The notes under the pieces are model-generated. The model saw only the letters and a list, made by a program, of their open reading frames with translations, did not search any database and was not told the origin of the DNA. The position numbers and the translations under genes are program-made. Shown here in pieces: positions 1 through 64,000 of a stretch of DNA of 64,000 nucleotides; the stretch's first letter is position 1; the number at the start of each line of letters is the position of its first letter. This stretch comes from an uncultured Lachnospiraceae bacterium (GTDB lineage Bacteria; Bacillota; Clostridia; Lachnospirales; Lachnospiraceae), in assembly GCA_947245585.1 (NCBI GenBank), contig CAMXPV010000022.1, positions 1 through 64,000 of the forward strand. Direction: 5' to 3'.

Positions 1-556
1 AAAATACCTGTCCGGGATTGGACAGAAAGAAATGCAGAAGCTCATATTCTTTGTGGGTCAGCGTAATCTCCTCACTGTCCAAAAACACCTTATGCGCAGC
101 AGGACTTATCATAATTTTCCCTGCACAGAGTATATTTCTCAGTGCTTCGTCATGTGCGTTTCCCCGCATGCCGCTTGCCACATCTGTGGAAATTGCAGAA
201 GTACGACGCAGCAAAGCGTTTGTCTTTGCAAGTAATATTTTGGGGCTGAAAGGTTTTGTCATGTAATCATCCGCGCCATACTCATAGCCCTTCAATTTAT
301 CCGCCTCATCCCCTTTGGCAGTCAGCATGATAATGGGAAGACCACTCATTTCCCTTGCCGCCTTACACACGGAAAAACCGTCAAGATGGGGCATCATAAT
401 ATCCAGTATCATCAAATCCATCGGATTATTTTTTAATAACATCAGCGCGTCCACACCGTCATCGGCAGTAAAGCAGGTATGCCCTCCTCTGTGCATATAT
501 TCGGAGACGATGTTTTGCATATTCTTTTCATCTTCCACAATTAGAATGTTGGCCAT
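1..556 (-). CDS. OmpR/PhoB-family response regulator (C-terminus beyond window)
   Basis: DNA-binding output protein of a two-component system. Translation from the ATG at 556 begins MANILIVEDEKN and shows a full receiver domain: acidic pocket near residues 8-10, phospho-acceptor Asp52 in LDIMMP, the switch Thr in IIMLTAKGD and the conserved Lys in DDYMTKPF. The start of a winged-helix effector domain (ITLTHKEYELLHFFLSNPGQVF region) is visible before the window edge cuts it at about 185 residues. It lies 36 bases downstream of the radical SAM gene on the same strand, so it may share its transcript; a partner kinase would be expected just outside the window. Family assignment is firm, the regulated genes are unknown. 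Confidence 0.93.
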   Translation of the reverse strand, partial: MANILIVEDEKNMQNIVSEYMHRGGHTCFTADDGVDALMLLKNNPMDLMILDIMMPHLDGFSVCKAAREMSGLPIIMLTAKGDEADKLKGYEYGADDYMTKPFSPKILLAKTNALLRRTSAISTDVASGMRGNAHDEALRNILCAGKIMISPAAHKVFLDSEEITLTHKEYELLHFFLSNPGQVF

Positions 557-592
557 AAAATTATCCCTTTGAAAGAAAATCCACTGCATTCA

Positions 593-1429
593 TCACACAT
601 TCCCCACATACACCTTTTCCAGATATTTCCCCGCCGTCCCGGCAAGGAGGTACAACTGCTCCACATCCGTGGCTTCTCTGTCCCTCATATGATATCGTGG
701 AAAAAAGCGGGTGATATGAAGCGGAATTGACGGACGTATACCGGAAATCCACTTTGCCTGCGCCTCCATATCTTCAGGAGAATCATTCTCTCCCGGCACA
801 ATCAGCGTAGTCAGTTCCACATGGCAGCTTTTAGCCGCCCTCGCGATAAAGGCCTTCACCGTCTCCAGATCCCCGCCAAGCTTCCGATAGTACTCCTCGC
901 GAAAGCCTTTTAAGTCAATATTCATGGCATCCATCCATGGAAGCAGCTCTGCAAGCACCTCCTGCGAAGCGGTGCCGTTCGTCACGAGAACATTAAACAT
1001 CCCGTATTCCCGCACCAGTTTTGCCGTATCACGGACAAACTCCCAACCGACCAAGGGCTCATTATAGGTATAGGCTACGCCAATATTTCCTGCCCTTTTC
1101 TGCTCCTTCCACATAAGCGCCGTATCCGCAAGCTGTCCGGGTGAAACATAATCCATAGCAAAAGCCTCTCCGTCCGTCATGGAAATCTCATGATTCTGGC
1201 AGAAAGGACATCTGAGATTACAGCCAAAGCTGCCCACGGACAGGATCATACTTCCCGCATGAAAATCATACAGCGGCTTCTTTTCGATCGGGTCTAACGC
1301 CAAAGAAGTAATCCTGCCGTAATTTGTACAGATGATTTCCCCGCCCTCGTTTTTTCTGGCCCTGCACAGTCCCGTCTGTCCGGGCTCCAGTGCACAGTGA
1401 TGTACACATACCTGACAAATCGTTTTCAT
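593..1429 (-). CDS. amrS: AmmeMemoRadiSam system radical SAM enzyme
   Basis: Radical S-adenosylmethionine enzyme of the AmmeMemoRadiSam group, related to pyruvate formate-lyase activating enzymes. The 278-residue protein begins MKTICQVCVHHC, a cysteine-rich N-terminus typical of the family, and carries the [4Fe-4S]/SAM motif CNLRCPFC (Cys70, Cys74, Cys77). The ATG at 1429 was preferred over an upstream ATG at 1444 because GGGAGAG sits six bases before it and because family members start here. It lies 24 bases downstream of the Memo-AMMECR1 gene, its standard genomic partner. The reaction performed by this group is not settled; a redox or modification role is inference. Confidence 0.93.
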   Translation of the reverse strand: MKTICQVCVHHCALEPGQTGLCRARKNEGGEIICTNYGRITSLALDPIEKKPLYDFHAGSMILSVGSFGCNLRCPFCQNHEISMTDGEAFAMDYVSPGQLADTALMWKEQKRAGNIGVAYTYNEPLVGWEFVRDTAKLVREYGMFNVLVTNGTASQEVLAELLPWMDAMNIDLKGFREEYYRKLGGDLETVKAFIARAAKSCHVELTTLIVPGENDSPEDMEAQAKWISGIRPSIPLHITRFFPRYHMRDREATDVEQLYLLAGTAGKYLEKVYVGNV

Positions 1430-1453
1430 CATACTCTCCCACATGATTCCGCA

Positions 1454-2839
1454 TCAGTAATGCCGTACCACTTCAAAGCGCTCCATTTCCACGCTCTCAT
1501 GGGCTTTGATTCCCGCCTTTTGCTTCGCTATGGCAATCTGCTCCTCTACCGTGTCCACGCCCTCCAGATTCGGCAAAAGCAGCCCGCGCTTTACGCCCCT
1601 TGTCACGATAATGCCGTACCGGGTCACATCCAGCTCCTCCGGCGAGGAAACCTTCTCCGTCTCCCCCAACACGTCAACGCTGATCGTCAATCGCTCCACC
1701 TCCCAGTCTTCCACGGGAGAGAATCTGGGATCCTCCGAGCATGCACTGACGGCATTGTGCATAATTTCTTCCGCAAGCGATTCTCTGACCGCCTGAATGG
1801 TTCCAATACAGCCTCTGAGCCTTCCGTCCTCCTTCAAGGATACAAACGCGCCTGCCCTGTTTTGATACAATTCCTCCGGCAGTCCCTGGGGCATTTCGGG
1901 GAAAGTTCCCGTCTCCACAAAAGCCTCGATGGTATGTCTTGCCAGTCTGACATATGGGTCTTCCTGTTCCCGTCTTTCAAGAAGCGTCTTCCGCTCCTTT
2001 TCCTCGTACTGTTCCAGGAAATTGCGTGTCCCGTCATTGCCACAGGGCCGATAGGCACAGATGCCATATCCCACCCCGAAAGGCCCCTCATAGGAAAGCT
2101 GTTCTGCCTCCACGCTGACCTGGTCAAACGCGCCTGCCATGATGGTAAAGGAGCGATGTCCGCACTCAGCCGCTTTCTCGCAGAAATCTTCCGAAAAATC
2201 AAGCAGTTCCCCAAAAGCGCCCCTGCCCATCACATCCATAATGCGCGCGTCATAGGCGGGGCCTTCCTCCTGATAGCCGTAAGGTCCTTCCTCTTTCAGC
2301 TTATGGGACAGGTCTCCACTGGCAATTACCACCGTATTTCGCCCAAGGGACTGCGCTGTCTCTTTGATACACTGTCCCAGACGATAATGCGCCGTCAGGG
2401 GAAAGCCCGACAGGCCGATTCTTACCAGGCGATATCCCGTCCAGAATTGATTCACAAAATACAAAGGCACCATAGTGCCATGATCCAGTTTCTTCTCCCG
2501 CTCTCCCAATGTCCCCGCCTGCAGGCCTGCCTCCTTGGCGCTCTCGCACAGCACACGGACAAATTCCGCGTCGTAAGAGACCTCCATGGAAGCCTGCGGG
2601 GCGCGAAACTGCCCGAAATCTCCCCGCGCCCCCTGTCCCGGCGAAATGTGGAAATAGTCTGCATACAAGATCTGGTGCGGGGAAAGGAGCACAATCGTCT
2701 CCGGCTGCAGACGGCCGATCATCTCCGCCGCTCTTTGATAGGCATCGATCGTCTTCTGAATTTTCTTTTCCTCACCCCCGCCTACATCAGGTATGATGAG
2801 CGGCGGATGTGGTACCATGAACCCTGCTGAAATTCCCAT
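1454..2839 (-). CDS. Fused AmmeMemoRadiSam proteins B (Memo) and A (AMMECR1)
   Basis: A 461-residue fusion. Residues about 1-270 are a Memo-like domain of the extradiol dioxygenase/LigB fold (begins MGISAGFMVPHPPLIIP, with metal-ligand-type His in HPP and SPH, and a later SGDLSHK). Residues about 290-461 are an AMMECR1 domain with the hallmark LRGCIGTI. The ATG at 2839 has GGAGG six bases upstream; a longer reading frame to 2926 lacks such a site and adds residues not seen in the family. Together with the adjacent radical SAM gene it makes the three-part AmmeMemoRadiSam system in two genes. Biochemical role of the system in bacteria is poorly defined. Confidence 0.92.
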   Translation of the reverse strand: MGISAGFMVPHPPLIIPDVGGGEEKKIQKTIDAYQRAAEMIGRLQPETIVLLSPHQILYADYFHISPGQGARGDFGQFRAPQASMEVSYDAEFVRVLCESAKEAGLQAGTLGEREKKLDHGTMVPLYFVNQFWTGYRLVRIGLSGFPLTAHYRLGQCIKETAQSLGRNTVVIASGDLSHKLKEEGPYGYQEEGPAYDARIMDVMGRGAFGELLDFSEDFCEKAAECGHRSFTIMAGAFDQVSVEAEQLSYEGPFGVGYGICAYRPCGNDGTRNFLEQYEEKERKTLLERREQEDPYVRLARHTIEAFVETGTFPEMPQGLPEELYQNRAGAFVSLKEDGRLRGCIGTIQAVRESLAEEIMHNAVSACSEDPRFSPVEDWEVERLTISVDVLGETEKVSSPEELDVTRYGIIVTRGVKRGLLLPNLEGVDTVEEQIAIAKQKAGIKAHESVEMERFEVVRHY

Positions 2840-2891
2840 GAAGATCCTCCTTGTTCCTGAATTGCTGTATAGTCTTGGCGTAACAACAGCA

Positions 2892-3473
2892 TCATGCTGC
2901 AAAGGGAACGGCAATTCCATAAACAATCATACCTGCAACTGCCGAAATCATAATGAGCGAGATTGGAGTGATTCTCCTCCCCGTCTTTTTCTTGTACATG
3001 ATCGCAACCATAAGCAAAAAAATCGTAATGGCCATAGCTTGCAGGTCAATGAAACTTTTCTCTGTCACAGGCAGGCAGTTATTTAAGATCAGCTGCAGCC
3101 CCGTTGCCAAAATAATACCAATCACACACGGTTTTAATCCTTCCAGTACCGCTTGAAAATATCTGTTGTTTAATGCCCGTTTTAACATCACCATAATGAG
3201 CAATATAATGCAAAAAGAAGGCAGTACCACTCCCAATGTTGCAACAGCCGCCCCTAAAATGCCTGCCTGCGTACTTCCAACATATGTCGCCAGGTTCACC
3301 ATAATAGGACCCGGCGTGCTCTCGCTCACTGCTATCATATAAGTGAGTTTTTCTTCATTCAGCCACCCGTAAGACAACACCACATCCCGGATTAACGGAA
3401 TCGCGCCATAAGCGCCTCCAAATGCAAAACACCCCACCTTTAGAAAAGCCAGAAATAAATTCAAATATATCAT
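2892..3473 (-). CDS. ChrA-type chromate transporter, second half
   Basis: A 193-residue membrane protein of the CHR family, one of the short-chain type that works as a two-gene pair. It starts MIYLNLFLAFLKVGCFAFGG and contains the family motif SESTPGPIMVNLATYVG near residue 50, followed by several hydrophobic segments. Its start codon overlaps the stop of the upstream partner in an ATGA, which implies translational coupling and a one-to-one complex. The family exports chromate, but in anaerobes the natural substrate is often unclear; nearby genes suggest metal or redox stress. A frame that extends to 3767 is a read-through overlap with the partner gene and was not used. Confidence 0.93.
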   Translation of the reverse strand: MIYLNLFLAFLKVGCFAFGGAYGAIPLIRDVVLSYGWLNEEKLTYMIAVSESTPGPIMVNLATYVGSTQAGILGAAVATLGVVLPSFCIILLIMVMLKRALNNRYFQAVLEGLKPCVIGIILATGLQLILNNCLPVTEKSFIDLQAMAITIFLLMVAIMYKKKTGRRITPISLIMISAVAGMIVYGIAVPFAA

Positions 3474-4045
3474 TTCCCTCTGCTCTCCTTCTTTCCATGC
3501 TCTTTTATTGTATAATAGAGCAGACTGACAGCCGCCGCTATTAGCATCATGCTGATGGTTGAAAACGTCCATGAAAAGATCGTGATTAACAATGTTGCTG
3601 TAAACGAACCCAACATGATTATGATCGAAAGAGGCTTCCGTGACATTTTTTTCATCATATTTACCGCCGCATCCACAATCAGAATCCCTACGGCTACCTT
3701 TATTCCCTGAAACGCATTTGCCACAATGACAATATCCAAAAAATGATCCAAAAAGGCGGAGATACATAAGATAATAAGAAATGAAGGTATCACAACACCT
3801 AATGTAGAAAAAAACGCACCTCTGAATCCTGCAATTCTATACCCGACAAAGGTTGCACAGTTAATTGCAATCGGCCCTGGCGTTGATTCCGCTATTACGG
3901 TAAGATTCATCATCTCATCGTGCGTGATCCATTTTTTCCTCTCAACACAATGATTTTCAATTACAGAAATCATGGCATAACCACCACCGAAGGTAAACAA
4001 CCCAATCTTGACAAATGTCAGAAACAAATCTAAGGCTCTGTTCAT
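3470..4045 (-). CDS. ChrA-type chromate transporter, first half
   Basis: A 191-residue CHR-family membrane protein beginning MNRALDLFLTFVKIGLFTFGGGYAMI, with the characteristic AESTPGPIAINCATFVGY motif near residue 52 and hydrophobic helices after it. It is homologous to the following gene, and each corresponds to one half of the long-chain ChrA transporters. The stop overlaps the next start by four bases. The NifX-like gene ends only 32 bases upstream, so all three are likely one transcript. Transport function is inferred from family membership, substrate in this organism is not shown by sequence. Confidence 0.93.
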   Translation of the reverse strand: MNRALDLFLTFVKIGLFTFGGGYAMISVIENHCVERKKWITHDEMMNLTVIAESTPGPIAINCATFVGYRIAGFRGAFFSTLGVVIPSFLIILCISAFLDHFLDIVIVANAFQGIKVAVGILIVDAAVNMMKKMSRKPLSIIIMLGSFTATLLITIFSWTFSTISMMLIAAAVSLLYYTIKEHGKKESRGK

Positions 4046-4077
4046 TTTCTAAATCCTCCCATACACCCCTTTTTAAC

Positions 4078-4491
4078 CTATTCCTGGTGTTCTCCGCAGT
4101 GATGCTCTCCTCCGCACCCATGGCTGCCACAAGAATGATCTTCTCCGTGGTGCTCATGATGTTCGCATCTTACATCCGGATTAAATTCCAGTTTTCCTGC
4201 CAAAAAATCATTCACAGCTGCATCTGCATTCCCGGACACGCCGCCGTACAATTTTATTCCCTCCGCACCCAACGCGGCAATTGCTCCTCCACCAATACCG
4301 CCACAGATCAAAACATCCGCATTTAACGCGTGTAGGAAACCGGCTAAAGCCCCATGGCCACTTCCGTTTGTGTCCGCAATTTCTGCGGCAGTTATTTTTC
4401 CATCCTCCACATCATAGACCTTGAACTGCTGCGTGTGTCCAAAGTGCTGAAAAATCTCTCCGTTTTCATAAGTTACCGCTATTCTCATCAT
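4078..4491 (-). CDS. NifB/NifX-type iron-molybdenum cluster-binding protein with His/Cys tail
   Basis: A 137-residue cytoplasmic protein of the dinitrogenase Fe-Mo cofactor family. It opens MMRIAVTYENGEIFQHFGHTQ, and has the glycine-rich ICGGIGGGAIAALGAEGIKLYGG core. The last 30 residues are a run of His, Cys, Glu and Gly (contains CEHHEHHGED and CGSHGCGGEHHCG), which looks like a metal-binding tail. The ATG at 4491 is preceded by AAAGGAG. No nitrogenase genes occur nearby, so as in many anaerobes it is more likely a metal-cluster or metal-handling protein than a nitrogen fixation factor. It sits between an esterase gene and the chromate transporter pair with 32-base gaps on both sides. Confidence 0.9.
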   Translation of the reverse strand: MMRIAVTYENGEIFQHFGHTQQFKVYDVEDGKITAAEIADTNGSGHGALAGFLHALNADVLICGGIGGGAIAALGAEGIKLYGGVSGNADAAVNDFLAGKLEFNPDVRCEHHEHHGEDHSCGSHGCGGEHHCGEHQE

Positions 4492-4523
4492 GCTTCTCCT
4501 TTCCATTTTTGATACCTTCCTTC

Positions 4524-5198
4524 TTATCTCTCCAACATCCACTCGATACCGGCCACCGTCCTGGGAACACTATTTTGAAAATGGTTCCCCAGATTCAGCC
4601 GGAAAAGCGTATCAATGTCCCTGTCCCTGCAAAAAGCCGCAATCTGCTCCGTGCGCTCCTGCACCGTCTTCAAATAAGGATTCTTTGTCCTGCACTCCCG
4701 GTCTCCCAATGAAAAATACAGACAGTCGGGTTTCCTCTTCATCTCGTTTGCAGACACATATTCCAACAGATTCGGAAACCAGAGAGAGCCAGAAACACTG
4801 GCAGCCCTGGAGAAGAAATCCGTCTGATACAGCGCATAAAACGCAAACAACCCCGCAAGCGAATATCCCGCAATCCCTCTCCATAAAACCGTTCCCGGAA
4901 GTTTCTTTTCCGCCTCCGGCACAATTTTCTCAGTCAAAAGCCGCAGGTAATCATCCGCGCCTGCCGTACAGGGCAGCTCCTTCTCTGAAAACGGCGCCAC
5001 ATCCCACGGGGACATATCGTGATTCCAGTCCAAGCCGCTGATGACTGCCAATGACAAATCCCTGCAGTCACCCTTTTGCAGCGCCTGATACACCTGTCCG
5101 CCCTCCCCTGCATGGGTATGCAGATACACGATCGGACCGTTCTCCTCCCTGCCGGGATAGAGCGAGACCGTTTTACCCTCTATTTCAAATTTTTTCAT
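4524..5198 (-). CDS. Esterase family alpha/beta hydrolase
   Basis: A 224-residue alpha/beta hydrolase of the esterase-D/siderophore-esterase kind. It has no signal peptide. The nucleophile elbow is GYSLAG with Ser113, a likely catalytic His lies in GNHF near residue 206, and the sequence ISGLDWNHDMSPW near residue 55 resembles the oxyanion region of Fes/BesA-like enzymes. Substrate cannot be read from sequence; intracellular hydrolysis of an imported ester (for instance a siderophore-like compound) is only a suggestion. It is first in a short co-directional run with the NifX-like and ChrA genes, 32 bases apart. Confidence 0.85.
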   Translation of the reverse strand: MKKFEIEGKTVSLYPGREENGPIVYLHTHAGEGGQVYQALQKGDCRDLSLAVISGLDWNHDMSPWDVAPFSEKELPCTAGADDYLRLLTEKIVPEAEKKLPGTVLWRGIAGYSLAGLFAFYALYQTDFFSRAASVSGSLWFPNLLEYVSANEMKRKPDCLYFSLGDRECRTKNPYLKTVQERTEQIAAFCRDRDIDTLFRLNLGNHFQNSVPRTVAGIEWMLER

Positions 5199-5285
5199 TT
5201 CATAACCTGCTGCTTAAAAATTTTATTCTTTTCCCATCATAACCGCATATTTTACAAAAAGCAACCCGGCATGTAACATCTGCCT

Positions 5286-6875
5286 TTATTGCGTATGTAA
5301 TTGATCCTTGTCCAACATCCCTACGCTCTCAGCCGCAAGCATTACCTGCACCTGTAAGCAGGCAAGGCCCGCAGCCGTCATGAAAAAGTCGAGAATTGCA
5401 TTGGCCGCAACTGACAGGGCGACGGCTCCGGCAGGAATACCAAGCTGCGCAAACATAACGGTAAATACGGAAAGCGTCCCGCCGGGAATGGGCGGCGTTG
5501 CCATAGACAAAAGCCCCAACGTCAACACTGCCATCACAAGAAACTGTGGCGTAATGGGAACGCCGTAATACTCCGCCATACAGAGTGCGACCGCAAACAG
5601 TCCCACCACAAACCCCGGCTTATAGAGGACCTGGCCCAACGGGATCGCAAAGTCCGCCACCTTTTTGGGAATGCCAAGTTTTTTTTCACATGTATCCAGA
5701 TTAGTCGTAAGGGCGGCAGCCGAAGAAGCGGTTGTCAGGGCAATCAGGAAAGTGGGCAGCATTTTTCTGGCTAACAAAAACGGGTTGACAGACAGACGCG
5801 CCGCTGCCAGAAAGACATAAAACAACGTCACCAAAAAACATCCTGGTATCGCAATGGCAAACACCTTCAACAGACTCAAAAATCCGCTGCCAAAATCGGA
5901 CAACAACAAGTCAAAAATACTTAAAAATACAAATAATGGAACAACTCTTCCCAGAGCGCTCATTAAAAACCGCACGACCTCGTTCAACTGCATGACAAAA
6001 TTCTGTACTGCCGATACCCGTTCCCCCAAAATGAGAAGGGCCGTTCCCACACAGATTCCCAAAAAGACAATCTGCAGTGCATTTCCATTCTGAAAAGGAG
6101 AAACAATATCCGAAGGCACAATCCCAAGCACCATCTGATATATTTCGGTAAAATTGCCGGAAACCGCATTTCCCTTTTCCATAACAGGCAAAAATAGCAG
6201 ACAGCTCAAAAAAGCCACAACCACACCTAAGAGGAATATTCCGGCAATCATTTTGATGATCAATTTTTTTCCGATCTTTCCCACCACCGTCAGATCGCCA
6301 ATGCTGACAATTCCACAGCAGACCGCCAGAAATATCAGGGGCGAGGATACCGCGCGGAGCCCTCCAAGAATTACATTGAATATGGGCTGTGTGACTACAA
6401 GCGCAGCCGCCTGTCCCTCCTGTGGCACGAATCTTGCCCCTGCCCCCAAAACTGCCGCCAGAATAACTGCTGTCACAAGCTGCGCGACCTGGCCCATGGA
6501 GAACCTTTTTTGCGGATTGCAAGAAAGGCAGTTTTTCCCGTTCTTGTACGTATATATAAGCGATAATCCTGCCTGCGCCAACAGCCGATTGCTGAGCAGA
6601 AATTCCTCCGCCTCATCATCGGCGTTGATTTCCATCCCCTCCACACACACTTCGATGGAAAGTCTGCCAAATTTCTGTACCGTTTTATATAAGACAGCCG
6701 CTCCCTCTAATTTTTTCAGCCATACCTCCAAAATTTCTTCCAGAGACAGACGGATGCGGAGAACATCCCTGCTGTCCGTCCCCGCCTCCGTCAAAGTCTC
6801 AGCAAGCAGTCTCGACAACCGATCGATCGTCTCTGCCGATAATATCAATTCTTCTTTCCTTTGTTTCATACACAA
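5286..6875 (-). CDS. Dicarboxylate/amino acid:cation symporter with extra N-terminal domain
   Basis: A 529-residue membrane protein. Residues about 130-520 are a DAACS/GltP-type sodium- or proton-coupled symporter: serine-rich re-entrant loop LTTASSAAALTTNLDTC, and a second hairpin TPPIPGGTLSVF. The first 120 or so residues are soluble and unlike the usual family, resembling a degenerate RsbW/GHKL-type ATPase fold (SLEEILEVWL where active kinases have SLEE..N), followed by CLSC just before the membrane part. Usual symporters have 400-450 residues. The gene follows the dehydratase-activase-like gene by six bases, so it belongs to that operon. Transport of acidic amino acids or dicarboxylates is inferred from the family; the role of the N-terminal domain is unknown. 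Confidence 0.88.
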   Translation of the reverse strand: MCMKQRKEELILSAETIDRLSRLLAETLTEAGTDSRDVLRIRLSLEEILEVWLKKLEGAAVLYKTVQKFGRLSIEVCVEGMEINADDEAEEFLLSNRLLAQAGLSLIYTYKNGKNCLSCNPQKRFSMGQVAQLVTAVILAAVLGAGARFVPQEGQAAALVVTQPIFNVILGGLRAVSSPLIFLAVCCGIVSIGDLTVVGKIGKKLIIKMIAGIFLLGVVVAFLSCLLFLPVMEKGNAVSGNFTEIYQMVLGIVPSDIVSPFQNGNALQIVFLGICVGTALLILGERVSAVQNFVMQLNEVVRFLMSALGRVVPLFVFLSIFDLLLSDFGSGFLSLLKVFAIAIPGCFLVTLFYVFLAAARLSVNPFLLARKMLPTFLIALTTASSAAALTTNLDTCEKKLGIPKKVADFAIPLGQVLYKPGFVVGLFAVALCMAEYYGVPITPQFLVMAVLTLGLLSMATPPIPGGTLSVFTVMFAQLGIPAGAVALSVAANAILDFFMTAAGLACLQVQVMLAAESVGMLDKDQLHTQ

Positions 6876-6881
6876 CTCCTG

Positions 6882-8129
6882 TTATAAGCTCATATTTTTC
6901 CCACCGCTGATCCCCAATAAAATGCGGCTCTCCCGCAGCGCATGGGCAGAATCGTAATCATATTCCACGGTCTGTATATTCACCTTCGGATACCGCTCGT
7001 GCAGTTTTTTCATAATGCCCCGTTCGCACACATGGCTGACAAGGCATCCAAAAGGATGTACGATCAAAATACTCTCATAACCTTTTTCCGCCAGATCCGC
7101 AACCTCCGCCGCAATCAGCCAACCGTCTCCCGTGCGGCATCCTTTGTTAATAATTGGTTCCGCCATCTCTTTCATTTTTGCAAAATCCGCATCCGGCAGA
7201 AAGCGGCTGTCCTTTGCAATGCTTTGGTTGATATCATCTTGTATGCGGAGCAGATAATCAAGCACCGTATCGCAGGCTTTCCGTGCCATTCGTCCTGCAC
7301 CGCAAAGTTTCTGGTTTTCCCGTTCACTGTCCACCAGATAGATACAGTAATTGACAAATCCGCCCATCCGGTACGCACAGTCCTGCTCCTGCAAAAACTG
7401 TTCCAAATGCTCGTTCCCTATCGGGGAAAATTTAATATAAATCTCCCCCACAATCCCGACTTTCCTGATATTCCTATTTTCCACCGGAATCTTTGCAAAA
7501 TCAAGAACAATCTGCCGATACCGCTCTTTTCTTTTTTTTGAGGAAATATTTTTCCCCGTTTTGATATCCCCGCACAATATGTCATTCCATCGCTCCCAAC
7601 ACGCCTTTGCCTCCCCCTGCCTGCACTCGTAGGGCCTTACCTGTTGGTACAGCGTCATCAGCAAATCCCCGTAACACACCGCCGCGACAGCACAAAACAG
7701 CAGCTTTGGCGTAATCGTAAAACCCGGATGCTTATATTGTCCGAAGGCATTGAGGGAAATAACCGGGATCTGACTGTATCCGGCTTTTTTCAGACTTGCA
7801 ATCATAGAATTATAAATATTGCCTGCCCGGCACGCTCCCCCGGCCTGGGGTTCCATAAAGGCGATCTGATCCGTTTGAAACCGCCCTGACCGAAGCGCTG
7901 CCAAAACCTGTCCCAAAATCAACACCGTCGGAAAACAATAGTCACTGCTGATATAGGGAAGAGAATAGCCCGGCAAGTTCTTTTCCTCCGGCAGAATTTC
8001 CAAATGATATCCGCAAGCAGCAAAAGCCGCCTGCAAAAGCGCATTGTGATAATGCAGCATGTCTGGCAGCAAGATGGTATGCGTATGTTTCATTTTCTTT
8101 GTAAATTCTGCCCCGCCTACTCCCTTCAT
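6882..8129 (-). CDS. 2-hydroxyacyl-CoA dehydratase activase-related protein
   Basis: A 415-residue protein matching the C-terminal, stand-alone module of the large acyl-CoA dehydratase activase proteins (COG3581/DUF2229-like). Visible family features are SSDYCFPTVLILGQ, AGGACRAGNIYN and the late HPFGCLVSHVCERGIMKKL, whose cysteines probably bind an iron-sulfur cluster. The usual ASKHA ATPase half is absent here and no hydroxyacyl-CoA dehydratase subunits are adjacent. Its ATG overlaps the polyferredoxin stop (ATGA) with GAGGGGAGA before it, so the two are translationally coupled. It may be an electron-transfer or cluster protein; substrate is unknown. Confidence 0.8.
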   Translation of the reverse strand: MKGVGGAEFTKKMKHTHTILLPDMLHYHNALLQAAFAACGYHLEILPEEKNLPGYSLPYISSDYCFPTVLILGQVLAALRSGRFQTDQIAFMEPQAGGACRAGNIYNSMIASLKKAGYSQIPVISLNAFGQYKHPGFTITPKLLFCAVAAVCYGDLLMTLYQQVRPYECRQGEAKACWERWNDILCGDIKTGKNISSKKRKERYRQIVLDFAKIPVENRNIRKVGIVGEIYIKFSPIGNEHLEQFLQEQDCAYRMGGFVNYCIYLVDSERENQKLCGAGRMARKACDTVLDYLLRIQDDINQSIAKDSRFLPDADFAKMKEMAEPIINKGCRTGDGWLIAAEVADLAEKGYESILIVHPFGCLVSHVCERGIMKKLHERYPKVNIQTVEYDYDSAHALRESRILLGISGGKNMSL

Positions 8130-8968
8130 AGCTTGTCTCCCCTCAGCATAACAAAATGCAGGCAATTCCCCGGACAGCTCTCCACACATCTGCCACATCT
8201 GATACATTCCGGTGAGCGGGATATCTCCTGAACGGAAAGCCCCACCGGACAGGCCTTCTCACAAGCCTTACACGACAAACATTTCTCCTCATTCCACTGA
8301 ATTCGGACAAGGCTGAAACGATTAAACCACCCGTAAATCGCGCCCAGGGGACACAGATACTGGCAAAAAGGACGGTAAGCCTTAACGGATAAAACAACAA
8401 TCAATATCAGGATCCCCAGTTTCCATGAGAACAGCCCTCCGATCTGCTCCCGCAACGCCCTGTTTCCGGTTAGCAGAGGCACTGCGCCAAACAGCGTGCC
8501 AGAGGGGCACAGATACTTGCAAAACGCCGGAACCTTCGCAAATCCTCCAAATAAAAAGAGTGATCCGGCACCCACCAGACCAAACAAAACAACATACTTC
8601 CCATATTTTAATATCCGGTGAAAGGGCAGCGTTTTTCTCTTGCGAAAGACAGGAATTTTATGTAACAAATCCTGTATGAATCCAAAAGGGCAAAGCCAAC
8701 CGCAGATGAAACGTCCAAACAGGCTCCCAAACACAAAGAAAAACCCAAGAGCCGCAAAGGGCACCTGGAATCCTCTCTGATTTAAAAGTGCCTGCAAAGC
8801 CCCTATGGGACAGGACGCTACCGCGCCCGGACAGGAATAACAATTCAATCCGGGCACACAGGCATATTTCAACTTTCCCTGATATATCTTCCCGTTTGCA
8901 AATCCATAGGCATACCCGTTTGTGAAAATGGTAAAAACAAGCTGCACGATCAGCCGGAGTCTCTTCAT
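8126..8968 (-). CDS. Membrane polyferredoxin (NapH/MauN-like 4Fe-4S protein)
   Basis: A 280-residue membrane protein with about five hydrophobic segments and many cysteine motifs: CYSCPGAVASCP near residue 42, CGWLCPFG, CKYLCPSG and CQYLCPLG at membrane boundaries, then two classical ferredoxin motifs CLSCKACEKACP and CIRCGRCVESCP near the C-terminus. Such proteins carry electrons across or along the membrane for reductive systems. It follows the 50-residue CXXC gene by four bases and overlaps the next gene by four. The partner set (TlpA-like lipoprotein and CD1871A-type peptide) suggests electron supply to an extracytoplasmic thiol-redox process. Confidence 0.9.
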   Translation of the reverse strand: MKRLRLIVQLVFTIFTNGYAYGFANGKIYQGKLKYACVPGLNCYSCPGAVASCPIGALQALLNQRGFQVPFAALGFFFVFGSLFGRFICGWLCPFGFIQDLLHKIPVFRKRKTLPFHRILKYGKYVVLFGLVGAGSLFLFGGFAKVPAFCKYLCPSGTLFGAVPLLTGNRALREQIGGLFSWKLGILILIVVLSVKAYRPFCQYLCPLGAIYGWFNRFSLVRIQWNEEKCLSCKACEKACPVGLSVQEISRSPECIRCGRCVESCPGNCLHFVMLRGDKL

Positions 8969-8972
8969 ATGC

Positions 8973-9125
8973 TCACCCTATCCCGATACATTCCATACAG
9001 ATCATCGTCGCCTTTCTCCAGATGACGGCAAACTGCCCCTGCGCCATGCCGATCCCAAGAAATGCAGTCCCAACCAGAATCCCCCACAGCCATGTGCCCC
9101 GTTTACTGCTCTTCCAAAAGCGCAT
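8973..9125 (-). CDS. CD1871A-family small CXXC membrane protein
   Basis: A 50-residue protein too short for most gene finders. It begins MRFWKSSKRGTWLWGILVG, has one hydrophobic helix (about residues 12-28) and ends with RKATMICMECIGIG, giving a C-terminal CMEC motif. Length, single helix and terminal CIxCIGIG-like ending match the CD1871A family, known to sit between TlpA-like and 4Fe-4S genes, as here. The reading frame overlaps the end of the TlpA-like gene by 23 bases and stops four bases before the polyferredoxin start, which argues that it is translated. Function is unknown; a redox-active membrane thiol is a reasonable inference. Confidence 0.82.
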   Translation of the reverse strand: MRFWKSSKRGTWLWGILVGTAFLGIGMAQGQFAVIWRKATMICMECIGIG

Positions 9126-9675
9126 TGATTTTCTCCTCCCAGGCCGATTTGTCCATCGCGCCGATCACCGTATCTAACACCGCACCGTTTTCATCCACAA
9201 AAAAGGTAGTCGGTACTGCCGATACGTCCGTCAGAAGCGCAAAATAAACGGATTCGCTTAACAACAGATGAGTGTAATTCGCCCCGGTCGCCTCAATCAG
9301 TGCTTTCACCTCATCAACCGTTTCCTCGCCCGCGCCCTCCGGCACATCACTGACGATACCGATGATTTGAAATTCTCCCTGATCATACGCCCCCGCCAAC
9401 TCGCCAAGGCCGGGCATCTCGCTTAGACAGGGATTGCAATAGGTCGCCCACACATTTACCATAGTAAGCTTCGATTCGGAAAAAACAGATTCGGAAACAG
9501 CATTGCCGTCCACATCCGAACCCGTAAAAGCGATCCCGGCAGATTCTGTCCCGGATTCCGATTCCGTTTCCTGCGGTTGCGCCGCTTCCTGTACAGAGCT
9601 GTCTTTTGCACACCCTGCCAGTAAAGCGGCCACTGCCATCATAATAAAACCAATTTTCTTATAGCTCTCTTTCAT
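9103..9675 (-). CDS. TlpA-like thioredoxin-fold lipoprotein
   Basis: A 190-residue extracytoplasmic redox protein. It has a lipoprotein signal (MKESYKKIGFIMMAVAALLAGC, lipid-bearing Cys22), an acidic linker rich in Glu, Ser and Gln (residues 25-46), and a thioredoxin-like domain with the active site WATYCNPC (Cys80 and Cys83) and the cis-Pro loop VSAVPTTFFVDENG. The ATG at 9675 follows GGAGAGGATC; a start at 9702 lacks this. It is first in the redox operon and probably receives electrons from the polyferredoxin through the small CXXC protein, an inference from order and motifs. Confidence 0.92.
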   Translation of the reverse strand: MKESYKKIGFIMMAVAALLAGCAKDSSVQEAAQPQETESESGTESAGIAFTGSDVDGNAVSESVFSESKLTMVNVWATYCNPCLSEMPGLGELAGAYDQGEFQIIGIVSDVPEGAGEETVDEVKALIEATGANYTHLLLSESVYFALLTDVSAVPTTFFVDENGAVLDTVIGAMDKSAWEEKINALLEEQ

Positions 9676-9794
9676 GATCCTCTCCCATGAGCGTAGATTC
9701 ATGCTGTCCTGTTCTTAAAACAGCATCTGATCCCGAGAATATTGTACCCGATTATCCAAAAGAGATCAATTCCATATTCTGAAAAAGCGAACCC

Positions 9795-10225
9795 TTACTT
9801 CCAATGTTTTAACTGGGAAAGATACCCGTCATACTGGGTGCGCCTGTCCTCCTCCGACAAATTATCCGGATTCGGCATATGACCGATCAGAAAGTCAATC
9901 AGGGAGTCCTTTGACTGATATACAAACGCCCCTTTTGCATAACACCATTTGCAGTAATCCTCGTTATAGGCTCCGTCCGGCTCTTTGCTGATCATATCGT
10001 CCTCACTCAACGGCATACCGCAGCACTGACAGTTCAACTGTCTTGGCGAGCCGAGAAGGGTGTTGATCGACACGTCAAACTCTTTCGACAGCAATTTTAA
10101 GGTATCCGTATTGGGATGTGTCTCACCGTTCTCCCAACGGCTATTCCCAGTGCAGCAGCCAAAACAAGCAACCCGCTGTTGCGTTCCCACAGACTTCCTA
10201 TACAAACCTGTACATAAAAAACAGC
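9795..10225 (-). pseudogene. Degraded HTH plus zinc-ribbon regulator
   Basis: The C-terminal part is an intact putative zinc ribbon domain (CQCCGMPLSEDD, then DYCKWCY) followed by a helical tail ending SQLKHWK. Upstream, SRWENGETHPNTDTLKLLSKEF is the second half of an XRE-type helix-turn-helix, but the frame before it is nonsense. A different frame just upstream reads IGSLWERNSGLLVLAAALGI, which resembles the first half of the same HTH. A frameshift with loss of a few codons near 10145 therefore seems to break the gene. The left and right limits are approximate. An alternative is a short zinc-ribbon protein starting within the frame, but no good start with a ribosome binding site is seen. Confidence 0.7.
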
Positions 10226-10287
10226 CGCTGCACCCTTCTCCTCAGATGGATTCGGATTATGACGGCTGTTTTCCTGCATTTTTATAC

Positions 10288-10722
10288 CTATAAGAAACAG
10301 CGGATATCAACGGCCAATTTTTCTTCCAGATTGATCAGGCGTTTCGCCATATCCTTTGCTTTCTCTTCGGCGGCCTGGTATTGATTCAAATACTTGTGAA
10401 GAGATTTCACTCCCATATTACAGCCGTCCGTCATCAAATCGGCGATGGTCTCATCGGACTCATTCATAACCAGCTTTACGTTCGTTTTCATCCACGACAT
10501 GCTTTTTGCCATAGCGCCCGGTTCTTTTCCGTCGTCGTGGTATTTCTCCAAAAGTGTCAGGATTTCCTCTTTCAGCTTGTCATGCTTGTCTTTGCACTCC
10601 ACAAGAAGCTTCTTAAACTTCTCGTCGCGCACATAGTCCAAAACGTCATCAATGGATGCAACCCCCATTTTAATGCCGGCGTCGCATTCCCGCAATAGTT
10701 TTATGGTATCAGATTCAATCAT
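10288..10722 (-). CDS. Small helical (ferritin-like) protein of unknown function
   Basis: A 144-residue soluble, strongly helical protein (begins MIESDTIKLLRECDAGIKMGVASIDDVL) with no transmembrane part. It is a paralogue of the protein at 55712-56143: both share the pattern GMxxIDxxLDxxxxxEF in the first 50 residues, similar length, a central NVKLVMNESDETIADLM / NISTEHLAEMM helix and a glutamate-rich C-terminus. The four-helix pattern resembles ferritin-like or DUF2383-type bundles. Start supported by AAAGGAG ten or so bases upstream. Function not recognised. Confidence 0.75.
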   Translation of the reverse strand: MIESDTIKLLRECDAGIKMGVASIDDVLDYVRDEKFKKLLVECKDKHDKLKEEILTLLEKYHDDGKEPGAMAKSMSWMKTNVKLVMNESDETIADLMTDGCNMGVKSLHKYLNQYQAAEEKAKDMAKRLINLEEKLAVDIRCFL

Positions 10723-10805
10723 CAGTTATTTTCTCTCCTTTATATAAATAGTTAAAGAAAATTATCCCCCGTTTTTCCGATCGTATTCTGATATTGTGTG
10801 ATGAC

Positions 10806-12410
10806 TCACTGCCTGTTCGATGTAATCCGTATCTCCTGCCTGCTCTTTTTAAAAGTCACATTCCGGTATTCGGAATGCAGCGTCTCCCGCACGCCGTTTA
10901 TAATTATGACACATCCCACATTGGCAATGCCGCCGACAACAATTTTCCCGTCCGCAGAACGCCGGTTAATATCAATCAGCTTCTCTCTCTTTGCAGAAAT
11001 CTCCTTCAATTTTAACTGATAATTGATTTTTCTGCGCATCTGCTCCGCCTTCTGCTGTTTCCAGACAGGATGGGCCGGCTGCGCCTTCAGTTGAACGGCA
11101 AGACGCTCCAAAGCTTTCTCAGCGTCCGTCATATGATTCTGATACTCCTCAGCCAGTCGGTCGATCTCTCCCATTTTATTCTTGAACTCGCAATCCATAC
11201 CAATGATGAGTTGGGTCGTCACCCCGGCGCGGTTTCCAATGGAAGCCGCCGAAATCTGTTCCACCGCCGAAACGGATCCTCCGATAATGGTGCCCTTGTT
11301 TCCGGCAATCACCACCGTCTGTCCCGACTCCACTTCGCAGTTCAATATGGCTCCCGTATTAATTTCCGTGCCTGCAAAAACCCGCGTCTGTTCCAAAAAA
11401 CGCGCCATCACCTTTCCGCCCGCACGAATAACGCCGTTGCCGGAACCCTGCATTCCGTTTTTCAGGATCACATCCTTTCCCGCAAAGAGACTGGCAGTTT
11501 CCACATGCCCGTTTACGGTAATGTTACCCGTCGTCTTCACGGTCACTCCGGCAAATACATTGCCCTGCACCAACACATCCCCGTGGAAGTCCACATCCCC
11601 GGTAGCCGCATCCAGATTACCCTCGATCACATAAATCGGCGTCACGGTCAGGCATCTGCCCTCCATCGTGACATTCCCCTCGGTCGTTGCAAAATACTGG
11701 CTGCCCGTCTCATCCATCTCACAGCGCTTACACTGTAAGGGCGGCAGGCCTTTTCCATCATAAGCGTCAATGGTATTTCCCAGAACATCCCGGCCGATTA
11801 CAGCCGCCATAGCCGCATGATAGGTGACAAGAAGCTGTCCCTTTGTCACAAGCTCTATCTTCCCAAGCACATTGTAATCCACCGAGTCATCCGGCAGAAT
11901 AATCGGCATCGTTTCCGGTTCCGGATTAAAGTGGTATTCAAAATAGCCGTCCCGGCCGTCTTTTGCGGTAATGCCGGTTGCCACAAGGATTTCCTCGTAA
12001 TTTCGCTTTCCCTCCGAAAGCTCCTTAAGCGCATCCTCCCGAATACCGAAAACAATCCCGTTCTCCCCCAACAAGCCGCGAAGTTCCTCCACCGTAAAAC
12101 GGCGGTATAAAGTGATGAGCGCCTCCATCCGCGTTTCGTTGACGCGGAGAAGGTAATCAGGGCTATTGATCAGTATCGGCGGGCCCACATAAACACTTCT
12201 GCCCATACTGCCAGATTTTGTTTCCTCATCTTCCATGTCCCTGCCACTATGTTTCCCTGCTGAAGAATACCGCTCCTCCGGCGTGAGGAACATGGTCTTT
12301 TCAAGCCCGATTCCTTCCGGAGACAGTCCTTCCACCGCTATCTGCTGCTCTCCGGCGGGACTATTTTTATCTTTCTTTTTTTTCTTTCCTGTCTGATGAA
12401 AAAAACCCAT
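10806..12410 (-). CDS. FapA family protein (DUF342)
   Basis: A 534-residue protein. After a basic, low-complexity N-terminus (GKKKKKDKNSP) comes a domain of about 150 residues, then the DUF342/FapA beta-helix: repeated strands such as VIEGNLDAATGDVDFHGDV, GNVFAGVTVKTTGNITVNG and IIGGSVSAVEQISAASIG, then a long coiled coil (KMGEIDRLAEEYQNHMTDAEKALERL). The ATG at 12410 has AGGAGAG upstream. FapA-like proteins are cytoplasmic polymer-like scaffolds whose role is poorly known, sometimes tied to cell surface or regulation of signalling. It stands alone, 54 bases after the MATE gene on the same strand. Confidence 0.9.
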   Translation of the reverse strand: MGFFHQTGKKKKKDKNSPAGEQQIAVEGLSPEGIGLEKTMFLTPEERYSSAGKHSGRDMEDEETKSGSMGRSVYVGPPILINSPDYLLRVNETRMEALITLYRRFTVEELRGLLGENGIVFGIREDALKELSEGKRNYEEILVATGITAKDGRDGYFEYHFNPEPETMPIILPDDSVDYNVLGKIELVTKGQLLVTYHAAMAAVIGRDVLGNTIDAYDGKGLPPLQCKRCEMDETGSQYFATTEGNVTMEGRCLTVTPIYVIEGNLDAATGDVDFHGDVLVQGNVFAGVTVKTTGNITVNGHVETASLFAGKDVILKNGMQGSGNGVIRAGGKVMARFLEQTRVFAGTEINTGAILNCEVESGQTVVIAGNKGTIIGGSVSAVEQISAASIGNRAGVTTQLIIGMDCEFKNKMGEIDRLAEEYQNHMTDAEKALERLAVQLKAQPAHPVWKQQKAEQMRRKINYQLKLKEISAKREKLIDINRRSADGKIVVGGIANVGCVIIINGVRETLHSEYRNVTFKKSRQEIRITSNRQ

Positions 12411-12485
12411 AACGAATCTCTCCTGACACAAATATCCTATAAGTTCACTATAAGAGTTTCCTCACAGACTGTCAATTCCTTCTGT

Positions 12486-13841
12486 CTAAATTTCATCCAC
12501 GGTTCCGCCTCCATATCCGTATCTTTTTCTATACTTAAACAGCATAAATATAGACAATGCAAGCGCCATCAGCTCCGCCGCAGGCGTCGCCAACCAGATT
12601 CCGTTTACACCCAAAATAAGCGGCAGCACGATCATGGTGATCAGCATAAAGACAAAGGATCTTGAAAAGGCAAGGACAGCCGATACCAAACCATTGGACA
12701 AAGCGGTAAACATTCCGCTGGCAAATATATTAAATCCAATGAAGAGCAAAGCAACCGTACAGATCCCGTTTCCCGTCACCGCCAGATCATATACCGGATT
12801 GGCCGGACGGGCAAAGACGGAAACGAGCGGCTTCGTCAACAGAAAGGAACCGGCAACCGTTAAAAGGGAAATCTCCGCAATCACTCTCATACTGACTGCA
12901 ACCAGTTTTTTCAGTTTTCCATGGTTCTGTTCTCCATAATAATAGCTGATCATAGGCGCTACGCCATAAGAATATCCCGTGTACAGGGAACTTGCAAACA
13001 TCAGCACATACATAATGATCGTAACTGCTGCAACGCCGTCCTCACCCACATAATGAAGCATCGTCCAGTTAAACATCATTGTGATAATTCCGGTGACAAG
13101 CGCGGTGGCCATCTCCGAGCAGCCGTTTGTGGCCGCATTTACAAGTACCTTAACCCGAAACACCGGTTTCTTAAAATGCAGAAGGCTCTTTTTCCGGCTA
13201 AAAACAAACAATCCCACAACCGCCGTCACGGAATAGCCAAGGCCCGTCGCCACCGCCGCCCCGCTGATTCCCATATCAAACCCGGCGATAAACACATAGT
13301 CAAGAACCATATTAAGCACACCGCCCGTCACAGAACAGATCAAGGAAAGGCTGGCCTTTTCGCTGGCAATCATATACAGTGTAAAATTGTTCATCAGAAG
13401 GATCGGCACAGTAAACACCAGATACCTGCTTAAATATTCCACACAGTATCCTTCCACATCGGCGGAAAGATTCATGCCCGCAAAGATATGGTCCATCGCC
13501 GCATACCCGACCATGCACATGACAAGCCCCACAATGACATTCACCAAAATAAGAAAGGTAAAATCTTCCTTCGCCTCATCCGCCTTCTGTTCTCCCATCT
13601 TCTTCATGATCACTGCGCTGCCGCCTGTGGCCAACATAGTGGAAATGGCTGTGACAAGCTGAATCATGGGCGCTGTCAGGTTAATGGCGGAAAGCGCGTT
13701 GGTACCGATCAGATTTGAGACAAACAGGCCGTCAACCATCGTATAAAAAGACATGAATACCGTCATTGCGATCGTCGGTACGGCAAACTTGAATATATTT
13801 TTCAATGTAACTGGTTTTTCGTAAACATTTGCATTCTCCAT
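12486..13841 (-). CDS. MATE family efflux transporter, MerR-controlled
   Basis: A 451-residue twelve-helix Na+ or H+ drug/metabolite antiporter (begins MENANVYEKPVTLKNIFKFAVP; MVDGLFVSNLIGTNALSAINL is the classic first-helix region). Start preceded by GGAGG. Its promoter (about 13884-13914) has the unusual 19-base spacer and palindrome expected of MerR activators, and the divergent gene is a MerR-type regulator, so it is probably induced by a small effector. Substrate cannot be inferred. Confidence 0.92.
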   Translation of the reverse strand: MENANVYEKPVTLKNIFKFAVPTIAMTVFMSFYTMVDGLFVSNLIGTNALSAINLTAPMIQLVTAISTMLATGGSAVIMKKMGEQKADEAKEDFTFLILVNVIVGLVMCMVGYAAMDHIFAGMNLSADVEGYCVEYLSRYLVFTVPILLMNNFTLYMIASEKASLSLICSVTGGVLNMVLDYVFIAGFDMGISGAAVATGLGYSVTAVVGLFVFSRKKSLLHFKKPVFRVKVLVNAATNGCSEMATALVTGIITMMFNWTMLHYVGEDGVAAVTIIMYVLMFASSLYTGYSYGVAPMISYYYGEQNHGKLKKLVAVSMRVIAEISLLTVAGSFLLTKPLVSVFARPANPVYDLAVTGNGICTVALLFIGFNIFASGMFTALSNGLVSAVLAFSRSFVFMLITMIVLPLILGVNGIWLATPAAELMALALSIFMLFKYRKRYGYGGGTVDEI

Positions 13842-13883
13842 AAATTTCCTCCATTCTACTTGTATTCGCTCTCTGTGTATGAT

Positions 13884-13914
13884 ATCGTAAACCGTACAGT
13901 AACTGTTTGGTCAA
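13884..13914 (-). promoter_or_regulatory. MerR-type promoter of the MATE gene
   Basis: Read on the minus strand: -35 TTGACC (13914-13909), a 19-base spacer and -10 TACGAT (13889-13884). The spacer holds the imperfect inverted repeat ACCGTACAGT / ACTGTTTGGT (13891-13911). A 19-base spacer with a palindrome centred between the boxes is the hallmark of promoters activated by MerR-family proteins through DNA untwisting. The same palindrome, in perfect form, recurs at 15870-15890. Confidence 0.82.
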
Positions 13915-13941
13915 CGCCTTATTATTTGATAGGAGACAGCC

Positions 13942-14760
13942 ATGAATAAAAAGGACAAGCTTCTCACAATCGGCCAATTTGCGGCCATGCACGGCATCAA
14001 TAAAAAAACGTTGATGTGGTACGATGAAATCGGCCTCTTCAAACCGGCTGCCATCAATCCCGAAAACGGATATCGTTTCTACAATTACCATCAAAGCCCT
14101 GTTTTGGAAACTATCCTTCTGCTGCGTGAATTGGACGTGTCCATAGGCGAAATCCATGATTTCATGAAAAACCGTTCCGCCGAAAACCTGAAATGCCTTT
14201 TGGAGGAAAGGATCGCTGATCTCGACATGCAGATCTCCCATCTGCAGGCAGTCCGCAAAACGCTGTGCACGCATCATCAGAATATGAACACCCTGTTGAC
14301 CATGGACTTATCCGAAATCAGCATAATCGAAAAGGAAGCCTGCTGTCTGGTCACCGTAGACATAAACCAACATACCTCCTTTGAGCAGGAGGTGGAGTTA
14401 ATTACCTCCGAAACCGAAAAATACCGGCTCGGCCGTCTCCATGAGGCATCCTACGGTTCCATGATCTCCGTGGACAGCCTGCTTTACGGCCATTTTGACG
14501 ATTATTCCAAACTGTTTATCGAAATCCCTTTTCTCTCCTACTGCGACGATTTGCACACCATGCCCGGTGGAAAATATCTGCGCGCTTTCCACAAGGGAAG
14601 TTGGGATGGCATCCCCAAACGGTATCGGGAAATCTTTGACTACGCTGCTTCCCATGATCTGACGCTCCATGGCTTTTCCTACGAAAGGGGCATCAATGAA
14701 AATGTGATTGACCGCATTGAGGATTATATCGTGCAGATCGAGATTCCCGTAAAACCCTGA
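13942..14760 (+). CDS. MerR family transcriptional regulator with GyrI-like effector domain
   Basis: A 272-residue regulator. Residues 10-80 are a MerR winged helix-turn-helix (LLTIGQFAAMHGINKKTLMWYDEIGLFKP), followed by the dimer coiled coil (EERIADLDMQISHLQAVRKTL) and a GyrI/BmrR-like effector-binding domain (about 120-272, ends with HGFSYERGINEN...IQIEIPV). Start preceded by GGAGAC. It is divergent from the MATE gene and its operator lies in the 100-base gap. A near-identical operator before the serine hydrolase remnant suggests that it also controlled that gene. Likely a multidrug- or metabolite-sensing activator like BmrR/BltR. Confidence 0.92.
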   Translation: MNKKDKLLTIGQFAAMHGINKKTLMWYDEIGLFKPAAINPENGYRFYNYHQSPVLETILLLRELDVSIGEIHDFMKNRSAENLKCLLEERIADLDMQISHLQAVRKTLCTHHQNMNTLLTMDLSEISIIEKEACCLVTVDINQHTSFEQEVELITSETEKYRLGRLHEASYGSMISVDSLLYGHFDDYSKLFIEIPFLSYCDDLHTMPGGKYLRAFHKGSWDGIPKRYREIFDYAASHDLTLHGFSYERGINENVIDRIEDYIVQIEIPVKP

Positions 14761-14785
14761 ACGGTTTCCACGGGAATCCATTTTT
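14743..14785. terminator. Hairpin terminator between merR and the serine hydrolase remnant
   Basis: ATTCCCGT (14743-14750) at the end of the MerR gene pairs with ACGGGAAT (14770-14777), with inner complementarity AACC/GGTT, followed by CCATTTTTC. It can end merR transcription; the opposite strand gene converges here. Confidence 0.6.
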
Positions 14786-15832
14786 CAGATTTTATCAGCA
14801 ACCGCCCGGAAAAACGCCACGTGCTTAAGCTCATATCCCTTTTCCATAAAATTCGGATCTGCCCCCGTCTTTACGATAATGACCTGTTTGGAGGGATTTA
14901 CATAGATCCATTGTCCATAGACGCCAATCGCCATAAACTCCCCTTCTTGTCCATCCGGCATCCACCACTGATAGCCGTATCCGATCGCGTTGTAGGCATC
15001 GTAATTTGATCCCGGTTTTGAATAGTCCGCACTCATATCCAGACTGTCTCTGATCCATTCCCTGGACAGAATCTGCTCTCCGTTGTAATTTCCCTCTTTC
15101 AAATACAGTCTGGCAAAACGGGCATAATCCCGAAGCGACACGCTCAATCCTCCCATCGCCAACTCCCTGCCATTGCTCAATGTCCAATGGGCATCGCGCT
15201 CCGTACCAATCCGTTTCCACAATGTTTTTTCCATGTACTCCGCAAGACTGTATCCTGTGGCATTGGTGATGATCTGCCCTAAAATTTCCGTATTAATACT
15301 CTGATATCTTCGGTAAGAAAAAGGCGGTTCTTTTACCCCATATCCTGCTATGATCTTCATGGCCGGAATCCCAAGAAGGGTGCGCAGCGAAAATTTGCTC
15401 ATATCCTTCCGATACAGCAGCCCCCATCAAAGCGGATACGAAAGACTTTCCCATGGAATTTGAAGAAAACAGGGTATTTTCATCTCCTCCGCAAAAATAC
15501 TTTTCATACTTGATCACATCATCCTTCAGAACAATCATGGCAGTGGTCACCGTGTCTTCCATAAAATTTTCACATGGATAAAATCTACCCTCAAAGGTAA
15601 AACCCTCCGCCAATACAACATTTCTTTCCTTTTGAAACGGAAAAACATCGTTTCCGCTGTTTATTATTTTCGTGGGCTGTATTTCCGGGGTGTGCTGAAA
15701 GGTATGAACCAGATTTCTTTCCTGAAAGCTGTTCAGGGATGTATAGAGCATCTTTATCCTTTTTCTGAAAGAAAACCCCACAACCCCGACTGCGGCCGCC
15801 GTACCGGCCAGTATCATACTTGTTTTTTTCAT
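14785..15832 (-). pseudogene. Serine hydrolase (beta-lactamase family), internally deleted and frameshifted
   Basis: Two overlapping frames are parts of one class C beta-lactamase-like serine hydrolase. The N-terminal part (from 15832; membrane anchor at residues 5-22) carries the SxxK nucleophile motif SMGK, then runs AAVSEGY and loses frame near 15400. The C-terminal part begins MSKFSLRTLLG in another frame and continues with SINTEILGQIITNATGYSL and a normal ending VADKI. Family members have about fifty more residues between these points, so a deletion plus frame change is the simplest reading, possibly between GGATAT-like short repeats. The promoter with MerR operator and the GGAGG site are intact, so the loss may be recent. 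Confidence 0.82.
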
Positions 15833-15862
15833 ATCGTTTCCTCCTTTTCCTTTCTTCCTACA

Positions 15863-15893
15863 AGCATAAACCGTACAGTAACTGTACGGTCAA
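15863..15893 (-). promoter_or_regulatory. MerR-type promoter with perfect palindrome before the serine hydrolase
   Basis: On the minus strand: -35 TTGACC (15893-15888), 19-base spacer, -10 TATGCT (15868-15863). The spacer contains 10-bp arms ACCGTACAGT and ACTGTACGGT separated by one base (15870-15890), a perfect inverted repeat that matches the operator in front of the MATE gene at 13891-13911. This is strong sequence evidence for a small regulon of the nearby MerR protein. Confidence 0.85.
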
Positions 15894-15905
15894 GAGTTTT
15901 TTTAC

Positions 15906-15933
15906 AAAAAAAGAGACTGCTCTTCGCAATCCC
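15906..15933 (-). terminator. Terminator downstream of alpha-galactosidase gene
   Basis: On the minus strand GGGATTGC (15933-15926) pairs with GCAGTCTC (15920-15913) using two G-U pairs, loop GAAGA, followed by seven T. It lies about 60 bases after the alpha-galactosidase stop and upstream of the next promoter. Confidence 0.6.
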
Positions 15934-15995
15934 TTTTTCGGTATGTTCCAATCCTGTTTTTTCTTCTATACTCTGTCCCAGATACGTGATGCCAT

Positions 15996-18260
15996 TTACA
16001 CCTCCACAATGTGTATCTGCCATGCCTGAAACTCTTCCAGAGCTTCCGGAATGACCAATCCGCACTGTCTTAGCGCCGCACCGGTAACGGTCTCCCCCTC
16101 ATGATACCCGTAGGGCAGACATTGTAGAAATTTCTCCCTCATCTCCTCCGGCAGCTGTGTCATCCCCTCCATGTTCAGGCACATCCGGTAATACACCTCC
16201 TGGCAAAGTCCCTGTACCTTCACCGTGACAGGCGCGGCATTGCCTTCCACATGATGATAGACCGCGGTCACCAACGCTTCCTTTCCTTTCGGGTCCGCCG
16301 TCTCCCAGACCGTACACTGTCTGTCCGAGGGAGCCCGCAGACGGTAGTATTCGCCCGACTGGATCAAGTCATAGTGGGCCTTAAACCAGTGAATCTGTCG
16401 TTTTACTTCCTCTCCCTCCGCCTCCGGTATCTTTGTAATGTCCAACTCATATCCAAACGTTCCCGCCATGGCCACAGAGCCTCTGGTCGCAAAAGGAACA
16501 ATTCTTGCGGTCTGGTGATTGGGCACCGCAGAAACATGTGCTCCCATGGCAGATATCGGATAGCCGAAGGAAGTGCCATACTGGATGGAAAGTCTCGCTA
16601 TGGCATCCGAGTTATCACTGCACCAAATCTGTGGCGTGTAATACAACATACCTGCATCAAAGCGCCCGCCGCCGCCACTGCATCCCTCAAACAAAATGCG
16701 GGGGAATTTCTCCGTCAACGTCTCCAAAACCCGATACAGCCCTAACACATATCGGTGGGCAAACTCTCCCTGGCTTTGCGCCTCTAGCGCCATACTGTAT
16801 TTATCACAGATGCTTCTGTTAAAGTCCCACTTGACATAGGTGACCGGCGTTTCCTCAAAAATGGTGGACATCCGCCCTATGATGTAATCCTGTACATCCG
16901 CTCTGGAAAAATCAAGTACCAATTGATTTCTACTGAGGTCCGGTTGTCTCCCCGGCACCGCGACCGCCCAATCAGGATGCGCCCGATACAAGTCACTGTC
17001 CTCGGAAACAGCCTCCGGCTCAAACCAGAGCCCAAACTGCATGCCGCACTCCACAATCCGATCCGCCAATTCCTTCAACGTACATCCAAGCTTCTTTTCA
17101 TTGGGATACCAGTCGCCCAGACCAGAATTGTCATCGTCCCGTTTTCCAAACCAACCGTCGTCAAGCACAAAGAGCTCTATCCCCAGTCCCGCCGCCTTTC
17201 TGGCCATCTGCACCAACTGCTCCCCGCTAAACTGAAAATAAGTGGCTTCCCAGTTATTGATGAGCACGGGCCGACGCTTTTCCTTCCATTCCCCACGGCA
17301 GATATTTTTCCTGATGGTCCTGTGCAGATTTCGGCTGAGTGTGCCAAACCCTGCCCCGCTGTATGTCATCATAACCTCCGGCGTGTCAAAAGCTTCTCCC
17401 GGCCGAAGGTTCCACGCGAAATTATCGGGATGAATGCCGCAGATCACTCTGGTCTGATCCACCTGATCCTTTTCCGCCTCCATCTGGAACTCCCCGCTGT
17501 AAAGGAAAGAAAAACCGTAGCAGCTCCCCTTTTCCTCATCTGCATTTTTCTCACAGACAATCGCGAAGGGATTATAATGGTGACTGGATGTGCCGCGCAC
17601 ACTGCCGACGGCATGGATCCCATGCGTCAATTCGTCTCTCTGTATGTTTCTCTCCATGACATGTCTGCCATAGAAGGTAAGCCATTCGTAATCGCCGTCC
17701 AAAAAGTCCAGATTCATACTGGCCGCTTTCTGCAATAGGATCCCGTCATCTCCCCGGTTTATAATCTTAACAGCGCGGGTGATGATATCGTTCTCCTCCA
17801 ACACGCCATACAGAAGATGTATCTCCACTTTTGATGCGGCATCCTCCAAAATAACTTCCAGTGTGTCCGCTTCCTCTTCTAACGCGTATACCGCCGGAAG
17901 TCCCGGAATGGCATACTTGCCTTTTCTGATCCGGTAATCCTGAAAGCGCAGCTGCACCGCCTGACTGCCGTCCCCATTCTGTACTTTTAATGCGCTGATC
18001 CGATAGTCTCCCGTTCCATAGCAGCTATACTCCTGCGGAAGAACATCCAAAGAGTATTCTTTGCGTTTCCCCATCCCATAGGGATTTCCCGAAAACCCTC
18101 TGTTTCTTCCGCAGATTATATATGATTTATCCGTGTGATCCGTCCGCTCTCCATAATACACGTGAAGCAAAGTACCAAAGGCATCGGCTTTCATCTGATA
18201 CGTGGTATTTTTCGTGTGCAGTGTAAACAAACCATTTTTTCCATCTGCTATGATCGCCAT
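15996..18260 (-). CDS. Alpha-galactosidase, GH36
   Basis: A 754-residue retaining glycoside hydrolase of family 36, normal length for the family. N-terminal beta-sandwich (residues 1-330), then a TIM barrel with WFGKRDDDNSGLGDWYPNEKKL, the nucleophile Asp in YVKWDFNR and the acid/base region EGCSGGGGRFDAGML. No signal peptide, so it acts in the cytoplasm on imported alpha-galactosides (melibiose, raffinose type). Start preceded by AAGGAG. It follows the chemoreceptor gene by twelve bases, so they probably form one transcript; a carbohydrate ABC transporter 10 kb away could supply substrate, which is inference. Confidence 0.95.
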   Translation of the reverse strand: MAIIADGKNGLFTLHTKNTTYQMKADAFGTLLHVYYGERTDHTDKSYIICGRNRGFSGNPYGMGKRKEYSLDVLPQEYSCYGTGDYRISALKVQNGDGSQAVQLRFQDYRIRKGKYAIPGLPAVYALEEEADTLEVILEDAASKVEIHLLYGVLEENDIITRAVKIINRGDDGILLQKAASMNLDFLDGDYEWLTFYGRHVMERNIQRDELTHGIHAVGSVRGTSSHHYNPFAIVCEKNADEEKGSCYGFSFLYSGEFQMEAEKDQVDQTRVICGIHPDNFAWNLRPGEAFDTPEVMMTYSGAGFGTLSRNLHRTIRKNICRGEWKEKRRPVLINNWEATYFQFSGEQLVQMARKAAGLGIELFVLDDGWFGKRDDDNSGLGDWYPNEKKLGCTLKELADRIVECGMQFGLWFEPEAVSEDSDLYRAHPDWAVAVPGRQPDLSRNQLVLDFSRADVQDYIIGRMSTIFEETPVTYVKWDFNRSICDKYSMALEAQSQGEFAHRYVLGLYRVLETLTEKFPRILFEGCSGGGGRFDAGMLYYTPQIWCSDNSDAIARLSIQYGTSFGYPISAMGAHVSAVPNHQTARIVPFATRGSVAMAGTFGYELDITKIPEAEGEEVKRQIHWFKAHYDLIQSGEYYRLRAPSDRQCTVWETADPKGKEALVTAVYHHVEGNAAPVTVKVQGLCQEVYYRMCLNMEGMTQLPEEMREKFLQCLPYGYHEGETVTGAALRQCGLVIPEALEEFQAWQIHIVEV

Positions 18261-18272
18261 TCAGATTCTCCT

Positions 18273-20249
18273 TCAAGTTGATTGTGCAAGCGTAAACTGA
18301 TCCACCAACTCTTTCAAACATGTTGCCTCCGCCGAAAGCTCCTCGCTTGCAGCAGCGCTTTCCTCCGCTGTAGCGCTGTTAGTCTGTACCACAATCGAGA
18401 TCTGATTGATTCCCTCGGCGATCTGCTCCACCGCCTCAGACTGCTCGTTGGATACCGCAGCAATCTCGTCAATCGCCTCAACCACCGTTTGAATGCTGTT
18501 TACAACATCAAGCAACACATCCGCCGTGTTCCTTGCAATTTCCGTACCGATATGTACCGCGTCCGTAGAGTTTTCAATCAACTCCGAAGTAGTCTTGGCT
18601 GCCGCCGCCGATTTGCCCGCCAGATTGCGAACCTCCTCCGCGACAACGGCAAACCCCTTGCCTGCGGTGCCTGCCCTCGCCGCCTCCACGGCCGCATTTA
18701 AGGCAAGAATATTTGTCTGGAACGCGATATCGTCTATGGTCTTTAAAATCTTCTCAATCTCATCGGAGCTTTCCTGAATCCGCTCCATGGCATTCACCAG
18801 ATTCTGCATCTTCTGGTTGCAAAGAAGTACATCTTCGCCGGTCTGATGGGTCTGGCCACGGGCATCCAAAGCGCCCTTTGCCGTATTTTTCACTTGTTCT
18901 GAAATAACGCTGATCCGCGAAGCAAGTTCCTCCACCGAACTGGCCTGCTCTGTGGTGCCCTGCCCTAACATCTGCGCGCTTGCAGACAACTGATTGCTGG
19001 CATCAGACACCTCTCCCGCAGAATGATTGACCTGACGCATGGCGCTGCTCAACGCCTCCTTCATATTGCGCATGGAGAGCAAAATACTCCGGAAACTGCC
19101 GACATAGACATCCTCATGTTCGGTGCGGACATTCAAATTCTGATTTGCCATCTCATTAAGCAAATACCCGATATCATTGATCACCGTGCGCAGCCCTTCC
19201 ACCAGGGAGGCTGTAGATCTGGCAAGCATGCCCGTCTCATCCCTGCTGGTAATTTTGGGCACCGGCGTTTCCAAATCACCCTCCACAAGCAGCCTCATGC
19301 GATCTGCACAGGCCCTCATCGGTTTACTGATCCTTGTAGCCAATACCAATGCTATGATAATGGATACCAACATGGCGATAAGAATCACTGCAATATTAAC
19401 CACCATCGCATCCCGCGTGGAAGCCAGATAATTCAACTGCGGCGCAGTCACTGCAATGCTCCATCCATCCGTATCCTCCACAGGCGCATAGGCGGCAAAC
19501 ATTGGTGTCTCTCCACTTGTATAACTTCCAAATCCGGTTTTTCCCTGACGCATTTCGGCGTGTATCGCCGCCAGCTCTGCCAACGTCGAATCGCTCTTAG
19601 ACTCCGTCTCTATATTCTGAACCGTGATCGTCTCAAGGGTAATGTCGGCAATCGTATCACCGGATTTATTAATCATGTAAGCCCTGCTGTTTTCACCAAT
19701 CTGAATCACCGATACGATATCATTCAAAAAAGTCTCGCGCGGAACAAAATACACCACGCCGACAATGGATTTCCCATAATTCTCCTCGGCATATAAAGGC
19801 GCTGCCACCATGATGGATAATTCCCCTGTGATCTTACTGATCAGCGGCTCCGATACATAGATATTGCCCTGCATGGCCTGCTGTACATATTCCCGGTCAG
19901 AATAGTCCTTCCCGTCAAAAATGCTGATGCCGTCCATGCCAATGATATTTCCCCTCTGGAACCCGTGCATGGCAACGCGGTCGTCAATGATAGCCCGCTT
20001 CTCCTCCACCGGAACATCCGCATCTGCCAACTCCGGAATACACCCAATCTCCATGACAGCATTCTTGTAAGCCGTCAGCTCCTGCTGTGCGCGGCCTGCC
20101 GCCAAAATAGCAGTCTCTGTCATCATCTGCTCCACTGTGGCCATAGTGCTGTTGTAGTTCAGCAAAACGGCAAAAGAACCGGATGCAATCAGGCTGACCA
20201 GCACAGTTAAAATGAGACATAAAGTAATTTTTGTTCGAATACTTTTCAT
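18273..20249 (-). CDS. Methyl-accepting chemotaxis protein with dCache domain
   Basis: A 658-residue chemoreceptor. It has an N-terminal membrane helix (about 8-30), an extracellular double-Cache ligand domain (about 40-270), a second membrane helix, a HAMP domain ([22 protein letters not shown]) and a long cytoplasmic coiled coil with the signalling tip [14 protein letters not shown]...[13 protein letters not shown]. The ATG at 20249 was chosen because GGGGG lies eight bases before it; an ATG three codons upstream touches that sequence. It is upstream of and twelve bases from the alpha-galactosidase gene, which hints that its ligand is a sugar or related nutrient. Confidence 0.95.
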
Positions 20250-20366
20250 TTCGTCCATCCCCCGCTAACATAAGTGAAATATAAGATATCGTGGACCAAT
20301 TATCCTTTTATTTCCACCGACATCAATCCTATTATAAAATCTTCATTTCTCCCTTGTCAACCACCT

Positions 20367-21290
20367 TCAAATATAGTCTTTGCGAAAGTGAATCTCAGAC
20401 AAAATTCCTGTCTCAAGATATTTATAAAAAATACCCGTCGCAACACTTTTTCCCCGTCCTCTGTCCGCAATGACTTGAATCGAACGCCTGGGAAGCGTGG
20501 CATTTAGGGGAATCTGTACCAGCTCTCCATCCTGAATCAGAGGCGCTGCCATCTGTTTGGGCACAAAGCCCATACCAAAATTATTTTTGAGAAGTGGCAG
20601 CATCAGATCTGAGGTTGCCACCTCTATGTCAAGTTCCATATCCACCTTGTGTCCCACAAAGAAATTTTTATACAGTTCGTAAGTTACCGTCTCTCTGCCA
20701 AGTCCCACCAGCGGATACGCCTTTAACGCCTTTACTTCCATGGGTTCTCCACACAAATCTGCATATGCCGTCCCGCCTACCAGAATTTCTTCAAAATCCA
20801 ATACCTTTAAGCAGGACACGGTTTTTGGCACCTCAAAAGGCGAAGTAATCACTGCAAAGTCCAGTTCGCCATTCAAAAGGTGCCGGATCGTCTCAAGAGT
20901 CGTCCGATTATGAATCTTGATTCTGATAGCCGGGTATTCCTTTTTAAAGCCGCGCAGCACCTGCAGCAAAAAAAGATGAAGCGCCGTCTCCGTCGCCCCG
21001 ATCTCTATCGTACCGCTCTTCCTCGCATCCTTCCCGCAGATTTCCTCCTGCCCGTCCAGGATATTTCTGTATGCAATCGCCACATGGGAATACAGACGTT
21101 CCCCCTCCTCTGTCAGACTGACTCCCCTTGCCCCACGGATAAATAACTTACAGTTTAGCTGTTCTTCCAGAAGTTTCATGATCCGTGTCACATTAGGCTG
21201 GTTGCTCCCAAGCGCAGCAGCCGCCTTCGTAATATTTCCGTATTTCGCCACAAAATAAAAGATTTTATAATACTCGAAATTTATATCCAT
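20367..21290 (-). CDS. LysR family transcriptional regulator
   Basis: A 307-residue LysR-type regulator: N-terminal winged HTH (residues 1-60, FYFVAKYGNITKAAAALGSNQPNVTRIMKLLEEQL) and a periplasmic-binding-like effector domain (about 90-295). It is divergent from the MATE gene at 21394 with a 100-base A+T-rich gap, the usual arrangement for a LysR regulator and its target. Ribosome binding site is weak (AAAAAAG). Effector is unknown. Confidence 0.92.
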   Translation of the reverse strand: MDINFEYYKIFYFVAKYGNITKAAAALGSNQPNVTRIMKLLEEQLNCKLFIRGARGVSLTEEGERLYSHVAIAYRNILDGQEEICGKDARKSGTIEIGATETALHLFLLQVLRGFKKEYPAIRIKIHNRTTLETIRHLLNGELDFAVITSPFEVPKTVSCLKVLDFEEILVGGTAYADLCGEPMEVKALKAYPLVGLGRETVTYELYKNFFVGHKVDMELDIEVATSDLMLPLLKNNFGMGFVPKQMAAPLIQDGELVQIPLNATLPRRSIQVIADRGRGKSVATGIFYKYLETGILSEIHFRKDYI

Positions 21291-21393
21291 ATCTTTTTTA
21301 CATGCCTTTCATGTATTATATATATTTTTCATATTTTATCAAGGGTATTATAATACATTTTTAGACAGGAGTAAATCACAGAAGGGATATGAT

Positions 21394-22728
21394 ATGATGA
21401 ACAAAGATTTGACAGAAGGAAAAGCGGAATCCGTACTCTGGCAGTTTTGCCTTCCGCTGTTTGGCAGCATCATTTTTCAACAGTTATACAACATAGCGGA
21501 TTCTCTTGTGGCCGGGAAATTTATCGGTGAAAACGCGCTTGCCGCCGTAGGAAACAGCTATGAAATCACCCTGATTTTTATCGCCTTTGCCTTCGGCTGT
21601 AATATCGGCTGCTCCGTCATCGTCTCACAGCTCTTTGGCGCAAAGGATTACGGGCGATTAAAAACCGCGGTAACCACTGCCTGCATTTTCAGCGCAGCGC
21701 TCTGCGGCTTATTAATGCTCATCGGTATATTGGCCTGCGGTCCCCTGCTTTCCTTAATCCATACGCCACAGGAAGTTTTCGCAGACTCTAAACTCTATCT
21801 GGACATTTATGTGTGGGGTCTTCCCTTCGTTTTTTTCTATAATATTGCTACCGGTATCTTCTCTGCCCTTGGAGACTCCAGGACCCCCTTTTATTTCCTT
21901 GCCGTCTCCTCCACCGCAAATATCGCCGTGGATATCTTATTTGTAAAAGCGTTTCATATGGGCGTCGCAGGCGTGGCGTGGGCTACCTTTCTCTGTCAGG
22001 GTGTAAGCTGCCTGTTGGCTGTCCTCACAGTTTGGAGCCGCATGAAAAAAATCGAGACGACGAAAAAATCCGCCCTTTTTGACCTAGATATTCTAAAAAA
22101 GATTGCAGTCATCGCCGTCCCCAGCATCCTGCAGCAAAGTTTTATCTCCATCGGCAATATTCTGATTCAGAGCGTAATCAACGGTTTCGGCCCCTCCGTC
22201 ATGGCGGGGTATTCCGCCGCTGTCAAGCTAAACAATATGGTGATTACCTCCTTCACCACCATCGGAAACGGCATCTCGAATTTTTCCGCCCAAAATCTGG
22301 GTGCGCATAAATTTGGCCGGATTAAGGAAGGCTTTCGCGCCGGTCTGAAAATGGTATGGTGTCTGTGTATTCCCTTCTGCCTGATCTATCTTTTCCTCGG
22401 CAAATATCTTCTGCTTTTGTTTATGGAGCGAAACGCCGCCGCTGCCCTGCAGACAGGCAGACAGTTTCTCTGGATTTTATCGCCCTTCTATTTCGTTGTA
22501 TCCGCTAAATTAGTGGCCGACGGCATTTTACGCGGGGTCAGCGCCATGAAGCAGTTCATGGCCGGCACTTTCACCGACCTGATTCTGCGTGTGGTTCTGG
22601 CCTTTGTCCTCTCCGGCTTGACCGGCTCTGCGTTGGGGATCTGGTGCGCCTGGCCGATCGGATGGAGTATCGCTATGGTGATGTCGGTCTGCTTTTACAG
22701 ACAGGTGGTGGAAAAGCACAAAGCATAA
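21394..22728 (+). CDS. MATE family efflux transporter
   Basis: A 444-residue twelve-helix antiporter (FGSIIFQQLYNIADSLVAGKFIGENALAAVG at the start is typical). Two adjacent ATGs (21394, 21397) are possible; the site GAAGGG is nine or so bases upstream. The divergent LysR gene is a likely regulator. It converges with the GNAT gene with only 22 bases between. Confidence 0.92.
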   Translation: MMNKDLTEGKAESVLWQFCLPLFGSIIFQQLYNIADSLVAGKFIGENALAAVGNSYEITLIFIAFAFGCNIGCSVIVSQLFGAKDYGRLKTAVTTACIFSAALCGLLMLIGILACGPLLSLIHTPQEVFADSKLYLDIYVWGLPFVFFYNIATGIFSALGDSRTPFYFLAVSSTANIAVDILFVKAFHMGVAGVAWATFLCQGVSCLLAVLTVWSRMKKIETTKKSALFDLDILKKIAVIAVPSILQQSFISIGNILIQSVINGFGPSVMAGYSAAVKLNNMVITSFTTIGNGISNFSAQNLGAHKFGRIKEGFRAGLKMVWCLCIPFCLIYLFLGKYLLLLFMERNAAAALQTGRQFLWILSPFYFVVSAKLVADGILRGVSAMKQFMAGTFTDLILRVVLAFVLSGLTGSALGIWCAWPIGWSIAMVMSVCFYRQVVEKHKA

Positions 22729-22750
22729 CTTCCTCCACGCCAAACGCCCT

Positions 22751-23518
22751 TCACCGATTCATCCCATCCACAACCTCCGCCGGCTTCACCGTCATCTCCA
22801 CCCACGCAGGAATAAATCCGCTCTTCACGGCGTTTCGCACCGACGGAATATTGGACCATGCGGAGCAGTAAAAAGGCACCTTTCCCCTCTCCAGGATTTC
22901 CGCCGCCAGCTTTCCTGTGATGGAAGCTGCGATTCCTTTTCTTCTGTATGCCGGCAGTACGTCAACGCCGATCTGCCACATGGTATCGCAGTCAGCGGAA
23001 GCGCCCGCAAGCCCGATCAGTTTTCCGTCATCATACGCGCCAATTCCCAGAACGTCCCTCTCTCTTCTGTCCTCGCACAGCGCATTGCCCCACTCCGGCT
23101 GATAGAGCTCCCCGAAATCCTCCTGCGTCAGAATTTTCGTCTCATACGCACAGGGCAATGCCTGAACCTTGTCCACATCCGGAAGATAGTATTCCGCCAT
23201 AAAGCATACTTTCTGTCCCATCGGCTGTAACCGCTCACTCAACCAGTTTAGATTGGGTGTCTCGAAACAGTGATAGAACGTAAATTTGTGGATATACTCT
23301 TCTACGATTTCCCGGTACTCTTCCTTCACCGAAGCCACGATATGATTGCCGTAGGAAACCATATTGCAGGTGATCGGCTCCTTATAATAGGCCCGCGCCT
23401 TCGGCCCTACACCGGATGATACGATCACGGGCTCATCACGCAAAAAATCCTCCGCTTTGCAGTTGATATCCCGTGCCGACTGTCGCATTGCAATTTGAAG
23501 GATTTCTCTGTTTGTCAT
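22751..23518 (-). CDS. GNAT family N-acetyltransferase
   Basis: A 255-residue protein whose C-terminal half holds the acetyl-CoA binding motif of GNAT enzymes (DVLPAYRRKGIAASITGKLAAEILERG, then SAWSNIPSVRNAVKSGFIP). The N-terminal half is a less conserved region that may bind the acceptor. Start preceded by AAGGAG. The AlkD gene lies just upstream (38 bases), so both may be co-transcribed. Acceptor is unknown. Confidence 0.88.
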   Translation of the reverse strand: MTNREILQIAMRQSARDINCKAEDFLRDEPVIVSSGVGPKARAYYKEPITCNMVSYGNHIVASVKEEYREIVEEYIHKFTFYHCFETPNLNWLSERLQPMGQKVCFMAEYYLPDVDKVQALPCAYETKILTQEDFGELYQPEWGNALCEDRRERDVLGIGAYDDGKLIGLAGASADCDTMWQIGVDVLPAYRRKGIAASITGKLAAEILERGKVPFYCSAWSNIPSVRNAVKSGFIPAWVEMTVKPAEVVDGMNR

Positions 23519-23555
23519 AACTTTTACTCCTTAAAAAATCGTTCCGGGCGGCCTG

Positions 23556-24251
23556 TCACCCCTTTTTTACGGCCACCTTCAAGCCTCTCAAATATGCCTT
23601 CTGCTCCGCCGTAATGCGGTTGCTCTCAATGGCCTTCTGGATCGCCTTATTGTGTGTCCACGGGGCAAGCCGCACCTCTTCGATATAGGGCAGCGCCGCC
23701 TCATACTGTTTTGCCAGCGCCGTGGCAAAATACCATGCGGACATCATATTGATATAGTATTCCTCCGAGCGAACCGCAGAAACCATCTCCAGATAAGCCG
23801 TATCAAAATCCGCATCCAGAAAATGTTCCATCAGCATACCAATGGCAAACCGCACCGTATACGTCTGATCAGAGATAATCCACTCCCTGATATAAGGTAA
23901 CAGCTCCGGTCTGTGCTTCTTAAACACTTTCGGGGATAACTGGTCGCAGGTGGCCCAGTTATCTATGAACGGCAAAAACGCGGTAAGCTCCGCCATGCAC
24001 TGTGCAAAATCCTTTCTCTCGGAAATGACAAAGGCGTGCAGTTGATTCTCGTCGAAATAGGTATGGGGAAGCGTCTTCAAAAATACGCTTATATCCTCCC
24101 TTTTTGCCATCTGCCTTGCCATTTTCCGAAGCTTTGGCGTGCGCACGCCGATCATGGAACCCTCCGCCAGATTCGGAATAAGCTTTTCCTGAAAATCGCG
24201 GTAGGCCGTGTCCTGTAATGCAAACAATTCCTTTTGTATCTCTTCAATCAT
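23556..24251 (-). CDS. DNA alkylation repair protein (AlkD-like)
   Basis: A 231-residue all-helical HEAT-repeat DNA glycosylase. It shows family features IGVRTPKLRKMARQMAK, YFDENQLHAFVIS, FLPFIDNWATCDQLSPK and NKAIQKAIESNRI. AlkD removes 3-methyl and 7-methyl purines without base flipping. Start preceded by GAGGAGG. It precedes the GNAT gene on the same strand. Confidence 0.92.
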   Translation of the reverse strand: MIEEIQKELFALQDTAYRDFQEKLIPNLAEGSMIGVRTPKLRKMARQMAKREDISVFLKTLPHTYFDENQLHAFVISERKDFAQCMAELTAFLPFIDNWATCDQLSPKVFKKHRPELLPYIREWIISDQTYTVRFAIGMLMEHFLDADFDTAYLEMVSAVRSEEYYINMMSAWYFATALAKQYEAALPYIEEVRLAPWTHNKAIQKAIESNRITAEQKAYLRGLKVAVKKG

Positions 24252-24263
24252 GCCTGATCCTCC

Positions 24264-24705
24264 TCATTCCACCGTAATCCTTCCCTGCGGGCTCTCATAT
24301 TCCTTCCCAATCACTCCGCCAAGGCTGTCAATGTAATCAATCAGCACCTGATAATCCGGCTTTCCATCGTCAGTTAGAAGCACATGATCCACAAATAAAT
24401 TCAAGCCATCGCCCTGCAAGATTTCTACCTCCTTCACCCTGCGGTTTTCCACCATCTGTTCCAGAGAATCTTTTCCGATCTGGAACAGAACACCCTCCTG
24501 CGCCGTATCCTCCGTCTGCTTTTCCTCTGTATTCCGCGTTTTTTCCTTTTATCCACCGCGCGCACTCCGTCACCACCATAACGGTCTCCACATAGGTATA
24601 GGGGATCAAAAAAGCCATAACTTCCCGTCTCTCCGGTGTCTCAAAGAGATTGGACATGATATAATCCACCTTGCCTGATACGCTGCCTGTCCCTATCTTT
24701 CCATC
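24264..24705 (-). pseudogene. Remnant of an extracellular solute-binding protein-like gene
   Basis: Conceptual translation from about 24705 reads GSVSGKVDYIMSNLFETPERREVMAFLIPYTYVETVMVV, which matches the mobile-domain region of family-3 solute-binding proteins (the pattern for ligand binding and D-I-x-x-x-x-x-x-x-T-x-E-R). The frame changes near a run of six A at 24548-24555, then continues with GVLFQIGKDSLEQMVENRRVKEVEILQ to a stop at 24264. The part after the shift has no family I recognise. There is no start codon and an in-frame stop lies just upstream, so this is a 5'-truncated, frameshifted fragment. Limits are approximate. Confidence 0.65.
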
Positions 24706-24826
24706 CTATCTGCATACACTCACTATTTTATACTATCTTTTGAACCTTAAATTTGCAAGACTCCTGTAAAAAACTATGGAAAAATGACCATACTCTATAG
24801 AAAAAGGAAGGCATACTCAGACAGTT

Positions 24827-26584
24827 ATGGATATTTTTGACACTTTGAAACTGGCCGGAGGCTTAAGCCTCTTTCTTTTCGGCATGAACGTGATGAGTGA
24901 AGCCCTTGAGCGGCGCGCCGAAGGGAGCTTGAAACGGCTCCTTGCCAGGCTGACCCAAAATAAAACCGTCGGCTTTCTGACCGGGTTACTCGTCACCGCC
25001 GTGATACAAAGCTCCTCTGCGGCTACCGTGATGGTGGTCGGTTTCGTCAATTCCGGCGTGATGACGTTAAAGCAGGCCATCAATGTCATTATGGGCGCGA
25101 ATGTGGGCACCACCATCACCGCATGGCTTTTAAGCCTAAGCGGCATTTCTAGCGATAACCTTTTTATTCGCATGTTAAAACCAACCTCCTTTACGCCCAT
25201 TTTGGCAACGGCAGGCATCCTTCTTTTCCTATTCGGAAAAAACAGCAATAAAAAGGATTCCGGCACCATACTGCTTGGCTTCTCCACTCTCATGTTCGGC
25301 ATGGACGCCATGTCCGGCTCCGTGGCCGGCCTCGCCGATGTACCGGCCTTCCAACAGATGTTTATCCTGTTTCAAAATCCGCTTCTTGGCATTCTCGTTG
25401 GAGCTGTTCTCACGGCGGTAATCCAGTCAAGCTCAGCCTCCGTCGGCATTTTGCAGGCTCTCGCCTCCACGGGGCAAGTCTCCTATGGCGCGGCCATGCC
25501 GATTATTATGGGTCAGAATATCGGCACCTGCGCAACGGCGATTCTCTCCTCCTTCGGCGCTACAAAAAATGCAAAACGGGCGGCGGTTGTCCATCTGTCC
25601 TTTAACATTCTGGGAACGGCGATCCTGCTCCTCGCCTTTCTGCCCGTATCCATGTTTCTGAAACCACCGCTCTTAGATCAACCGGCTACCTTATTTGGCA
25701 TTGCGCTCACCCACTCTGCTTTTAATATCGTGTGCACACTTTTGCTTCTCCCCACCTCCGCTCTGTTGGAAAGACTGGCTGTCAGGCTTGTGCCGGACTC
25801 CGGAAAGGAAACGGCTGCCTCCGAGTTGGACGAGCGTCTCCTCGCCACGCCCCATATCGCTCTCGACAGATGCTATACGTTGGTTCAGGAAATGGCGGAA
25901 ATTTCCACAAACTCCCTGAAAAGCGGAATAGAACTTTTGGCATGGTACGACAAGCAGGCCGCAAAAAAAGTGCGGGCCGCAGAGGAAAAATGCGATCACT
26001 ATGAAGATATATTGGGCACCTACCTTGTAAAATTGAGCAGCTACCAGATGAGCGATGCGGACAGCGGAAATGTCTCCATGATGTTAAAGGTGATCGGTGA
26101 TCTGGAACGGATTTCAGACCACAGCATCCATATTCTGGAATCCGCCGAAGAATTGCGTGAGAAGAAAATTCAATTTACAGAAGAAGCGCAAAAAGAGTTG
26201 GCTGTGCTTTGCAGCGCCGTATCAGAAATCATGACCCTTGCCTGCACGGCATTCGTAAAAAATGATCTGGATCTGTCCATGAACATTGAACCCCTGGAAC
26301 AGGTGATCGACGATTTGAAGGAAGAAATGCGAAACGCCCATGTCCTTCGCCTGAAAGACGGTGTCTGTTCTATAGAGACGGGCTTTATCTGGTTGGATCT
26401 CCTCACCAGTCTGGAAAGGGCGGCGGATCACTGTTCCAACATCGCAATTTGTATTGTGGATGCCTCAAAAAACAATATGAATCTGCACCGTTCCCTTTCC
26501 GTCATGAAAGAGGAAAGCCCTTATTATAAAAAACAGTACGCATTCTACTCAAAAAAATATACACTGTCAAAGACTACCGGATAA
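24827..26584 (+). CDS. Na/Pi cotransporter family protein with PhoU-like domain
   Basis: A 585-residue NptA/YjbB-type membrane protein. Two repeats carry the QSSS signature (VIQSSSAATVMVVGFVNSG near residue 63 and VIQSSSASVGILQALASTG near 200), within two transporter halves to residue 320. A PhoU-like helical domain (about 345-560; SLKSGIELLAWYDK, DLERISDHSIHI, DLLTSLERAADHCSNIA) follows. Likely sodium-coupled phosphate transport, inferred from family. The ribosome binding site AAGGAAGG lies fifteen bases before the ATG, further than usual. The end overlaps the convergent flavodoxin gene by eleven bases. Confidence 0.92.
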   Translation: MDIFDTLKLAGGLSLFLFGMNVMSEALERRAEGSLKRLLARLTQNKTVGFLTGLLVTAVIQSSSAATVMVVGFVNSGVMTLKQAINVIMGANVGTTITAWLLSLSGISSDNLFIRMLKPTSFTPILATAGILLFLFGKNSNKKDSGTILLGFSTLMFGMDAMSGSVAGLADVPAFQQMFILFQNPLLGILVGAVLTAVIQSSSASVGILQALASTGQVSYGAAMPIIMGQNIGTCATAILSSFGATKNAKRAAVVHLSFNILGTAILLLAFLPVSMFLKPPLLDQPATLFGIALTHSAFNIVCTLLLLPTSALLERLAVRLVPDSGKETAASELDERLLATPHIALDRCYTLVQEMAEISTNSLKSGIELLAWYDKQAAKKVRAAEEKCDHYEDILGTYLVKLSSYQMSDADSGNVSMMLKVIGDLERISDHSIHILESAEELREKKIQFTEEAQKELAVLCSAVSEIMTLACTAFVKNDLDLSMNIEPLEQVIDDLKEEMRNAHVLRLKDGVCSIETGFIWLDLLTSLERAADHCSNIAICIVDASKNNMNLHRSLSVMKEESPYYKKQYAFYSKKYTLSKTTG

Positions 26585-27191
26585 AATTCGTCCTCTCAAA
26601 AGGTTCCTTCTCCGGCAGGCCGTATTTTTCCCTGCCAAGCGCGATGCTCTTCATCAGGAATGTCATATTTCTCGCAAGCGTCCGCATAGTCTGTAAGCCT
26701 TCCGCATCCTGCGCGGCCTCTCCCTGTACCCTGCCGTGTACGCTGTTCCAATATTGGCTCGATGCCACAGGCATATTAGAAATCAAAAAATACTTGTTCA
26801 GTTCGTCAAAGGTGGCCGACAGGCCGCCACGTCTCGCGACAACGACACTGGCGCCCACCTTCATGCTCTTGTCAAAGGGCGCGCTGTAAAACAGTCTGTC
26901 CAGAAAAGAAATCAGCGTACCGTTTGCGGACGCATAGTAAACCGGGGAGGCGATCACAAGCCCATCGCAGGCCTCAAACTTAGGCTGTGTTTCATTTACC
27001 ATATCGTCAAATACACATTTCCCTTTTTCAGAACAAGTCCCACAGGCGATGCAACCGCGGATATCCTTATTGCCGATCTGTATGGTCTCCGCTTCGACCC
27101 CCTCCGCAGCAAAAATTTTTTCCATCTCCCGCAGGGCAACCGCCGTGTTGCCATCCACCCGCGGGCTTCCGTTTACCATAAGCACTTTCAT
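26574..27191 (-). CDS. Flavodoxin-fold NAD(P)H-dependent oxidoreductase
   Basis: A 205-residue FMN-binding protein of the NADPH-dependent FMN reductase/iron-sulfur flavoprotein class. It begins MKVLMVNGSPRVDGNTAVALREM (phosphate-binding loop), has a CIACGTCSEKGKC four-cysteine region near residue 46 and SPVYYASANGTLISFLDRLFY, the flavin ring site. GGAGGAG precedes the start. It overlaps the Na/Pi gene end by eleven bases in convergent orientation. Substrate unknown. Confidence 0.92.
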   Translation of the reverse strand: MKVLMVNGSPRVDGNTAVALREMEKIFAAEGVEAETIQIGNKDIRGCIACGTCSEKGKCVFDDMVNETQPKFEACDGLVIASPVYYASANGTLISFLDRLFYSAPFDKSMKVGASVVVARRGGLSATFDELNKYFLISNMPVASSQYWNSVHGRVQGEAAQDAEGLQTMRTLARNMTFLMKSIALGREKYGLPEKEPFERTNFIR

Positions 27192-27298
27192 AGATACACT
27201 CCTCCTTTTTGCATTTCACCTTGTACATCCTGTCAAAATCCACTATAATCATTATGACAAAAAAGGACTGTCACGTCCAGAAAAATAATGGAGAAACT

Positions 27299-28048
27299 AT
27301 GATTACGCAGGAAATACGCACCATTGACGAATTGTTACAATTTGTAAACAGTCTCTATGAAAAGCACGGCGTGCGGCTCTGGTATCGGGGTGAGGAAAAC
27401 GCGTCCCTGACGCTGATTCCCTCCATCCAACGCAGTAAAAAGCGGCTCGATGCCGAGCGGTATATCACCAACGACTTCTATACCCGTGCCAGACAAATCA
27501 TAGACCATCCCCCTGCCAAACACAACTACGCAGGATGGGTGTCTTTGATGCAGCACTACGGCCTTCCCACAAGGATGCTAGACTGGAGCCAGTCTCCCCT
27601 GATCGCGGTATTTTTCGCCACGGAGACTTATCGGGAGCTGCCGGACACAGACGGCTGCGTCTGGGTGCTTGCGCCGGGTCTATTGAATGAAAAAGAGGGC
27701 TTCGGTGATTGTATCTATCCGATTGATGCCGACACCACGCAGGAAATGCTGCTGCCGGCTTTTAAACATGCCCATCACAACCACGAACTGGCCAACCGGA
27801 TTCTGGCATGCAGCTCCACGGAAAACAATCTGCGGATGTACTCCCAGCACTCCAACTTCACCGTGCATAACTCACTGAAGCATCTGGAAGACATCTGCGA
27901 CGAAGACATGCTCTATAAAATTATCATTCCAGGCAAACGGAAAAAATACTTTAGCGATAGTCTGCGGGTTCTGGGTATCACGGAAAGCTTCGTCTATCCT
28001 GATCTGGATCATATTTCGGCCGATCTGCGGGACGAATATGGAATCTGA
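27299..28048 (+). CDS. FRG domain-containing protein
   Basis: A 249-residue cytoplasmic protein with an FRG domain over residues about 15-130: the F/W-YRG motif appears as LWYRGEE and a second motif is LMQHYGLPTRMLDWSQSPLIAVFFA. The FRG domain is of unknown activity; it occurs alone and within phage defence or toxin-like proteins. The ATG at 27299 is preceded by GGAGA; a frame open from 27209 has no good site. It lies 42 bases upstream of the ABC transporter operon on the same strand and could be co-transcribed, but no defence partner is adjacent. Confidence 0.88.
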   Translation: MITQEIRTIDELLQFVNSLYEKHGVRLWYRGEENASLTLIPSIQRSKKRLDAERYITNDFYTRARQIIDHPPAKHNYAGWVSLMQHYGLPTRMLDWSQSPLIAVFFATETYRELPDTDGCVWVLAPGLLNEKEGFGDCIYPIDADTTQEMLLPAFKHAHHNHELANRILACSSTENNLRMYSQHSNFTVHNSLKHLEDICDEDMLYKIIIPGKRKKYFSDSLRVLGITESFVYPDLDHISADLRDEYGI

Positions 28049-28089
28049 CCCTTGCGAGATCCGTTTTTCGGACTCGGGAAAGGAAAAAA

Positions 28090-29199
28090 ATGAAAGTTAC
28101 ACTCTCACACCTTACCAAAATCTTCCCCGGCAGGGGCCGGGGCAATAAAAAGAAAGAAGATGTCATTGCCGTAAACGACTTTACTTTTGAAATTCCCGAC
28201 GGGAAACTGGTGGGGCTTTTAGGCCCTTCCGGCTGTGGAAAGAGCACCACCCTAAATCTAATCTGCGGCCTGCAGAAACCCACCGAGGGACAGATCTTCT
28301 TCGATGAAGAGGATGTAACCCAGCTTACGCCGCAAAAGCGTGGTGTCGGCATGGTGTTTCAAAATTATGCCCTCTATCCGCATTTAAATGTAGAGCAAAA
28401 TATCCGTTTTCCTCTGGAAAATTTGAAGGGCGCAGACAAACTTTCAAAAGAAGAAATGCGCGCCCGCGTGAAGGAAGCCGCCGGATTGGTACAGATAGAC
28501 GAATTGTTGGATCGAAAACCGGCGGAGCTCTCCGGCGGACAGCAGCAGCGCGTGGCCATCGCAAGAGCGCTTGTCAAACTTCCCCTGGTACTTCTTTTGG
28601 ACGAGCCCCTCTCCAATCTGGATGCGAGACTCCGTCTCCAGACCCGGGAAGAGATCCGGCGCATCCAAAAAGAGACCGGCATCACCACCATCTTTGTAAC
28701 CCACGATCAGGATGAGGCCATGAGCATCTCCGACCTTATCGTGGTCATGAAGGACGGTGTCGTACAACAGATCGGAAAGCCGCAGGAAGTCTATGACAAT
28801 CCTGCCAATCTGTTTGTGGCAAAGTTCCTTGGAACGCCGCCCATCAATCTTTTTGACGGCCGAATACAAGACAATGCCCTTCTGATCGGAGAAGAAAAAG
28901 TGTTTACCCTGAAAGATGCCCCCAATCAGCCGGTACATGTGGGCATCCGCCCGGAGGGCTTCACTCTCTCAAAAGACGGCGTGCTCTCCTGTCACTTAAG
29001 CAGGCCGGAGGTGATGGGACGGGATATCAGCATTGTCTCCACCCACCCCGCATCGCAAAATCCCGTCGTCCGCTCCATCGTGGACGCGGAGAGCTGCGAA
29101 CATCTTTCGGGTGATACCGTGCGGTTTTCCTTAAATCCGAGAAAAGTATTTCTCTTTGCAAGTGAAACCGGAAACCGCATTCCTTTTGAAACCTTGTAA
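28090..29199 (+). CDS. ABC transporter ATP-binding protein, UgpC/MalK type
   Basis: A 369-residue ATPase of carbohydrate uptake (CUT1) systems. Walker A GPSGCGKST near 48, Q-loop VFQNYALYPH, signature LSGGQQQRVAIARAL, Walker B LLLDEPLSNLD and H-loop VTHDQDEAMSIS, plus the C-terminal regulatory OB-type domain (about 240-369). A basic insertion GRGRGNKKKED at residues 15-25 is unusual. Start follows AAAGGAA. First gene of a four-gene sugar transporter operon with two permeases and a binding protein. Confidence 0.95.
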   Translation: MKVTLSHLTKIFPGRGRGNKKKEDVIAVNDFTFEIPDGKLVGLLGPSGCGKSTTLNLICGLQKPTEGQIFFDEEDVTQLTPQKRGVGMVFQNYALYPHLNVEQNIRFPLENLKGADKLSKEEMRARVKEAAGLVQIDELLDRKPAELSGGQQQRVAIARALVKLPLVLLLDEPLSNLDARLRLQTREEIRRIQKETGITTIFVTHDQDEAMSISDLIVVMKDGVVQQIGKPQEVYDNPANLFVAKFLGTPPINLFDGRIQDNALLIGEEKVFTLKDAPNQPVHVGIRPEGFTLSKDGVLSCHLSRPEVMGRDISIVSTHPASQNPVVRSIVDAESCEHLSGDTVRFSLNPRKVFLFASETGNRIPFETL

Positions 29200-29223
29200 A
29201 AGAAAGGAAAGAGGGAATTTTCA

Positions 29224-30117
29224 ATGGAAAAACAAAATCAAAAAGGATGGCTTTATCTCCTTCCCGCCCTCCTGTTTTTAGGTATTTTCATGGTCTATCC
29301 GCTGTTCGACGTGTTCGTCTACTCCTTCGAGGAGGGATACAATTCCGCCTCCCAGACTTTTTACGGCATCGGCGGCTACAACTATTCCTATGTCCTGCAT
29401 GATGCCTATTTCCTGCAGGCGCTAAAAAACACTTTTATTCTGGTGATTATTACCGTGCCGCTCTCCACCGGACTGGCGCTTTTCATATCCGTGGCTTTAA
29501 ACAGCATCAAGCCTTTGCGGGAACTGTTTCAGACGATTTTCTTTTTGCCCTATGTCACAAACACGCTGGCGGTGGGCCTTGTATTTATGATTCTCTTTAA
29601 AAAAACGCCCTACTCCGAAGGGCTGATCAATCTGTTAATCAACTGCTTCGGCGGCAGTTCCGTGGATTTTATTGACGGTCCCTACTGGGCCAAAATGTTT
29701 GTGCTCTGCTTTTACACGGTATGGATTGTCATGCCTTTTAAGATTTTGATTTTGACAAGCGCGCTGGCCGGCGTTAACCCCGTTTACTACAATGCCGCCA
29801 AAGTGGACGGCACGGGAAGGCTTCGGATGTTCTTTAAAATCACCCTGCCCATGATTTCCCCCATGCTCTTCTATCTGGTGATCACGGGATTTATCGGTGC
29901 CTTCAAGGCTTACAGCGATGCGGTGGCCCTGTTTGGCACAAACTTAAACGCCGCCGGCATGAACACCATCGTTGGCTATGTCTACGACATGCTATACCGG
30001 GACAGCGGCGGCTATCCCTCCTACGCATCGGCGGCGGCAATCATCCTGTTTGCCATCGTTTTGACCATAACCTGTATCAATTTGTTAGTCAGCAAAAAAC
30101 ACGTACATTACCACTAA
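29224..30117 (+). CDS. Carbohydrate ABC transporter permease, MalF type
   Basis: A 297-residue inner-membrane permease with six predicted helices and the cytoplasmic EAA-like loop YNAAKVDGTGRLRMFFKITLPMISP near residue 195 that contacts the ATPase. Gap to the ATPase gene is 24 bases; GAAAGGAAAG precedes the ATG. Works with the next permease as a heterodimer. Sugar specificity unknown. Confidence 0.94.
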   Translation: MEKQNQKGWLYLLPALLFLGIFMVYPLFDVFVYSFEEGYNSASQTFYGIGGYNYSYVLHDAYFLQALKNTFILVIITVPLSTGLALFISVALNSIKPLRELFQTIFFLPYVTNTLAVGLVFMILFKKTPYSEGLINLLINCFGGSSVDFIDGPYWAKMFVLCFYTVWIVMPFKILILTSALAGVNPVYYNAAKVDGTGRLRMFFKITLPMISPMLFYLVITGFIGAFKAYSDAVALFGTNLNAAGMNTIVGYVYDMLYRDSGGYPSYASAAAIILFAIVLTITCINLLVSKKHVHYH

Positions 30118-30155
30118 TCCGGCATCTGTTGTTTTGCCAAAAGAGGGATTTTCCT

Positions 30156-30989
30156 ATGAAAAAAAATAAGGTTCTCACCATATTGATCTATCTGTTTCTC
30201 GGCTTCTGGGCACTGGTCGTACTGTTTCCTTTCTACTGGATGGTACTGACCTCCGTGAAGGATTACGCCGCCTATAACGCAGAGTATATTCCAAAATTTT
30301 TTACACTCTCTCCGACCATGCAAAATTATGCGGACGCTTTTACCACGGTCCCGCTTGGAAAATATCTCTTCAATACGCTTATTTTTACAGTGATCACCAC
30401 GGCTCTCATGCTTGTTGTCATCACACTGGCGGCCTTCGCCTTCGCCAGGCTCCGGTTTGCAGGCCGCGGTCTGATCTTCACCCTGTTTCTGGCGCTGATG
30501 ATGATTCCCACGGAACTGGTGGTCATCACGAATTTTACCACCATCACCAATCTGGAACTGCGCAACACCTTCACCGGGCTGATTCTCCCTTCCGTAACTT
30601 CGGTGTTTTACATTTATCTGCTCCGGGAAAATTTCGCCCAGATTCCGGACGAACTATACTATGCCGCCAAAGTGGACGGGACTTCGGATTTCAAATATCT
30701 GCGGCGGGTCATGATTCCCATCTGCCGCCCCACACTGGTCACCATCACGATTCTGAAAATGATCGAGTGTTGGAATTCCTATGTGTGGCCGCGGCTGATT
30801 ACCGATGACTCCGATTATTATCTGGTTTCCAACGGCATTCAGGAAATTCGTGAAAATGGTTTCGGGCGGGCAAACATTCCCGCCATGATGGCGGCGGTGG
30901 TTGTCATTTCCCTGCCACTTATTATTCTGTTTCTCCTGTTTCGCAGGCAGATCATGTCTGGCGTTGCAAGAGGGGGAACGAAGGGCTGA
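30156..30989 (+). CDS. Carbohydrate ABC transporter permease, MalG type
   Basis: A 277-residue permease with six helices and the EAA-like loop YYAAKVDGTSDFKYLRRVMIPICRP near residue 175. The ATG at 30156 follows AGAGGGATTTT. It is 38 bases after the first permease and directly followed by the binding-protein gene; part of the same operon. Confidence 0.94.
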   Translation: MKKNKVLTILIYLFLGFWALVVLFPFYWMVLTSVKDYAAYNAEYIPKFFTLSPTMQNYADAFTTVPLGKYLFNTLIFTVITTALMLVVITLAAFAFARLRFAGRGLIFTLFLALMMIPTELVVITNFTTITNLELRNTFTGLILPSVTSVFYIYLLRENFAQIPDELYYAAKVDGTSDFKYLRRVMIPICRPTLVTITILKMIECWNSYVWPRLITDDSDYYLVSNGIQEIRENGFGRANIPAMMAAVVVISLPLIILFLLFRRQIMSGVARGGTKG

Positions 30990-31025
30990 GTGTTTTGCAC
31001 AGACTGTTTCGGAAAGGATAAAAAA

Positions 31026-32651
31026 TTGAAAAATAAGACCAGGAATAAAAAAATTCATATGAAATGGAAAAAGGCGCTGTCAGCGTTTTTCATCGGAACA
31101 GGCCTCCTTACCCTAAACGGCTGTCACGGCTCCAAAGCCCTGCCGGATTTTGAAGTGCCCGCAGAATTTGACACTTCAAGGAATTATGAGATCACCTTCT
31201 GGGCCAAAAACGACACCAACAAAAACCAGACGGATGTCTATAAAAAAGCCATCGCGGACTTTGAAACCCTCTATCCGAATATCAAAGTAAACATGAAACT
31301 CTACACCGACTATGGCAGAATCTTCAATGACGTGATCACCAACATTGCCACCGGCACCACGCCCAATGTGTGTATCACCTACCCGGACCATATCGCCACC
31401 TACATGACCGGAAAAAACACGGTGGTTCCTCTGGACGCGCTCTTTGCGGATGAAAAATACGGTCTGGGGGGCAGCGCGCTTCTCTATGACGGGCCCGCTC
31501 AGGAGGAAATCATTCCACAGTTTCTGTCGGAATGCGTGTTGGAGGGACAACACTATGCCCTTCCCTACATGCGCTCCACGGAATGCTGTTACATCAACAA
31601 AACTTATGTGGAAAAATTAGGCTACACCTTGCCCGATGTGCTGACCTGGGATTTTGTATGGGAAGTGTCGGAAGCCGCAACAGACAAAAATGCGGACGGT
31701 ACCTTCGCCTTAAACGGCCAGAATGTGATGATCCCCTTTATCTATAAATCCACGGACAACATGATGATTCAGTCCCTGAGACAACAGGGGGCGGAGTATT
31801 CCACGCCGGAAGGCGATATCGGCCTTTTTAACGATACCACAAAGGCCCTTTTGTACGAGGTTGCAGACCATGTGGAGAGCGGCGCATTCTCCACGTTTAA
31901 GATTTCCAGTTATCCCGCCAATTTCTTGAATGCGGGACAATGTATTTTTGCCATCGACTCCACGGCGGGAGCCACCTGGATGGGCGCGGACGCGCCGCTT
32001 GCCGATATCAGCGAAGATGCCTTTGTGGACTTTGAGACAGAAATCCGTATGGTGCCCCAGTTTGACCCGGCCCATCCCCAGATGATTTCCCAGGGTCCCT
32101 CCGTCTGTGTCTTCAATAAAGTGGACCCGCAGGAAGTGTTGGCTTCCTGGCTTTTTACTCAGTATCTTCTGACCAACGACGTGCAGATCGGCTACGCCCA
32201 GACCGAAGGCTATCTGCCCGTCACGAAAAAAGCACAGGAATCTCCCGCCTATCAGGATTACCTTGCAAAAAGCGGAGAGGACAACAACACGCATTACGCA
32301 ATAAAAATCGAAGCCTCCAGGCTTCTTCTTGACCATACCGGAGACACCTTTGTGACGCCTGTGTTTAACGGCTCTGCCTCCCTCAGAAATGCGGCCGGAC
32401 AGCTCATTGAAAATGTGGCCACCTCCGTGAGGCGGCACGAGACGGTGGACGAGGCCTATATGGAACAGCTCTACGCGGATGTCATTTCACTCTACCGTCT
32501 CGATCAGAAAGATATCGCCACAAACGGCAAGCAGGAACTGGGCGCGCTGCCCGCCCCCGCTGTCCTTCTCCTCGCCGCGCTGGCGCTGTCCTGGTGTCTG
32601 ATCCTGCTCTATGTATTGCAGGATTTTGTCAAAAAGAGAAAAAAACATTGA
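31026..32651 (+). CDS. Carbohydrate-binding lipoprotein of the ABC transporter, with C-terminal membrane anchor
   Basis: A 541-residue extracellular solute-binding protein of family 1. A lipoprotein signal ends at LLTLNGC (Cys about 33), then a sugar-binding fold of two lobes follows (YEITFWAKNDTNKNQTDVYKK at the start, LPYMRSTECCYINKTYVEKLGY). Unusually, the C-terminus LPAPAVLLLAALALSWCLILLY then VLQDFVKKRKKH forms a clear transmembrane helix with a positive tail, so the protein may be anchored at both ends. The TTG at 31026 follows AAAGGA at seven bases; an ATG at 31059 would give a shorter signal but has a poor site. Last gene of the operon. Confidence 0.88.
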   Translation: MKNKTRNKKIHMKWKKALSAFFIGTGLLTLNGCHGSKALPDFEVPAEFDTSRNYEITFWAKNDTNKNQTDVYKKAIADFETLYPNIKVNMKLYTDYGRIFNDVITNIATGTTPNVCITYPDHIATYMTGKNTVVPLDALFADEKYGLGGSALLYDGPAQEEIIPQFLSECVLEGQHYALPYMRSTECCYINKTYVEKLGYTLPDVLTWDFVWEVSEAATDKNADGTFALNGQNVMIPFIYKSTDNMMIQSLRQQGAEYSTPEGDIGLFNDTTKALLYEVADHVESGAFSTFKISSYPANFLNAGQCIFAIDSTAGATWMGADAPLADISEDAFVDFETEIRMVPQFDPAHPQMISQGPSVCVFNKVDPQEVLASWLFTQYLLTNDVQIGYAQTEGYLPVTKKAQESPAYQDYLAKSGEDNNTHYAIKIEASRLLLDHTGDTFVTPVFNGSASLRNAAGQLIENVATSVRRHETVDEAYMEQLYADVISLYRLDQKDIATNGKQELGALPAPAVLLLAALALSWCLILLYVLQDFVKKRKKH

Positions 32652-32675
32652 TTTATCCGTCCGGTGTGGTATAAT
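32648..32675 (+). promoter_or_regulatory. Sigma-A promoter of the lipoprotein gene
   Basis: TTGATT (32648-32653) and TATAAT (32670-32675), spacer 16 bases, 51 bases before the start of the lipoprotein gene and overlapping the end of the binding-protein gene. A good consensus match, so the lipoprotein is probably transcribed by itself. Confidence 0.7.
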
Positions 32676-32725
32676 CGTCGCGTAGACGTAAACTCACATA
32701 CGATGTAGCAATGAGGAGGATTTTT

Positions 32726-33478
32726 ATGAAAAAGAAAATCGCATTAACCCTGGCACTGTCTCTTCTGTTATCTCTCACCGCTTGCGGTAAGGGCGGAGAC
32801 GGCGGCGCCGACAAGAAGTCCGAAGGCGTTATGACCTACGCCGAGTACATGGATGCTGCTCTCGACAGCGAAGTTGTGATCGAGACCTATGTGCAGGCAA
32901 AGCAGTCCTGGTGGGAGGACAAGGCGACTCTCTACACCCAGGACAAGGACGGCGCATACTTTATTTACAACGCAGTCTGCTCCGAAGCTGACTATGCAAA
33001 ACTGACCCCCGGCACCAAGATTAAGGTAACCGGCTACAAGACCGAGTGGTCCGGCGAGATTGAGGTCGCTGAGGGCGCGACGATCGAGATTGAAGACGGC
33101 AGTTTCACTGCTTCCGCAACGGATGTCACCGATCTGCTTGGCAAGGAGGAGGAACTGATCAAACATCAGAACCAGTTTGTTTCCTTCAAGGGCATGACCG
33201 TGGAGACCTATGAGAAGGACGGCCAGTCCTACGACTGCGCTTTTGTTTACAACGACGATAACTCCGGTTCCGCTGACTCCAACAGTGACCTGTACTTCAA
33301 CGTATCTAAGGACGGTCAAACCTATACCTTCTGTGTGGAGTCTTATCTGTGCGACAGCAGCACCGACGTTTACAAGGCTGTAGAGAGCCTGAAGGTTGGC
33401 GATACGGTTGATATGGAAGGTTACCTGTACTGGTACAACGGTGCGAATCCGCATATCACTTCCGTGTCCGTAAAGTGA
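32726..33478 (+). CDS. Secreted lipoprotein of unknown function, OB-fold-like
   Basis: A 250-residue lipoprotein: signal MKKKIALTLALSLLLSLTAC with lipid Cys20, short Gly-rich linker, then two similar beta-rich segments, TYVQAKQSWWEDKATLYTQD and a later region around FVSFKGMTVETYEKDGQSYDCAFVYNDD. The pattern with KVTGYKTEW and DTVDMEGYLYW is like an OB fold. Start has GAGGAGG. Codon choice is skewed to AAG, GAC and GGC, unlike the neighbours, which suggests strong expression. It has its own promoter and is followed by two hairpins. No family I can name with certainty. Confidence 0.82.
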   Translation: MKKKIALTLALSLLLSLTACGKGGDGGADKKSEGVMTYAEYMDAALDSEVVIETYVQAKQSWWEDKATLYTQDKDGAYFIYNAVCSEADYAKLTPGTKIKVTGYKTEWSGEIEVAEGATIEIEDGSFTASATDVTDLLGKEEELIKHQNQFVSFKGMTVETYEKDGQSYDCAFVYNDDNSGSADSNSDLYFNVSKDGQTYTFCVESYLCDSSTDVYKAVESLKVGDTVDMEGYLYWYNGANPHITSVSVK

Positions 33479-33503
33479 GGTAAATCCCTGCGGGATTAAC
33501 CTC
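33477..33503 (+). terminator. Hairpin right after the lipoprotein stop codon
   Basis: Arms GAGGTAAATCCC (33477-33488) and GGGATTAACCTC (33492-33503), one mismatch, three-base loop, beginning inside the stop codon. No T-run follows, so it could stabilise the mRNA end rather than terminate. Confidence 0.5.
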
Positions 33504-33528
33504 GTCTAATAGTATGATAGAAGATCAA

Positions 33529-33565
33529 AAAATCGCTGAAGTCTTATGGCCTCAGCGATTTTTTC
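33529..33565. terminator. Intrinsic terminator, bidirectional
   Basis: AAAATCGCTGA pairs with TCAGCGATTTTTT (33552-33564), loop of twelve bases. T-runs occur on both strands, so it can end both the lipoprotein transcript and the converging anti-sigma/ECF transcript. Confidence 0.8.
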
Positions 33566-33606
33566 ATATCCCTTTCTTTTATCGAATCGCCAGATCTTAA
33601 CAGCGC

Positions 33607-34671
33607 TTACTCCTGCAATTCAAACGTAACGTATACCGACTGCTCTCCTTCATATTTGGGCTCTTCCCCCGCTTCGACACAGGACATAATTTTGCTGCCC
33701 ACTCTAATATCAACCGCCTGAGAAGTACGATCCGAATACTCAACCGTGCAGGTAATCACCGTGTTATCCAACATCTGCTGCATCCCCTGATTCATGTCCT
33801 CCAAACTCTTTCCCTCCCCCCAGAGCGCATCAAATATATCTTTGCTCACGGAACGGTTGTTACAAATATTAATCCACGTATACGTATCCGACTGTCTGCC
33901 ATAGTCCAACGTGAAAGAGCGGTATAACACCGTTTCAAAAGGTCTGGAAGGCAGGCCGTCATTTTCCTCATTATAGTCTCCGCCAATCATCCCTGTGTTT
34001 AATTCGCCCTCATATAGCTGTCCGTCTACGATAATTGTTTCATTCTCCGGCTGTACGATCTGGAACGCCCCGTTATTAATACTGTAAGTGACCTTTTCAA
34101 TATGATCGCCCACGCAGGTAAACGGCATACTGATACAATAATCCACTACACTGCCATCTATATCATCTCCCCCAAGCACCCATGAATTTGCTTTATCGGT
34201 GCTGAGCAGCGGAACCGGTTTCCCAACCGACAACTGTGCAGCTTGTTCCTCTTTCGTCTGCTCTTCACCGCTTTGTTTTTCATCCGCTTCGGCCGCTTTT
34301 ACGTACAGCGTAAACATCTTATCAAACGCGGAAAGCTCTCCTGCGTCATTTTCCCCCGCTGTTTCCTGCGTTGAGATATCCGGTGCCCCCGAAGACGAGT
34401 CCACGCTTTCCATACCGGGATCATTTGGATTTCTCTCTGCTATTTCTAAATCTCCCATATTGCCGCGCCCCGATCTTACTGCAATCACATTTGCCGTTAC
34501 AGCGATCACAGCGCATGCTGCCGCTGCCGCCATAATCCTGGTAACCTTCCGATTCCACTTTTTCATTGTACTTTTCCTTTCCGTAATAATGGTCGAAAAG
34601 GCTTCTTCCGCTTTATCCTGAACGATTTCCGGTATATCGACATCATATAAGAAAATATTCTTCTTCGCCAT
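33607..34671 (-). CDS. Membrane anti-sigma factor-like protein paired with ECF sigma
   Basis: A 354-residue protein with a cytoplasmic N-terminus (MAKKNIFLYDVDIPEIVQDKAEEAFSTI), one transmembrane helix (about residues 45-66), and a large extracytoplasmic part with an acidic low-complexity stretch (ESVDSSSGAPDISTQETAGEN) followed by a beta-rich domain. This layout, and its place seven bases after the sigma gene, is typical of anti-sigma factors of DUF4179-like type. The start has AAAGGA thirteen bases upstream, overlapping the sigma end. The released sigma and trigger cannot be told. Confidence 0.75.
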   Translation of the reverse strand: MAKKNIFLYDVDIPEIVQDKAEEAFSTIITERKSTMKKWNRKVTRIMAAAAACAVIAVTANVIAVRSGRGNMGDLEIAERNPNDPGMESVDSSSGAPDISTQETAGENDAGELSAFDKMFTLYVKAAEADEKQSGEEQTKEEQAAQLSVGKPVPLLSTDKANSWVLGGDDIDGSVVDYCISMPFTCVGDHIEKVTYSINNGAFQIVQPENETIIVDGQLYEGELNTGMIGGDYNEENDGLPSRPFETVLYRSFTLDYGRQSDTYTWINICNNRSVSKDIFDALWGEGKSLEDMNQGMQQMLDNTVITCTVEYSDRTSQAVDIRVGSKIMSCVEAGEEPKYEGEQSVYVTFELQE

Positions 34672-34676
34672 AAAAT

Positions 34677-35195
34677 CTACACATTCCTTTCCGTTCCGTA
34701 ATAGTCCCTTGCCAGTTTTTTCCTTGCCCTGTGCAGCCGGGTCTGTACCGTACTCTTGGAAATATTTAAAATCTTTGCGATTTCATCAATATGATATCCT
34801 TCACTGTAAAACAGCGTCATAACAATGCGATATTTTTCATCCAACAAGGCCAATGCTTCCTTCAATTCAAGATTGTACTCATCACACGCCGACGGTTCTT
34901 CATACTCTTCCAACTCCCCTAAATTCACCGTGGATTTTCTGATCTTATAACATTTATTAATCAGGATTCTCGTCATCCATGTTTTAAAATAGGGAATATG
35001 TCTCAGCGTATTTATTTTTTCCCAACAGACAAGTATCGTATCCTGAATCGCATCTGCAGCATCTTCATCATTCATCAAAATCGCCAACGCAACTCTATAC
35101 ATATCTTTCATGTACAATTGCATAAGTTCCGTAAAAGCATTCGGATCCCGCTTTTTCGCTTTTCTGACCAGATTATCAGTTTCTTTATCCTGCAT
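34677..35195 (-). CDS. ECF-type RNA polymerase sigma factor
   Basis: A 172-residue sigma-70 family protein. Region 2 spans about residues 15-85 (NAFTELMQLYMKDMYRVALAIL, DAADAIQDTILVCWEKI, YFKTWMTRILINKCY) and region 4 is at 115-165 (YRIVMTLFYSEGYHIDEIAKILNISKSTVQTRLHRARKKL). The ATG at 35195 follows AGGAGGAAGG; a longer frame to 35261 is not supported. It is followed by its anti-sigma gene. Expected to control extracytoplasmic stress genes. Confidence 0.93.
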   Translation of the reverse strand: MQDKETDNLVRKAKKRDPNAFTELMQLYMKDMYRVALAILMNDEDAADAIQDTILVCWEKINTLRHIPYFKTWMTRILINKCYKIRKSTVNLGELEEYEEPSACDEYNLELKEALALLDEKYRIVMTLFYSEGYHIDEIAKILNISKSTVQTRLHRARKKLARDYYGTERNV

Positions 35196-35303
35196 AAAAC
35201 CTTCCTCCTGTGCGCACAGTTGGTTGCAGACGATCCGGAGCGTCCTCCCTTTCGTCCACATACATTAGATATGAAATCCCAATAAAAAATCCCATAATTT
35301 TTG

Positions 35304-35336
35304 AAAAAAAATTGGAGCAGACAAAACGTCCGCCCC
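35304..35336 (-). terminator. Terminator of the cupin-MATE-peptidase-aldolase operon
   Basis: On the minus strand GGGGCGGAC (35336-35328) pairs with GTCTGCTCC (35322-35314) with two G-U pairs, loop of five, followed by AATTTTTTTT. It sits just after the aldolase stop. Confidence 0.7.
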
Positions 35337-35348
35337 TGTTTTACTTTT

Positions 35349-35993
35349 TTACTTCTGTGCGCCGATCACCGCATACAGCCTCTTCAATTTTTCCTCATCC
35401 AGCTCTCTCGGCCCACCAAGCTGCGTTGTCCGATACAAAAGCTCCGCGTAAAACTCCACCGATTCCATCTTCATATAAGCGGCCTCTAACTCCCCCGCCC
35501 AAGTAAGCGCCCCGTGATGTTCCAAAAGAACCGCCTGATACTCCGCCAGATAAGGCTCGATGGCATCCGGAATCTCCGCCGTGGAGGGTGTCCCGTAAGG
35601 CGCAAGCGGTATTTTTCCAAAATTGACGATCACCTCCGGCATAATGGGGCTGTCAAGAGCCCTTCCCATCACCGCAAAGCTGGTGGCAAAAATCGGGTGG
35701 GCGTGCACCACCGCCTTGATATCAGGGCGTTTTTGGTAGACCCGCAGGTGCATTTTCACCTCAGAGGAGGGGCCAAACCCTTCCACCGCTTCCAGTACCT
35801 TCCCGGAAAGGTCTATTTTACACATCTGCTCCGGCTTCATAAATCCCTTGGAAACGCCGGTGGGCGTACAGAGAATCACATCCTCCGAAATCCTCACGGA
35901 AATGTTTCCGTCGTTGGCCGCCACCATGCGCCGCCCGTACATCCTTCTGCCGATCCCGCATATTTGTTCCCGAATTTCTTGTTCGTTGTGCAT
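35349..35993 (-). CDS. Class II aldolase/adducin family protein
   Basis: A 214-residue zinc-dependent aldolase of the L-fuculose-phosphate/ribulose-phosphate epimerase class. Features: NDGNISVRISEDVILCTPTGVSKG near residue 24, the zinc-binding HAHPIFATSF near 97 and LLEHHGALTWAG near 155. The start follows GAGGAGG. Sugar-phosphate substrate not determinable. It is last in a co-directional run after the aminopeptidase P gene, eleven bases apart. Confidence 0.92.
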   Translation of the reverse strand: MHNEQEIREQICGIGRRMYGRRMVAANDGNISVRISEDVILCTPTGVSKGFMKPEQMCKIDLSGKVLEAVEGFGPSSEVKMHLRVYQKRPDIKAVVHAHPIFATSFAVMGRALDSPIMPEVIVNFGKIPLAPYGTPSTAEIPDAIEPYLAEYQAVLLEHHGALTWAGELEAAYMKMESVEFYAELLYRTTQLGGPRELDEEKLKRLYAVIGAQK

Positions 35994-36004
35994 GATGTCC
36001 TCCT

Positions 36005-37804
36005 CTATACCGCCGCTGTAACTTCTTTCAGCCAGTCCAGTTCCTCCCCCGTAAACCAGGTAAAATAGGGAGACAGCGTTTCATAGACCGTTTTGTGGTA
36101 ATCGTTTAGCAGCGTTTTCTCCTCTTCCGTCAACAGCCTGCCGTCAATGGCATCCCGGTCAAAGGGCACAAGGGTGAGCGGCTGCAGATACATAAACTGC
36201 CCGAAGTCGGTTTTTTCTCCCTTTCTGACCAGCACCAGATTCTCGTGACGGATGCCGTACTTTCCCGTCCTGTATAACCCCGGCTCGTTGGAAAGAATCA
36301 TCCCCTCCTCCAAGGGCACGCAGGCCGTATCCCTGGTAAGCCGCCACCGGAAGCTCTGGGGCCCTTCATGCACGCTCAAAAGATAACCCACGCCGTGTCC
36401 CGTGCCGTGGTTGTAATCCAGCCCCGCCTGCCACAGCGGTTCTCTTGCCAGTACATCCAGATTCTGTCCGCAGACACCCTCCAAAAACCGGGCGGCTCCC
36501 AACCGCAGATGTCCTTTTAACACCAGCGTATAGTCCCTCTTTTCCTCCGCCGTAGGCTCCCCCAAAGCAATGGTTCTGGTGATATCTGTCGTACCCTCCA
36601 AATAATGGCCTCCCGTATCTGCAAGACAGAATCCCTGAGGCCCCATAACCACATCCGTCTCCGGTGTCGCCTCGTAGTGGACGATGGCCCCGTGAGCCCC
36701 ATAGGCGATAATGGGATCAAAGCTTGGCCCAAGATAGCCGCCCATCCCGGAGCGAAGCTGCTCCAGTTTTCTGGCCGCGCTGATCTCCGTAATTTTCTCT
36801 TTTCCCACATGGGTTTTGAGCCAGTAAATAAATTTTGTCACCGCAAGCCCGTCCTTCAAATGGGCAGATCGTATTCCTGCTGTCTCCTGAGGCGTTTTCA
36901 CCGCCTTTAACCGTTCAATGGGACTTTTCCCGTCGATCCGCTCCGCCCCCGCAGGAACCGCCTGTAACAGCCTGTAACTGACCTTTCTCTCATCTACAAG
37001 CAGTTTCGTCCCCGCAGGCAGCGTTGCGATCCTTTCTTCCATACTAGCATAGGGCTGCAAAGACACCCCCGCACTCACCAGTTTTTCCCGTATCTCCCCG
37101 GAAAACGCCTGTTCCTGCGCACACAGTATCGCACGCTCTTTTGTCAGCAGAAGATAGGCGAGAAAAACAGGGGTATTTTTCACATCATTTCCCCGTAAGT
37201 TGAGCAGCCATGCAATTTCGTCGAGGGCAGTCGTCAAAAAAGCGTCAGCCTTCTGTTTGTCCAACTTTTCCCGTACCTTCGCAAGTTTTTCCTCCCGGGA
37301 AAGACCCGCATAGTCCGTCGAAAGTTCCCACACCGACTCCGCAGAAAGAGCCGGTCTTTCCTTCCAGACAAGGCCCGCCAAATCTTCCTCTTCGTAAAAA
37401 GAAATCTGTTTTTTTTCCGTCTTTTCTTTCAGCTTTTTGACAAATGCGCCGGTCACACAGCGGCCATCAAAACCTATGATATCTCCCTCAGAGAGATTGT
37501 CCGCCAGATAATCAGACAGCGCGGGCACGCCCGGCTGGCCGCTTTTCATCAGAATTATGCCGCTGTCCTTAAGCTGGCTTTCCGCCTGTAAAAAATATCT
37601 GCCGTCCGTCCACAGCGCCGCCCTCTCTTCTTCCACCAACAACGTCCCCGCAGACCCTGTAAAGCCAGACAGATACTCTCTTGCCTTGAAATAATCGCCC
37701 ACATATTCGGAGCTGTGAAAATCGTCCGTGGGAACAATATAGGCCGCAATGCTACGGCTGCGCATCTGTCTTCGGAGCGCCTGCAATCTCTCTGCCACCA
37801 CCAT
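36005..37804 (-). CDS. Aminopeptidase P family protein (M24B)
   Basis: A 599-residue metallopeptidase that cleaves X-Pro bonds. Two N-terminal creatinase-like domains (residues 1-310) precede the pita-bread catalytic domain. Metal ligands are visible in DTGGHYLEGTTDITRTI, HGTGHGVGYLLSVHEGP, ILSNEPGLYRTGKYGIRHENLVLV. The 600-residue length matches the eukaryote-like long form common in Lachnospiraceae. The ATG at 37804 has AAGGGAG; its first 53 bases overlap the end of the MATE gene. Cytoplasmic. Confidence 0.95.
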   Translation of the reverse strand: MVVAERLQALRRQMRSRSIAAYIVPTDDFHSSEYVGDYFKAREYLSGFTGSAGTLLVEEERAALWTDGRYFLQAESQLKDSGIILMKSGQPGVPALSDYLADNLSEGDIIGFDGRCVTGAFVKKLKEKTEKKQISFYEEEDLAGLVWKERPALSAESVWELSTDYAGLSREEKLAKVREKLDKQKADAFLTTALDEIAWLLNLRGNDVKNTPVFLAYLLLTKERAILCAQEQAFSGEIREKLVSAGVSLQPYASMEERIATLPAGTKLLVDERKVSYRLLQAVPAGAERIDGKSPIERLKAVKTPQETAGIRSAHLKDGLAVTKFIYWLKTHVGKEKITEISAARKLEQLRSGMGGYLGPSFDPIIAYGAHGAIVHYEATPETDVVMGPQGFCLADTGGHYLEGTTDITRTIALGEPTAEEKRDYTLVLKGHLRLGAARFLEGVCGQNLDVLAREPLWQAGLDYNHGTGHGVGYLLSVHEGPQSFRWRLTRDTACVPLEEGMILSNEPGLYRTGKYGIRHENLVLVRKGEKTDFGQFMYLQPLTLVPFDRDAIDGRLLTEEEKTLLNDYHKTVYETLSPYFTWFTGEELDWLKEVTAAV

Positions 37805-39158
37805 CTCTTTCTCCCTTCCCCGCGCGCACCTTCGGATTACTCCAAAAGGCCCAAAGCAGTTCCATATCCATAAAAAGCCAGATCACCGGCTCACAAAATA
37901 TCACCGCCATATATTGAAATCTGGGTATCAGAAAAGCCACAAACAGATATTTACCGATTAATTCAATCACACTGGAAACAATGGGCAGAATTTTATTGCC
38001 GATGCTCTGTAGGGCAAACCGGCTGGGATTTAACAGCGCAAGAATCATCAGACAGGGGGCAACCACCTGCAAATATAGCGCGCCGTTTTCGATCACCACC
38101 GCCTCCGAAGAACCGGACAGCAGCCGTACCATCGTCGGTGCAAGCGGAACCGTAAGCACTGTGATCGCCGCCGTCAAAACCGCGCCGCACAGATAGGAGT
38201 ATTTAACCGCCCTGCGAATCCGCCCCATCTGTCCCGCGCCGTAGTTTTGCGCCACAAAAGTGCTGACTGTCTGACTGACCGCCATGTAAGGCATCATTAA
38301 AAACATGAACAGCTTTCTGGCCGCCACATGCCCCGCAATCACCAGATAACCCAAACTGTTAATGCCGGACTGTAAAACGGCAGACCCCGCATGGACAATA
38401 CTGCTCATAATGGCCATGGAAAAACCCTGCGCCAACATTTCCTGATAGAGCTCCCTTTCCCAGATAAAATGCACCCTTTTCGGAATCAGTATCTCCGCCT
38501 TTTTTCCGATGTAAACCAGACAGGCAATCACCGATACCCCCTGCGCAATCACTGTGGCTGCCGCCGCTCCCTGTACGCCCATGGAAAGCCGGGTGATAAA
38601 GAAAAAATCCAATACAATATTTAGCAGTGATGACAGGATCAAAAAGAACAAAGGCATCACGCTGTTTCCTATGGCGCGCAGAAGTCCTGCACACAGATTA
38701 TAGGCAAACATAACCCCTATAAACAATATAATCGTAAAAATATAGGCATATGCCTGATCCAAAATTTCCACGGGCGTATGTAAGATTTCCAAAAAAGGCC
38801 GGAGAATCAAACTGCCTCCCGCTGTGATGACCGCCGTAATGCTGATACCAATCACAACGGAAGCCGCCACTGATCTTTTTAAGTGATCTGTATCGCCGCT
38901 GCCAAAGCTTCTGGCCGTCACGATGGCAAGCCCGTTGCCAATCCCCAACGCAAAACCGACCAGAAGATCATAGACAGCCCCTGCCGCGCCCATGGCGGCA
39001 AGTGCCTCATCCCCCAACGTATGCCCGATAATCACCGTGTCCATGGTATTGTAAAGCTGTTGAAAAACGCCGGAAAAGAAAAGCGGAACCGCAAAAACGA
39101 GCATCGCTTTTAGGATCGGCCCGTGCAGCAAATCCACCTCAAATTTCTTCTGTGCCAT
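37752..39158 (-). CDS. MATE family efflux transporter
   Basis: A 468-residue twelve-helix MATE protein (KAMLVFAVPLFFSGVFQQLYNTMDTVIIGHTLGDEALAAMG at the start). Its C-terminal tail (VRAGKGERDGGGREIAGAPKTDAQP) overlaps the start of the aminopeptidase gene by 53 bases. Ribosome binding site is weak. The cupin gene lies 30 bases upstream on the same strand. Confidence 0.93.
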   Translation of the reverse strand: MAQKKFEVDLLHGPILKAMLVFAVPLFFSGVFQQLYNTMDTVIIGHTLGDEALAAMGAAGAVYDLLVGFALGIGNGLAIVTARSFGSGDTDHLKRSVAASVVIGISITAVITAGGSLILRPFLEILHTPVEILDQAYAYIFTIILFIGVMFAYNLCAGLLRAIGNSVMPLFFLILSSLLNIVLDFFFITRLSMGVQGAAAATVIAQGVSVIACLVYIGKKAEILIPKRVHFIWERELYQEMLAQGFSMAIMSSIVHAGSAVLQSGINSLGYLVIAGHVAARKLFMFLMMPYMAVSQTVSTFVAQNYGAGQMGRIRRAVKYSYLCGAVLTAAITVLTVPLAPTMVRLLSGSSEAVVIENGALYLQVVAPCLMILALLNPSRFALQSIGNKILPIVSSVIELIGKYLFVAFLIPRFQYMAVIFCEPVIWLFMDMELLWAFWSNPKVRAGKGERDGGGREIAGAPKTDAQP

Positions 39159-39188
39159 GATTTTTATTCTGCCGTATTTTCCTCCGTC

Positions 39189-39518
39189 TTACTGTTCCGG
39201 CACCACCGCATAAAATTCAATCGGTTCGCTGCTCTCGTTTCTCAAGCTGTGGCTGTGCCCTTTGGGACAATAGTGACAGCTTCCGGCGGGCAGCGTCTCT
39301 TTCCCACCGTCATATAAAACCACACCCGTCCCCTCTAACATAAAAATGATCTCGCTGTTGGTCTCGTGGGTATGTACCCCAATCGTCGCTCCCGGCTCTA
39401 AAGAGCCCCGCATAATTTTGCAGGACTCGTCCGTATACATGCGTGTCTGAAACTGTTTCTCCCCGCCTTTAAAGTTGGGGATGATCTGTTCTTCGATGGT
39501 GTCAAAATTTAAAATCAT
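39189..39518 (-). CDS. Small cupin domain protein
   Basis: A 109-residue single-domain cupin. The metal-site motifs are GVHTHETNSEIIFMLEG (first, with His-x-His and Glu) and HYCPKGHSHSL (second His). The ATG at 39518 has AGGAGGACAG. The longer frame from 39563 has no site. Could be an isomerase or a small-molecule sensor; not specified by sequence. It starts the MATE/peptidase/aldolase run. Confidence 0.88.
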   Translation of the reverse strand: MILNFDTIEEQIIPNFKGGEKQFQTRMYTDESCKIMRGSLEPGATIGVHTHETNSEIIFMLEGTGVVLYDGGKETLPAGSCHYCPKGHSHSLRNESSEPIEFYAVVPEQ

Positions 39519-39612
39519 AATCGCTGTCCTCCTGCTCCTAACTCTCCGGCTGCCAACAAACATATCAACAATTTTATTATATCGCTAACGCCAAATGTGT
39601 ACAAACATAATT

Positions 39613-40887
39613 TTAGCACATCTTGAAAAGAAGCCACTTCCCCTTTACAAACCTTATCGTAAAAATAATTGCTCTGACAATCCAATCCACAAACATGCCA
39701 ATCCACACTCCAGTAAGGCCCAGTTGAAACACCTTTACGAGAAAAATTCCCAGTGCCACACGGCACCCCCACATAATACTGACAGAGGCTATCATGGAAA
39801 ATTTCACGTCCCCCGCTGCCCGAAGTCCATAGGGAAGTCCAAACGCGCCTACCCATATAAAAGGTTTTATCACGGTCATTGCAATCACCAATTCAAAACA
39901 CATTTGCGCTGCTGCAGGCTCCATACCGGCAAGCCATGTCACAGGCTTTGTAATTGCCAATACCAAAAGACAGGAAACCAATGTCCCAACCCCTGCAATA
40001 CCCATCAGCTTTACAATATAATACTTTGCCTCCTCTTTCCTGTCCGCACCAATGCACTGACCAACCACCGTCATCAGCCCAATCCCTACGCTATTCCCGA
40101 AAATACCGTTCACATTCTCCAAAATGTTTGTCATTGCCTGTGCCGACATTGCTATTGTCCCCATCGTCGAGACCGTGGACTGGACGGCAAGTTTTCCAAA
40201 CTGAAACATGCCGTTTTCAATCCCTGCCGGAACGCCTATCGCCATAATTGTTAAGATCAGCGCCACATCGGGACGAATTTTTAAATAATCCCTTACTACA
40301 ATTGTCTGCCCGGACTTTCTCAGGCAGTAAAAAATCACGGCAGTACAAAATACTCTTGCCAGAAGCGTTGCGAAAGCAGCCCCCGCCACGCCCCACTGAA
40401 ATCCATAAAGAAACAAAGCGTTTCCCATTACATTTATGATATTGGAAACAACGGATACTTTTGCCGGAAACCTTGCGTTGCCGGATGCCCTGTAGAATGC
40501 GGCCCCTGCACTGAACAATGCCAAAAATGGATAGGAAATTGCCGTTATCATAAAATAGACCAATGCATTTTTCATAACGGAATCCTCAACTGTCCCAAAC
40601 AGCAGCCGTAAAAGCCTCTCTCCACCCAACATGCAAAATACCATTATCGAAAATGAAATAATGAATACGGTAAACACTACCTGTCCCGCAGCCCTATTGC
40701 TTTCTTTTTTGTTTCCGCTGCCGATATATTGCGAGCAAACGATTGTCGCGCCGGATGCCATTGCCGAGAATATCTGTATGACAAGATTATTGATCGAATC
40801 CACAAGCGACACCGCCGATATTGCCTCGCTTCCAACAGTCGAAACCATCATCGTATCCATCATCCCCAAAAGTACATGCGTTTTCAC
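39613..40887 (-). CDS. MATE family transporter, probably 5'-truncated
   Basis: A 424-residue MATE-type protein starting with GTG and reading (M)KTHVLLGMMDTMMVSTVGSEAISAVSLVDSINNLVIQIFSAMASG, followed by the usual helices and a typical C-terminus FVKGKWLLFKMC. Normal family members have 15-25 more residues before MMDTMMVS; an in-frame stop lies just before the GTG and no ribosome binding site is visible. The start of helix 1 therefore seems lost, so the protein may be inactive or use an unseen start. The body is otherwise intact. Confidence 0.75.
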   Translation of the reverse strand: MKTHVLLGMMDTMMVSTVGSEAISAVSLVDSINNLVIQIFSAMASGATIVCSQYIGSGNKKESNRAAGQVVFTVFIISFSIMVFCMLGGERLLRLLFGTVEDSVMKNALVYFMITAISYPFLALFSAGAAFYRASGNARFPAKVSVVSNIINVMGNALFLYGFQWGVAGAAFATLLARVFCTAVIFYCLRKSGQTIVVRDYLKIRPDVALILTIMAIGVPAGIENGMFQFGKLAVQSTVSTMGTIAMSAQAMTNILENVNGIFGNSVGIGLMTVVGQCIGADRKEEAKYYIVKLMGIAGVGTLVSCLLVLAITKPVTWLAGMEPAAAQMCFELVIAMTVIKPFIWVGAFGLPYGLRAAGDVKFSMIASVSIMWGCRVALGIFLVKVFQLGLTGVWIGMFVDWIVRAIIFTIRFVKGKWLLFKMC

Positions 40888-40973
40888 TGATATTCACATT
40901 GCTATCACTTTATTATTGTACATATCGACCGCTTACTGTCAAACATTAATTTCCATGTTTACCGTCTCAGAAA

Positions 40974-41018
40974 TTAACGCTTGTATCACAAGGAAACACA
41001 TGATATAATGAGCGTTAA
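40974..41018 (+). promoter_or_regulatory. Promoter of the 41036 gene with flanking inverted repeat
   Basis: TTGTAT (40981-40986), 17-base spacer, TATAAT (41004-41009), 27 bases before the start. An inverted repeat TTAACGCT (40974-40981) / AGCGTTAA (41011-41018) brackets the two boxes and could be an operator. Confidence 0.65.
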
Positions 41019-41035
41019 CGAGGAGGAAAACCGCT

Positions 41036-41449
41036 ATGAGTTATGATTTAATGGTCTATGAAAAAACAAAAGCCCCCAATACACGAAAAGAATTTATGGA
41101 ATGGTTTGAGCAGCAGACCGAATGGAGTGAGGATCATGACTACCAGTCTATCAGCGTATCATCCCCCTCATTACAGAATTGGTTTATGGAAATGAAAGAT
41201 ACATTTCCTCCCATGAACGGCGAATATGCACCGGATATGGAATTGCTTTCCGAAGATGAGAATTTAGAAAACCATGTGACAGACTATTGTATTGGCCGGG
41301 AAGTAATCTATACGGCATTTGCCTGGTCAGTGGCGGATGAGGCTTATGAACTCATGCGAAGATTGGCCCAGAAACACGATGTCGGATTTTTTGATGTAAG
41401 CAGCGACAACGGCGACATTATTTTGCCGGATGGAAGCATGATAACTTAA
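41036..41449 (+). CDS. Small conserved-looking protein of unknown function
   Basis: A 137-residue soluble acidic protein (MSYDLMVYEKTKAPNTRKEFMEWFEQQTEWSEDHDYQS). No signal or membrane segment. Aromatic and charged residues are frequent, and the C-terminus AFAWSVADEAYELMRRLAQKHDVGFFDVSSDNGDIILPDG resembles a structured domain. Start follows GAGGAGG, and a consensus promoter lies directly upstream. I do not recognise the family. It lies upstream of the Lsa-type gene and its leader; no link is evident. Confidence 0.8.
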   Translation: MSYDLMVYEKTKAPNTRKEFMEWFEQQTEWSEDHDYQSISVSSPSLQNWFMEMKDTFPPMNGEYAPDMELLSEDENLENHVTDYCIGREVIYTAFAWSVADEAYELMRRLAQKHDVGFFDVSSDNGDIILPDGSMIT

Positions 41450-41495
41450 CAGAAAATGTTTCTTATGATAAAGTTTTACGGAGAGAGGTTGAAAA

Positions 41496-41507
41496 ATGAA
41501 GAAATAA
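41496..41507 (+). CDS. Three-codon leader ORF (Met-Lys-Lys)
   Basis: ATG AAG AAA TAA, seven bases after GGAGAGAGG. It is far too short to be a protein gene, but its position inside the leader, with its ribosome binding site forming one arm of the terminator-like structure, makes it a likely sensing ORF for stalled ribosomes. Translation is inferred, not shown. Confidence 0.55.
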   Translation: MKK

Positions 41508-41536
41508 TCTACTTTTGATTGCATGATGGTTTTGTT

Positions 41537-41565
41537 GTATGGAAATCCGTTTCCATACTGTTTTT
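41537..41565 (+). terminator. Leader hairpin terminator
   Basis: GTATGGAAA (41537-41545) pairs with TTTCCATAC (41550-41558), four-base loop, then TGTTTTT. It can act as an intrinsic terminator in the ABC-F leader. Confidence 0.65.
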
Positions 41566-41667
41566 CATGTCGCCAAAAGTGGATTATGTTCTCATAACCT
41601 CTCTCTTTTTGTATGCAAAAATATCCATGTCTCCGCCTGCAAAGGAACCTTAGAAAGGAGGGTGCAT

Positions 41668-43215
41668 ATGTCACAAATTAATATAACAAACCTGACATTT
41701 TCCTATGAGGGCAGCTTCGATGCCGTCTTTGAAAATGTGTCTTTTTCTATTGATACGAATTGGAACCTGGGATTGATCGGACGAAACGGCAAGGGAAAAA
41801 CGACCTTCCTGCGCCTGCTGACCGGAGCCCTTTCCTATCAGGGCAGTATCAGCGCAAACACCGCTTTCGACTATTTTCCTTACCATGTGACGGAGAATCA
41901 AAAGCGGCTTCCGGCCTCTGCCTTTATCGGGGATCTCAAACCGGGCTGCGAAGAATGGCGGGTCATCTGTGAACTTGCCGGGTTGGAGGAAACGGCGGAA
42001 ATTCTCTACCGCCCTTATCACACCCTGAGTTTTGGGGAACAGACTAAGCTTTTACTGGCAATTTTATTTTCCGATGAAAATGACTTTCTGCTCGTAGACG
42101 AACCCACAAACCATTTGGACAGCCAGGCCCGGGAAGCGGTAAAAAATTATCTTGCCTCCAAGAAAGGCTTTATTCTGGTGTCCCACGACCGGGATCTTTT
42201 GGATGCCTGCATCGATCATGTACTGGTGCTTAACCGGCAAACCATCGAAGTGCAGAGCGGTAATTTCTCCAGTTGGTGGGAAAACAAACAGCGGAAAGAC
42301 CAGTTTAATATGACAGAAAATGAAAAACATCTGAAAGAAATACAAAAACTGAAAAAGGCAGCCAGACGTACCGCGGACTGGGCCGATAAAAATGAGAGTA
42401 GAAAAATAGGTTTCGATCCCATTAAGGAGCATGACCGCAGCAAGGGAGCCCGCCCCTATATCGGCGCAAAGACGAAAAAGATGCAGCGCCGGGCTGCACA
42501 GATGACCAATAGAATTGAAAAAGAAATCGAGGAAAAGGAGGGACTCCTGCAGGATCTGGAAAAAACTGTGGACTTGAAACTGATGCCACTCTCCCATCAC
42601 AAAGAAAGACTTGTGAACATTCAGGATTACAGCCTGCAATATACAGACGCAGACTACCCTGTCTTTACCGATCTGACCTTTGAAATTTGTCAGGGAGACC
42701 GGGTTGCCCTACACGGAGAAAACGGCTGTGGCAAATCTTCTCTGATCAAAATGATTTTGCAAAAGGCAGATCGGAAAACCACTGCCGGTACAAGTCAGCC
42801 TTCCGGTCTTCCTGTCTCAGAAACCGGTGTCTGCGAAACGGCCTCCGGCCTGATTGTCTCCTATGTCAGTCAGGATACCTCCGGCCTGAAAGGTTCTCTT
42901 TCCGCATTCTGTGAAGAACGTGGTTTGGATTACACGCTGTTTTGCTCGCTTCTCAGACAACTTGATTTGGAAAGAATACAATTTTCAAAAAACATGGAAG
43001 ACTACTCGGAAGGACAAAAGAAAAAAGCGCTGATTGCGGCAAGTCTGCTCATGCCCGCCCACCTTTACATCTGGGACGAACCGCTCAACTATATCGACAT
43101 ATTTTCCAGAATGCAGATCGAGCGTTTGATTCTGGAATACCAGCCGACGCTGCTTTTTGTGGAACACGATGTGCGGTTTCGGGAGACGATTGCATCAAAG
43201 ATTATAAATCTTTAG
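41668..43215 (+). CDS. Lsa family ABC-F ribosomal protection protein
   Basis: A 515-residue cytoplasmic ABC-F protein with two ATPase domains and no membrane part. First Walker A GRNGKGKTT (38-46), signature LSFGEQTKLLLAI, Walker B FLLVDEPTNHLD; a charged interdomain linker about residues 190-310 (KAARRTADWADKNESRK); second Walker A GENGCGKSS and Walker B LYIWDEPLNYIDIF, characteristic of Lsa/Vga/Sal types. Such proteins remove lincosamides, streptogramins A or pleuromutilins from ribosomes. AAGGAGGG precedes the ATG at 41668. The regulatory leader upstream supports an antibiotic-responsive role. Whether it confers resistance cannot be told from sequence. Confidence 0.92.
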   Translation: MSQINITNLTFSYEGSFDAVFENVSFSIDTNWNLGLIGRNGKGKTTFLRLLTGALSYQGSISANTAFDYFPYHVTENQKRLPASAFIGDLKPGCEEWRVICELAGLEETAEILYRPYHTLSFGEQTKLLLAILFSDENDFLLVDEPTNHLDSQAREAVKNYLASKKGFILVSHDRDLLDACIDHVLVLNRQTIEVQSGNFSSWWENKQRKDQFNMTENEKHLKEIQKLKKAARRTADWADKNESRKIGFDPIKEHDRSKGARPYIGAKTKKMQRRAAQMTNRIEKEIEEKEGLLQDLEKTVDLKLMPLSHHKERLVNIQDYSLQYTDADYPVFTDLTFEICQGDRVALHGENGCGKSSLIKMILQKADRKTTAGTSQPSGLPVSETGVCETASGLIVSYVSQDTSGLKGSLSAFCEERGLDYTLFCSLLRQLDLERIQFSKNMEDYSEGQKKKALIAASLLMPAHLYIWDEPLNYIDIFSRMQIERLILEYQPTLLFVEHDVRFRETIASKIINL

Positions 43216-43265
43216 GAAAAGATAAAAAACCTCCAAACTGCTTTTCCTGTCAGTTTGGAGGTTTA
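43214..43265. repeat. 52-bp direct repeat, copy 1, with bidirectional terminator
   Basis: Starts in the stop codon of the ABC-F gene. Contains arms AAAACCTCCAAACTG and CAGTTTGGAGGTTT around a ten-base loop, with A- and T-runs on both sides, so it can terminate both directions. Copy 2 at 43747-43798 differs at two positions. Confidence 0.85.
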
Positions 43266-43269
43266 CTAC

Positions 43270-43518
43270 TTAGTCATTTTGAACAATATCACACACTTTT
43301 CTGACACATTCCTCTATTTTTTCCTCATTCAAACGTCCTATTTTATACAAAATAAGCTGCCTGTTCAAAGTAAAAATCTTATTTGGGCGCACATTACTGT
43401 CCTGCTTCAATGAACCGAAAACAAAGTCTGTAGACAGCAGAGAAATGGCATAGCTGTCCCTGACATTTTTGGAGGTAATTTGCAGCATAATAAAATCACC
43501 TTTTACAAATCTTTCCAT
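43270..43518 (-). CDS. PemK/MazF-like toxin with internal deletion
   Basis: An 82-residue protein. Residues 8-82 (GDFIMLQITSKNVRDSYAISL, NVRPNKIFTLNRQLILYKIGRL) match the middle and end of MazF/PemK-type toxins. The first seven residues MERFVKG match the usual start of such toxins, but the next strand block (normally GDVVVVPFPFSD...KRRPALV-like) is absent, so about 30 residues have been lost, apparently in frame between two Gly-Asp codon pairs. It overlaps the antitoxin gene by 16 bases, the normal coupling. The catalytic core is incomplete, so RNase activity is doubtful. Confidence 0.72.
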   Translation of the reverse strand: MERFVKGDFIMLQITSKNVRDSYAISLLSTDFVFGSLKQDSNVRPNKIFTLNRQLILYKIGRLNEEKIEECVRKVCDIVQND

Positions 43519-43691
43519 GCGTCATTTTCCTCCTCAAGCAGCCAATCCGCAGAGAGACTCGGTTCGCTTAAAAGCATATTATCCATATCCTTATTCTCTC
43601 TCATTACAAATTCAACAAACGATAGGATAATATCTAACTTATTCTCCGGTGCCGTAGAAATCAAATTTGCAATCCTCTGTTGTTTTGACAT
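43503..43691 (-). CDS. Type II antitoxin partner of the MazF-like toxin
   Basis: A 62-residue protein MSKQQRIANLISTAPENKLDIILSFVEFVMREN..., ending SADWLLEEENDAWKDL, the WL-EE-AW-L tail common in small antitoxins of this type, which bind the partner toxin with their C-terminus. The ATG at 43691 has GGGAGG. The last 16 bases overlap the toxin start. It is expected to auto-repress the pair; no operator was identified. Confidence 0.8.
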   Translation of the reverse strand: MSKQQRIANLISTAPENKLDIILSFVEFVMRENKDMDNMLLSEPSLSADWLLEEENDAWKDL

Positions 43692-43746
43692 AACAAACCT
43701 CCCATCATTTTTTACATTATAGCAGAATCCAATCGATTTTACACGC

Positions 43747-43798
43747 AGGAAAAAATAAAAAACCTCCAAACTGTTTTTCCTGTCAGTTTGGAGGTTTA
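43747..43798. repeat. 52-bp direct repeat, copy 2, with bidirectional terminator
   Basis: AGGAAAA-type start, then the same terminator hairpin as copy 1 with two base differences (positions equivalent to 43221 G/A and 43241 C/T). Located upstream of the antitoxin gene, so the toxin-antitoxin pair lies exactly between the two copies. Confidence 0.85.
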
Positions 43799-43832
43799 CA
43801 TAACTTTGTGGGCAACTCGCCGCGATTTACCG

Positions 43833-44471
43833 TCACAACCTCACATCAAACGGCTTATATTCCTCCGGAATCCCTGCGGCCGCCTCCTCTGTCCCGGCTG
43901 TATTTGCAGCTGCCTCCGCCGCCGCTACCTCTTTGGCGGACAGCTCGGCATTCTCTGCAAGCTCTGCATTTTCAGGCAGCGCCTCTTCCAACTCTTCGGT
44001 TACCTCTTCCGTCAGTTCTTCGGTTACTTCTTCTGTCAGTTCCTCGACAACCTCCTCGAGTTCGTCCATAATCTCCTCGAGCTCGCCGCCCTCTTCGATG
44101 CCCAAAGCTTCCTCGGCCATCTCTTCCAATCTCTCCTCCGGTGTCTTGGGCTCCATATCCTCGACCACTTCCGCAATCTTCTCACCCTTCTCCGTAGACT
44201 CATCCAGAATATGAAACATCTGCTCCTGATTATAAGCCGCCTTGACCGCCGCAATCTGATCCTCGTAAGACTGGAACATTTTCAGCTTTTCTGCAATTTC
44301 CTCTACGCTCCCGCAGGTAACATTTTTGAGATTCTCCTTCTGCTTCTCAAAAAAATCCACCTGCTTCTGTGTCTCTTCCTGCCGCTCCAGTCTGTCCTGC
44401 GTGCTCTTTAACATCCCTGCGCAGTTCATTCTCCGCAAAATGCCGCTAGTCTGATCCCATGATATATTCAT
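43833..44471 (-). CDS. Acidic coiled-coil repeat protein of unknown function
   Basis: A 212-residue soluble, very acidic protein. The N-terminal half is a basic-to-acidic coiled coil (RMNCAGMLKSTQDRLERQEETQKQVDFFEKQKENL). The C-terminal part is a run of LTEEV/TEELEE heptad-like repeats, about residues 130-170, then an Ala-rich stretch (KEVAAAEAAANTAG) and the tail EYKPFDVRL. No signal peptide. AAGGCGG precedes the start. Function not recognised; homologues would be expected in related Lachnospiraceae. Confidence 0.75.
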   Translation of the reverse strand: MNISWDQTSGILRRMNCAGMLKSTQDRLERQEETQKQVDFFEKQKENLKNVTCGSVEEIAEKLKMFQSYEDQIAAVKAAYNQEQMFHILDESTEKGEKIAEVVEDMEPKTPEERLEEMAEEALGIEEGGELEEIMDELEEVVEELTEEVTEELTEEVTEELEEALPENAELAENAELSAKEVAAAEAAANTAGTEEAAAGIPEEYKPFDVRL

Positions 44472-44678
44472 AAATGATTACCGCCTTTCCGTCTGTTCTG
44501 ACTGCTCTCTGTCTGTTTTGTCCGGCTTCCCTGTGTCTTAAACTGCTTCGTTTTATGTTATCATTTATTTCGGATCATAGATGAAATTTCTAAAGCTATT
44601 GTGATGTAAATGGACAGATTTTTATCATAAATAATAATTGGTTTTGTTAGCTTGTATAATAGTACTCCTGTGAATCAA

Positions 44679-45782
44679 TTACCGTCCCGCCAACATTGAC
44701 TCACTTTCTCCAAGAAAATTAGAAACCACTTTACTTAATGTCAAAATTTTTGCATTAGGGTATCGCTCTAAAATTTGTTTTACTATTTCTGTCGTTATTT
44801 TATCTTCTACTGTAACAAATATATTTTGAACGGCATCCTCTATCTGCGAGAGTGTAATAATTGGGATTCCATTGCATATTTTTCCTTGCTTCTCACAATT
44901 ATTATCAATAATTCCTTTCAGAGTAATTCCTTTTTTTATCAAATGCAGACTAGCTAATTCTCCATATGTTCCTGCACCAAAAAGATAAATTCCCTGTCCA
45001 ATATCAGAATAAAACTCTTTTAACACGGATTCAATCATGAAGGAATCCAAATTGTGCATAAGTATCGAAATTTTTGTTTCGACATCCAAATGCTTCCTAT
45101 AAAACCGCTTATTTCGTTCGATCAGGTCACAAGGTAAATTGTCCTTGATATATGCATATAATTCTTCTGATGAATCAAACAGGGTTCTTAGGTCGTAAAC
45201 TTTTGAACTATACTGTTCAAGCCCCAGTTTGAACTGCAAAAAACAATCCGGCAATCTTTTCATTGTATTTAAAGTTAAAAAGATAATTTCATTGCCGGAA
45301 TGGCCTCTTTTTATTATTTCATATATGTACTCTTTGTTCTCCTCTATATACGATATTTCCTTCTCAGACTTGACCGCTCTGATAAATAAGGTGGGCTGTT
45401 TGATATCCTTCATAAATTGTTCTACCCTGCGCCTATATTTATGATAAATTTCCTCATATTCTTTCTCAAAATCATGTTTGATTTCATGCGGACACAAAAA
45501 GCCATATTTCAAATCTCGTAATAGCGTCACGTCATTCGCGTCCACAAACAGATTTTCTTTTACCATAAAATCACCAAAATCTGCTTCTATCACTTTTAAT
45601 ACGGATTCAAAATCTGAGAAACACCAATCGAAAGGGCCTGAATGGCTTCTCAAGCCATATCGGTTCATCGAACAGGCAACACCGCAGCACCACCCTAACG
45701 ATATGCAATTTGTATATTGTCTGTTTTCAATACCCCTCCCCTTGCCGCAAGAAGGTTTCATTGAAACAATATTTGTTTTCAT
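44679..45782 (-). CDS. DUF1796 putative cysteine peptidase with C-terminal Rossmann-like domain
   Basis: A 367-residue protein. Residues about 24-215 are a DUF1796-type domain: CISLGWCCGVACSMNRYGLRSHSGPFDW with the conserved Cys and the PFDW motif, then a helical region. Residues about 265-345 (GIYLFGAGTYGELASLHLIKKGITLKGIIDNNCEKQG) form a nucleotide-binding-like Rossmann unit like those attached to polysaccharide enzymes. The gene is visibly A+T-richer than the neighbours and stands alone, which suggests acquisition by transfer. Start follows AGGGGATT. Peptidase activity is only predicted for this family. Confidence 0.8.
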   Translation of the reverse strand: MKTNIVSMKPSCGKGRGIENRQYTNCISLGWCCGVACSMNRYGLRSHSGPFDWCFSDFESVLKVIEADFGDFMVKENLFVDANDVTLLRDLKYGFLCPHEIKHDFEKEYEEIYHKYRRRVEQFMKDIKQPTLFIRAVKSEKEISYIEENKEYIYEIIKRGHSGNEIIFLTLNTMKRLPDCFLQFKLGLEQYSSKVYDLRTLFDSSEELYAYIKDNLPCDLIERNKRFYRKHLDVETKISILMHNLDSFMIESVLKEFYSDIGQGIYLFGAGTYGELASLHLIKKGITLKGIIDNNCEKQGKICNGIPIITLSQIEDAVQNIFVTVEDKITTEIVKQILERYPNAKILTLSKVVSNFLGESESMLAGR

Positions 45783-45934
45783 CGTATAATCCCCTGCTGA
45801 AAAAAACTTTATAGAAAATCATTATTTTTCTATTTTATAAAAGTATACCATCGGAAATATCTTTTGTCAGCATAATTTTTTCATTTTCCGCCTTGATAAA
45901 CATTTCCAAGTTTATATGTAAATGAGTGGTAAAT

Positions 45935-45944
45935 ATGATATAAT
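45935..45944 (+). promoter_or_regulatory. Extended -10 promoter of the PH-domain gene
   Basis: TG, one base, then TATAAT (45939-45944), 27 bases before the start at 45972. No clear -35; the TGnTATAAT form can act without one. Confidence 0.5.
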
Positions 45945-45971
45945 AGGCGCAAATCATATAGGAGATTGACT

Positions 45972-46505
45972 ATGGATAACAGACAACCAAACTGGATCAA
46001 CAACTATTTATCACCTGATGAGTATGTCCTCTGGAACGGCAGACCGGGAAGCGGGAATCTTCTAAACAAAAATGATATTTTTATGATTCCTTTCAGCATA
46101 ATGTGGTGCGGTTTTGTCATTTTCTGGGAAGCCAGCGTACTTATCTCGCACGCCCCGCTTATATTCAGGTTGTGGGGCATTCCCTTCGTCTGCGTCGGCC
46201 TGTATATGGTGTTTGGCCGATTCATCATGAAGTCTCACCTGAGAAAAGAAACCGCTTATGTAGTTACTAACAAAAGGATTCTTTCTTTCGTAAAAAACCA
46301 GGTGAATACATTAGATTATCATAATTGCCCTGCCAAGACAGTCACGCGGCATTCGGACGGTTCCGGAACCATCAGCTTTTCTTCCTCAACACAGGCGAAT
46401 ATGATGTTTTACTGGCCTAACCGCTCCTCAAATCAAGCACTTTTTGAACTGGACAACATCCCCGATGTGGACCGCGTTCTTCAAATACTTTCAAATCCAT
46501 CATAA
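45972..46505 (+). CDS. Bacterial PH-like domain membrane protein
   Basis: A 177-residue protein with a short N-terminal part, two membrane helices (about residues 40-58 and 65-80) and a bacterial PH-like domain after them (KETAYVVTNKRILSF, NCPAKTVTRHSDGSGTISFSSSTQ). The ATG at 45972 has GGAG seven bases upstream. Not linked to known function; followed by the methyltransferase gene after 18 bases. Confidence 0.82.
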   Translation: MDNRQPNWINNYLSPDEYVLWNGRPGSGNLLNKNDIFMIPFSIMWCGFVIFWEASVLISHAPLIFRLWGIPFVCVGLYMVFGRFIMKSHLRKETAYVVTNKRILSFVKNQVNTLDYHNCPAKTVTRHSDGSGTISFSSSTQANMMFYWPNRSSNQALFELDNIPDVDRVLQILSNPS

Positions 46506-46523
46506 TCAGGGAGGAAAACTGCA

Positions 46524-47132
46524 ATGTTTTGGGATCGGATATCCGGGTTATACGATTTATTTGAAACAATCTACAATAAAAGGGTCTTTCAGGGACTTGG
46601 CGAAAGGGTTGCACGCGAAATCCAGCCAAGCGATACGGTATTAGAATGCGCCTGTGGCACAGGGGCAATCAGCCGGTCTATCGCCCCCAGATGCAGACAG
46701 TTAACTGCCACTGATTTTTCAGCGGGAATGCTGAGACAGACACAGAAAAGCTGTCGTAACTACAGTAATGTTAAGATAAGGCTTGCGGATATGACCCATT
46801 TAAAATACCGTGACAACCGGTTTGACGTGGTAGTCGCAGGAAATGTCATTCATCTGCTAAACGATCCCCTCGCCGCAGTCAGGGAACTGGAACGGGTGTG
46901 CAAACCGGGCGGCAAACTGATCATTCCCACCTATATCAACGCCTCAGCCGGTGTCAACAAGCGGGCTGTACAGTTACTCACACTGATGGGCGCCGACTTT
47001 AGACGGCAGTTTGATTTCACTTCCTATCAAAAATTTTTTAGGGATGCAGGATATGAAAACGTCAATTACGATATCATCTTTGGCAGAATGCCCTGCGCCA
47101 TAGCAGTAATTACAAAAAAAGGAGGAATTTAA
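46524..47132 (+). CDS. Class I SAM-dependent methyltransferase
   Basis: A 202-residue Rossmann-fold methyltransferase of the UbiE/YbiN kind. SAM-binding region EIQPSDTVLECACGTGAISRSIAPRC near residue 36-60, then ATDFSAGMLRQ, DMTHLKYRDNRFDVVVAGNVIHLL and LIIPTYINASAG. Substrate not clear. Start follows GGGAGGAAAA. It ends two bases before the next gene, so the two are likely co-translated. Confidence 0.9.
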   Translation: MFWDRISGLYDLFETIYNKRVFQGLGERVAREIQPSDTVLECACGTGAISRSIAPRCRQLTATDFSAGMLRQTQKSCRNYSNVKIRLADMTHLKYRDNRFDVVVAGNVIHLLNDPLAAVRELERVCKPGGKLIIPTYINASAGVNKRAVQLLTLMGADFRRQFDFTSYQKFFRDAGYENVNYDIIFGRMPCAIAVITKKGGI

Positions 47133-47133
47133 C

Positions 47134-48549
47134 ATGATCTACAAATGCAGTATCTGCGGGTATGAATATGACGAGGAAAAAGAGGGAAAGCCTTTTTCTG
47201 CACTGACCGAATGTCCGATCTGCAAACAGCCCCCGGAGAAATTCAAGGCATTGGAGAGTGAAAAGCCAACCGCCGCCTGTACAGATTCAGAAGCGCAATG
47301 TACCTCTGAAATCACCGGGAATTTGGACTTAAACTATCCGAAGGAGACCAGAAAGACGGACAGCGATTACCGCTATATGAAGGAAATTCACGAAATGGCC
47401 GTCACGGGAAAATCCGCGATCGAGGCAATGGGCACCCGGATGAAAATGCCAAACTGGGACGATGTGCTGATACTGGGAGCGCAGTTAAATCCCATGCCCC
47501 TGGACGAACACGCCAATGTGTCTTTACAAACCATTATCGGCAAGCACGCGAAAAAGCCGATGACACTTGCCATGCCGGTCTACATCTCCCACATGTCCTT
47601 CGGAGCCCTGTCAAAAGAGACAAAAATCGCACTCGCCAAAGGAAGCGCCGCCGTGAAAACGGCTATGTGCAGCGGAGAGGGCGGCGTTCTTCCGGAAGAA
47701 AAGGCTGCGGCCTGCAAGTACATATTTGAGTATGTTCCCAATATGTATAGCGTTACCACAGAAAATCTGAAAACCTCCGATGCCATTGAAATCAAGATCG
47801 GGCAGGGAACAAAGCCGGGCATGGGCGGCCATTTGCCGGGCAGCAAAGTGACCCCGGAAATTGCAAAAATCCGGAACAAACCGCTTGGGGAGGATGTCAT
47901 CAGCCCTTCCAAGTTCCCCCAAATTAACAATGCCGACGACCTAAAGGGAATGGTGTCCAATCTGCGCACACTGAGCGACGGCAGGCCCATCGGTATTAAA
48001 ATTGCCGCCGGACGAATTGAAAAGGATCTGGAATTTTGTGTCTATGCCGAACCCGATTTCATTACCATAGACGGTCGGGGCGGCGCAACGGGCGCATCTC
48101 CTGCCATTATCCGGGATTCCACCAGTGTGCCTACAATTTACGCCCTCTACCGCGCGAGAAAATATCTGGACTCCATCGGTTCCGACATTGATCTGGTTAT
48201 CACGGGCGGCCTGCGGGTATCTTCTGATTTTGCGAAGGCAATCGCCATGGGCGCTGACGCTGTGGCCGTCGCTTCTGCCGCTATGGTAGCTGCCGCCTGC
48301 CAACAGTACCGCATCTGCGGCAGCGGCATGTGTCCCGTAGGGGTAGCCACTCAGGATGAAAAATTGCGGGAGAGATTAAAAATCGATACCGCCGCAAAGC
48401 GGGTGGAAAATTATCTGAAATGCTCTGCCGAGGAACTAAAGACCTTTGCGCGTATCACCGGAAATACAGACATCCACGGATTGTCCGTGGATGACCTGTG
48501 TACCATCAACCGGGAGATTTCGGAGCATACCAACATCCCCCACGCCTAG
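47134..48549 (+). CDS. Rubredoxin-glutamate synthase large-subunit-like fusion
   Basis: A 471-residue protein. Residues 1-35 are a rubredoxin-type iron site (MIYKCSICGYEYDEEKEGKPF and CPICK). Residues about 60-460 are the FMN/Fe-S domain of archaeal-type glutamate synthase (GAQLNPMPLDEHANVSLQTIIG, SGEGGVLPEEKAA, GRGGATGASPAI, GLRVSSDFAKAIAMGADAVAVASAAM, RICGSGMCPVGVATQ). It lacks a glutaminase domain, so ammonia or another donor and reduced iron protein probably supply the reaction. GGAGGAATTT precedes the start. Follows the methyltransferase by one base; converges with the DUF362 gene. Confidence 0.9.
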   Translation: MIYKCSICGYEYDEEKEGKPFSALTECPICKQPPEKFKALESEKPTAACTDSEAQCTSEITGNLDLNYPKETRKTDSDYRYMKEIHEMAVTGKSAIEAMGTRMKMPNWDDVLILGAQLNPMPLDEHANVSLQTIIGKHAKKPMTLAMPVYISHMSFGALSKETKIALAKGSAAVKTAMCSGEGGVLPEEKAAACKYIFEYVPNMYSVTTENLKTSDAIEIKIGQGTKPGMGGHLPGSKVTPEIAKIRNKPLGEDVISPSKFPQINNADDLKGMVSNLRTLSDGRPIGIKIAAGRIEKDLEFCVYAEPDFITIDGRGGATGASPAIIRDSTSVPTIYALYRARKYLDSIGSDIDLVITGGLRVSSDFAKAIAMGADAVAVASAAMVAAACQQYRICGSGMCPVGVATQDEKLRERLKIDTAAKRVENYLKCSAEELKTFARITGNTDIHGLSVDDLCTINREISEHTNIPHA

Positions 48550-48550
48550 T

Positions 48551-49669
48551 TTAGATTGTCACTAACTCATACTGATCTGTCCCAAGCCCAATCTTCACCG
48601 CATGGGCGATACAGGACTTCCATTCCGTGTCGGGGTGCGTCATGAAAAAGTGATCGTGCCCCGATTCATTTCCATGTTTATGCAGATTTTCCCCTAACAC
48701 ACTCTCTTCTACCGGTGTCATCTTATTGCACAGATCGGCGCAGGCCTGATCCAACGCCACCGGATCAAAGGATGCCAACATACCCACATTGGGGATAATC
48801 GGGATATCATTCTCCGCATGACAATCGCAGTTGGGCGACACATCGCAGATCAGAGACACATGGAAGCAGGGTTTATCCTTGCAGACCGCCCATGCGTACT
48901 CCGCCATTTTATAGTTTAACATGGCGATGGAATCCTCGAAACTTGCCGCGATGGCATCTTTCGGGCACACCGCCAGACACCGCCCACAGCCCACGCACTT
49001 ATCATGGTCAATCTGTGCCTTGCCGTTCTCGATGACAGGCGCGCCATGGGCACAGATCCGGTCACAGGCCCCACAGCCTACACAGAGAGATTGATCCACC
49101 TCAGGCTTTCCGTCACAGTGCTGCTCCATCTTACCTGCCCTGGAACCACAGCCCATGCCGATATTTTTGAGCGTGCCGCCAAAGCCCGCCATCTCATGCC
49201 CCTTAAAATGGGTCAGGGAAATGAACACATCCGCATCCATAACCGCGTGTCCAATCTTAGCCTCCTTGACATACTCGCCGTCGATGGGCACCAATGTCTC
49301 ATCCGTCCCCTTCAGTCCATCTCCGATGATCACATGACAGCCTGTCTGATAAGGGGAAAACCCGTTCACATAAGCCGTCTCCAAATGGTCAAGGGCATTT
49401 TTCCGGCTTCCCACATAGAGGGTATTACAATCTGTCAAATAAGGCTTTCCACCTAATTCTTTCACATAATCAGCAACCACCCTTGCATAATTCGGACGCA
49501 GAAACGCCAGATTCCCATATTCGCCGAAATGAATTTTTATGGCCGCATATTTATCCTGAAAATCAATGTTCTCAAACCCCGCCGTCTTCATCAGACGATG
49601 CAGTTTCTGTAATAAGTTTTCGTGTTCCGTCGCCTTAAATGATGTAAAATATACCTTAGCCTGTTCCAT
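48551..49669 (-). CDS. DUF362 ferredoxin-like protein
   Basis: A 372-residue protein of the DUF362 family, with an N-terminal domain (MEQAKVYFTSFKATEHENLLQKL) and two 4Fe-4S motifs in the middle, CVGCGACDRICAHG and CVGCGRCLAVCP near residue 200-240. Contains NIGMGCGSRAGKMEQH, typical of the family. AAGGAAGGG precedes the ATG. Family role is not well defined; iron-sulfur electron transfer in the cytoplasm is likely. It converges with the rubredoxin-GltB gene with one base between. Confidence 0.9.
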   Translation of the reverse strand: MEQAKVYFTSFKATEHENLLQKLHRLMKTAGFENIDFQDKYAAIKIHFGEYGNLAFLRPNYARVVADYVKELGGKPYLTDCNTLYVGSRKNALDHLETAYVNGFSPYQTGCHVIIGDGLKGTDETLVPIDGEYVKEAKIGHAVMDADVFISLTHFKGHEMAGFGGTLKNIGMGCGSRAGKMEQHCDGKPEVDQSLCVGCGACDRICAHGAPVIENGKAQIDHDKCVGCGRCLAVCPKDAIAASFEDSIAMLNYKMAEYAWAVCKDKPCFHVSLICDVSPNCDCHAENDIPIIPNVGMLASFDPVALDQACADLCNKMTPVEESVLGENLHKHGNESGHDHFFMTHPDTEWKSCIAHAVKIGLGTDQYELVTI

Positions 49670-49693
49670 ATGAAACCCTTCCTTTCCTTTAAA

Positions 49694-50965
49694 CTAGTCA
49701 AATTGCTTAAACCGCTCTATCATAATTGCATACTGCTCCTTGATTTTCAGATAAAGTCCGATCGTGTTTTCCTTCTCCTTTTCAAACTCTGCAATAATGC
49801 TGTCATAATTCTTTTCCAGAGTTGTCACCACATTGCGGTTGATCTTTCCCTTATCCGCATCGGAGTTCATGATATCAAGAATCTTTTCTTTGCTGAAAGC
49901 TTCCTTATAACTGCGCTTCCCATAAAGGGCACTCAAAATATCCGCCACTGCGATAATCTGCTGCGGCAGGGAAAGGTCCGCTGCTGACAGGCCCTTATGA
50001 TAACCCGTTCCATCCAGTTTTTCATGGTGACGCACCGCAATCTGGAGCACAGCGTCATCCACAACACCCTCCAGAATCATCTCCGTAATCCGCACATGGG
50101 CCTTCATAACTTTCATTTCGTCGTCGCTCAGCCGCCCCGTAGACTCCAGAATATGTAAGGGAATCGCAATCTTGCCAAGATCATGGAGCAGAGCGCCGTA
50201 ATGCAGATCCCGCAGATCCTTTCCGGAAAGTCTCGCCAGACGTCCCAACTTCTCCGCAAAATTCACCGTCGCCAACGTATGGATCACCGTGTGCTCACTT
50301 CGAAAATCGATGGTATAAACCAACATTTCCAGGAACCCTTTTTTATACTGTTCGGAAAAAGATCGTTTCGCTAAAAGCACATCCAACTCTTCCCGGTATT
50401 TGCCGTTTACCAGATTTTCCGTAATGCCATAGCACTTTTCCGCTTTCTGGAACAAATCAAGCGCCGCACCGGAAAATTTGATATTGCGGTACTTCGCAAA
50501 ATAATCCGGTTCCAGTTTTTCATCCTTCAAATTCAAAACGGTGTCCATCTTATCCGCCAGGTTTAAAAGCTCCGTCACATGCAAATAACGGCTCTGTATC
50601 ATGCTGTATCGGTTGTAATCCAGATGATGATACAACACAACTTCTGCCCTGTCCCCGATGGGAGAAAGATATTTTAAAAAGAGAAAACCATAGATTGAAT
50701 GCGGCCAGAGATTCTTCGTCTCAAAGTCCGACACATTCTTGACATTATCTTCTTTGTACAGACCAATATCGTGCAGAATGCCGAGCATCGTATAATCCAC
50801 CAATTCCTGCTCCGTATAATTCTGCTCGGTGTAGGTATTCTCATACTCCATCATCTTATACAGGATATATCCTGTAATCTCCCCATGGTGCATGATTTTA
50901 TTATTGATAATACCGAGTGTTTTTCTGATAATTTCGTTGACGTCTTTACTGCTGATAACGCTCAT
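49694..50965 (-). CDS. HD-GYP-like phosphohydrolase with two HD domains
   Basis: A 423-residue soluble protein. An N-terminal HD-like domain (GILHDIGLYKEDN, YHHLDYNRYS near residues 90-155) is followed by an HD-GYP domain (ALLHDLGKIAIPLHILESTGRLSDDE, VRHHEKLDGTGYHKGLS near 255-330). The canonical GYP is GYH, so the third residue has changed. Such proteins hydrolyse cyclic di-GMP or related dinucleotides; activity with GYH is uncertain. Start preceded by GGGGTAAAG. No sensor domain visible. Confidence 0.85.
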   Translation of the reverse strand: MSVISSKDVNEIIRKTLGIINNKIMHHGEITGYILYKMMEYENTYTEQNYTEQELVDYTMLGILHDIGLYKEDNVKNVSDFETKNLWPHSIYGFLFLKYLSPIGDRAEVVLYHHLDYNRYSMIQSRYLHVTELLNLADKMDTVLNLKDEKLEPDYFAKYRNIKFSGAALDLFQKAEKCYGITENLVNGKYREELDVLLAKRSFSEQYKKGFLEMLVYTIDFRSEHTVIHTLATVNFAEKLGRLARLSGKDLRDLHYGALLHDLGKIAIPLHILESTGRLSDDEMKVMKAHVRITEMILEGVVDDAVLQIAVRHHEKLDGTGYHKGLSAADLSLPQQIIAVADILSALYGKRSYKEAFSKEKILDIMNSDADKGKINRNVVTTLEKNYDSIIAEFEKEKENTIGLYLKIKEQYAIMIERFKQFD

Positions 50966-51058
50966 TTTTCTTTACCCCTTCATATGTATATGGGTATTCT
51001 AACATTAATTTACGTTTTTGTCCTCCTTTTTTTATCCTTCATATCCTTTTTTCACCAA

Positions 51059-51087
51059 TTGCCAAACATATGTTCTTGTGATATGCT
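51059..51087 (+). promoter_or_regulatory. LexA-type SOS promoter of the Y-family polymerase
   Basis: TTGCCA (51059-51064), 17-base spacer, TATGCT (51082-51087). CAAACATATGTTCT (51063-51076) matches the Gram-positive LexA box (CGAAC, four bases, GTTCG) with two end changes and overlaps the -35 and spacer, as expected for repression. Confidence 0.7.
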
Positions 51088-51109
51088 ATATGGTAGAAAG
51101 GAGCCCGCT

Positions 51110-52372
51110 ATGAACCGCACCTATCTCTGTATTGATTTAAAATCCTTTTATGCCTCGGTGGAGTGCGTAGAAAGAGGACTTGACCCCATGACTACCAACC
51201 TGGTCGTGGCCGACCCGACGCGGACGGAGAAAACCATCTGTCTGGCGATCACCCCCGCCATGAAAGCGCTTGGGATCAAAAACCGCTGCCGTATTTTTGA
51301 GATTCCGAAATCGGTAGACTACATCGTAGCGCCGCCCCGTATGCAGAAGTATGTGGATATTTCCGCAGATATCTACAGCATCTATCTGAAATATATTGCC
51401 AAAGAAGATATCCATGTTTATTCCATCGACGAAGTTTTCATGGATGTGACCGATTATCTTGCGCTCTACCGGCTCTCTGCCAGAGAACTGGGTTTTCAGA
51501 TCATGCAGGATATCTATGACCAGACCGGCATCCGCTCCTCCTGCGGTGTCGGCTCCAATCTCTATCTGTCAAAAATCGCTCTGGATATCACGGCCAAGCA
51601 CGCCGACGATTTTATCGGCGAGCTCACCGAGGAAAGCTATCGGGAAACCCTCTGGAATCACAAACCCCTGACCGATTTCTGGCGCGTGGGCGCGGGAACT
51701 GCCAAACGGCTTGACGCTTTCGGCATCCGCACCATGGGGGACATTGCAGGCGCTGACGAGAATCTTTTATACCATCTTTTCGGAGTGGACGCAGAACTCC
51801 TGATTGATCATGCATGGGGAAGAGAGCCCGTCACAATCCGCGACATTAAGACCTACCGCCCCCGCACCAACTGTCTCACAAGTGGTCAGGTGTTGGGCAG
51901 CGACTATCCCTATGACAAAGGTCTGCTGATCGTCAAGGAGATGATGGATCTGCTCTGCCTCGATCTGGTGGAAAAGGATCTGGTCACCCGGTCCGTCACC
52001 CTTCATATTGGGTACACCGGAAGGCTGAACGCCCCCTCCGCCCACGGAACGGTCAGTTTGGATACCGACACCAACTCGGACCGCATCATTCTTCCCGCCG
52101 TGACGAAGCTCTACGAACAGATTGTCAACCCGGAATGGTCGATTCACCGCATCAACATCACCTGCAACAATGTAATGCCGGAGGCATATCATCAATATCA
52201 CTTTTTTGTAGATGCGGAAGAACTTGAAAGAAACCGTGAAGTACAGAAAGCCGTTATCAGCATCAAAAACAAATTTGGCAAAGACGCGATTTTAAAAGGA
52301 ATGAATCTGGAAGAAGGCGCTACCACCAGAGAACGAAACCACCAGATCGGAGGTCATAAAAGTGGCGAATAA
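51110..52372 (+). CDS. Y-family DNA polymerase (DinB/UmuC type)
   Basis: A 420-residue translesion polymerase. Palm motif CIDLKSFYASVECVERG near residue 6, catalytic YSIDEVFMDVTDYL near 100, finger/thumb region with GIRSSCGVGSNLYLSKIALDI, and little-finger domain 240-350 (SVTLHIGYTGR). The ATG at 51110 has AAAGGAG; the frame open from 50699 is only antisense to the HD-GYP gene. A LexA box in its promoter and a YolD partner gene after it match the Bacillus UvrX/YqjW type of SOS polymerases. Overlaps the YolD gene by eleven bases. Confidence 0.93.
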   Translation: MNRTYLCIDLKSFYASVECVERGLDPMTTNLVVADPTRTEKTICLAITPAMKALGIKNRCRIFEIPKSVDYIVAPPRMQKYVDISADIYSIYLKYIAKEDIHVYSIDEVFMDVTDYLALYRLSARELGFQIMQDIYDQTGIRSSCGVGSNLYLSKIALDITAKHADDFIGELTEESYRETLWNHKPLTDFWRVGAGTAKRLDAFGIRTMGDIAGADENLLYHLFGVDAELLIDHAWGREPVTIRDIKTYRPRTNCLTSGQVLGSDYPYDKGLLIVKEMMDLLCLDLVEKDLVTRSVTLHIGYTGRLNAPSAHGTVSLDTDTNSDRIILPAVTKLYEQIVNPEWSIHRINITCNNVMPEAYHQYHFFVDAEELERNREVQKAVISIKNKFGKDAILKGMNLEEGATTRERNHQIGGHKSGE

Positions 52373-52694
52373 ACCCAAAAATAAGATGCCAATAGAGGAA
52401 CGTGCCAAGCAGTTTATGCCCTTTGCCGCGCTGCGCGGGCTGCCCGAGGCCCTTGCCGCAAAAGAAAAAGTGCTCGTCCCCAAAATAGAACTCTCCCCCG
52501 AAATGGCCGAGGAACTCGACCGCAAAATGCACCTGATCGCCAAGGGAAAAATGGCTGCGGTAGTCTATTTCTGTAACGGGGAGTATATCAAACTAACAGG
52601 GCTGGTCGCGCGCATCGACGAGACAAGCCGCCTCTTACAGATCGTAAATACAAAAATTCCCTTTGCGGATATTTTACAGGTAGAACTGGAATAG
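52362..52694 (+). CDS. YolD-like protein
   Basis: A 110-residue protein starting with GTG that follows GGAGGTCA. Its domain (PIEERAKQFMPFAALRGLPEALAAKEKVL, then a beta-rich end) is the YolD-like family found beside UmuC-type polymerases in Firmicutes, where it may act like UmuD as a regulator. It overlaps the polymerase end by eleven bases, so the two are translationally coupled. Confidence 0.88.
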   Translation: MANKPKNKMPIEERAKQFMPFAALRGLPEALAAKEKVLVPKIELSPEMAEELDRKMHLIAKGKMAAVVYFCNGEYIKLTGLVARIDETSRLLQIVNTKIPFADILQVELE

Positions 52695-52728
52695 CATTGC
52701 CTGCCTTCACATGCCTCTTCCTGATCCG

Positions 52729-53586
52729 TCATTCTGCCTTCCGCTTCGCCACAACGACAAGCCTGCCGTCCTCCTCATGGTAGGCACAGGTGGACAGCAT
52801 CAAGAAGGTGTCTCCGTATGCTGCGCCAACGCCCGTATCATAGAGCGCATTTTCCGTCACATTCCCGTAAAACTCCTGAAATGCTTCCTCGGTGTCCGCC
52901 GTATAAAATTCGTAATACCGAAAGCCCTCCTCTCCCTCCTTATACACATGGGAAAGAAACACCGCCATAATCTCATATTCCCGCTCCTCGTAAAGAGAGT
53001 CGAATTTCAGAACCGAATGCTCCCTGTAGTAATCCTCGCTTCTGTATTCGTCCAGATCGCCAAACATGGTTCCGTCCTTCATATTATGGCCGTATATGAT
53101 AAAACAGTCTCCCGGCGTATTCACATCTGCAATATCTTTGACGAACAAACAGCCGTGCCTGTTCTCCTCCCCATAAAAATCATGATGCAGATAATAGTCG
53201 TTTCCTTCTTTCTGCATGACGGGATAGTCGATTTTTGTTCCCGGAATGGTCAACCAACCGACCATATCCCCGTTCTCCTCGTAAAGTTCGGCATATTTTC
53301 CCAATATCACAGGCTCCTTTGGTTCCGTTTCCTCTTCTGTCTCCGAAGCCTCTTCCCTGTCGGCATCTGACTCGTCAGCGGCATCGCTGTTCTCTTCCCC
53401 TGCCGCTTCATCCGCACTTTTGTTTTCTTCTATACTTGCTCCCGCTTCCACAACAGCGCGAAGCGCCTCCTGCTGTCTCTGATATTCCAACGTGAGATGA
53501 TATTCCCATCCGATCCTGACTGTGCAGGCTGTGAAAATAACGAGGAGCTCCATTCTTGTCCACCGATATTTCTGTCTTCTCTCCAT
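52729..53586 (-). CDS. Class B sortase
   Basis: A 285-residue membrane-anchored cysteine transpeptidase. N-terminal helix (about 15-30), an acidic low-complexity linker (EENKSADEAAGEENSDAA, EETEEETEPKEP), then a sortase domain with GKYAELYEENGDMVGWLTIPGTKIDYPVMQ, the catalytic His in IYGHNMKDGTMFGDL, Cys in LMLSTCAYHEEDGRLVVVAKR with the Arg. The ATG at 53586 follows AAAGGGA. Substrate proteins with NPxTN-like signals were not found in the window. Confidence 0.92.
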   Translation of the reverse strand: MERRQKYRWTRMELLVIFTACTVRIGWEYHLTLEYQRQQEALRAVVEAGASIEENKSADEAAGEENSDAADESDADREEASETEEETEPKEPVILGKYAELYEENGDMVGWLTIPGTKIDYPVMQKEGNDYYLHHDFYGEENRHGCLFVKDIADVNTPGDCFIIYGHNMKDGTMFGDLDEYRSEDYYREHSVLKFDSLYEEREYEIMAVFLSHVYKEGEEGFRYYEFYTADTEEAFQEFYGNVTENALYDTGVGAAYGDTFLMLSTCAYHEEDGRLVVVAKRKAE

Positions 53587-53789
53587 GGTATCCCTTTCTA
53601 AAAACGATAACATTAAAATTATAGCACATTGAAGAAAGGTTCACAACGAAACCGCAAGAGATATGAAGAATGAAATATCCGGTTATCTTGGATTTTCTTG
53701 TATATGCAAGGCAGAGCGAATGGTACGGCTTTTTCGAAGAGAGGATGCAGCAATTTTGCATGAAACTGTTTCCTCCTTTGCAAATATCC

Positions 53790-54161
53790 TTAAGGCATTT
53801 CCTGCTTATCCACACGCTGTTTTAAAACGAAAGCTAAAATAGCAGACAAAATCCTTGCCAAAACCGTACTCCACCAGATCATGACCTGTCCCCCGAACAA
53901 AGGCGGCAAAATAAGCATTAATACCAGCATAAACAGCGGCTCTATAAATGTTAGAATATACGAATACACACTCTTTTCCGTTGCATAAAAACTTGCCGTG
54001 GTAATTCTGAGAACCGCCACAAACGGAACGGAAACGAGAAAAATAGGCATAATTCTTGCAATCTCTGTATTTACCCTGCTTGATGCCCCAAATAATACGC
54101 CAAGACTCTCCCTTGTCGCATACATGATAATACAGCCGATAGAAAAGCCCGGAGACATCAC
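53790..54161 (-). pseudogene. C-terminal MATE transporter fragment
   Basis: Translation ...FSIGCIIMYATRESLGVLFGASSRVNTEIARIMPIFLVSVPFVAVLRITTASFYATEKSVYSYILTFIEPLFM corresponds to the last 120 residues of a MATE-type antiporter; the first 320 or so are gone. The 5' end abuts the terminator of the glutamate dehydrogenase gene, and the Met-Met-Ser-Pro-Gly start comes from the terminator sequence itself. No ribosome binding site. A remnant after deletion. Confidence 0.8.
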
Positions 54162-54171
54162 GCCTCCGGGC
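54143..54171 (-). terminator. Terminator of glutamate dehydrogenase gene
   Basis: On the minus strand GCCCGGAG (54171-54164) pairs with CTCCGGGC (54154-54147), nine-base loop, then TTTTC. Lies 15 bases after the stop. Confidence 0.8.
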
Positions 54172-54185
54172 CTCTTTATACTCTT

Positions 54186-55604
<1,419 letters not shown>

Positions 55605-55711
55605 GGGCGATTTAGCAGATTAAAGTGTAAAAATTTTTTTCGTTTTTTTAGATAAATTGTACAATAATACCAAAATACATGTATACAGGTCAGAGATTTT
55701 TCATAATCTCC

Positions 55712-56143
55712 CTACAGGTATTCCCTCAGCCGTTCTATGCTTTTTTCCTCAAAATCCATCAGTTCTTTCGCCAGTTCCACAGTATCGTGTTCTGCCAGAC
55801 CATTATGCTTTAAACTTTTCCACATACTGGTGATTCCCCTGTTGCTCCCCTGAATCATCATCTCCGCCAGATGTTCGGTACTGATATTGAAAGCCGTATT
55901 CGCATGAATGCTGCCTCTTAAAACCATCTCTCCAATCTGATTGCCTCGGTATCCCTCCCCGTCCTGCTGTAGTATCTTGTCCAATGCTCTATTGTGAATA
56001 TCAGCATAGTGCAAGGACTGTCTCGACAGGGTGATGGAAAACTCATCGTTGCCAATCTTGTCCAGAATGGTGTCAATGGCCGTCATCCCCATCTGGGTAT
56101 TTTTCTGTATTTCCTTCAAAACCATTTCGTCGTCATGTTTCAT
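55712..56143 (-). CDS. Small helical (ferritin-like) protein, paralogue of 10288-10722
   Basis: A 143-residue helical protein MKHDDEMVLKEIQKNTQMGMTAIDTILDKIGNDEFSITLSRQSLHYADIHNRAL... with the same layout as the protein at 10288-10722: GMTAIDTIL near residue 19, a central NISTEHLAEMMIQGSNRGITSMWKSL and a glutamate-rich end. No membrane segment. Start follows AAAGGAG. Function unknown; the two could form a hetero-oligomer or have diverged after duplication. Confidence 0.75.
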   Translation of the reverse strand: MKHDDEMVLKEIQKNTQMGMTAIDTILDKIGNDEFSITLSRQSLHYADIHNRALDKILQQDGEGYRGNQIGEMVLRGSIHANTAFNISTEHLAEMMIQGSNRGITSMWKSLKHNGLAEHDTVELAKELMDFEEKSIERLREYL

Positions 56144-56183
56144 GTTGATTTGCTCCTTTCCCGTCTTCTGTCTCTGCTTCTAT

Positions 56184-56305
56184 CGCATAAGCAGATTCGA
56201 GATGCTTCGCATCTCTCATTCGCGTTGCTCGCCGTAAGTCTCCCGAAGCATACATTCATGCAAGCATGATGTCTGCTTCGTCAGCCTTCCTTCTCTGCTT
56301 ATGCG
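56184..56305. repeat. 122-bp element with 12-bp terminal inverted repeats
   Basis: Ends CGCATAAGCAGA (56184-56195) and TCTGCTTATGCG (56294-56305) are exactly inverted. Inner hairpins include GAGATG / CATCTC (56200-56216) around CTTCG. It lies between the helical-protein gene and the SH3 gene. No coding frame. It looks like a MITE or structured repeat, without a clear target duplication. Confidence 0.6.
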
Positions 56306-56307
56306 CG

Positions 56308-56342
56308 CAAAAAACAGATGAGAGAAATTTTCCCTCATCTGT
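56308..56342 (-). terminator. Terminator of the SH3-domain gene
   Basis: On the minus strand ACAGATGAG (56342-56334) pairs with CTCATCTGT (56322-56314), followed by TTTTTTG. Directly downstream of the SH3 gene stop region. Confidence 0.75.
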
Positions 56343-56392
56343 CCAGTCTTTCCTATTTTACGGTCTTTTAATCATCTACTACAGTTGAACTG

Positions 56393-57667
56393 TTATTTTA
56401 CGTAATCCGATTTCACATAAGCGGTCTGTCCCTTGTACTTGATCTTCGTCCAACCATCGGCCTGCTTCATAATCACCTCAAGTTTCGTACCCGCATAAAC
56501 CGTATCGATCTGATCCGAGCTTGTGCTCGCACCTTTACGGATTTTGACCGTTTCCTGAACGGTTACCGTACCCGTCGTTTCCGTACTCTCAGCCGCCTGC
56601 TGCGGTTCTTCTTCCTCCTCTTCGTCCCCCTCATTGGAAGCGCTCTGCGTTTCAGAAGGCTCTAAGAATTCGCTCTTGATAAAGGCATCGCCGTCGTTAT
56701 ACCGGATCTTACTCCAACCGTTGCCCTTCTCCTCCAGGAGCTCAAATTCATCGCCCACAGCTGCCTTACCCAACTTATCCGCTGTCTCGCTGTCGGAAGT
56801 TCTTATATTAACTACATCCGTTGTTTTTACCATGGTCACGACCACTTCCGGATCCTGCGCTTCGCTCTCTTCAGGCGTTTCCTCCGCAGGCTCCTCTTCC
56901 GCTCCTTCGTTTTCCACAACCGGCGCCATCGTCTCACCCACGTTCACGTCAATCTCATCGTCCAATTTCATGAGAAAATCCACCAACGCCTTATCTTCTG
57001 CAACCATGTCGTTAAATGCAACCGAAGCCCTGTTGTAAAGGTCAATGACATCTTCCTGATCCTGCACCTTGCGCATATACTGCAATTCGCCATCACTCTC
57101 ATCGCCATCTTCGTTGATGTAAAAATCCCCATCCTCATTGGTACACACATAATAGACATTCATACCTGGAATCGGCTTATCATAATCGGCAAATTTTAAC
57201 TCCACATAGGCAAAAACAAGATAACATCCCTCTCTGGGACCCGGTTTTGTATAAATCTCCAAAGTCGGACAGCTCTCAAGATACTTACTTGTCTCCTTCG
57301 CCCTCAATATTTCATTGGCATCCAGATAATACACCAAATCGCCCATGGTGTCCGTATCGCCTTCCACCATCGCCTTATAATATTTATTGAGCAGCTCGTT
57401 GATTCCCGGTACGGCATCCTGCTCTAGCGGTACATCCGGCACTTCAATCAGCGCGCCATCCTCCTGCGGATTCTCATCCGATGCAACCGCCGCTTCCTCC
57501 TGCTCCACCTTCCGTTTGTTTGCCTGAACCGCAATTACAATCGTAAGTCCGACACAGACCACAAGAATAATGGGCAAAACAATCTTTGAGTATTTTATCA
57601 GCCATTTCTTCAGCGCCTCAAACACCGCTTTCAGAAATTCTAATATGGTATTATTAGACGTATTCAT
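56393..57667 (-). CDS. Membrane-anchored protein with two SH3-type domains
   Basis: A 424-residue protein with one membrane helix (about residues 23-48) and an extracytoplasmic part. After a region that looks like a helical linker (PDVPLEQDAVPGINELLNKYYKAMVEGDTDTMGDLV) come two bacterial SH3b domains, KTTDVVNIRTSDSETADKLGKAAVGDEFELLEE and VTVQETVKIRKGASTSSDQIDTVYAGTKLEVI, separated by acidic linkers. SH3b domains bind cell-wall peptides. Start follows GGAGGATTT. Probably cell-envelope associated. Confidence 0.85.
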   Translation of the reverse strand: MNTSNNTILEFLKAVFEALKKWLIKYSKIVLPIILVVCVGLTIVIAVQANKRKVEQEEAAVASDENPQEDGALIEVPDVPLEQDAVPGINELLNKYYKAMVEGDTDTMGDLVYYLDANEILRAKETSKYLESCPTLEIYTKPGPREGCYLVFAYVELKFADYDKPIPGMNVYYVCTNEDGDFYINEDGDESDGELQYMRKVQDQEDVIDLYNRASVAFNDMVAEDKALVDFLMKLDDEIDVNVGETMAPVVENEGAEEEPAEETPEESEAQDPEVVVTMVKTTDVVNIRTSDSETADKLGKAAVGDEFELLEEKGNGWSKIRYNDGDAFIKSEFLEPSETQSASNEGDEEEEEEPQQAAESTETTGTVTVQETVKIRKGASTSSDQIDTVYAGTKLEVIMKQADGWTKIKYKGQTAYVKSDYVK

Positions 57668-57746
57668 TCAAATCCTCCATTTACAGGCTAAGGATAAAGC
57701 CTCAGAATTTCCGAAGCAGCAGATCGCTCCGGAAATTCTTTCACTA

Positions 57747-57818
57747 TGCACCCGACAGGACTCGAACCTGCATCAAAGGCGTCGGAGGCCTACGTTTTAT
57801 CCATTAGACTACGGGTGC
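57747..57818 (-). tRNA. tRNA-Arg (CCG)
   Basis: On the minus strand a 72-base cloverleaf: acceptor GCACCCG (57818-57812) pairs with CGGGTGC (57754-57748), the T-loop TTCGAGTCC is present, anticodon stem AGGC/GCCT with loop CTCCGAC gives anticodon CCG. Discriminator base A at 57747. CCA is not encoded. It lies between the SH3 gene and the DUF5688 gene. Confidence 0.93.
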
Positions 57819-57922
57819 CCGCCTCAATGTAACCGAATTGTTAGTTCACATAAAATTTGTTACAATTTTGTTACATCTTTTGTATCATACTCCATGCGGG
57901 CACACTTGTCAAGTAATCGCGC

Positions 57923-58810
57923 CTAAGAAATAATTTCCTCAATTTCCGAATTCTTGCGACAATACCGATACAACCCGTAAGACAGTACCTCTTCCGGTTC
58001 CACCTGCGTCCTGTTGACCTCCTCCACCATCTGTCTGTAGACCGAGTATTCCCGGCTTTGGTCATCAGGAATCAGCAGCACCTCATGTACAGAACTTGGC
58101 AGAATCAAAAGGTCGCTTTCCAATCGCCTGGCCAGTTCCCCAATCTGCTCGGAGTACAGCATAGCCGCAGCGCCAAAACGTTTCTCCTGATTTGTCAGCA
58201 CATACATCGGCACAGCATCCTCGTCCCGCATCTGAATCCCTGTCAGCTCCAAAACCAACTCCCGCATGGAAACTAGAAGTTCCGGCATATCCCGCTTCGT
58301 ATTGCGCCTGGCCAAACGGTATAACGATTCCGCATTCTGTTTCCACATCAGCATATGCTCCCTGTTGATCACAATAAAACCGCCATCCATCACCTCCTTC
58401 TCCAACGCATAATAGAAGACAACCGCCAGATCATTCCACTTTAAATGAGGTGCATCCCGAAGAAATTTTTTATTCTTTTCAAAGCTCACCAACTTATAGA
58501 ATATTCTGTCTTTCACCCGGCTATAATCGCGAAAAAACTCCATATCCAATTCCAAAGCCATAGACTGCTCCTCATAGCAGTTCATAATTTTTTCCACAAG
58601 TGTGCTGAGTCTTGCCCCGTCAAGAAATTCCCTATAGAGTCCCTCCAGATAAATGGTCGGGAAAATGCTGTCACCCTGTCTGGTAATGGCAATCCCTGTC
58701 AATTCCACATCATTGTTTTTCATTACCTGGATCACCTTAATCTCATAGGCGTCTCCCATTCTTTCCTGCAATAAATCCACGATATTATCTACAAATGTAT
58801 GAAAACCCAT
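57923..58810 (-). CDS. DUF5688 family protein
   Basis: A 295-residue soluble protein of the DUF5688 family, seen mainly in Lachnospiraceae. It begins MGFHTFVDNIVDLLQERMGDAYEIKVIQVMKNNDVELTGIAI; later DMEFFRDYSRVKDRIFYKLVSFEKNKKFLRDAPHLKWNDLAVVFYY and a C-terminal helical end. ATG at 58810 follows AGAGGAGAAT; a longer frame is not needed. Function unknown. Confidence 0.85.
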   Translation of the reverse strand: MGFHTFVDNIVDLLQERMGDAYEIKVIQVMKNNDVELTGIAITRQGDSIFPTIYLEGLYREFLDGARLSTLVEKIMNCYEEQSMALELDMEFFRDYSRVKDRIFYKLVSFEKNKKFLRDAPHLKWNDLAVVFYYALEKEVMDGGFIVINREHMLMWKQNAESLYRLARRNTKRDMPELLVSMRELVLELTGIQMRDEDAVPMYVLTNQEKRFGAAAMLYSEQIGELARRLESDLLILPSSVHEVLLIPDDQSREYSVYRQMVEEVNRTQVEPEEVLSYGLYRYCRKNSEIEEIIS

Positions 58811-58851
58811 ATTCTCCTCTTTCCCATTCTCTCCAAACACTCTTTTCGGGC

Positions 58852-58892
58852 AAAAGAAAAGACAATACAGACTTCCGTCTATATTGTCTTAT
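58852..58892 (-). terminator. Terminator of efp
   Basis: On the minus strand AAGACAATATAGAC pairs with GTCTGTATTGTCTT, ending in TTTTCTTTTG. 24 bases after the efp stop. Confidence 0.75.
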
Positions 58893-58915
58893 GGGCTTTG
58901 ACTTATGACTCTTGT

Positions 58916-59473
58916 TTATACTCTGGACAAATACTCACCTGTTCTGGTATCAATCTTGATCACTTCGCCGTTTTCCACAAACAGCGGCACCATAACCTTT
59001 GCGCCAGTCTCCACAATAGCGGGCTTTGTCGCGCCAGTCGCGGTATCTCCCTTGAAACCGGGCTCCGTATCCGTAATCTCAAGCTCCACAAACAGCGGAG
59101 GCTCAATGGCGAACACATTGCCGTTATAAGAACAGATCTTAACCATCTCATTTTCTTTCACAAACTTTAACGCATCCCCTACCGCGTCCGCATTCAATGC
59201 GATCTGGTCATAGGTCTCCGTATCCATGAAATTAAACAAGTCACCGTCCGAATATAAATACTGCATGTCCTTTCTGTCAATACGTGCCTGAGGAAATTTC
59301 TCTGTGGGGCGGAAACTCTTCTCCACCACACCGCCATTGATGATATTTTTCAGCTTCGTCCTGACAAAAGCAGCGCCCTTGCCCGGTTTTACATGCTGAA
59401 ACTCAATTATCTGATAAACATTACCCTCCATCTCGACGGTAATGCCGTTTCTGAAATCACCCGCTGATACCAT
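58916..59473 (-). CDS. efp: Elongation factor P
   Basis: A 185-residue three-domain translation factor that relieves stalling at polyproline. KOW-like domain I with the modification-loop [11 protein letters not shown] (Lys32), OB domains II and III (ending [10 protein letters not shown]). Start follows GGAGGAGACAG. Downstream of aroQ in the aro block. Confidence 0.97.
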
Positions 59474-59534
59474 TCTTCTGTCTCCTCCTAAACATTCACA
59501 AATATAATTCTTTTCTAGTTTATACTAAAAAACT

Positions 59535-59984
59535 CTATTTTTCAACCTCTTTATTGAAAAAAGCCAAGATAAAATCAATCGCCTGCAAATAGCCGTCAAG
59601 CCCCTGCCCATAAATCTGTTTGTCGCAGACCGGTGCCGTCACTGAAACTTTTCTGAATTCTTCTCTCTGTGTGATATCGGAAATATGAATCTCCACTTTC
59701 GGCACTGTAATGCTTGCGAGCGCATCCCTGATCGCATAACTGTAATGAGTAAAGGCCCCCGGATTGATTACGATTCCCTCCGTGCCATCAAAATAGGAAT
59801 CCTGAATCCGGTCGATAATCGCCCCCTCATGGTTGCTCTGGAATACTTCTATGGTACTGCCCGTCTCCTTCCCTTTATCGGCAATCATCTGTAGTAGATA
59901 ATCATAATCCTGCGTGCCGTACACACTCTTTTCCCGAATCCCCAAAAAGTTTAAATTCGGACCGTTAATAACCAGTATCTTCAT
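59535..59984 (-). CDS. aroQ: Type II 3-dehydroquinate dehydratase
   Basis: A 149-residue shikimate pathway enzyme, third step. Features: MKILVINGPNLNFLGIRE, catalytic Tyr22 in EKSVYGTQDY, GAFTHYSYAIRDAL near 80 and VEIHISDITQREEFRKVS near 100. AGGGGGAAA precedes the start. Lies between aroK and efp. Confidence 0.96.
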   Translation of the reverse strand: MKILVINGPNLNFLGIREKSVYGTQDYDYLLQMIADKGKETGSTIEVFQSNHEGAIIDRIQDSYFDGTEGIVINPGAFTHYSYAIRDALASITVPKVEIHISDITQREEFRKVSVTAPVCDKQIYGQGLDGYLQAIDFILAFFNKEVEK

Positions 59985-60023
59985 GTTTTCCCCCTTCCGC
60001 CTAAGCGTCCTTTTTTCGTTCTT

Positions 60024-60530
60024 TTATGTTACATTCTGTTCGATCTCGTCCAAAATCTGCTGAAAAGTCTTGCCGTCCACGTCAATCACCACATCCGATG
60101 CTGACAGGTAAAGAGGGTCTCTCTTCTCCAACAGCGTCCTTATTTTCGTCAGTGGATCATCTCCCTGCAAAAGCGGTCTTGTGGTGTCATCCTTCAACCT
60201 CTCATAAACCGTCTCAGCCTTTACCCGCAAATAAAACACCTGTCCCAACTCGTGCAGAAGCTCTCTGTTTTCTTCCCGCAGGGGCAGGCCGCCGCCCACT
60301 GATATAATCTGCTCCGACGCATTTCCCAAAAGCTTTCTAATGCAGGCCGTCTCCCTGTCCCGGAAATAGGCCTCCCCGTCCGTTGCAAAAATATCCGATA
60401 TGGTTCTTTTCTCTTCCCTCTCAATCTCCTTATCCGTGTCTATGACCGACCGGCGCAGCCGATAAGAAAGCCTAAAACCCACCGTAGTCTTTCCACAGCC
60501 CATAAATCCAATCAGTATTACATTTCCCAT
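60024..60530 (-). CDS. aroK: Shikimate kinase
   Basis: A 168-residue kinase. P-loop GFMGCGKTTVG (residues 8-18), DTDKEIEREEKRTISDIFATDGEAYFRDRE shikimate site, VGGGLPLREENRELL and RPLLQGDDPL. The ATG at 60530 follows AGAGGAATACC; an upstream frame to 60629 overlaps aroE and lacks a site. Gap of 26 bases to aroE. Confidence 0.96.
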   Translation of the reverse strand: MGNVILIGFMGCGKTTVGFRLSYRLRRSVIDTDKEIEREEKRTISDIFATDGEAYFRDRETACIRKLLGNASEQIISVGGGLPLREENRELLHELGQVFYLRVKAETVYERLKDDTTRPLLQGDDPLTKIRTLLEKRDPLYLSASDVVIDVDGKTFQQILDEIEQNVT

Positions 60531-60556
60531 GGTATTCCTCTTCTCACTCTTTCTTC

Positions 60557-61420
60557 TTATGAAACAGCCTCTTTCAGCTTTCCGTATACAATCTGCGCTT
60601 CCTTTTCGGAGACCTCCACCCCATTCCACAGTTCATAGGCAATAATACCCTGATAGAGCAGCATTTTCAACCCATTATAAGCCTGCCCGCCGTTTTTTCT
60701 CACCAGTTTCATAAATGTGGTTTCCCATGGCGTGTAAATCAAGTCAAATCCCGTATGGATCCTCCTGTAAAATGCCTCATCCTCAATCACCGCCCGGTCC
60801 ACGTTGGGGAAAAGTCCCACCGAAGTGCCCTGTATCGCCAAAAATTTCTGTTCCGGCAGGCTGTCAAACTCCGACAAGGCCATGGGAAGAATGACTTCCC
60901 GTCCCACGGAGCGGTTTACTTCCTCCGCCACCTTCTGGGCCTTATCCAATGTACGGTTTAACAGATAGACACGTTTTGCTCCCTTTACGGCGCATAAATA
61001 GGCCACCGCCCGGGAGGCGCCGCCTGCGCCAAGCAGAATCATCTCCTCTCCCGAAAGCCTGATGCCCTCCGCCGTCATGGCGCGGTAAAGACCTTCCATA
61101 TCCGTATTGTAGCCCTTGTATCCGCCGGTAACGCTCACCAATGTATTGACCGCACCGATGGATGCCGCAAGAGAATCCACTTCCCGCAGACAGGGAATCA
61201 CCTCGCTTTTATAGGGAACCGTCACATTGAGTCCCAAAATCCCAAGCGCCGCAGCGCCTGCTACCGCTTCCGCAACCCGTCCTGTCTCCACCGGAAACGG
61301 AACATATACCAGATTGTGGCCGAACATCCCGGCCAAAGTATTATGTATCATCGGAGAAAGGGTGTGTTCCACCGGATTCCCGATCAGTCCGCAGGTTTTC
61401 GTCTTACCGTTTATCTCCAT
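60557..61420 (-). CDS. aroE: Shikimate dehydrogenase
   Basis: A 287-residue NADP-dependent enzyme. Shikimate site LIGNPVEHTLSPMIHN, NVTVPYKSE with catalytic Lys, GYNTDMEGLYRAM, glycine-rich coenzyme loop ILLGAGGASRAVAYL and end with YNGLKMLLYQ. The ATG at 61420 has GGAGGAAAAC; one further upstream has poorer spacing. Overlaps the yqeG end by 17 bases, so translational coupling is likely. Confidence 0.95.
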   Translation of the reverse strand: MEINGKTKTCGLIGNPVEHTLSPMIHNTLAGMFGHNLVYVPFPVETGRVAEAVAGAAALGILGLNVTVPYKSEVIPCLREVDSLAASIGAVNTLVSVTGGYKGYNTDMEGLYRAMTAEGIRLSGEEMILLGAGGASRAVAYLCAVKGAKRVYLLNRTLDKAQKVAEEVNRSVGREVILPMALSEFDSLPEQKFLAIQGTSVGLFPNVDRAVIEDEAFYRRIHTGFDLIYTPWETTFMKLVRKNGGQAYNGLKMLLYQGIIAYELWNGVEVSEKEAQIVYGKLKEAVS

Positions 61421-61937
61421 GTTTTCCTCCATGTTCCTTCAACGATCTTTTATAAAAAAACAACACAATCCACTCTAACCGCCGCTTTAAAACAATCTGG
61501 ATTTCCTCCTTCGGATGGATCGGTTTCACCAAACAGGTTCTTATGCCTGTCCGTTTTGCTCCCCATACATCTGTGAAAAGTTGGTCGCCTACAAAAAGAG
61601 TCGTATCAGAATTTGTTCCCATCAACTCCATAGCCGCAAGATATCCCTTTCTTGCCGGTTTCCCGGCCTTATATAGGTACCGGGAATGCACTTTGTCGTT
61701 AAAGGTCTTGACCCGCGGCTCTTTGTTGTTCGACAAAAGCACGCTCTCAAAACCAATACGCCGCAGTCTCTCAAAGAGAGCGATGCTCCTCTCATCCGCC
61801 GGCGCACCGTGGGGCACAAGGGTGTTGTCAATATCAAAAATAATTCCCCGGAATCCCCTCCCGTACAACGCTTCAAAATCAATCTCATAGGCGGAATCCA
61901 GATATACATCCGGGTAAAAGCATTCCAACCACGCCAT
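61404..61937 (-). CDS. YqeG family HAD phosphatase
   Basis: A 177-residue HAD-superfamily phosphatase. Motif I FDIDNTLVPHG (Asp nucleophile), motif II SNNKEPRV, Lys in AGKPARKG and motif IV FVGDQLFTDVWGAKRTG. Found beside shikimate genes in Lachnospiraceae. Physiological substrate not established. Start follows AGAGGAG. Overlaps the aroE start. Confidence 0.93.
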   Translation of the reverse strand: MAWLECFYPDVYLDSAYEIDFEALYGRGFRGIIFDIDNTLVPHGAPADERSIALFERLRRIGFESVLLSNNKEPRVKTFNDKVHSRYLYKAGKPARKGYLAAMELMGTNSDTTLFVGDQLFTDVWGAKRTGIRTCLVKPIHPKEEIQIVLKRRLEWIVLFFYKRSLKEHGGKHGDKR

Positions 61938-61967
61938 GACTATGCTCCTCTTCTTTTAATCGCAGTA

Positions 61968-61998
61968 CAGGCCGAAAAACCTTCGGTTTTTCGACCTG
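61968..61998. other. Hairpin between nrdR and yqeG
   Basis: CAGGCCGAAAAACC (61968-61981) pairs with GGTTTTTCGACCTG (61985-61998) with one mismatch and a three-base loop. No T-run, so it may be a processing or partial termination site. Confidence 0.45.
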
Positions 61999-62012
61999 CA
62001 ATCATGTTTCCC

Positions 62013-62465
62013 TTACTTATCCAACACGCTTTTCAGCTCTTCCATAAAGGTGTTAATATCTTTAAACTCCCTGTAAACAGAGGCAAATCTGACATAGGCA
62101 ACGGCCTCTAAGTCCTTCAGCTTATTCATAACAAGCTCGCCGATTACCTGACTGGGAATTTCTTTTTCCTCGCGGTTAAAGACTTCCGTCTCCACCTCGT
62201 CCACCAACTTGTTGATCTGGTTCGCGCTGATGGGTCTCTTATGACATGCCCTTAAAACGCCGGCCTCAATTTTCGACCTGTCGTAGGTCTCTCTGTTGTT
62301 ATCCTTCTTAATCACAATGAGGGGTATCGTTTCCACTTTCTCATACGTGGTAAACCGCTTATCACACTCATCACAGACGCGCCGTCTCCGGATAGAGCTG
62401 TTATCCTCCGCCGGCCTGCTGTCAATTACTCTCGTATTCTCATGACCACAAAATGGGCATTTCAT
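62013..62465 (-). CDS. nrdR: Transcriptional repressor NrdR
   Basis: A 150-residue repressor of ribonucleotide reductase genes. Zinc ribbon MKCPFCGHENTRVIDSRPAEDN and CDECDKRFTTYE, then an ATP-cone domain (residues 49-139, VIKKDNNRETYDRSKIEAGVLRACHKRP). AGGAGGAAA precedes the start. NrdR boxes elsewhere were not searched. Confidence 0.97.
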   Translation of the reverse strand: MKCPFCGHENTRVIDSRPAEDNSSIRRRRVCDECDKRFTTYEKVETIPLIVIKKDNNRETYDRSKIEAGVLRACHKRPISANQINKLVDEVETEVFNREEKEIPSQVIGELVMNKLKDLEAVAYVRFASVYREFKDINTFMEELKSVLDK

Positions 62466-62563
62466 CCCGGATTTCCTCCTTCTACGTACTCAATACATTT
62501 ATTATAGGAGAAAATCATCATTATGTCAACTATCTTATGGTAACCAATTTGCACAGATCAAGT

Positions 62564-62797
62564 TTATATGCAAATATCCACCACAATAATATCCGGGCCG
62601 ATCTTTTTAATATCTTTATAACAGATCACGTAATCCGGATCGCTTTTGAAGAACCCACACCACTTATTGTCCCCCGGAATGATCAGCTTGCAAATCTGTC
62701 CCGTACACTCGTCAAATTCGAAGTCGTTCACTCTTCCCAGGCACTCGCAGTTTTTCAGGTTAATGACTTCCTTTTTCTTTAACTCCGAAAATAACAT
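62564..62797 (-). CDS. YlmC/YmxH family sporulation protein
   Basis: A 77-residue PRC-barrel-like protein MLFSELKKKEVINLKNCECLGRVNDFEFDECTGQICKLIIPGDNKWCGFF. Belongs to a small family found near sigG in spore formers and linked to sporulation by genome context. Start follows GGAGAGG. Function is unknown. Confidence 0.93.
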   Translation of the reverse strand: MLFSELKKKEVINLKNCECLGRVNDFEFDECTGQICKLIIPGDNKWCGFFKSDPDYVICYKDIKKIGPDIIVVDICI

Positions 62798-62873
62798 AGA
62801 AACCTCTCCGGGCCTTTTTATTATCCTATGATTCCGCCCGGGGAAAGTTCCTGTTTATTTCATTAGCCGTACA

Positions 62874-63677
62874 TCAGGGAATTTCGATATAATCCGCAGA
62901 GATATAGCCGTACTCGTAATCCTCGCCGACGAGCACCACCTGATACCACGAACCGCCCTCCACGGCCTCTGTGTATTCGTAGGTTTCCCCTTGCTTCGCC
63001 GTCTTGATAACGGTCGAATCTGTCGTACTTGGAGCCGTTCTGACACGCACATCCGCAATAGTGACAAGAGTGCCGCCGGATTCGCTTTCCGATAACTCTG
63101 CATCATCTTCCTCCGGCTGTTCTTCAAGAGCCTGCCCGTCGCCGTTTCCTTCCTCTTCGCCGTCCTGCTCTTCCTCTCCCTCTTCCTCGTCATTCTCCTG
63201 CTGTTCCTCAGCCGCCCTCTCATAATTCTTCGGCACATACCGCTGATACAGATTGTAACCAATTACGGCAACAATCACCAGAAGGACACAGCCGACCACG
63301 ACAGTCATGATCGTGAGAAAGTCCACGCTCTCCTCCTCATCATCGTCATCGTCCCAATCCTCATCCTCCCAATCCCGTCTTCTTCTCGGAGGCTCATCCC
63401 GGTAAACAGGTTTCTTTTTCGGCGGAGGCGCCGGATCCGCCTTACGCCTCGGCGCTGCCTCGGAACCTGACCTCTTTTTCGGTGCCGCATCCGAACCGGA
63501 TTTCTTAACCGGACGCGGTTCGCCCGTTTCCGCACCGCAGTTTGGACAGAACTTTGTACCTACGCGGTACAATTCTCCACACTCGGGACAACGCCTTTTC
63601 CTTATCACCTTAGCGCCGCACTCAGGACAGAACTGATCGTCCGGCAAGATCTGCGCGCCACATTTTTTACAAACCAT
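62874..63677 (-). CDS. Zinc-ribbon, membrane and SH3-domain protein
   Basis: A 267-residue protein. N-terminal double zinc ribbon (MVCKKCGAQILPDDQFCPECG, RRCPECGELYRVGTKFCPNCG), basic Pro/Lys/Arg stretch (PKKRSGSEAAPRRKADPAPPPKKK), acidic stretch (DWDDDDDEEES), membrane helix (about 134-156), then an acidic linker and a C-terminal SH3b domain (VTIADVRVRTAPSTTDSTVIKTAKQGETYEY). The ATG at 63677 has GAGGGG eight bases upstream. The C-terminal domain is outside the cell, the zinc ribbon inside. Divergent to sigG. A sporulation role is only suggested by position. Confidence 0.88.
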   Translation of the reverse strand: MVCKKCGAQILPDDQFCPECGAKVIRKRRCPECGELYRVGTKFCPNCGAETGEPRPVKKSGSDAAPKKRSGSEAAPRRKADPAPPPKKKPVYRDEPPRRRRDWEDEDWDDDDDEEESVDFLTIMTVVVGCVLLVIVAVIGYNLYQRYVPKNYERAAEEQQENDEEEGEEEQDGEEEGNGDGQALEEQPEEDDAELSESESGGTLVTIADVRVRTAPSTTDSTVIKTAKQGETYEYTEAVEGGSWYQVVLVGEDYEYGYISADYIEIP

Positions 63678-63854
63678 TTTCATCACCCCTCGATTATCTT
63701 TTGTCATATTATAATGTATCAAAAAACTTGCCTTTTGTAAAATCCAAACGAATCTTTTTTCCTTAAGATTTTGTGAATAATTTCCCAACAATCGCACATG
63801 CTTGTTACAAGCCCTAAAAGAACGGGACAACACTCACGAAAGGCTGGTACCTTC

Positions 63855-64000
63855 ATGATACAGGGAAAAGTAGAAATATGCGGCGTGAACACTGCCAAAC
63901 TGCCGCTTTTAAAAAATGCGGAAAAAGAGGAATTGTTTAAAAAGATTGAAAAAGGGGATCAGGAGGCCAGAATGGAATATATCAACGGCAATCTCCGTTT
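63855..64000 (+). CDS. sigG: RNA polymerase sporulation sigma factor SigG (partial)
   Basis: The first 48 residues are MIQGKVEICGVNTAKLPLLKNAEKEELFKKIEKGDQEARMEYINGNLRF, which match the very conserved N-terminus of forespore-specific sigma-G. The window ends inside region 2. The start follows AAAGG at ten bases. Typical neighbours of sigG in this family, YlmC and nrdR, lie close by but on the other strand. Confidence 0.95.
   Translation, partial: MIQGKVEICGVNTAKLPLLKNAEKEELFKKIEKGDQEARMEYINGNLR

Follow-up and report, generated by a model that had tools for sequence, protein, structure and literature searches.

Background

The Rli53 leader, of which Dar et al. 2016 is reportedly the original study, belongs to the short-uORF kind of attenuators, in which an upstream open reading frame (uORF) with its own ribosome binding site (SD) precedes an ABC-F gene. 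According to the excerpts of the literature drawn on here, three-codon uORFs have been published before the ABC-F genes of Rli53/lmo0919 (PMC8079631) and of VmlR, VmlR2 (MK[L/Q]) and CplR (MR[I/M]) (PMC10201436). In the Rli53 leader of lmo0919/vgaL in Listeria monocytogenes, the three-amino-acid ORF overlaps the anti-antiterminator/antiterminator, and lincomycin-stalled ribosomes open the gene (PMC8079631). Induction of vmlR in Bacillus subtilis needs the start codon and the ribosome binding site of its uORF, which encodes MIN; the variants MDN and MDK work as well and MRK works less well (PMC9226507). The cplR leader of Clostridioides difficile, with premature termination before the ABC-F gene, is induced by retapamulin and lincomycin, and the legend of Figure 3 in the same source names an anti-SD element for both CplR and VgaL (PMC10201436). 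In Streptomyces, translation of the three-codon uORF (MLV) in the leader of the ABC-F gene are5sc is stopped in toeprints by lincosamides, pristinamycin IIA and tiamulin, not by erythromycin (PMC12421871). Drugs of the class expected here are described in the cited excerpts as stalling ribosomes on the start codon, largely irrespective of sequence (PMC10201436, PMC12421871).

We analysed a window of 64,000 nucleotides from an uncultured Lachnospiraceae bacterium (contig CAMXPV010000022.1), in which a uORF with its own ribosome binding site stands upstream of an Lsa-like ABC-F gene. A previous sequence-only reading of this DNA regarded an ORF of three codons as unusually compact; this view was not borne out, since the examples named above have uORFs of the same length. 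The switch type is known in other bacteria, and its probable form in the window is shrunk to a single hairpin, without the separate terminator and mutually exclusive antiterminator that are usual parts of the Rli53, vmlR and cplR kind. Rli53 shares with the window the ABC-F gene and the three-codon ORF and follows the same plan as the relatives of the window leader; the likeness is drawn from the plan, and the window itself is without the region 3 and the second terminator described below. The vmlR leader likewise has a three-codon uORF, an anti-antiterminator hairpin around it and an intrinsic terminator downstream, and in its model the first hairpin is broken up at its base by the stalled ribosome; however, its uORF SD is single-stranded before the hairpin and its terminator is a separate hairpin (PMC9226507), whereas in the window the SD is paired and the T-run follows that very stem. 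The cplR leader differs by its two separate hairpins, of which the terminator hides the cplR SD (PMC10201436), and CplR represents another ABC-F subfamily. Genes lsaA and lsa(E) belong to the same protein family as the window gene, but the uORF of lsaA has four codons with the consensus MAGN (PMC10201436), and a simple scan of 350 nt upstream of lsa(E) from an enterococcal plasmid (L203) found no three-codon uORF with SD. The are5sc leader is actinobacterial with a TTG start (PMC12421871), and it is likened to the window by description. The leader family presented here is unmentioned in the titles and abstract openings of the literature searched.

Results

The ABC-F gene and its leader

Coordinates of the features are collected in Table 1.

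Table 1. Features of the ABC-F locus and its leader (positions within the window)
Feature	Position	Strand	Basis
Promoter-like site, -35 TTAACA, 17 nt, extended -10 TGaTAAAGT	41446..41474	+	consensus scan, 9 of 12; aligns with promoter of relatives
uORF ribosome binding site GAGAGAGG, left base arm of hairpin 1 / putative terminator T1	41481..41490	+	exact 10-bp complement to 41596-41605
Three-codon uORF ATG AAG AAA TAA, Met-Lys-Lys-stop	41496..41507	+	read directly
Upper part of hairpin 1: 41505-41517 with 41574-41586, CATGA/TCATG helix, apical hairpin	41505..41586	+	fold, consensus structure, pair counts
Right arm of hairpin 1 (region 2), anti-SD AACCTCTCTC at its end	41574..41605	+	sequence and consensus structure
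T-run of putative terminator T1, TTTTT	41606..41610	+	read directly
Deletion junction, ~95 nt of nearest relative L002 (region 3 and T2) absent	41611..41628	+	alignment with L002 and L010
ABC-F gene ribosome binding site AAGGAGG	41655..41661	+	read directly
Lsa-like ABC-F ribosome protection protein, 515 aa	41668..43215	+	ORF, NCBIfam and structure matches

The ABC-F protein passes the NCBIfam model of ribosomal protection-like ABC-F proteins (NF000355) with 431.1 bits at a curated cut-off of 380. Among the models listed for it, the Lsa family (NF000167) is the best (626 bits, E 5.1e-188, full length), yet the score lies below the curated cut-off of 750, and we therefore call the protein Lsa-like and not a filed Lsa; the CplR subfamily model gave 157 bits against a cut-off of 780. 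The top match among solved structures is Lsa(A) (7nhk, E 9.4e-112), and identity to Lsa(E) amounts to 52%. The gene is likely a chromosomal antibiotic-resistance gene. Its upstream neighbor (41036-41449) matched nothing in Pfam and NCBIfam, and a homologue of it is absent from the other leader loci compared.

The sequence-only reading had described a three-codon ORF behind a ribosome binding site, a perfect 10-bp pairing of that site with a distal segment followed by five T, a second pairing starting at the stop codon of the ORF, and a third hairpin with a T-run in the middle; direct inspection confirmed all of them. The SD segment GAGAGAGGTT (41481-41490) is the exact reverse complement of AACCTCTCTC (41596-41605), directly after which comes TTTTT. 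The second pairing, of TAATCTACTTTTG (41505-41517) with CAAAAGTGGATTA (41574-41586), comprises 13 bp including one G-U. The apical hairpin in the middle occupies 41537-41558 and is followed by TGTTTTT, a short T-run that is a possible pause signal. In the predicted fold, these three pairings make up one continuous hairpin (hairpin 1) and are not alternatives. Minimum free energy of the segment 41460-41670 is -63.7 kcal/mol compared with a mean of -42.75 (sd 4) in 200 dinucleotide shuffles, of which 0/200 were as good (z -5.24), and the computed probability of the ten SD:anti-SD pairs is 0.98-1.0 in a transcript that ends at the T-run. Only 5 of 133 leaders, the window included, have a perfect SD:anti-SD run as long as these 10 bp; the commonest length is 8 bp. 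Within the genome, a 28-base pattern of SD and uORF occurs a single time, even when up to three mismatches are allowed. Hairpin 1 closes over ~125 nt, which is long for an intrinsic terminator.

The promoter of relatives is of the type TTGACA-17-TAgAAT. Within 95 nt upstream of the uORF, such a promoter was detected in 119 of 133 leaders, compared with 53 of 1330 shuffles, and the end of its -10 element most often lies 29 or 30 nt upstream of the uORF start. In the window, the -35 and -10 elements depart further from the consensus than those of the nearest relative (L002), and the alignment with it places ~9 nt fewer between -10 and SD. Because these nucleotides are missing, transcription is predicted to start at ~41480-41482, on the SD or immediately beside it. 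The sequence-only reading would have been at odds with a transcript starting downstream of 41510; the predicted promoter lies upstream of the leader and agrees with it.

Conservation of the leader

We fetched 80 homologous loci with 65-83% protein identity, by their titles mostly Lachnospiraceae and Ruminococcus-like, and in most of them the same leader was visible by eye and pattern. A regular expression caught 67 of 100 distinct loci (33 were missed), and from the window and 29 of these 67, hand-picked, a covariance model of 30 leaders was built. At E <= 0.001, coding-strand matches to the model were obtained for 78 of the 80 homologous loci; 29 of the 80 had served to build the model. When genomes were searched with the model alone, using stricter filters by which weak matches are lost, it was found in 52 of 77 genomes of the genus, 48 of 397 genomes of the family and 2 of 391 genomes of a class sample, both from the genus of the window (the own genome is included in each count). 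An ABC-F start lies at most 450 nt downstream in 84 of 88 model-found loci examined; at one of these loci (L198), the ABC-F protein is only 21% identical. The 88 loci omit 8 matched places already known from the ABC-F search, and a place present in two copies is counted once. Altogether 167 loci gave 138 distinct leaders; as the reduction was by exact identity only, the set is not phylogenetically independent.

A start codon was found at the uORF site in 133 of the 138 distinct leaders; one of the remaining five, L188, has ATG AAG AGA TAA at the margin of its hit, which is short. The ORF has exactly three codons in 126/138, reading Met-Lys/Arg-X in 115, and the most frequent peptides are MRR (42), MKR (29), MRK (18), MRI (11) and MKK (9). 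Pairs were counted in the same 30 leaders that had been chosen for the model, and since these are chosen and related, the figures lean towards structure: 95.8% of cells are paired as compared with 40-61% with slid partners, helix 1 is paired in 98.5% of cells, and two-sided changes occupy 39 cells against 13.7 in shuffles. At least five T within 8 nt behind the anti-SD occur in 121 of 133 leaders, while 16.6% of 8-nt windows from the same leaders contain as many; the 12 leaders below this number include misplaced anti-SD calls. Such a conserved T-run is expected if hairpin 1 itself is a terminator (T1). The sequence-only reading had depended on conservation of both the ORF and the pairings in homologues, which these counts bear out. 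A chance hairpin is ruled out by the shuffled folds, by the two-sided changes and by the model matches at homologous loci; conservation across these loci makes a chance origin untenable.

We also considered a catalogued RNA and a spread on plasmids or phages, and rejected or downgraded each on the searches that follow. Searching Rfam at gathering scores assigned no family to the window leader, the sole match in the window being a tRNA at 57747-57818, and six relatives searched at E <= 0.1 yielded two matches, none at the leader. Blastn with 41474-41670 found no match in the one plasmid and the one phage collection searched.

A second module in relatives

Downstream of T1, a second terminator-like hairpin (T2) is present in 110 of the 133-134 classed leaders with an ABC-F start, often reading GGAACTGTTTGGC..C..GGTTC-TTTTTT. 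The detector behind this number fires on 80 of 399 shuffled regions as well, and a simpler one missed T2 in 26/138 leaders, several of which visibly have it (L008, L011, L014). In relatives, the right arm of hairpin 1 (region 2) is complementary to the region leading into T2 and to its left side (region 3). With the uORF blocked and the RNA truncated directly behind that left side, the mean of expected region 2:region 3 pairs rises from 4.95 to 26.95; a control with 5 mononucleotide shuffles of region 3 for each leader gives 8.07. At least five pairs are gained in 84 of the 90 leaders tested, namely those with a detected T2 and a GG[CT] motif in its hairpin; selection by this motif makes the test lean towards pairing. 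Leaders L016, L020 and L046 go the opposite way. Judged by their sequences, the relatives hold a complete predicted set of anti-antiterminator, antiterminator and terminator, the plan described for Rli53 of lmo0919. Hairpin 1 in these relatives might serve only as the anti-antiterminator.

Equilibrium folding does not reproduce a loss of T2 on blocking, and we rejected this form of the switch: T2 stays formed in relatives (mean 0.89 free, 0.79 blocked), its formation dropping by more than 0.3 in just 13 of 103 leaders and rising in 1. As T2 mostly wins at equilibrium, antitermination in relatives would have to be kinetic. A strong argument from covariation was likewise abandoned. Watson-Crick pairs at one of three antiterminator positions number 72 of 94, above the maximum of 68 in 1000 shuffles, but the counts at the other two stay within the range of their shuffles (49 with a maximum of 51; 89 with a maximum of 91). 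Tree-based same-branch changes are few for two region 2:region 3 pairs: one pair has 1, with 0.25 expected, and the other has 2, with 1.11 expected. With covariation this thin, the case for the antiterminator rests on complementarity.

Reduced form in the window

Region 3 and T2 are absent from the window leader by alignment, by T2 classing and by a scan for the region-3 motif, and the window is one of 9 leaders classed as having T1 only. The 3' flank of the gap (41628-41646, 19 nt) is identical to L002, and the distance from T1 to the ABC-F start is 51-57 nt. One assembly was examined, and the missing T2 module could be an assembly fault. The compact model fits the window locus, where the leader would be a reduced descendant of a larger switch.

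To imitate a ribosome on the AUG, positions 41480-41512 were held unpaired, the footprint of +16 being adopted from the vmlR toeprint (PMC9226507). The leader then has a minimum free energy of -21.2 kcal/mol, compared with -51.2 when unblocked, and formation of the SD:anti-SD base is impossible, as the sequence-only reading had anticipated for a blocked uORF region. By folding only, the uORF thus sits in the hairpin arm that a stalled ribosome would open. The right arm refolds on itself weakly and partly (probability of being paired 0.51 at 41602), and when 41480-41518 are blocked, 41574-41579 pairs with the T-run itself. No terminator would arise from the refolding in these computed folds, which nevertheless point to a complicated freed state.

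Discussion

We consider it probable that the window leader is a ribosome-sensing transcription attenuator of the chromosomal Lsa-like ABC-F gene. From the uORF, the pairings, the T-run, the promoter-like site, their conservation, and the second module of relatives together with its absence in the window, we infer a course of events that involves termination, translation of the uORF, stalling, induction, a drug spectrum and resistance. Without drug, RNA polymerase would make the leader while the uORF is either untranslated or read and released at once. The leader would then zip from the inside out into one long hairpin, with the uORF ribosome binding site and the anti-SD as its base, and once this hairpin is closed, transcription would stop at the T-run. 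A drug that blocks the first peptide bonds, by analogy a lincosamide, pleuromutilin or streptogramin A, would hold the ribosome at the AUG of the uORF. Covering ~41480-41512, the stalled ribosome would keep the hairpin base open and allow read-through into the ABC-F gene. Once freed, the right arm could, in most relatives, pair in addition with the left side of the second terminator to give an antiterminator; in the window, where this module is missing, the first switch alone would remain.

The sequence-only reading had placed the stalled ribosome on Met-Lys-Lys. Its idea of a left arm kept open by the ribosome is supported by folding, conservation and the analogy with tested leaders, and the peptide as what is read is not supported. 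Given the little sequence dependence of start-codon stalling in the systems cited above, the ribosome by analogy probably stalls at the start codon. Peptide-specific stalling is disfavoured also by the composition of the site, at which MRR, MKR, MRK and MRI are commoner and a few leaders have other frames. Much of the codon identity could also result from base pairing between AUGAGAA and the right-arm segment UUCUCAU.

There are other ways to understand the same leader. It is possible, if rather unlikely, that hairpin 1 is a weak or non-functional terminator, formerly an anti-antiterminator only, and that the ABC-F gene is more or less constantly on. With T2 and ~9 nt lost and a promoter further from the consensus, the window leader could indeed be decaying. 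Loss of control does seem to happen in this group: L013, a near relative, no longer has the anti-SD, T1 or T2. However, the window has kept its uORF intact and its SD:anti-SD stem perfect, longer than in 128 of 133 leaders and with five T directly after it, and a run of at least five T behind the anti-SD is kept in 22 of 24 leaders without T2.

The conserved T-runs argue as well against a switch that acts mainly on translation, in which the leader would hide or free the ABC-F ribosome binding site rather than act through termination. This idea draws on 15 of 134 classed leaders in which the region-3 motif precedes the ABC-F start, by 19-33 nt in 14 cases, with no terminator. Blocking raises their mean computed SD accessibility from 0.25 to 0.36, with a clear increase in L062, L045 and L009. 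For the window we regard it as very improbable, because the region-3 motif is absent there and computed SD accessibility falls from 0.45 in the free to 0.29 in the blocked state. That the leader senses a metabolite (riboswitch), a tRNA (T-box) or a protein, with the short ORF being incidental, is hardly credible. High conservation of the RNA and its closed structure would suit such a sensor, but most leaders retain SD, AUG and stop at the site, the genes downstream are those of ABC-F proteins nearly throughout (84/88), and Rfam holds no match for the leaders of the window and six relatives.

Returning to the attenuator, we tentatively propose a broader reading, which as a whole seems to us somewhat more apt to fail than to hold. 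The window would contain a minimal attenuator of one hairpin, in which sensor and terminator share the same helix, the uORF ribosome binding site being the left arm of the terminator, and a separate antiterminator is unneeded. Its ancestor would have had two terminators and lost the second module, the loss being offset by the unusually long perfect SD:anti-SD stem. The wider leader family would then be a portable drug-sensing cassette that is placed also before other genes, for example those of a GNAT acetyltransferase and a GNAT fusion protein. If this is true, the two GNAT genes represent unrecognised drug-response genes.

The present leaders add a sizeable family (138 distinct leaders) to the few tested three-codon ABC-F attenuators, and they would tie the lincosamide/pleuromutilin-type resistance of Lachnospiraceae-like bacteria to a drug-sensing RNA. 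Their natural variants, with two terminators, with one, with region 3 at the start codon or with the leader lost, form a series for testing which part of the switch is needed. The leader model, in turn, can be used to find other drug-responsive genes.

Rearrangements of the leader

In some relatives, the region-3 motif TTTGGC, which elsewhere belongs to the segment leading into the second terminator-like hairpin (T2), adjoins the ribosome binding site of the ABC-F gene and no terminator accompanies it (L164, L080, L062, L161 and other loci). There are 15 such leaders. When the region of the three-codon uORF was held unpaired in folding, as by a stalled ribosome, the computed accessibility of the ribosome binding site increased in L062, L045, L009 and L080, but not in all 15. 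These leaders look as if the same element had been rewired from control of transcription to control of translation.

The leader of the window lacks both T2 and region 3. If positions 41480-41518 are blocked in folding, the freed right-arm segment CAAAAG (41574-41579) pairs with 41606-41611, that is, with the T-run and the following G. We suggest that this predicted pairing might serve as a small built-in antiterminator of the reduced leader.

A different reduction is seen in the near relative L013, where hairpin 1 is devoid of its lower right arm including the anti-SD, both predicted terminators (T1 and T2) are gone as well and the hairpin continues directly into the ABC-F start. L013 might be a naturally occurring example in which control has been lost.

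Positions of leader variants and neighboring features
Feature	Position	Strand	Location
TTTGGC in L164, L080, L062, L161 and others	within last 40 nt before ABC-F start		
Leader of L013	1885-2028		
Leader match in L150 and in L152	1501-1644 of each locus		
Calcineurin-like phosphoesterase locus, L149			333 nt downstream of leader match
Two MATE-type efflux transporter genes	window 37752-40887	minus	opposite to and upstream of ABC-F gene
137-aa ORF	window 41036-41449	plus	just 5' of leader promoter
TPP riboswitch (RF00059), L072	406-513	minus	near related ABC-F locus

Genes around the leader

In the window, the stop codon of the 137-aa ORF overlaps the -35 element of the leader promoter. The ORF matched nothing in Pfam and NCBIfam and no homologue of it was found at the related ABC-F loci compared. 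For the TPP riboswitch (67 bits), no connection to the ABC-F locus was seen.

The leader also precedes genes of other kinds. At L150 and L152, its two-terminator form lies directly upstream of non-ABC-F genes; the former encodes a protein that combines a C-terminal GNAT acetyltransferase domain with a start that looks P-loop-like by eye, the latter a plain GNAT acetyltransferase. Possibly, both GNAT genes represent unrecognised drug-response genes. At L149, where the leader carries T2, a short open frame comes next and after it, in the place of an ABC-F gene, the calcineurin-like phosphoesterase gene. Downstream of the leader at L171 there is an ABC-F start stub and then a MATE-transporter-like gene (named by eye only); the ABC-F gene appears to have been lost there.
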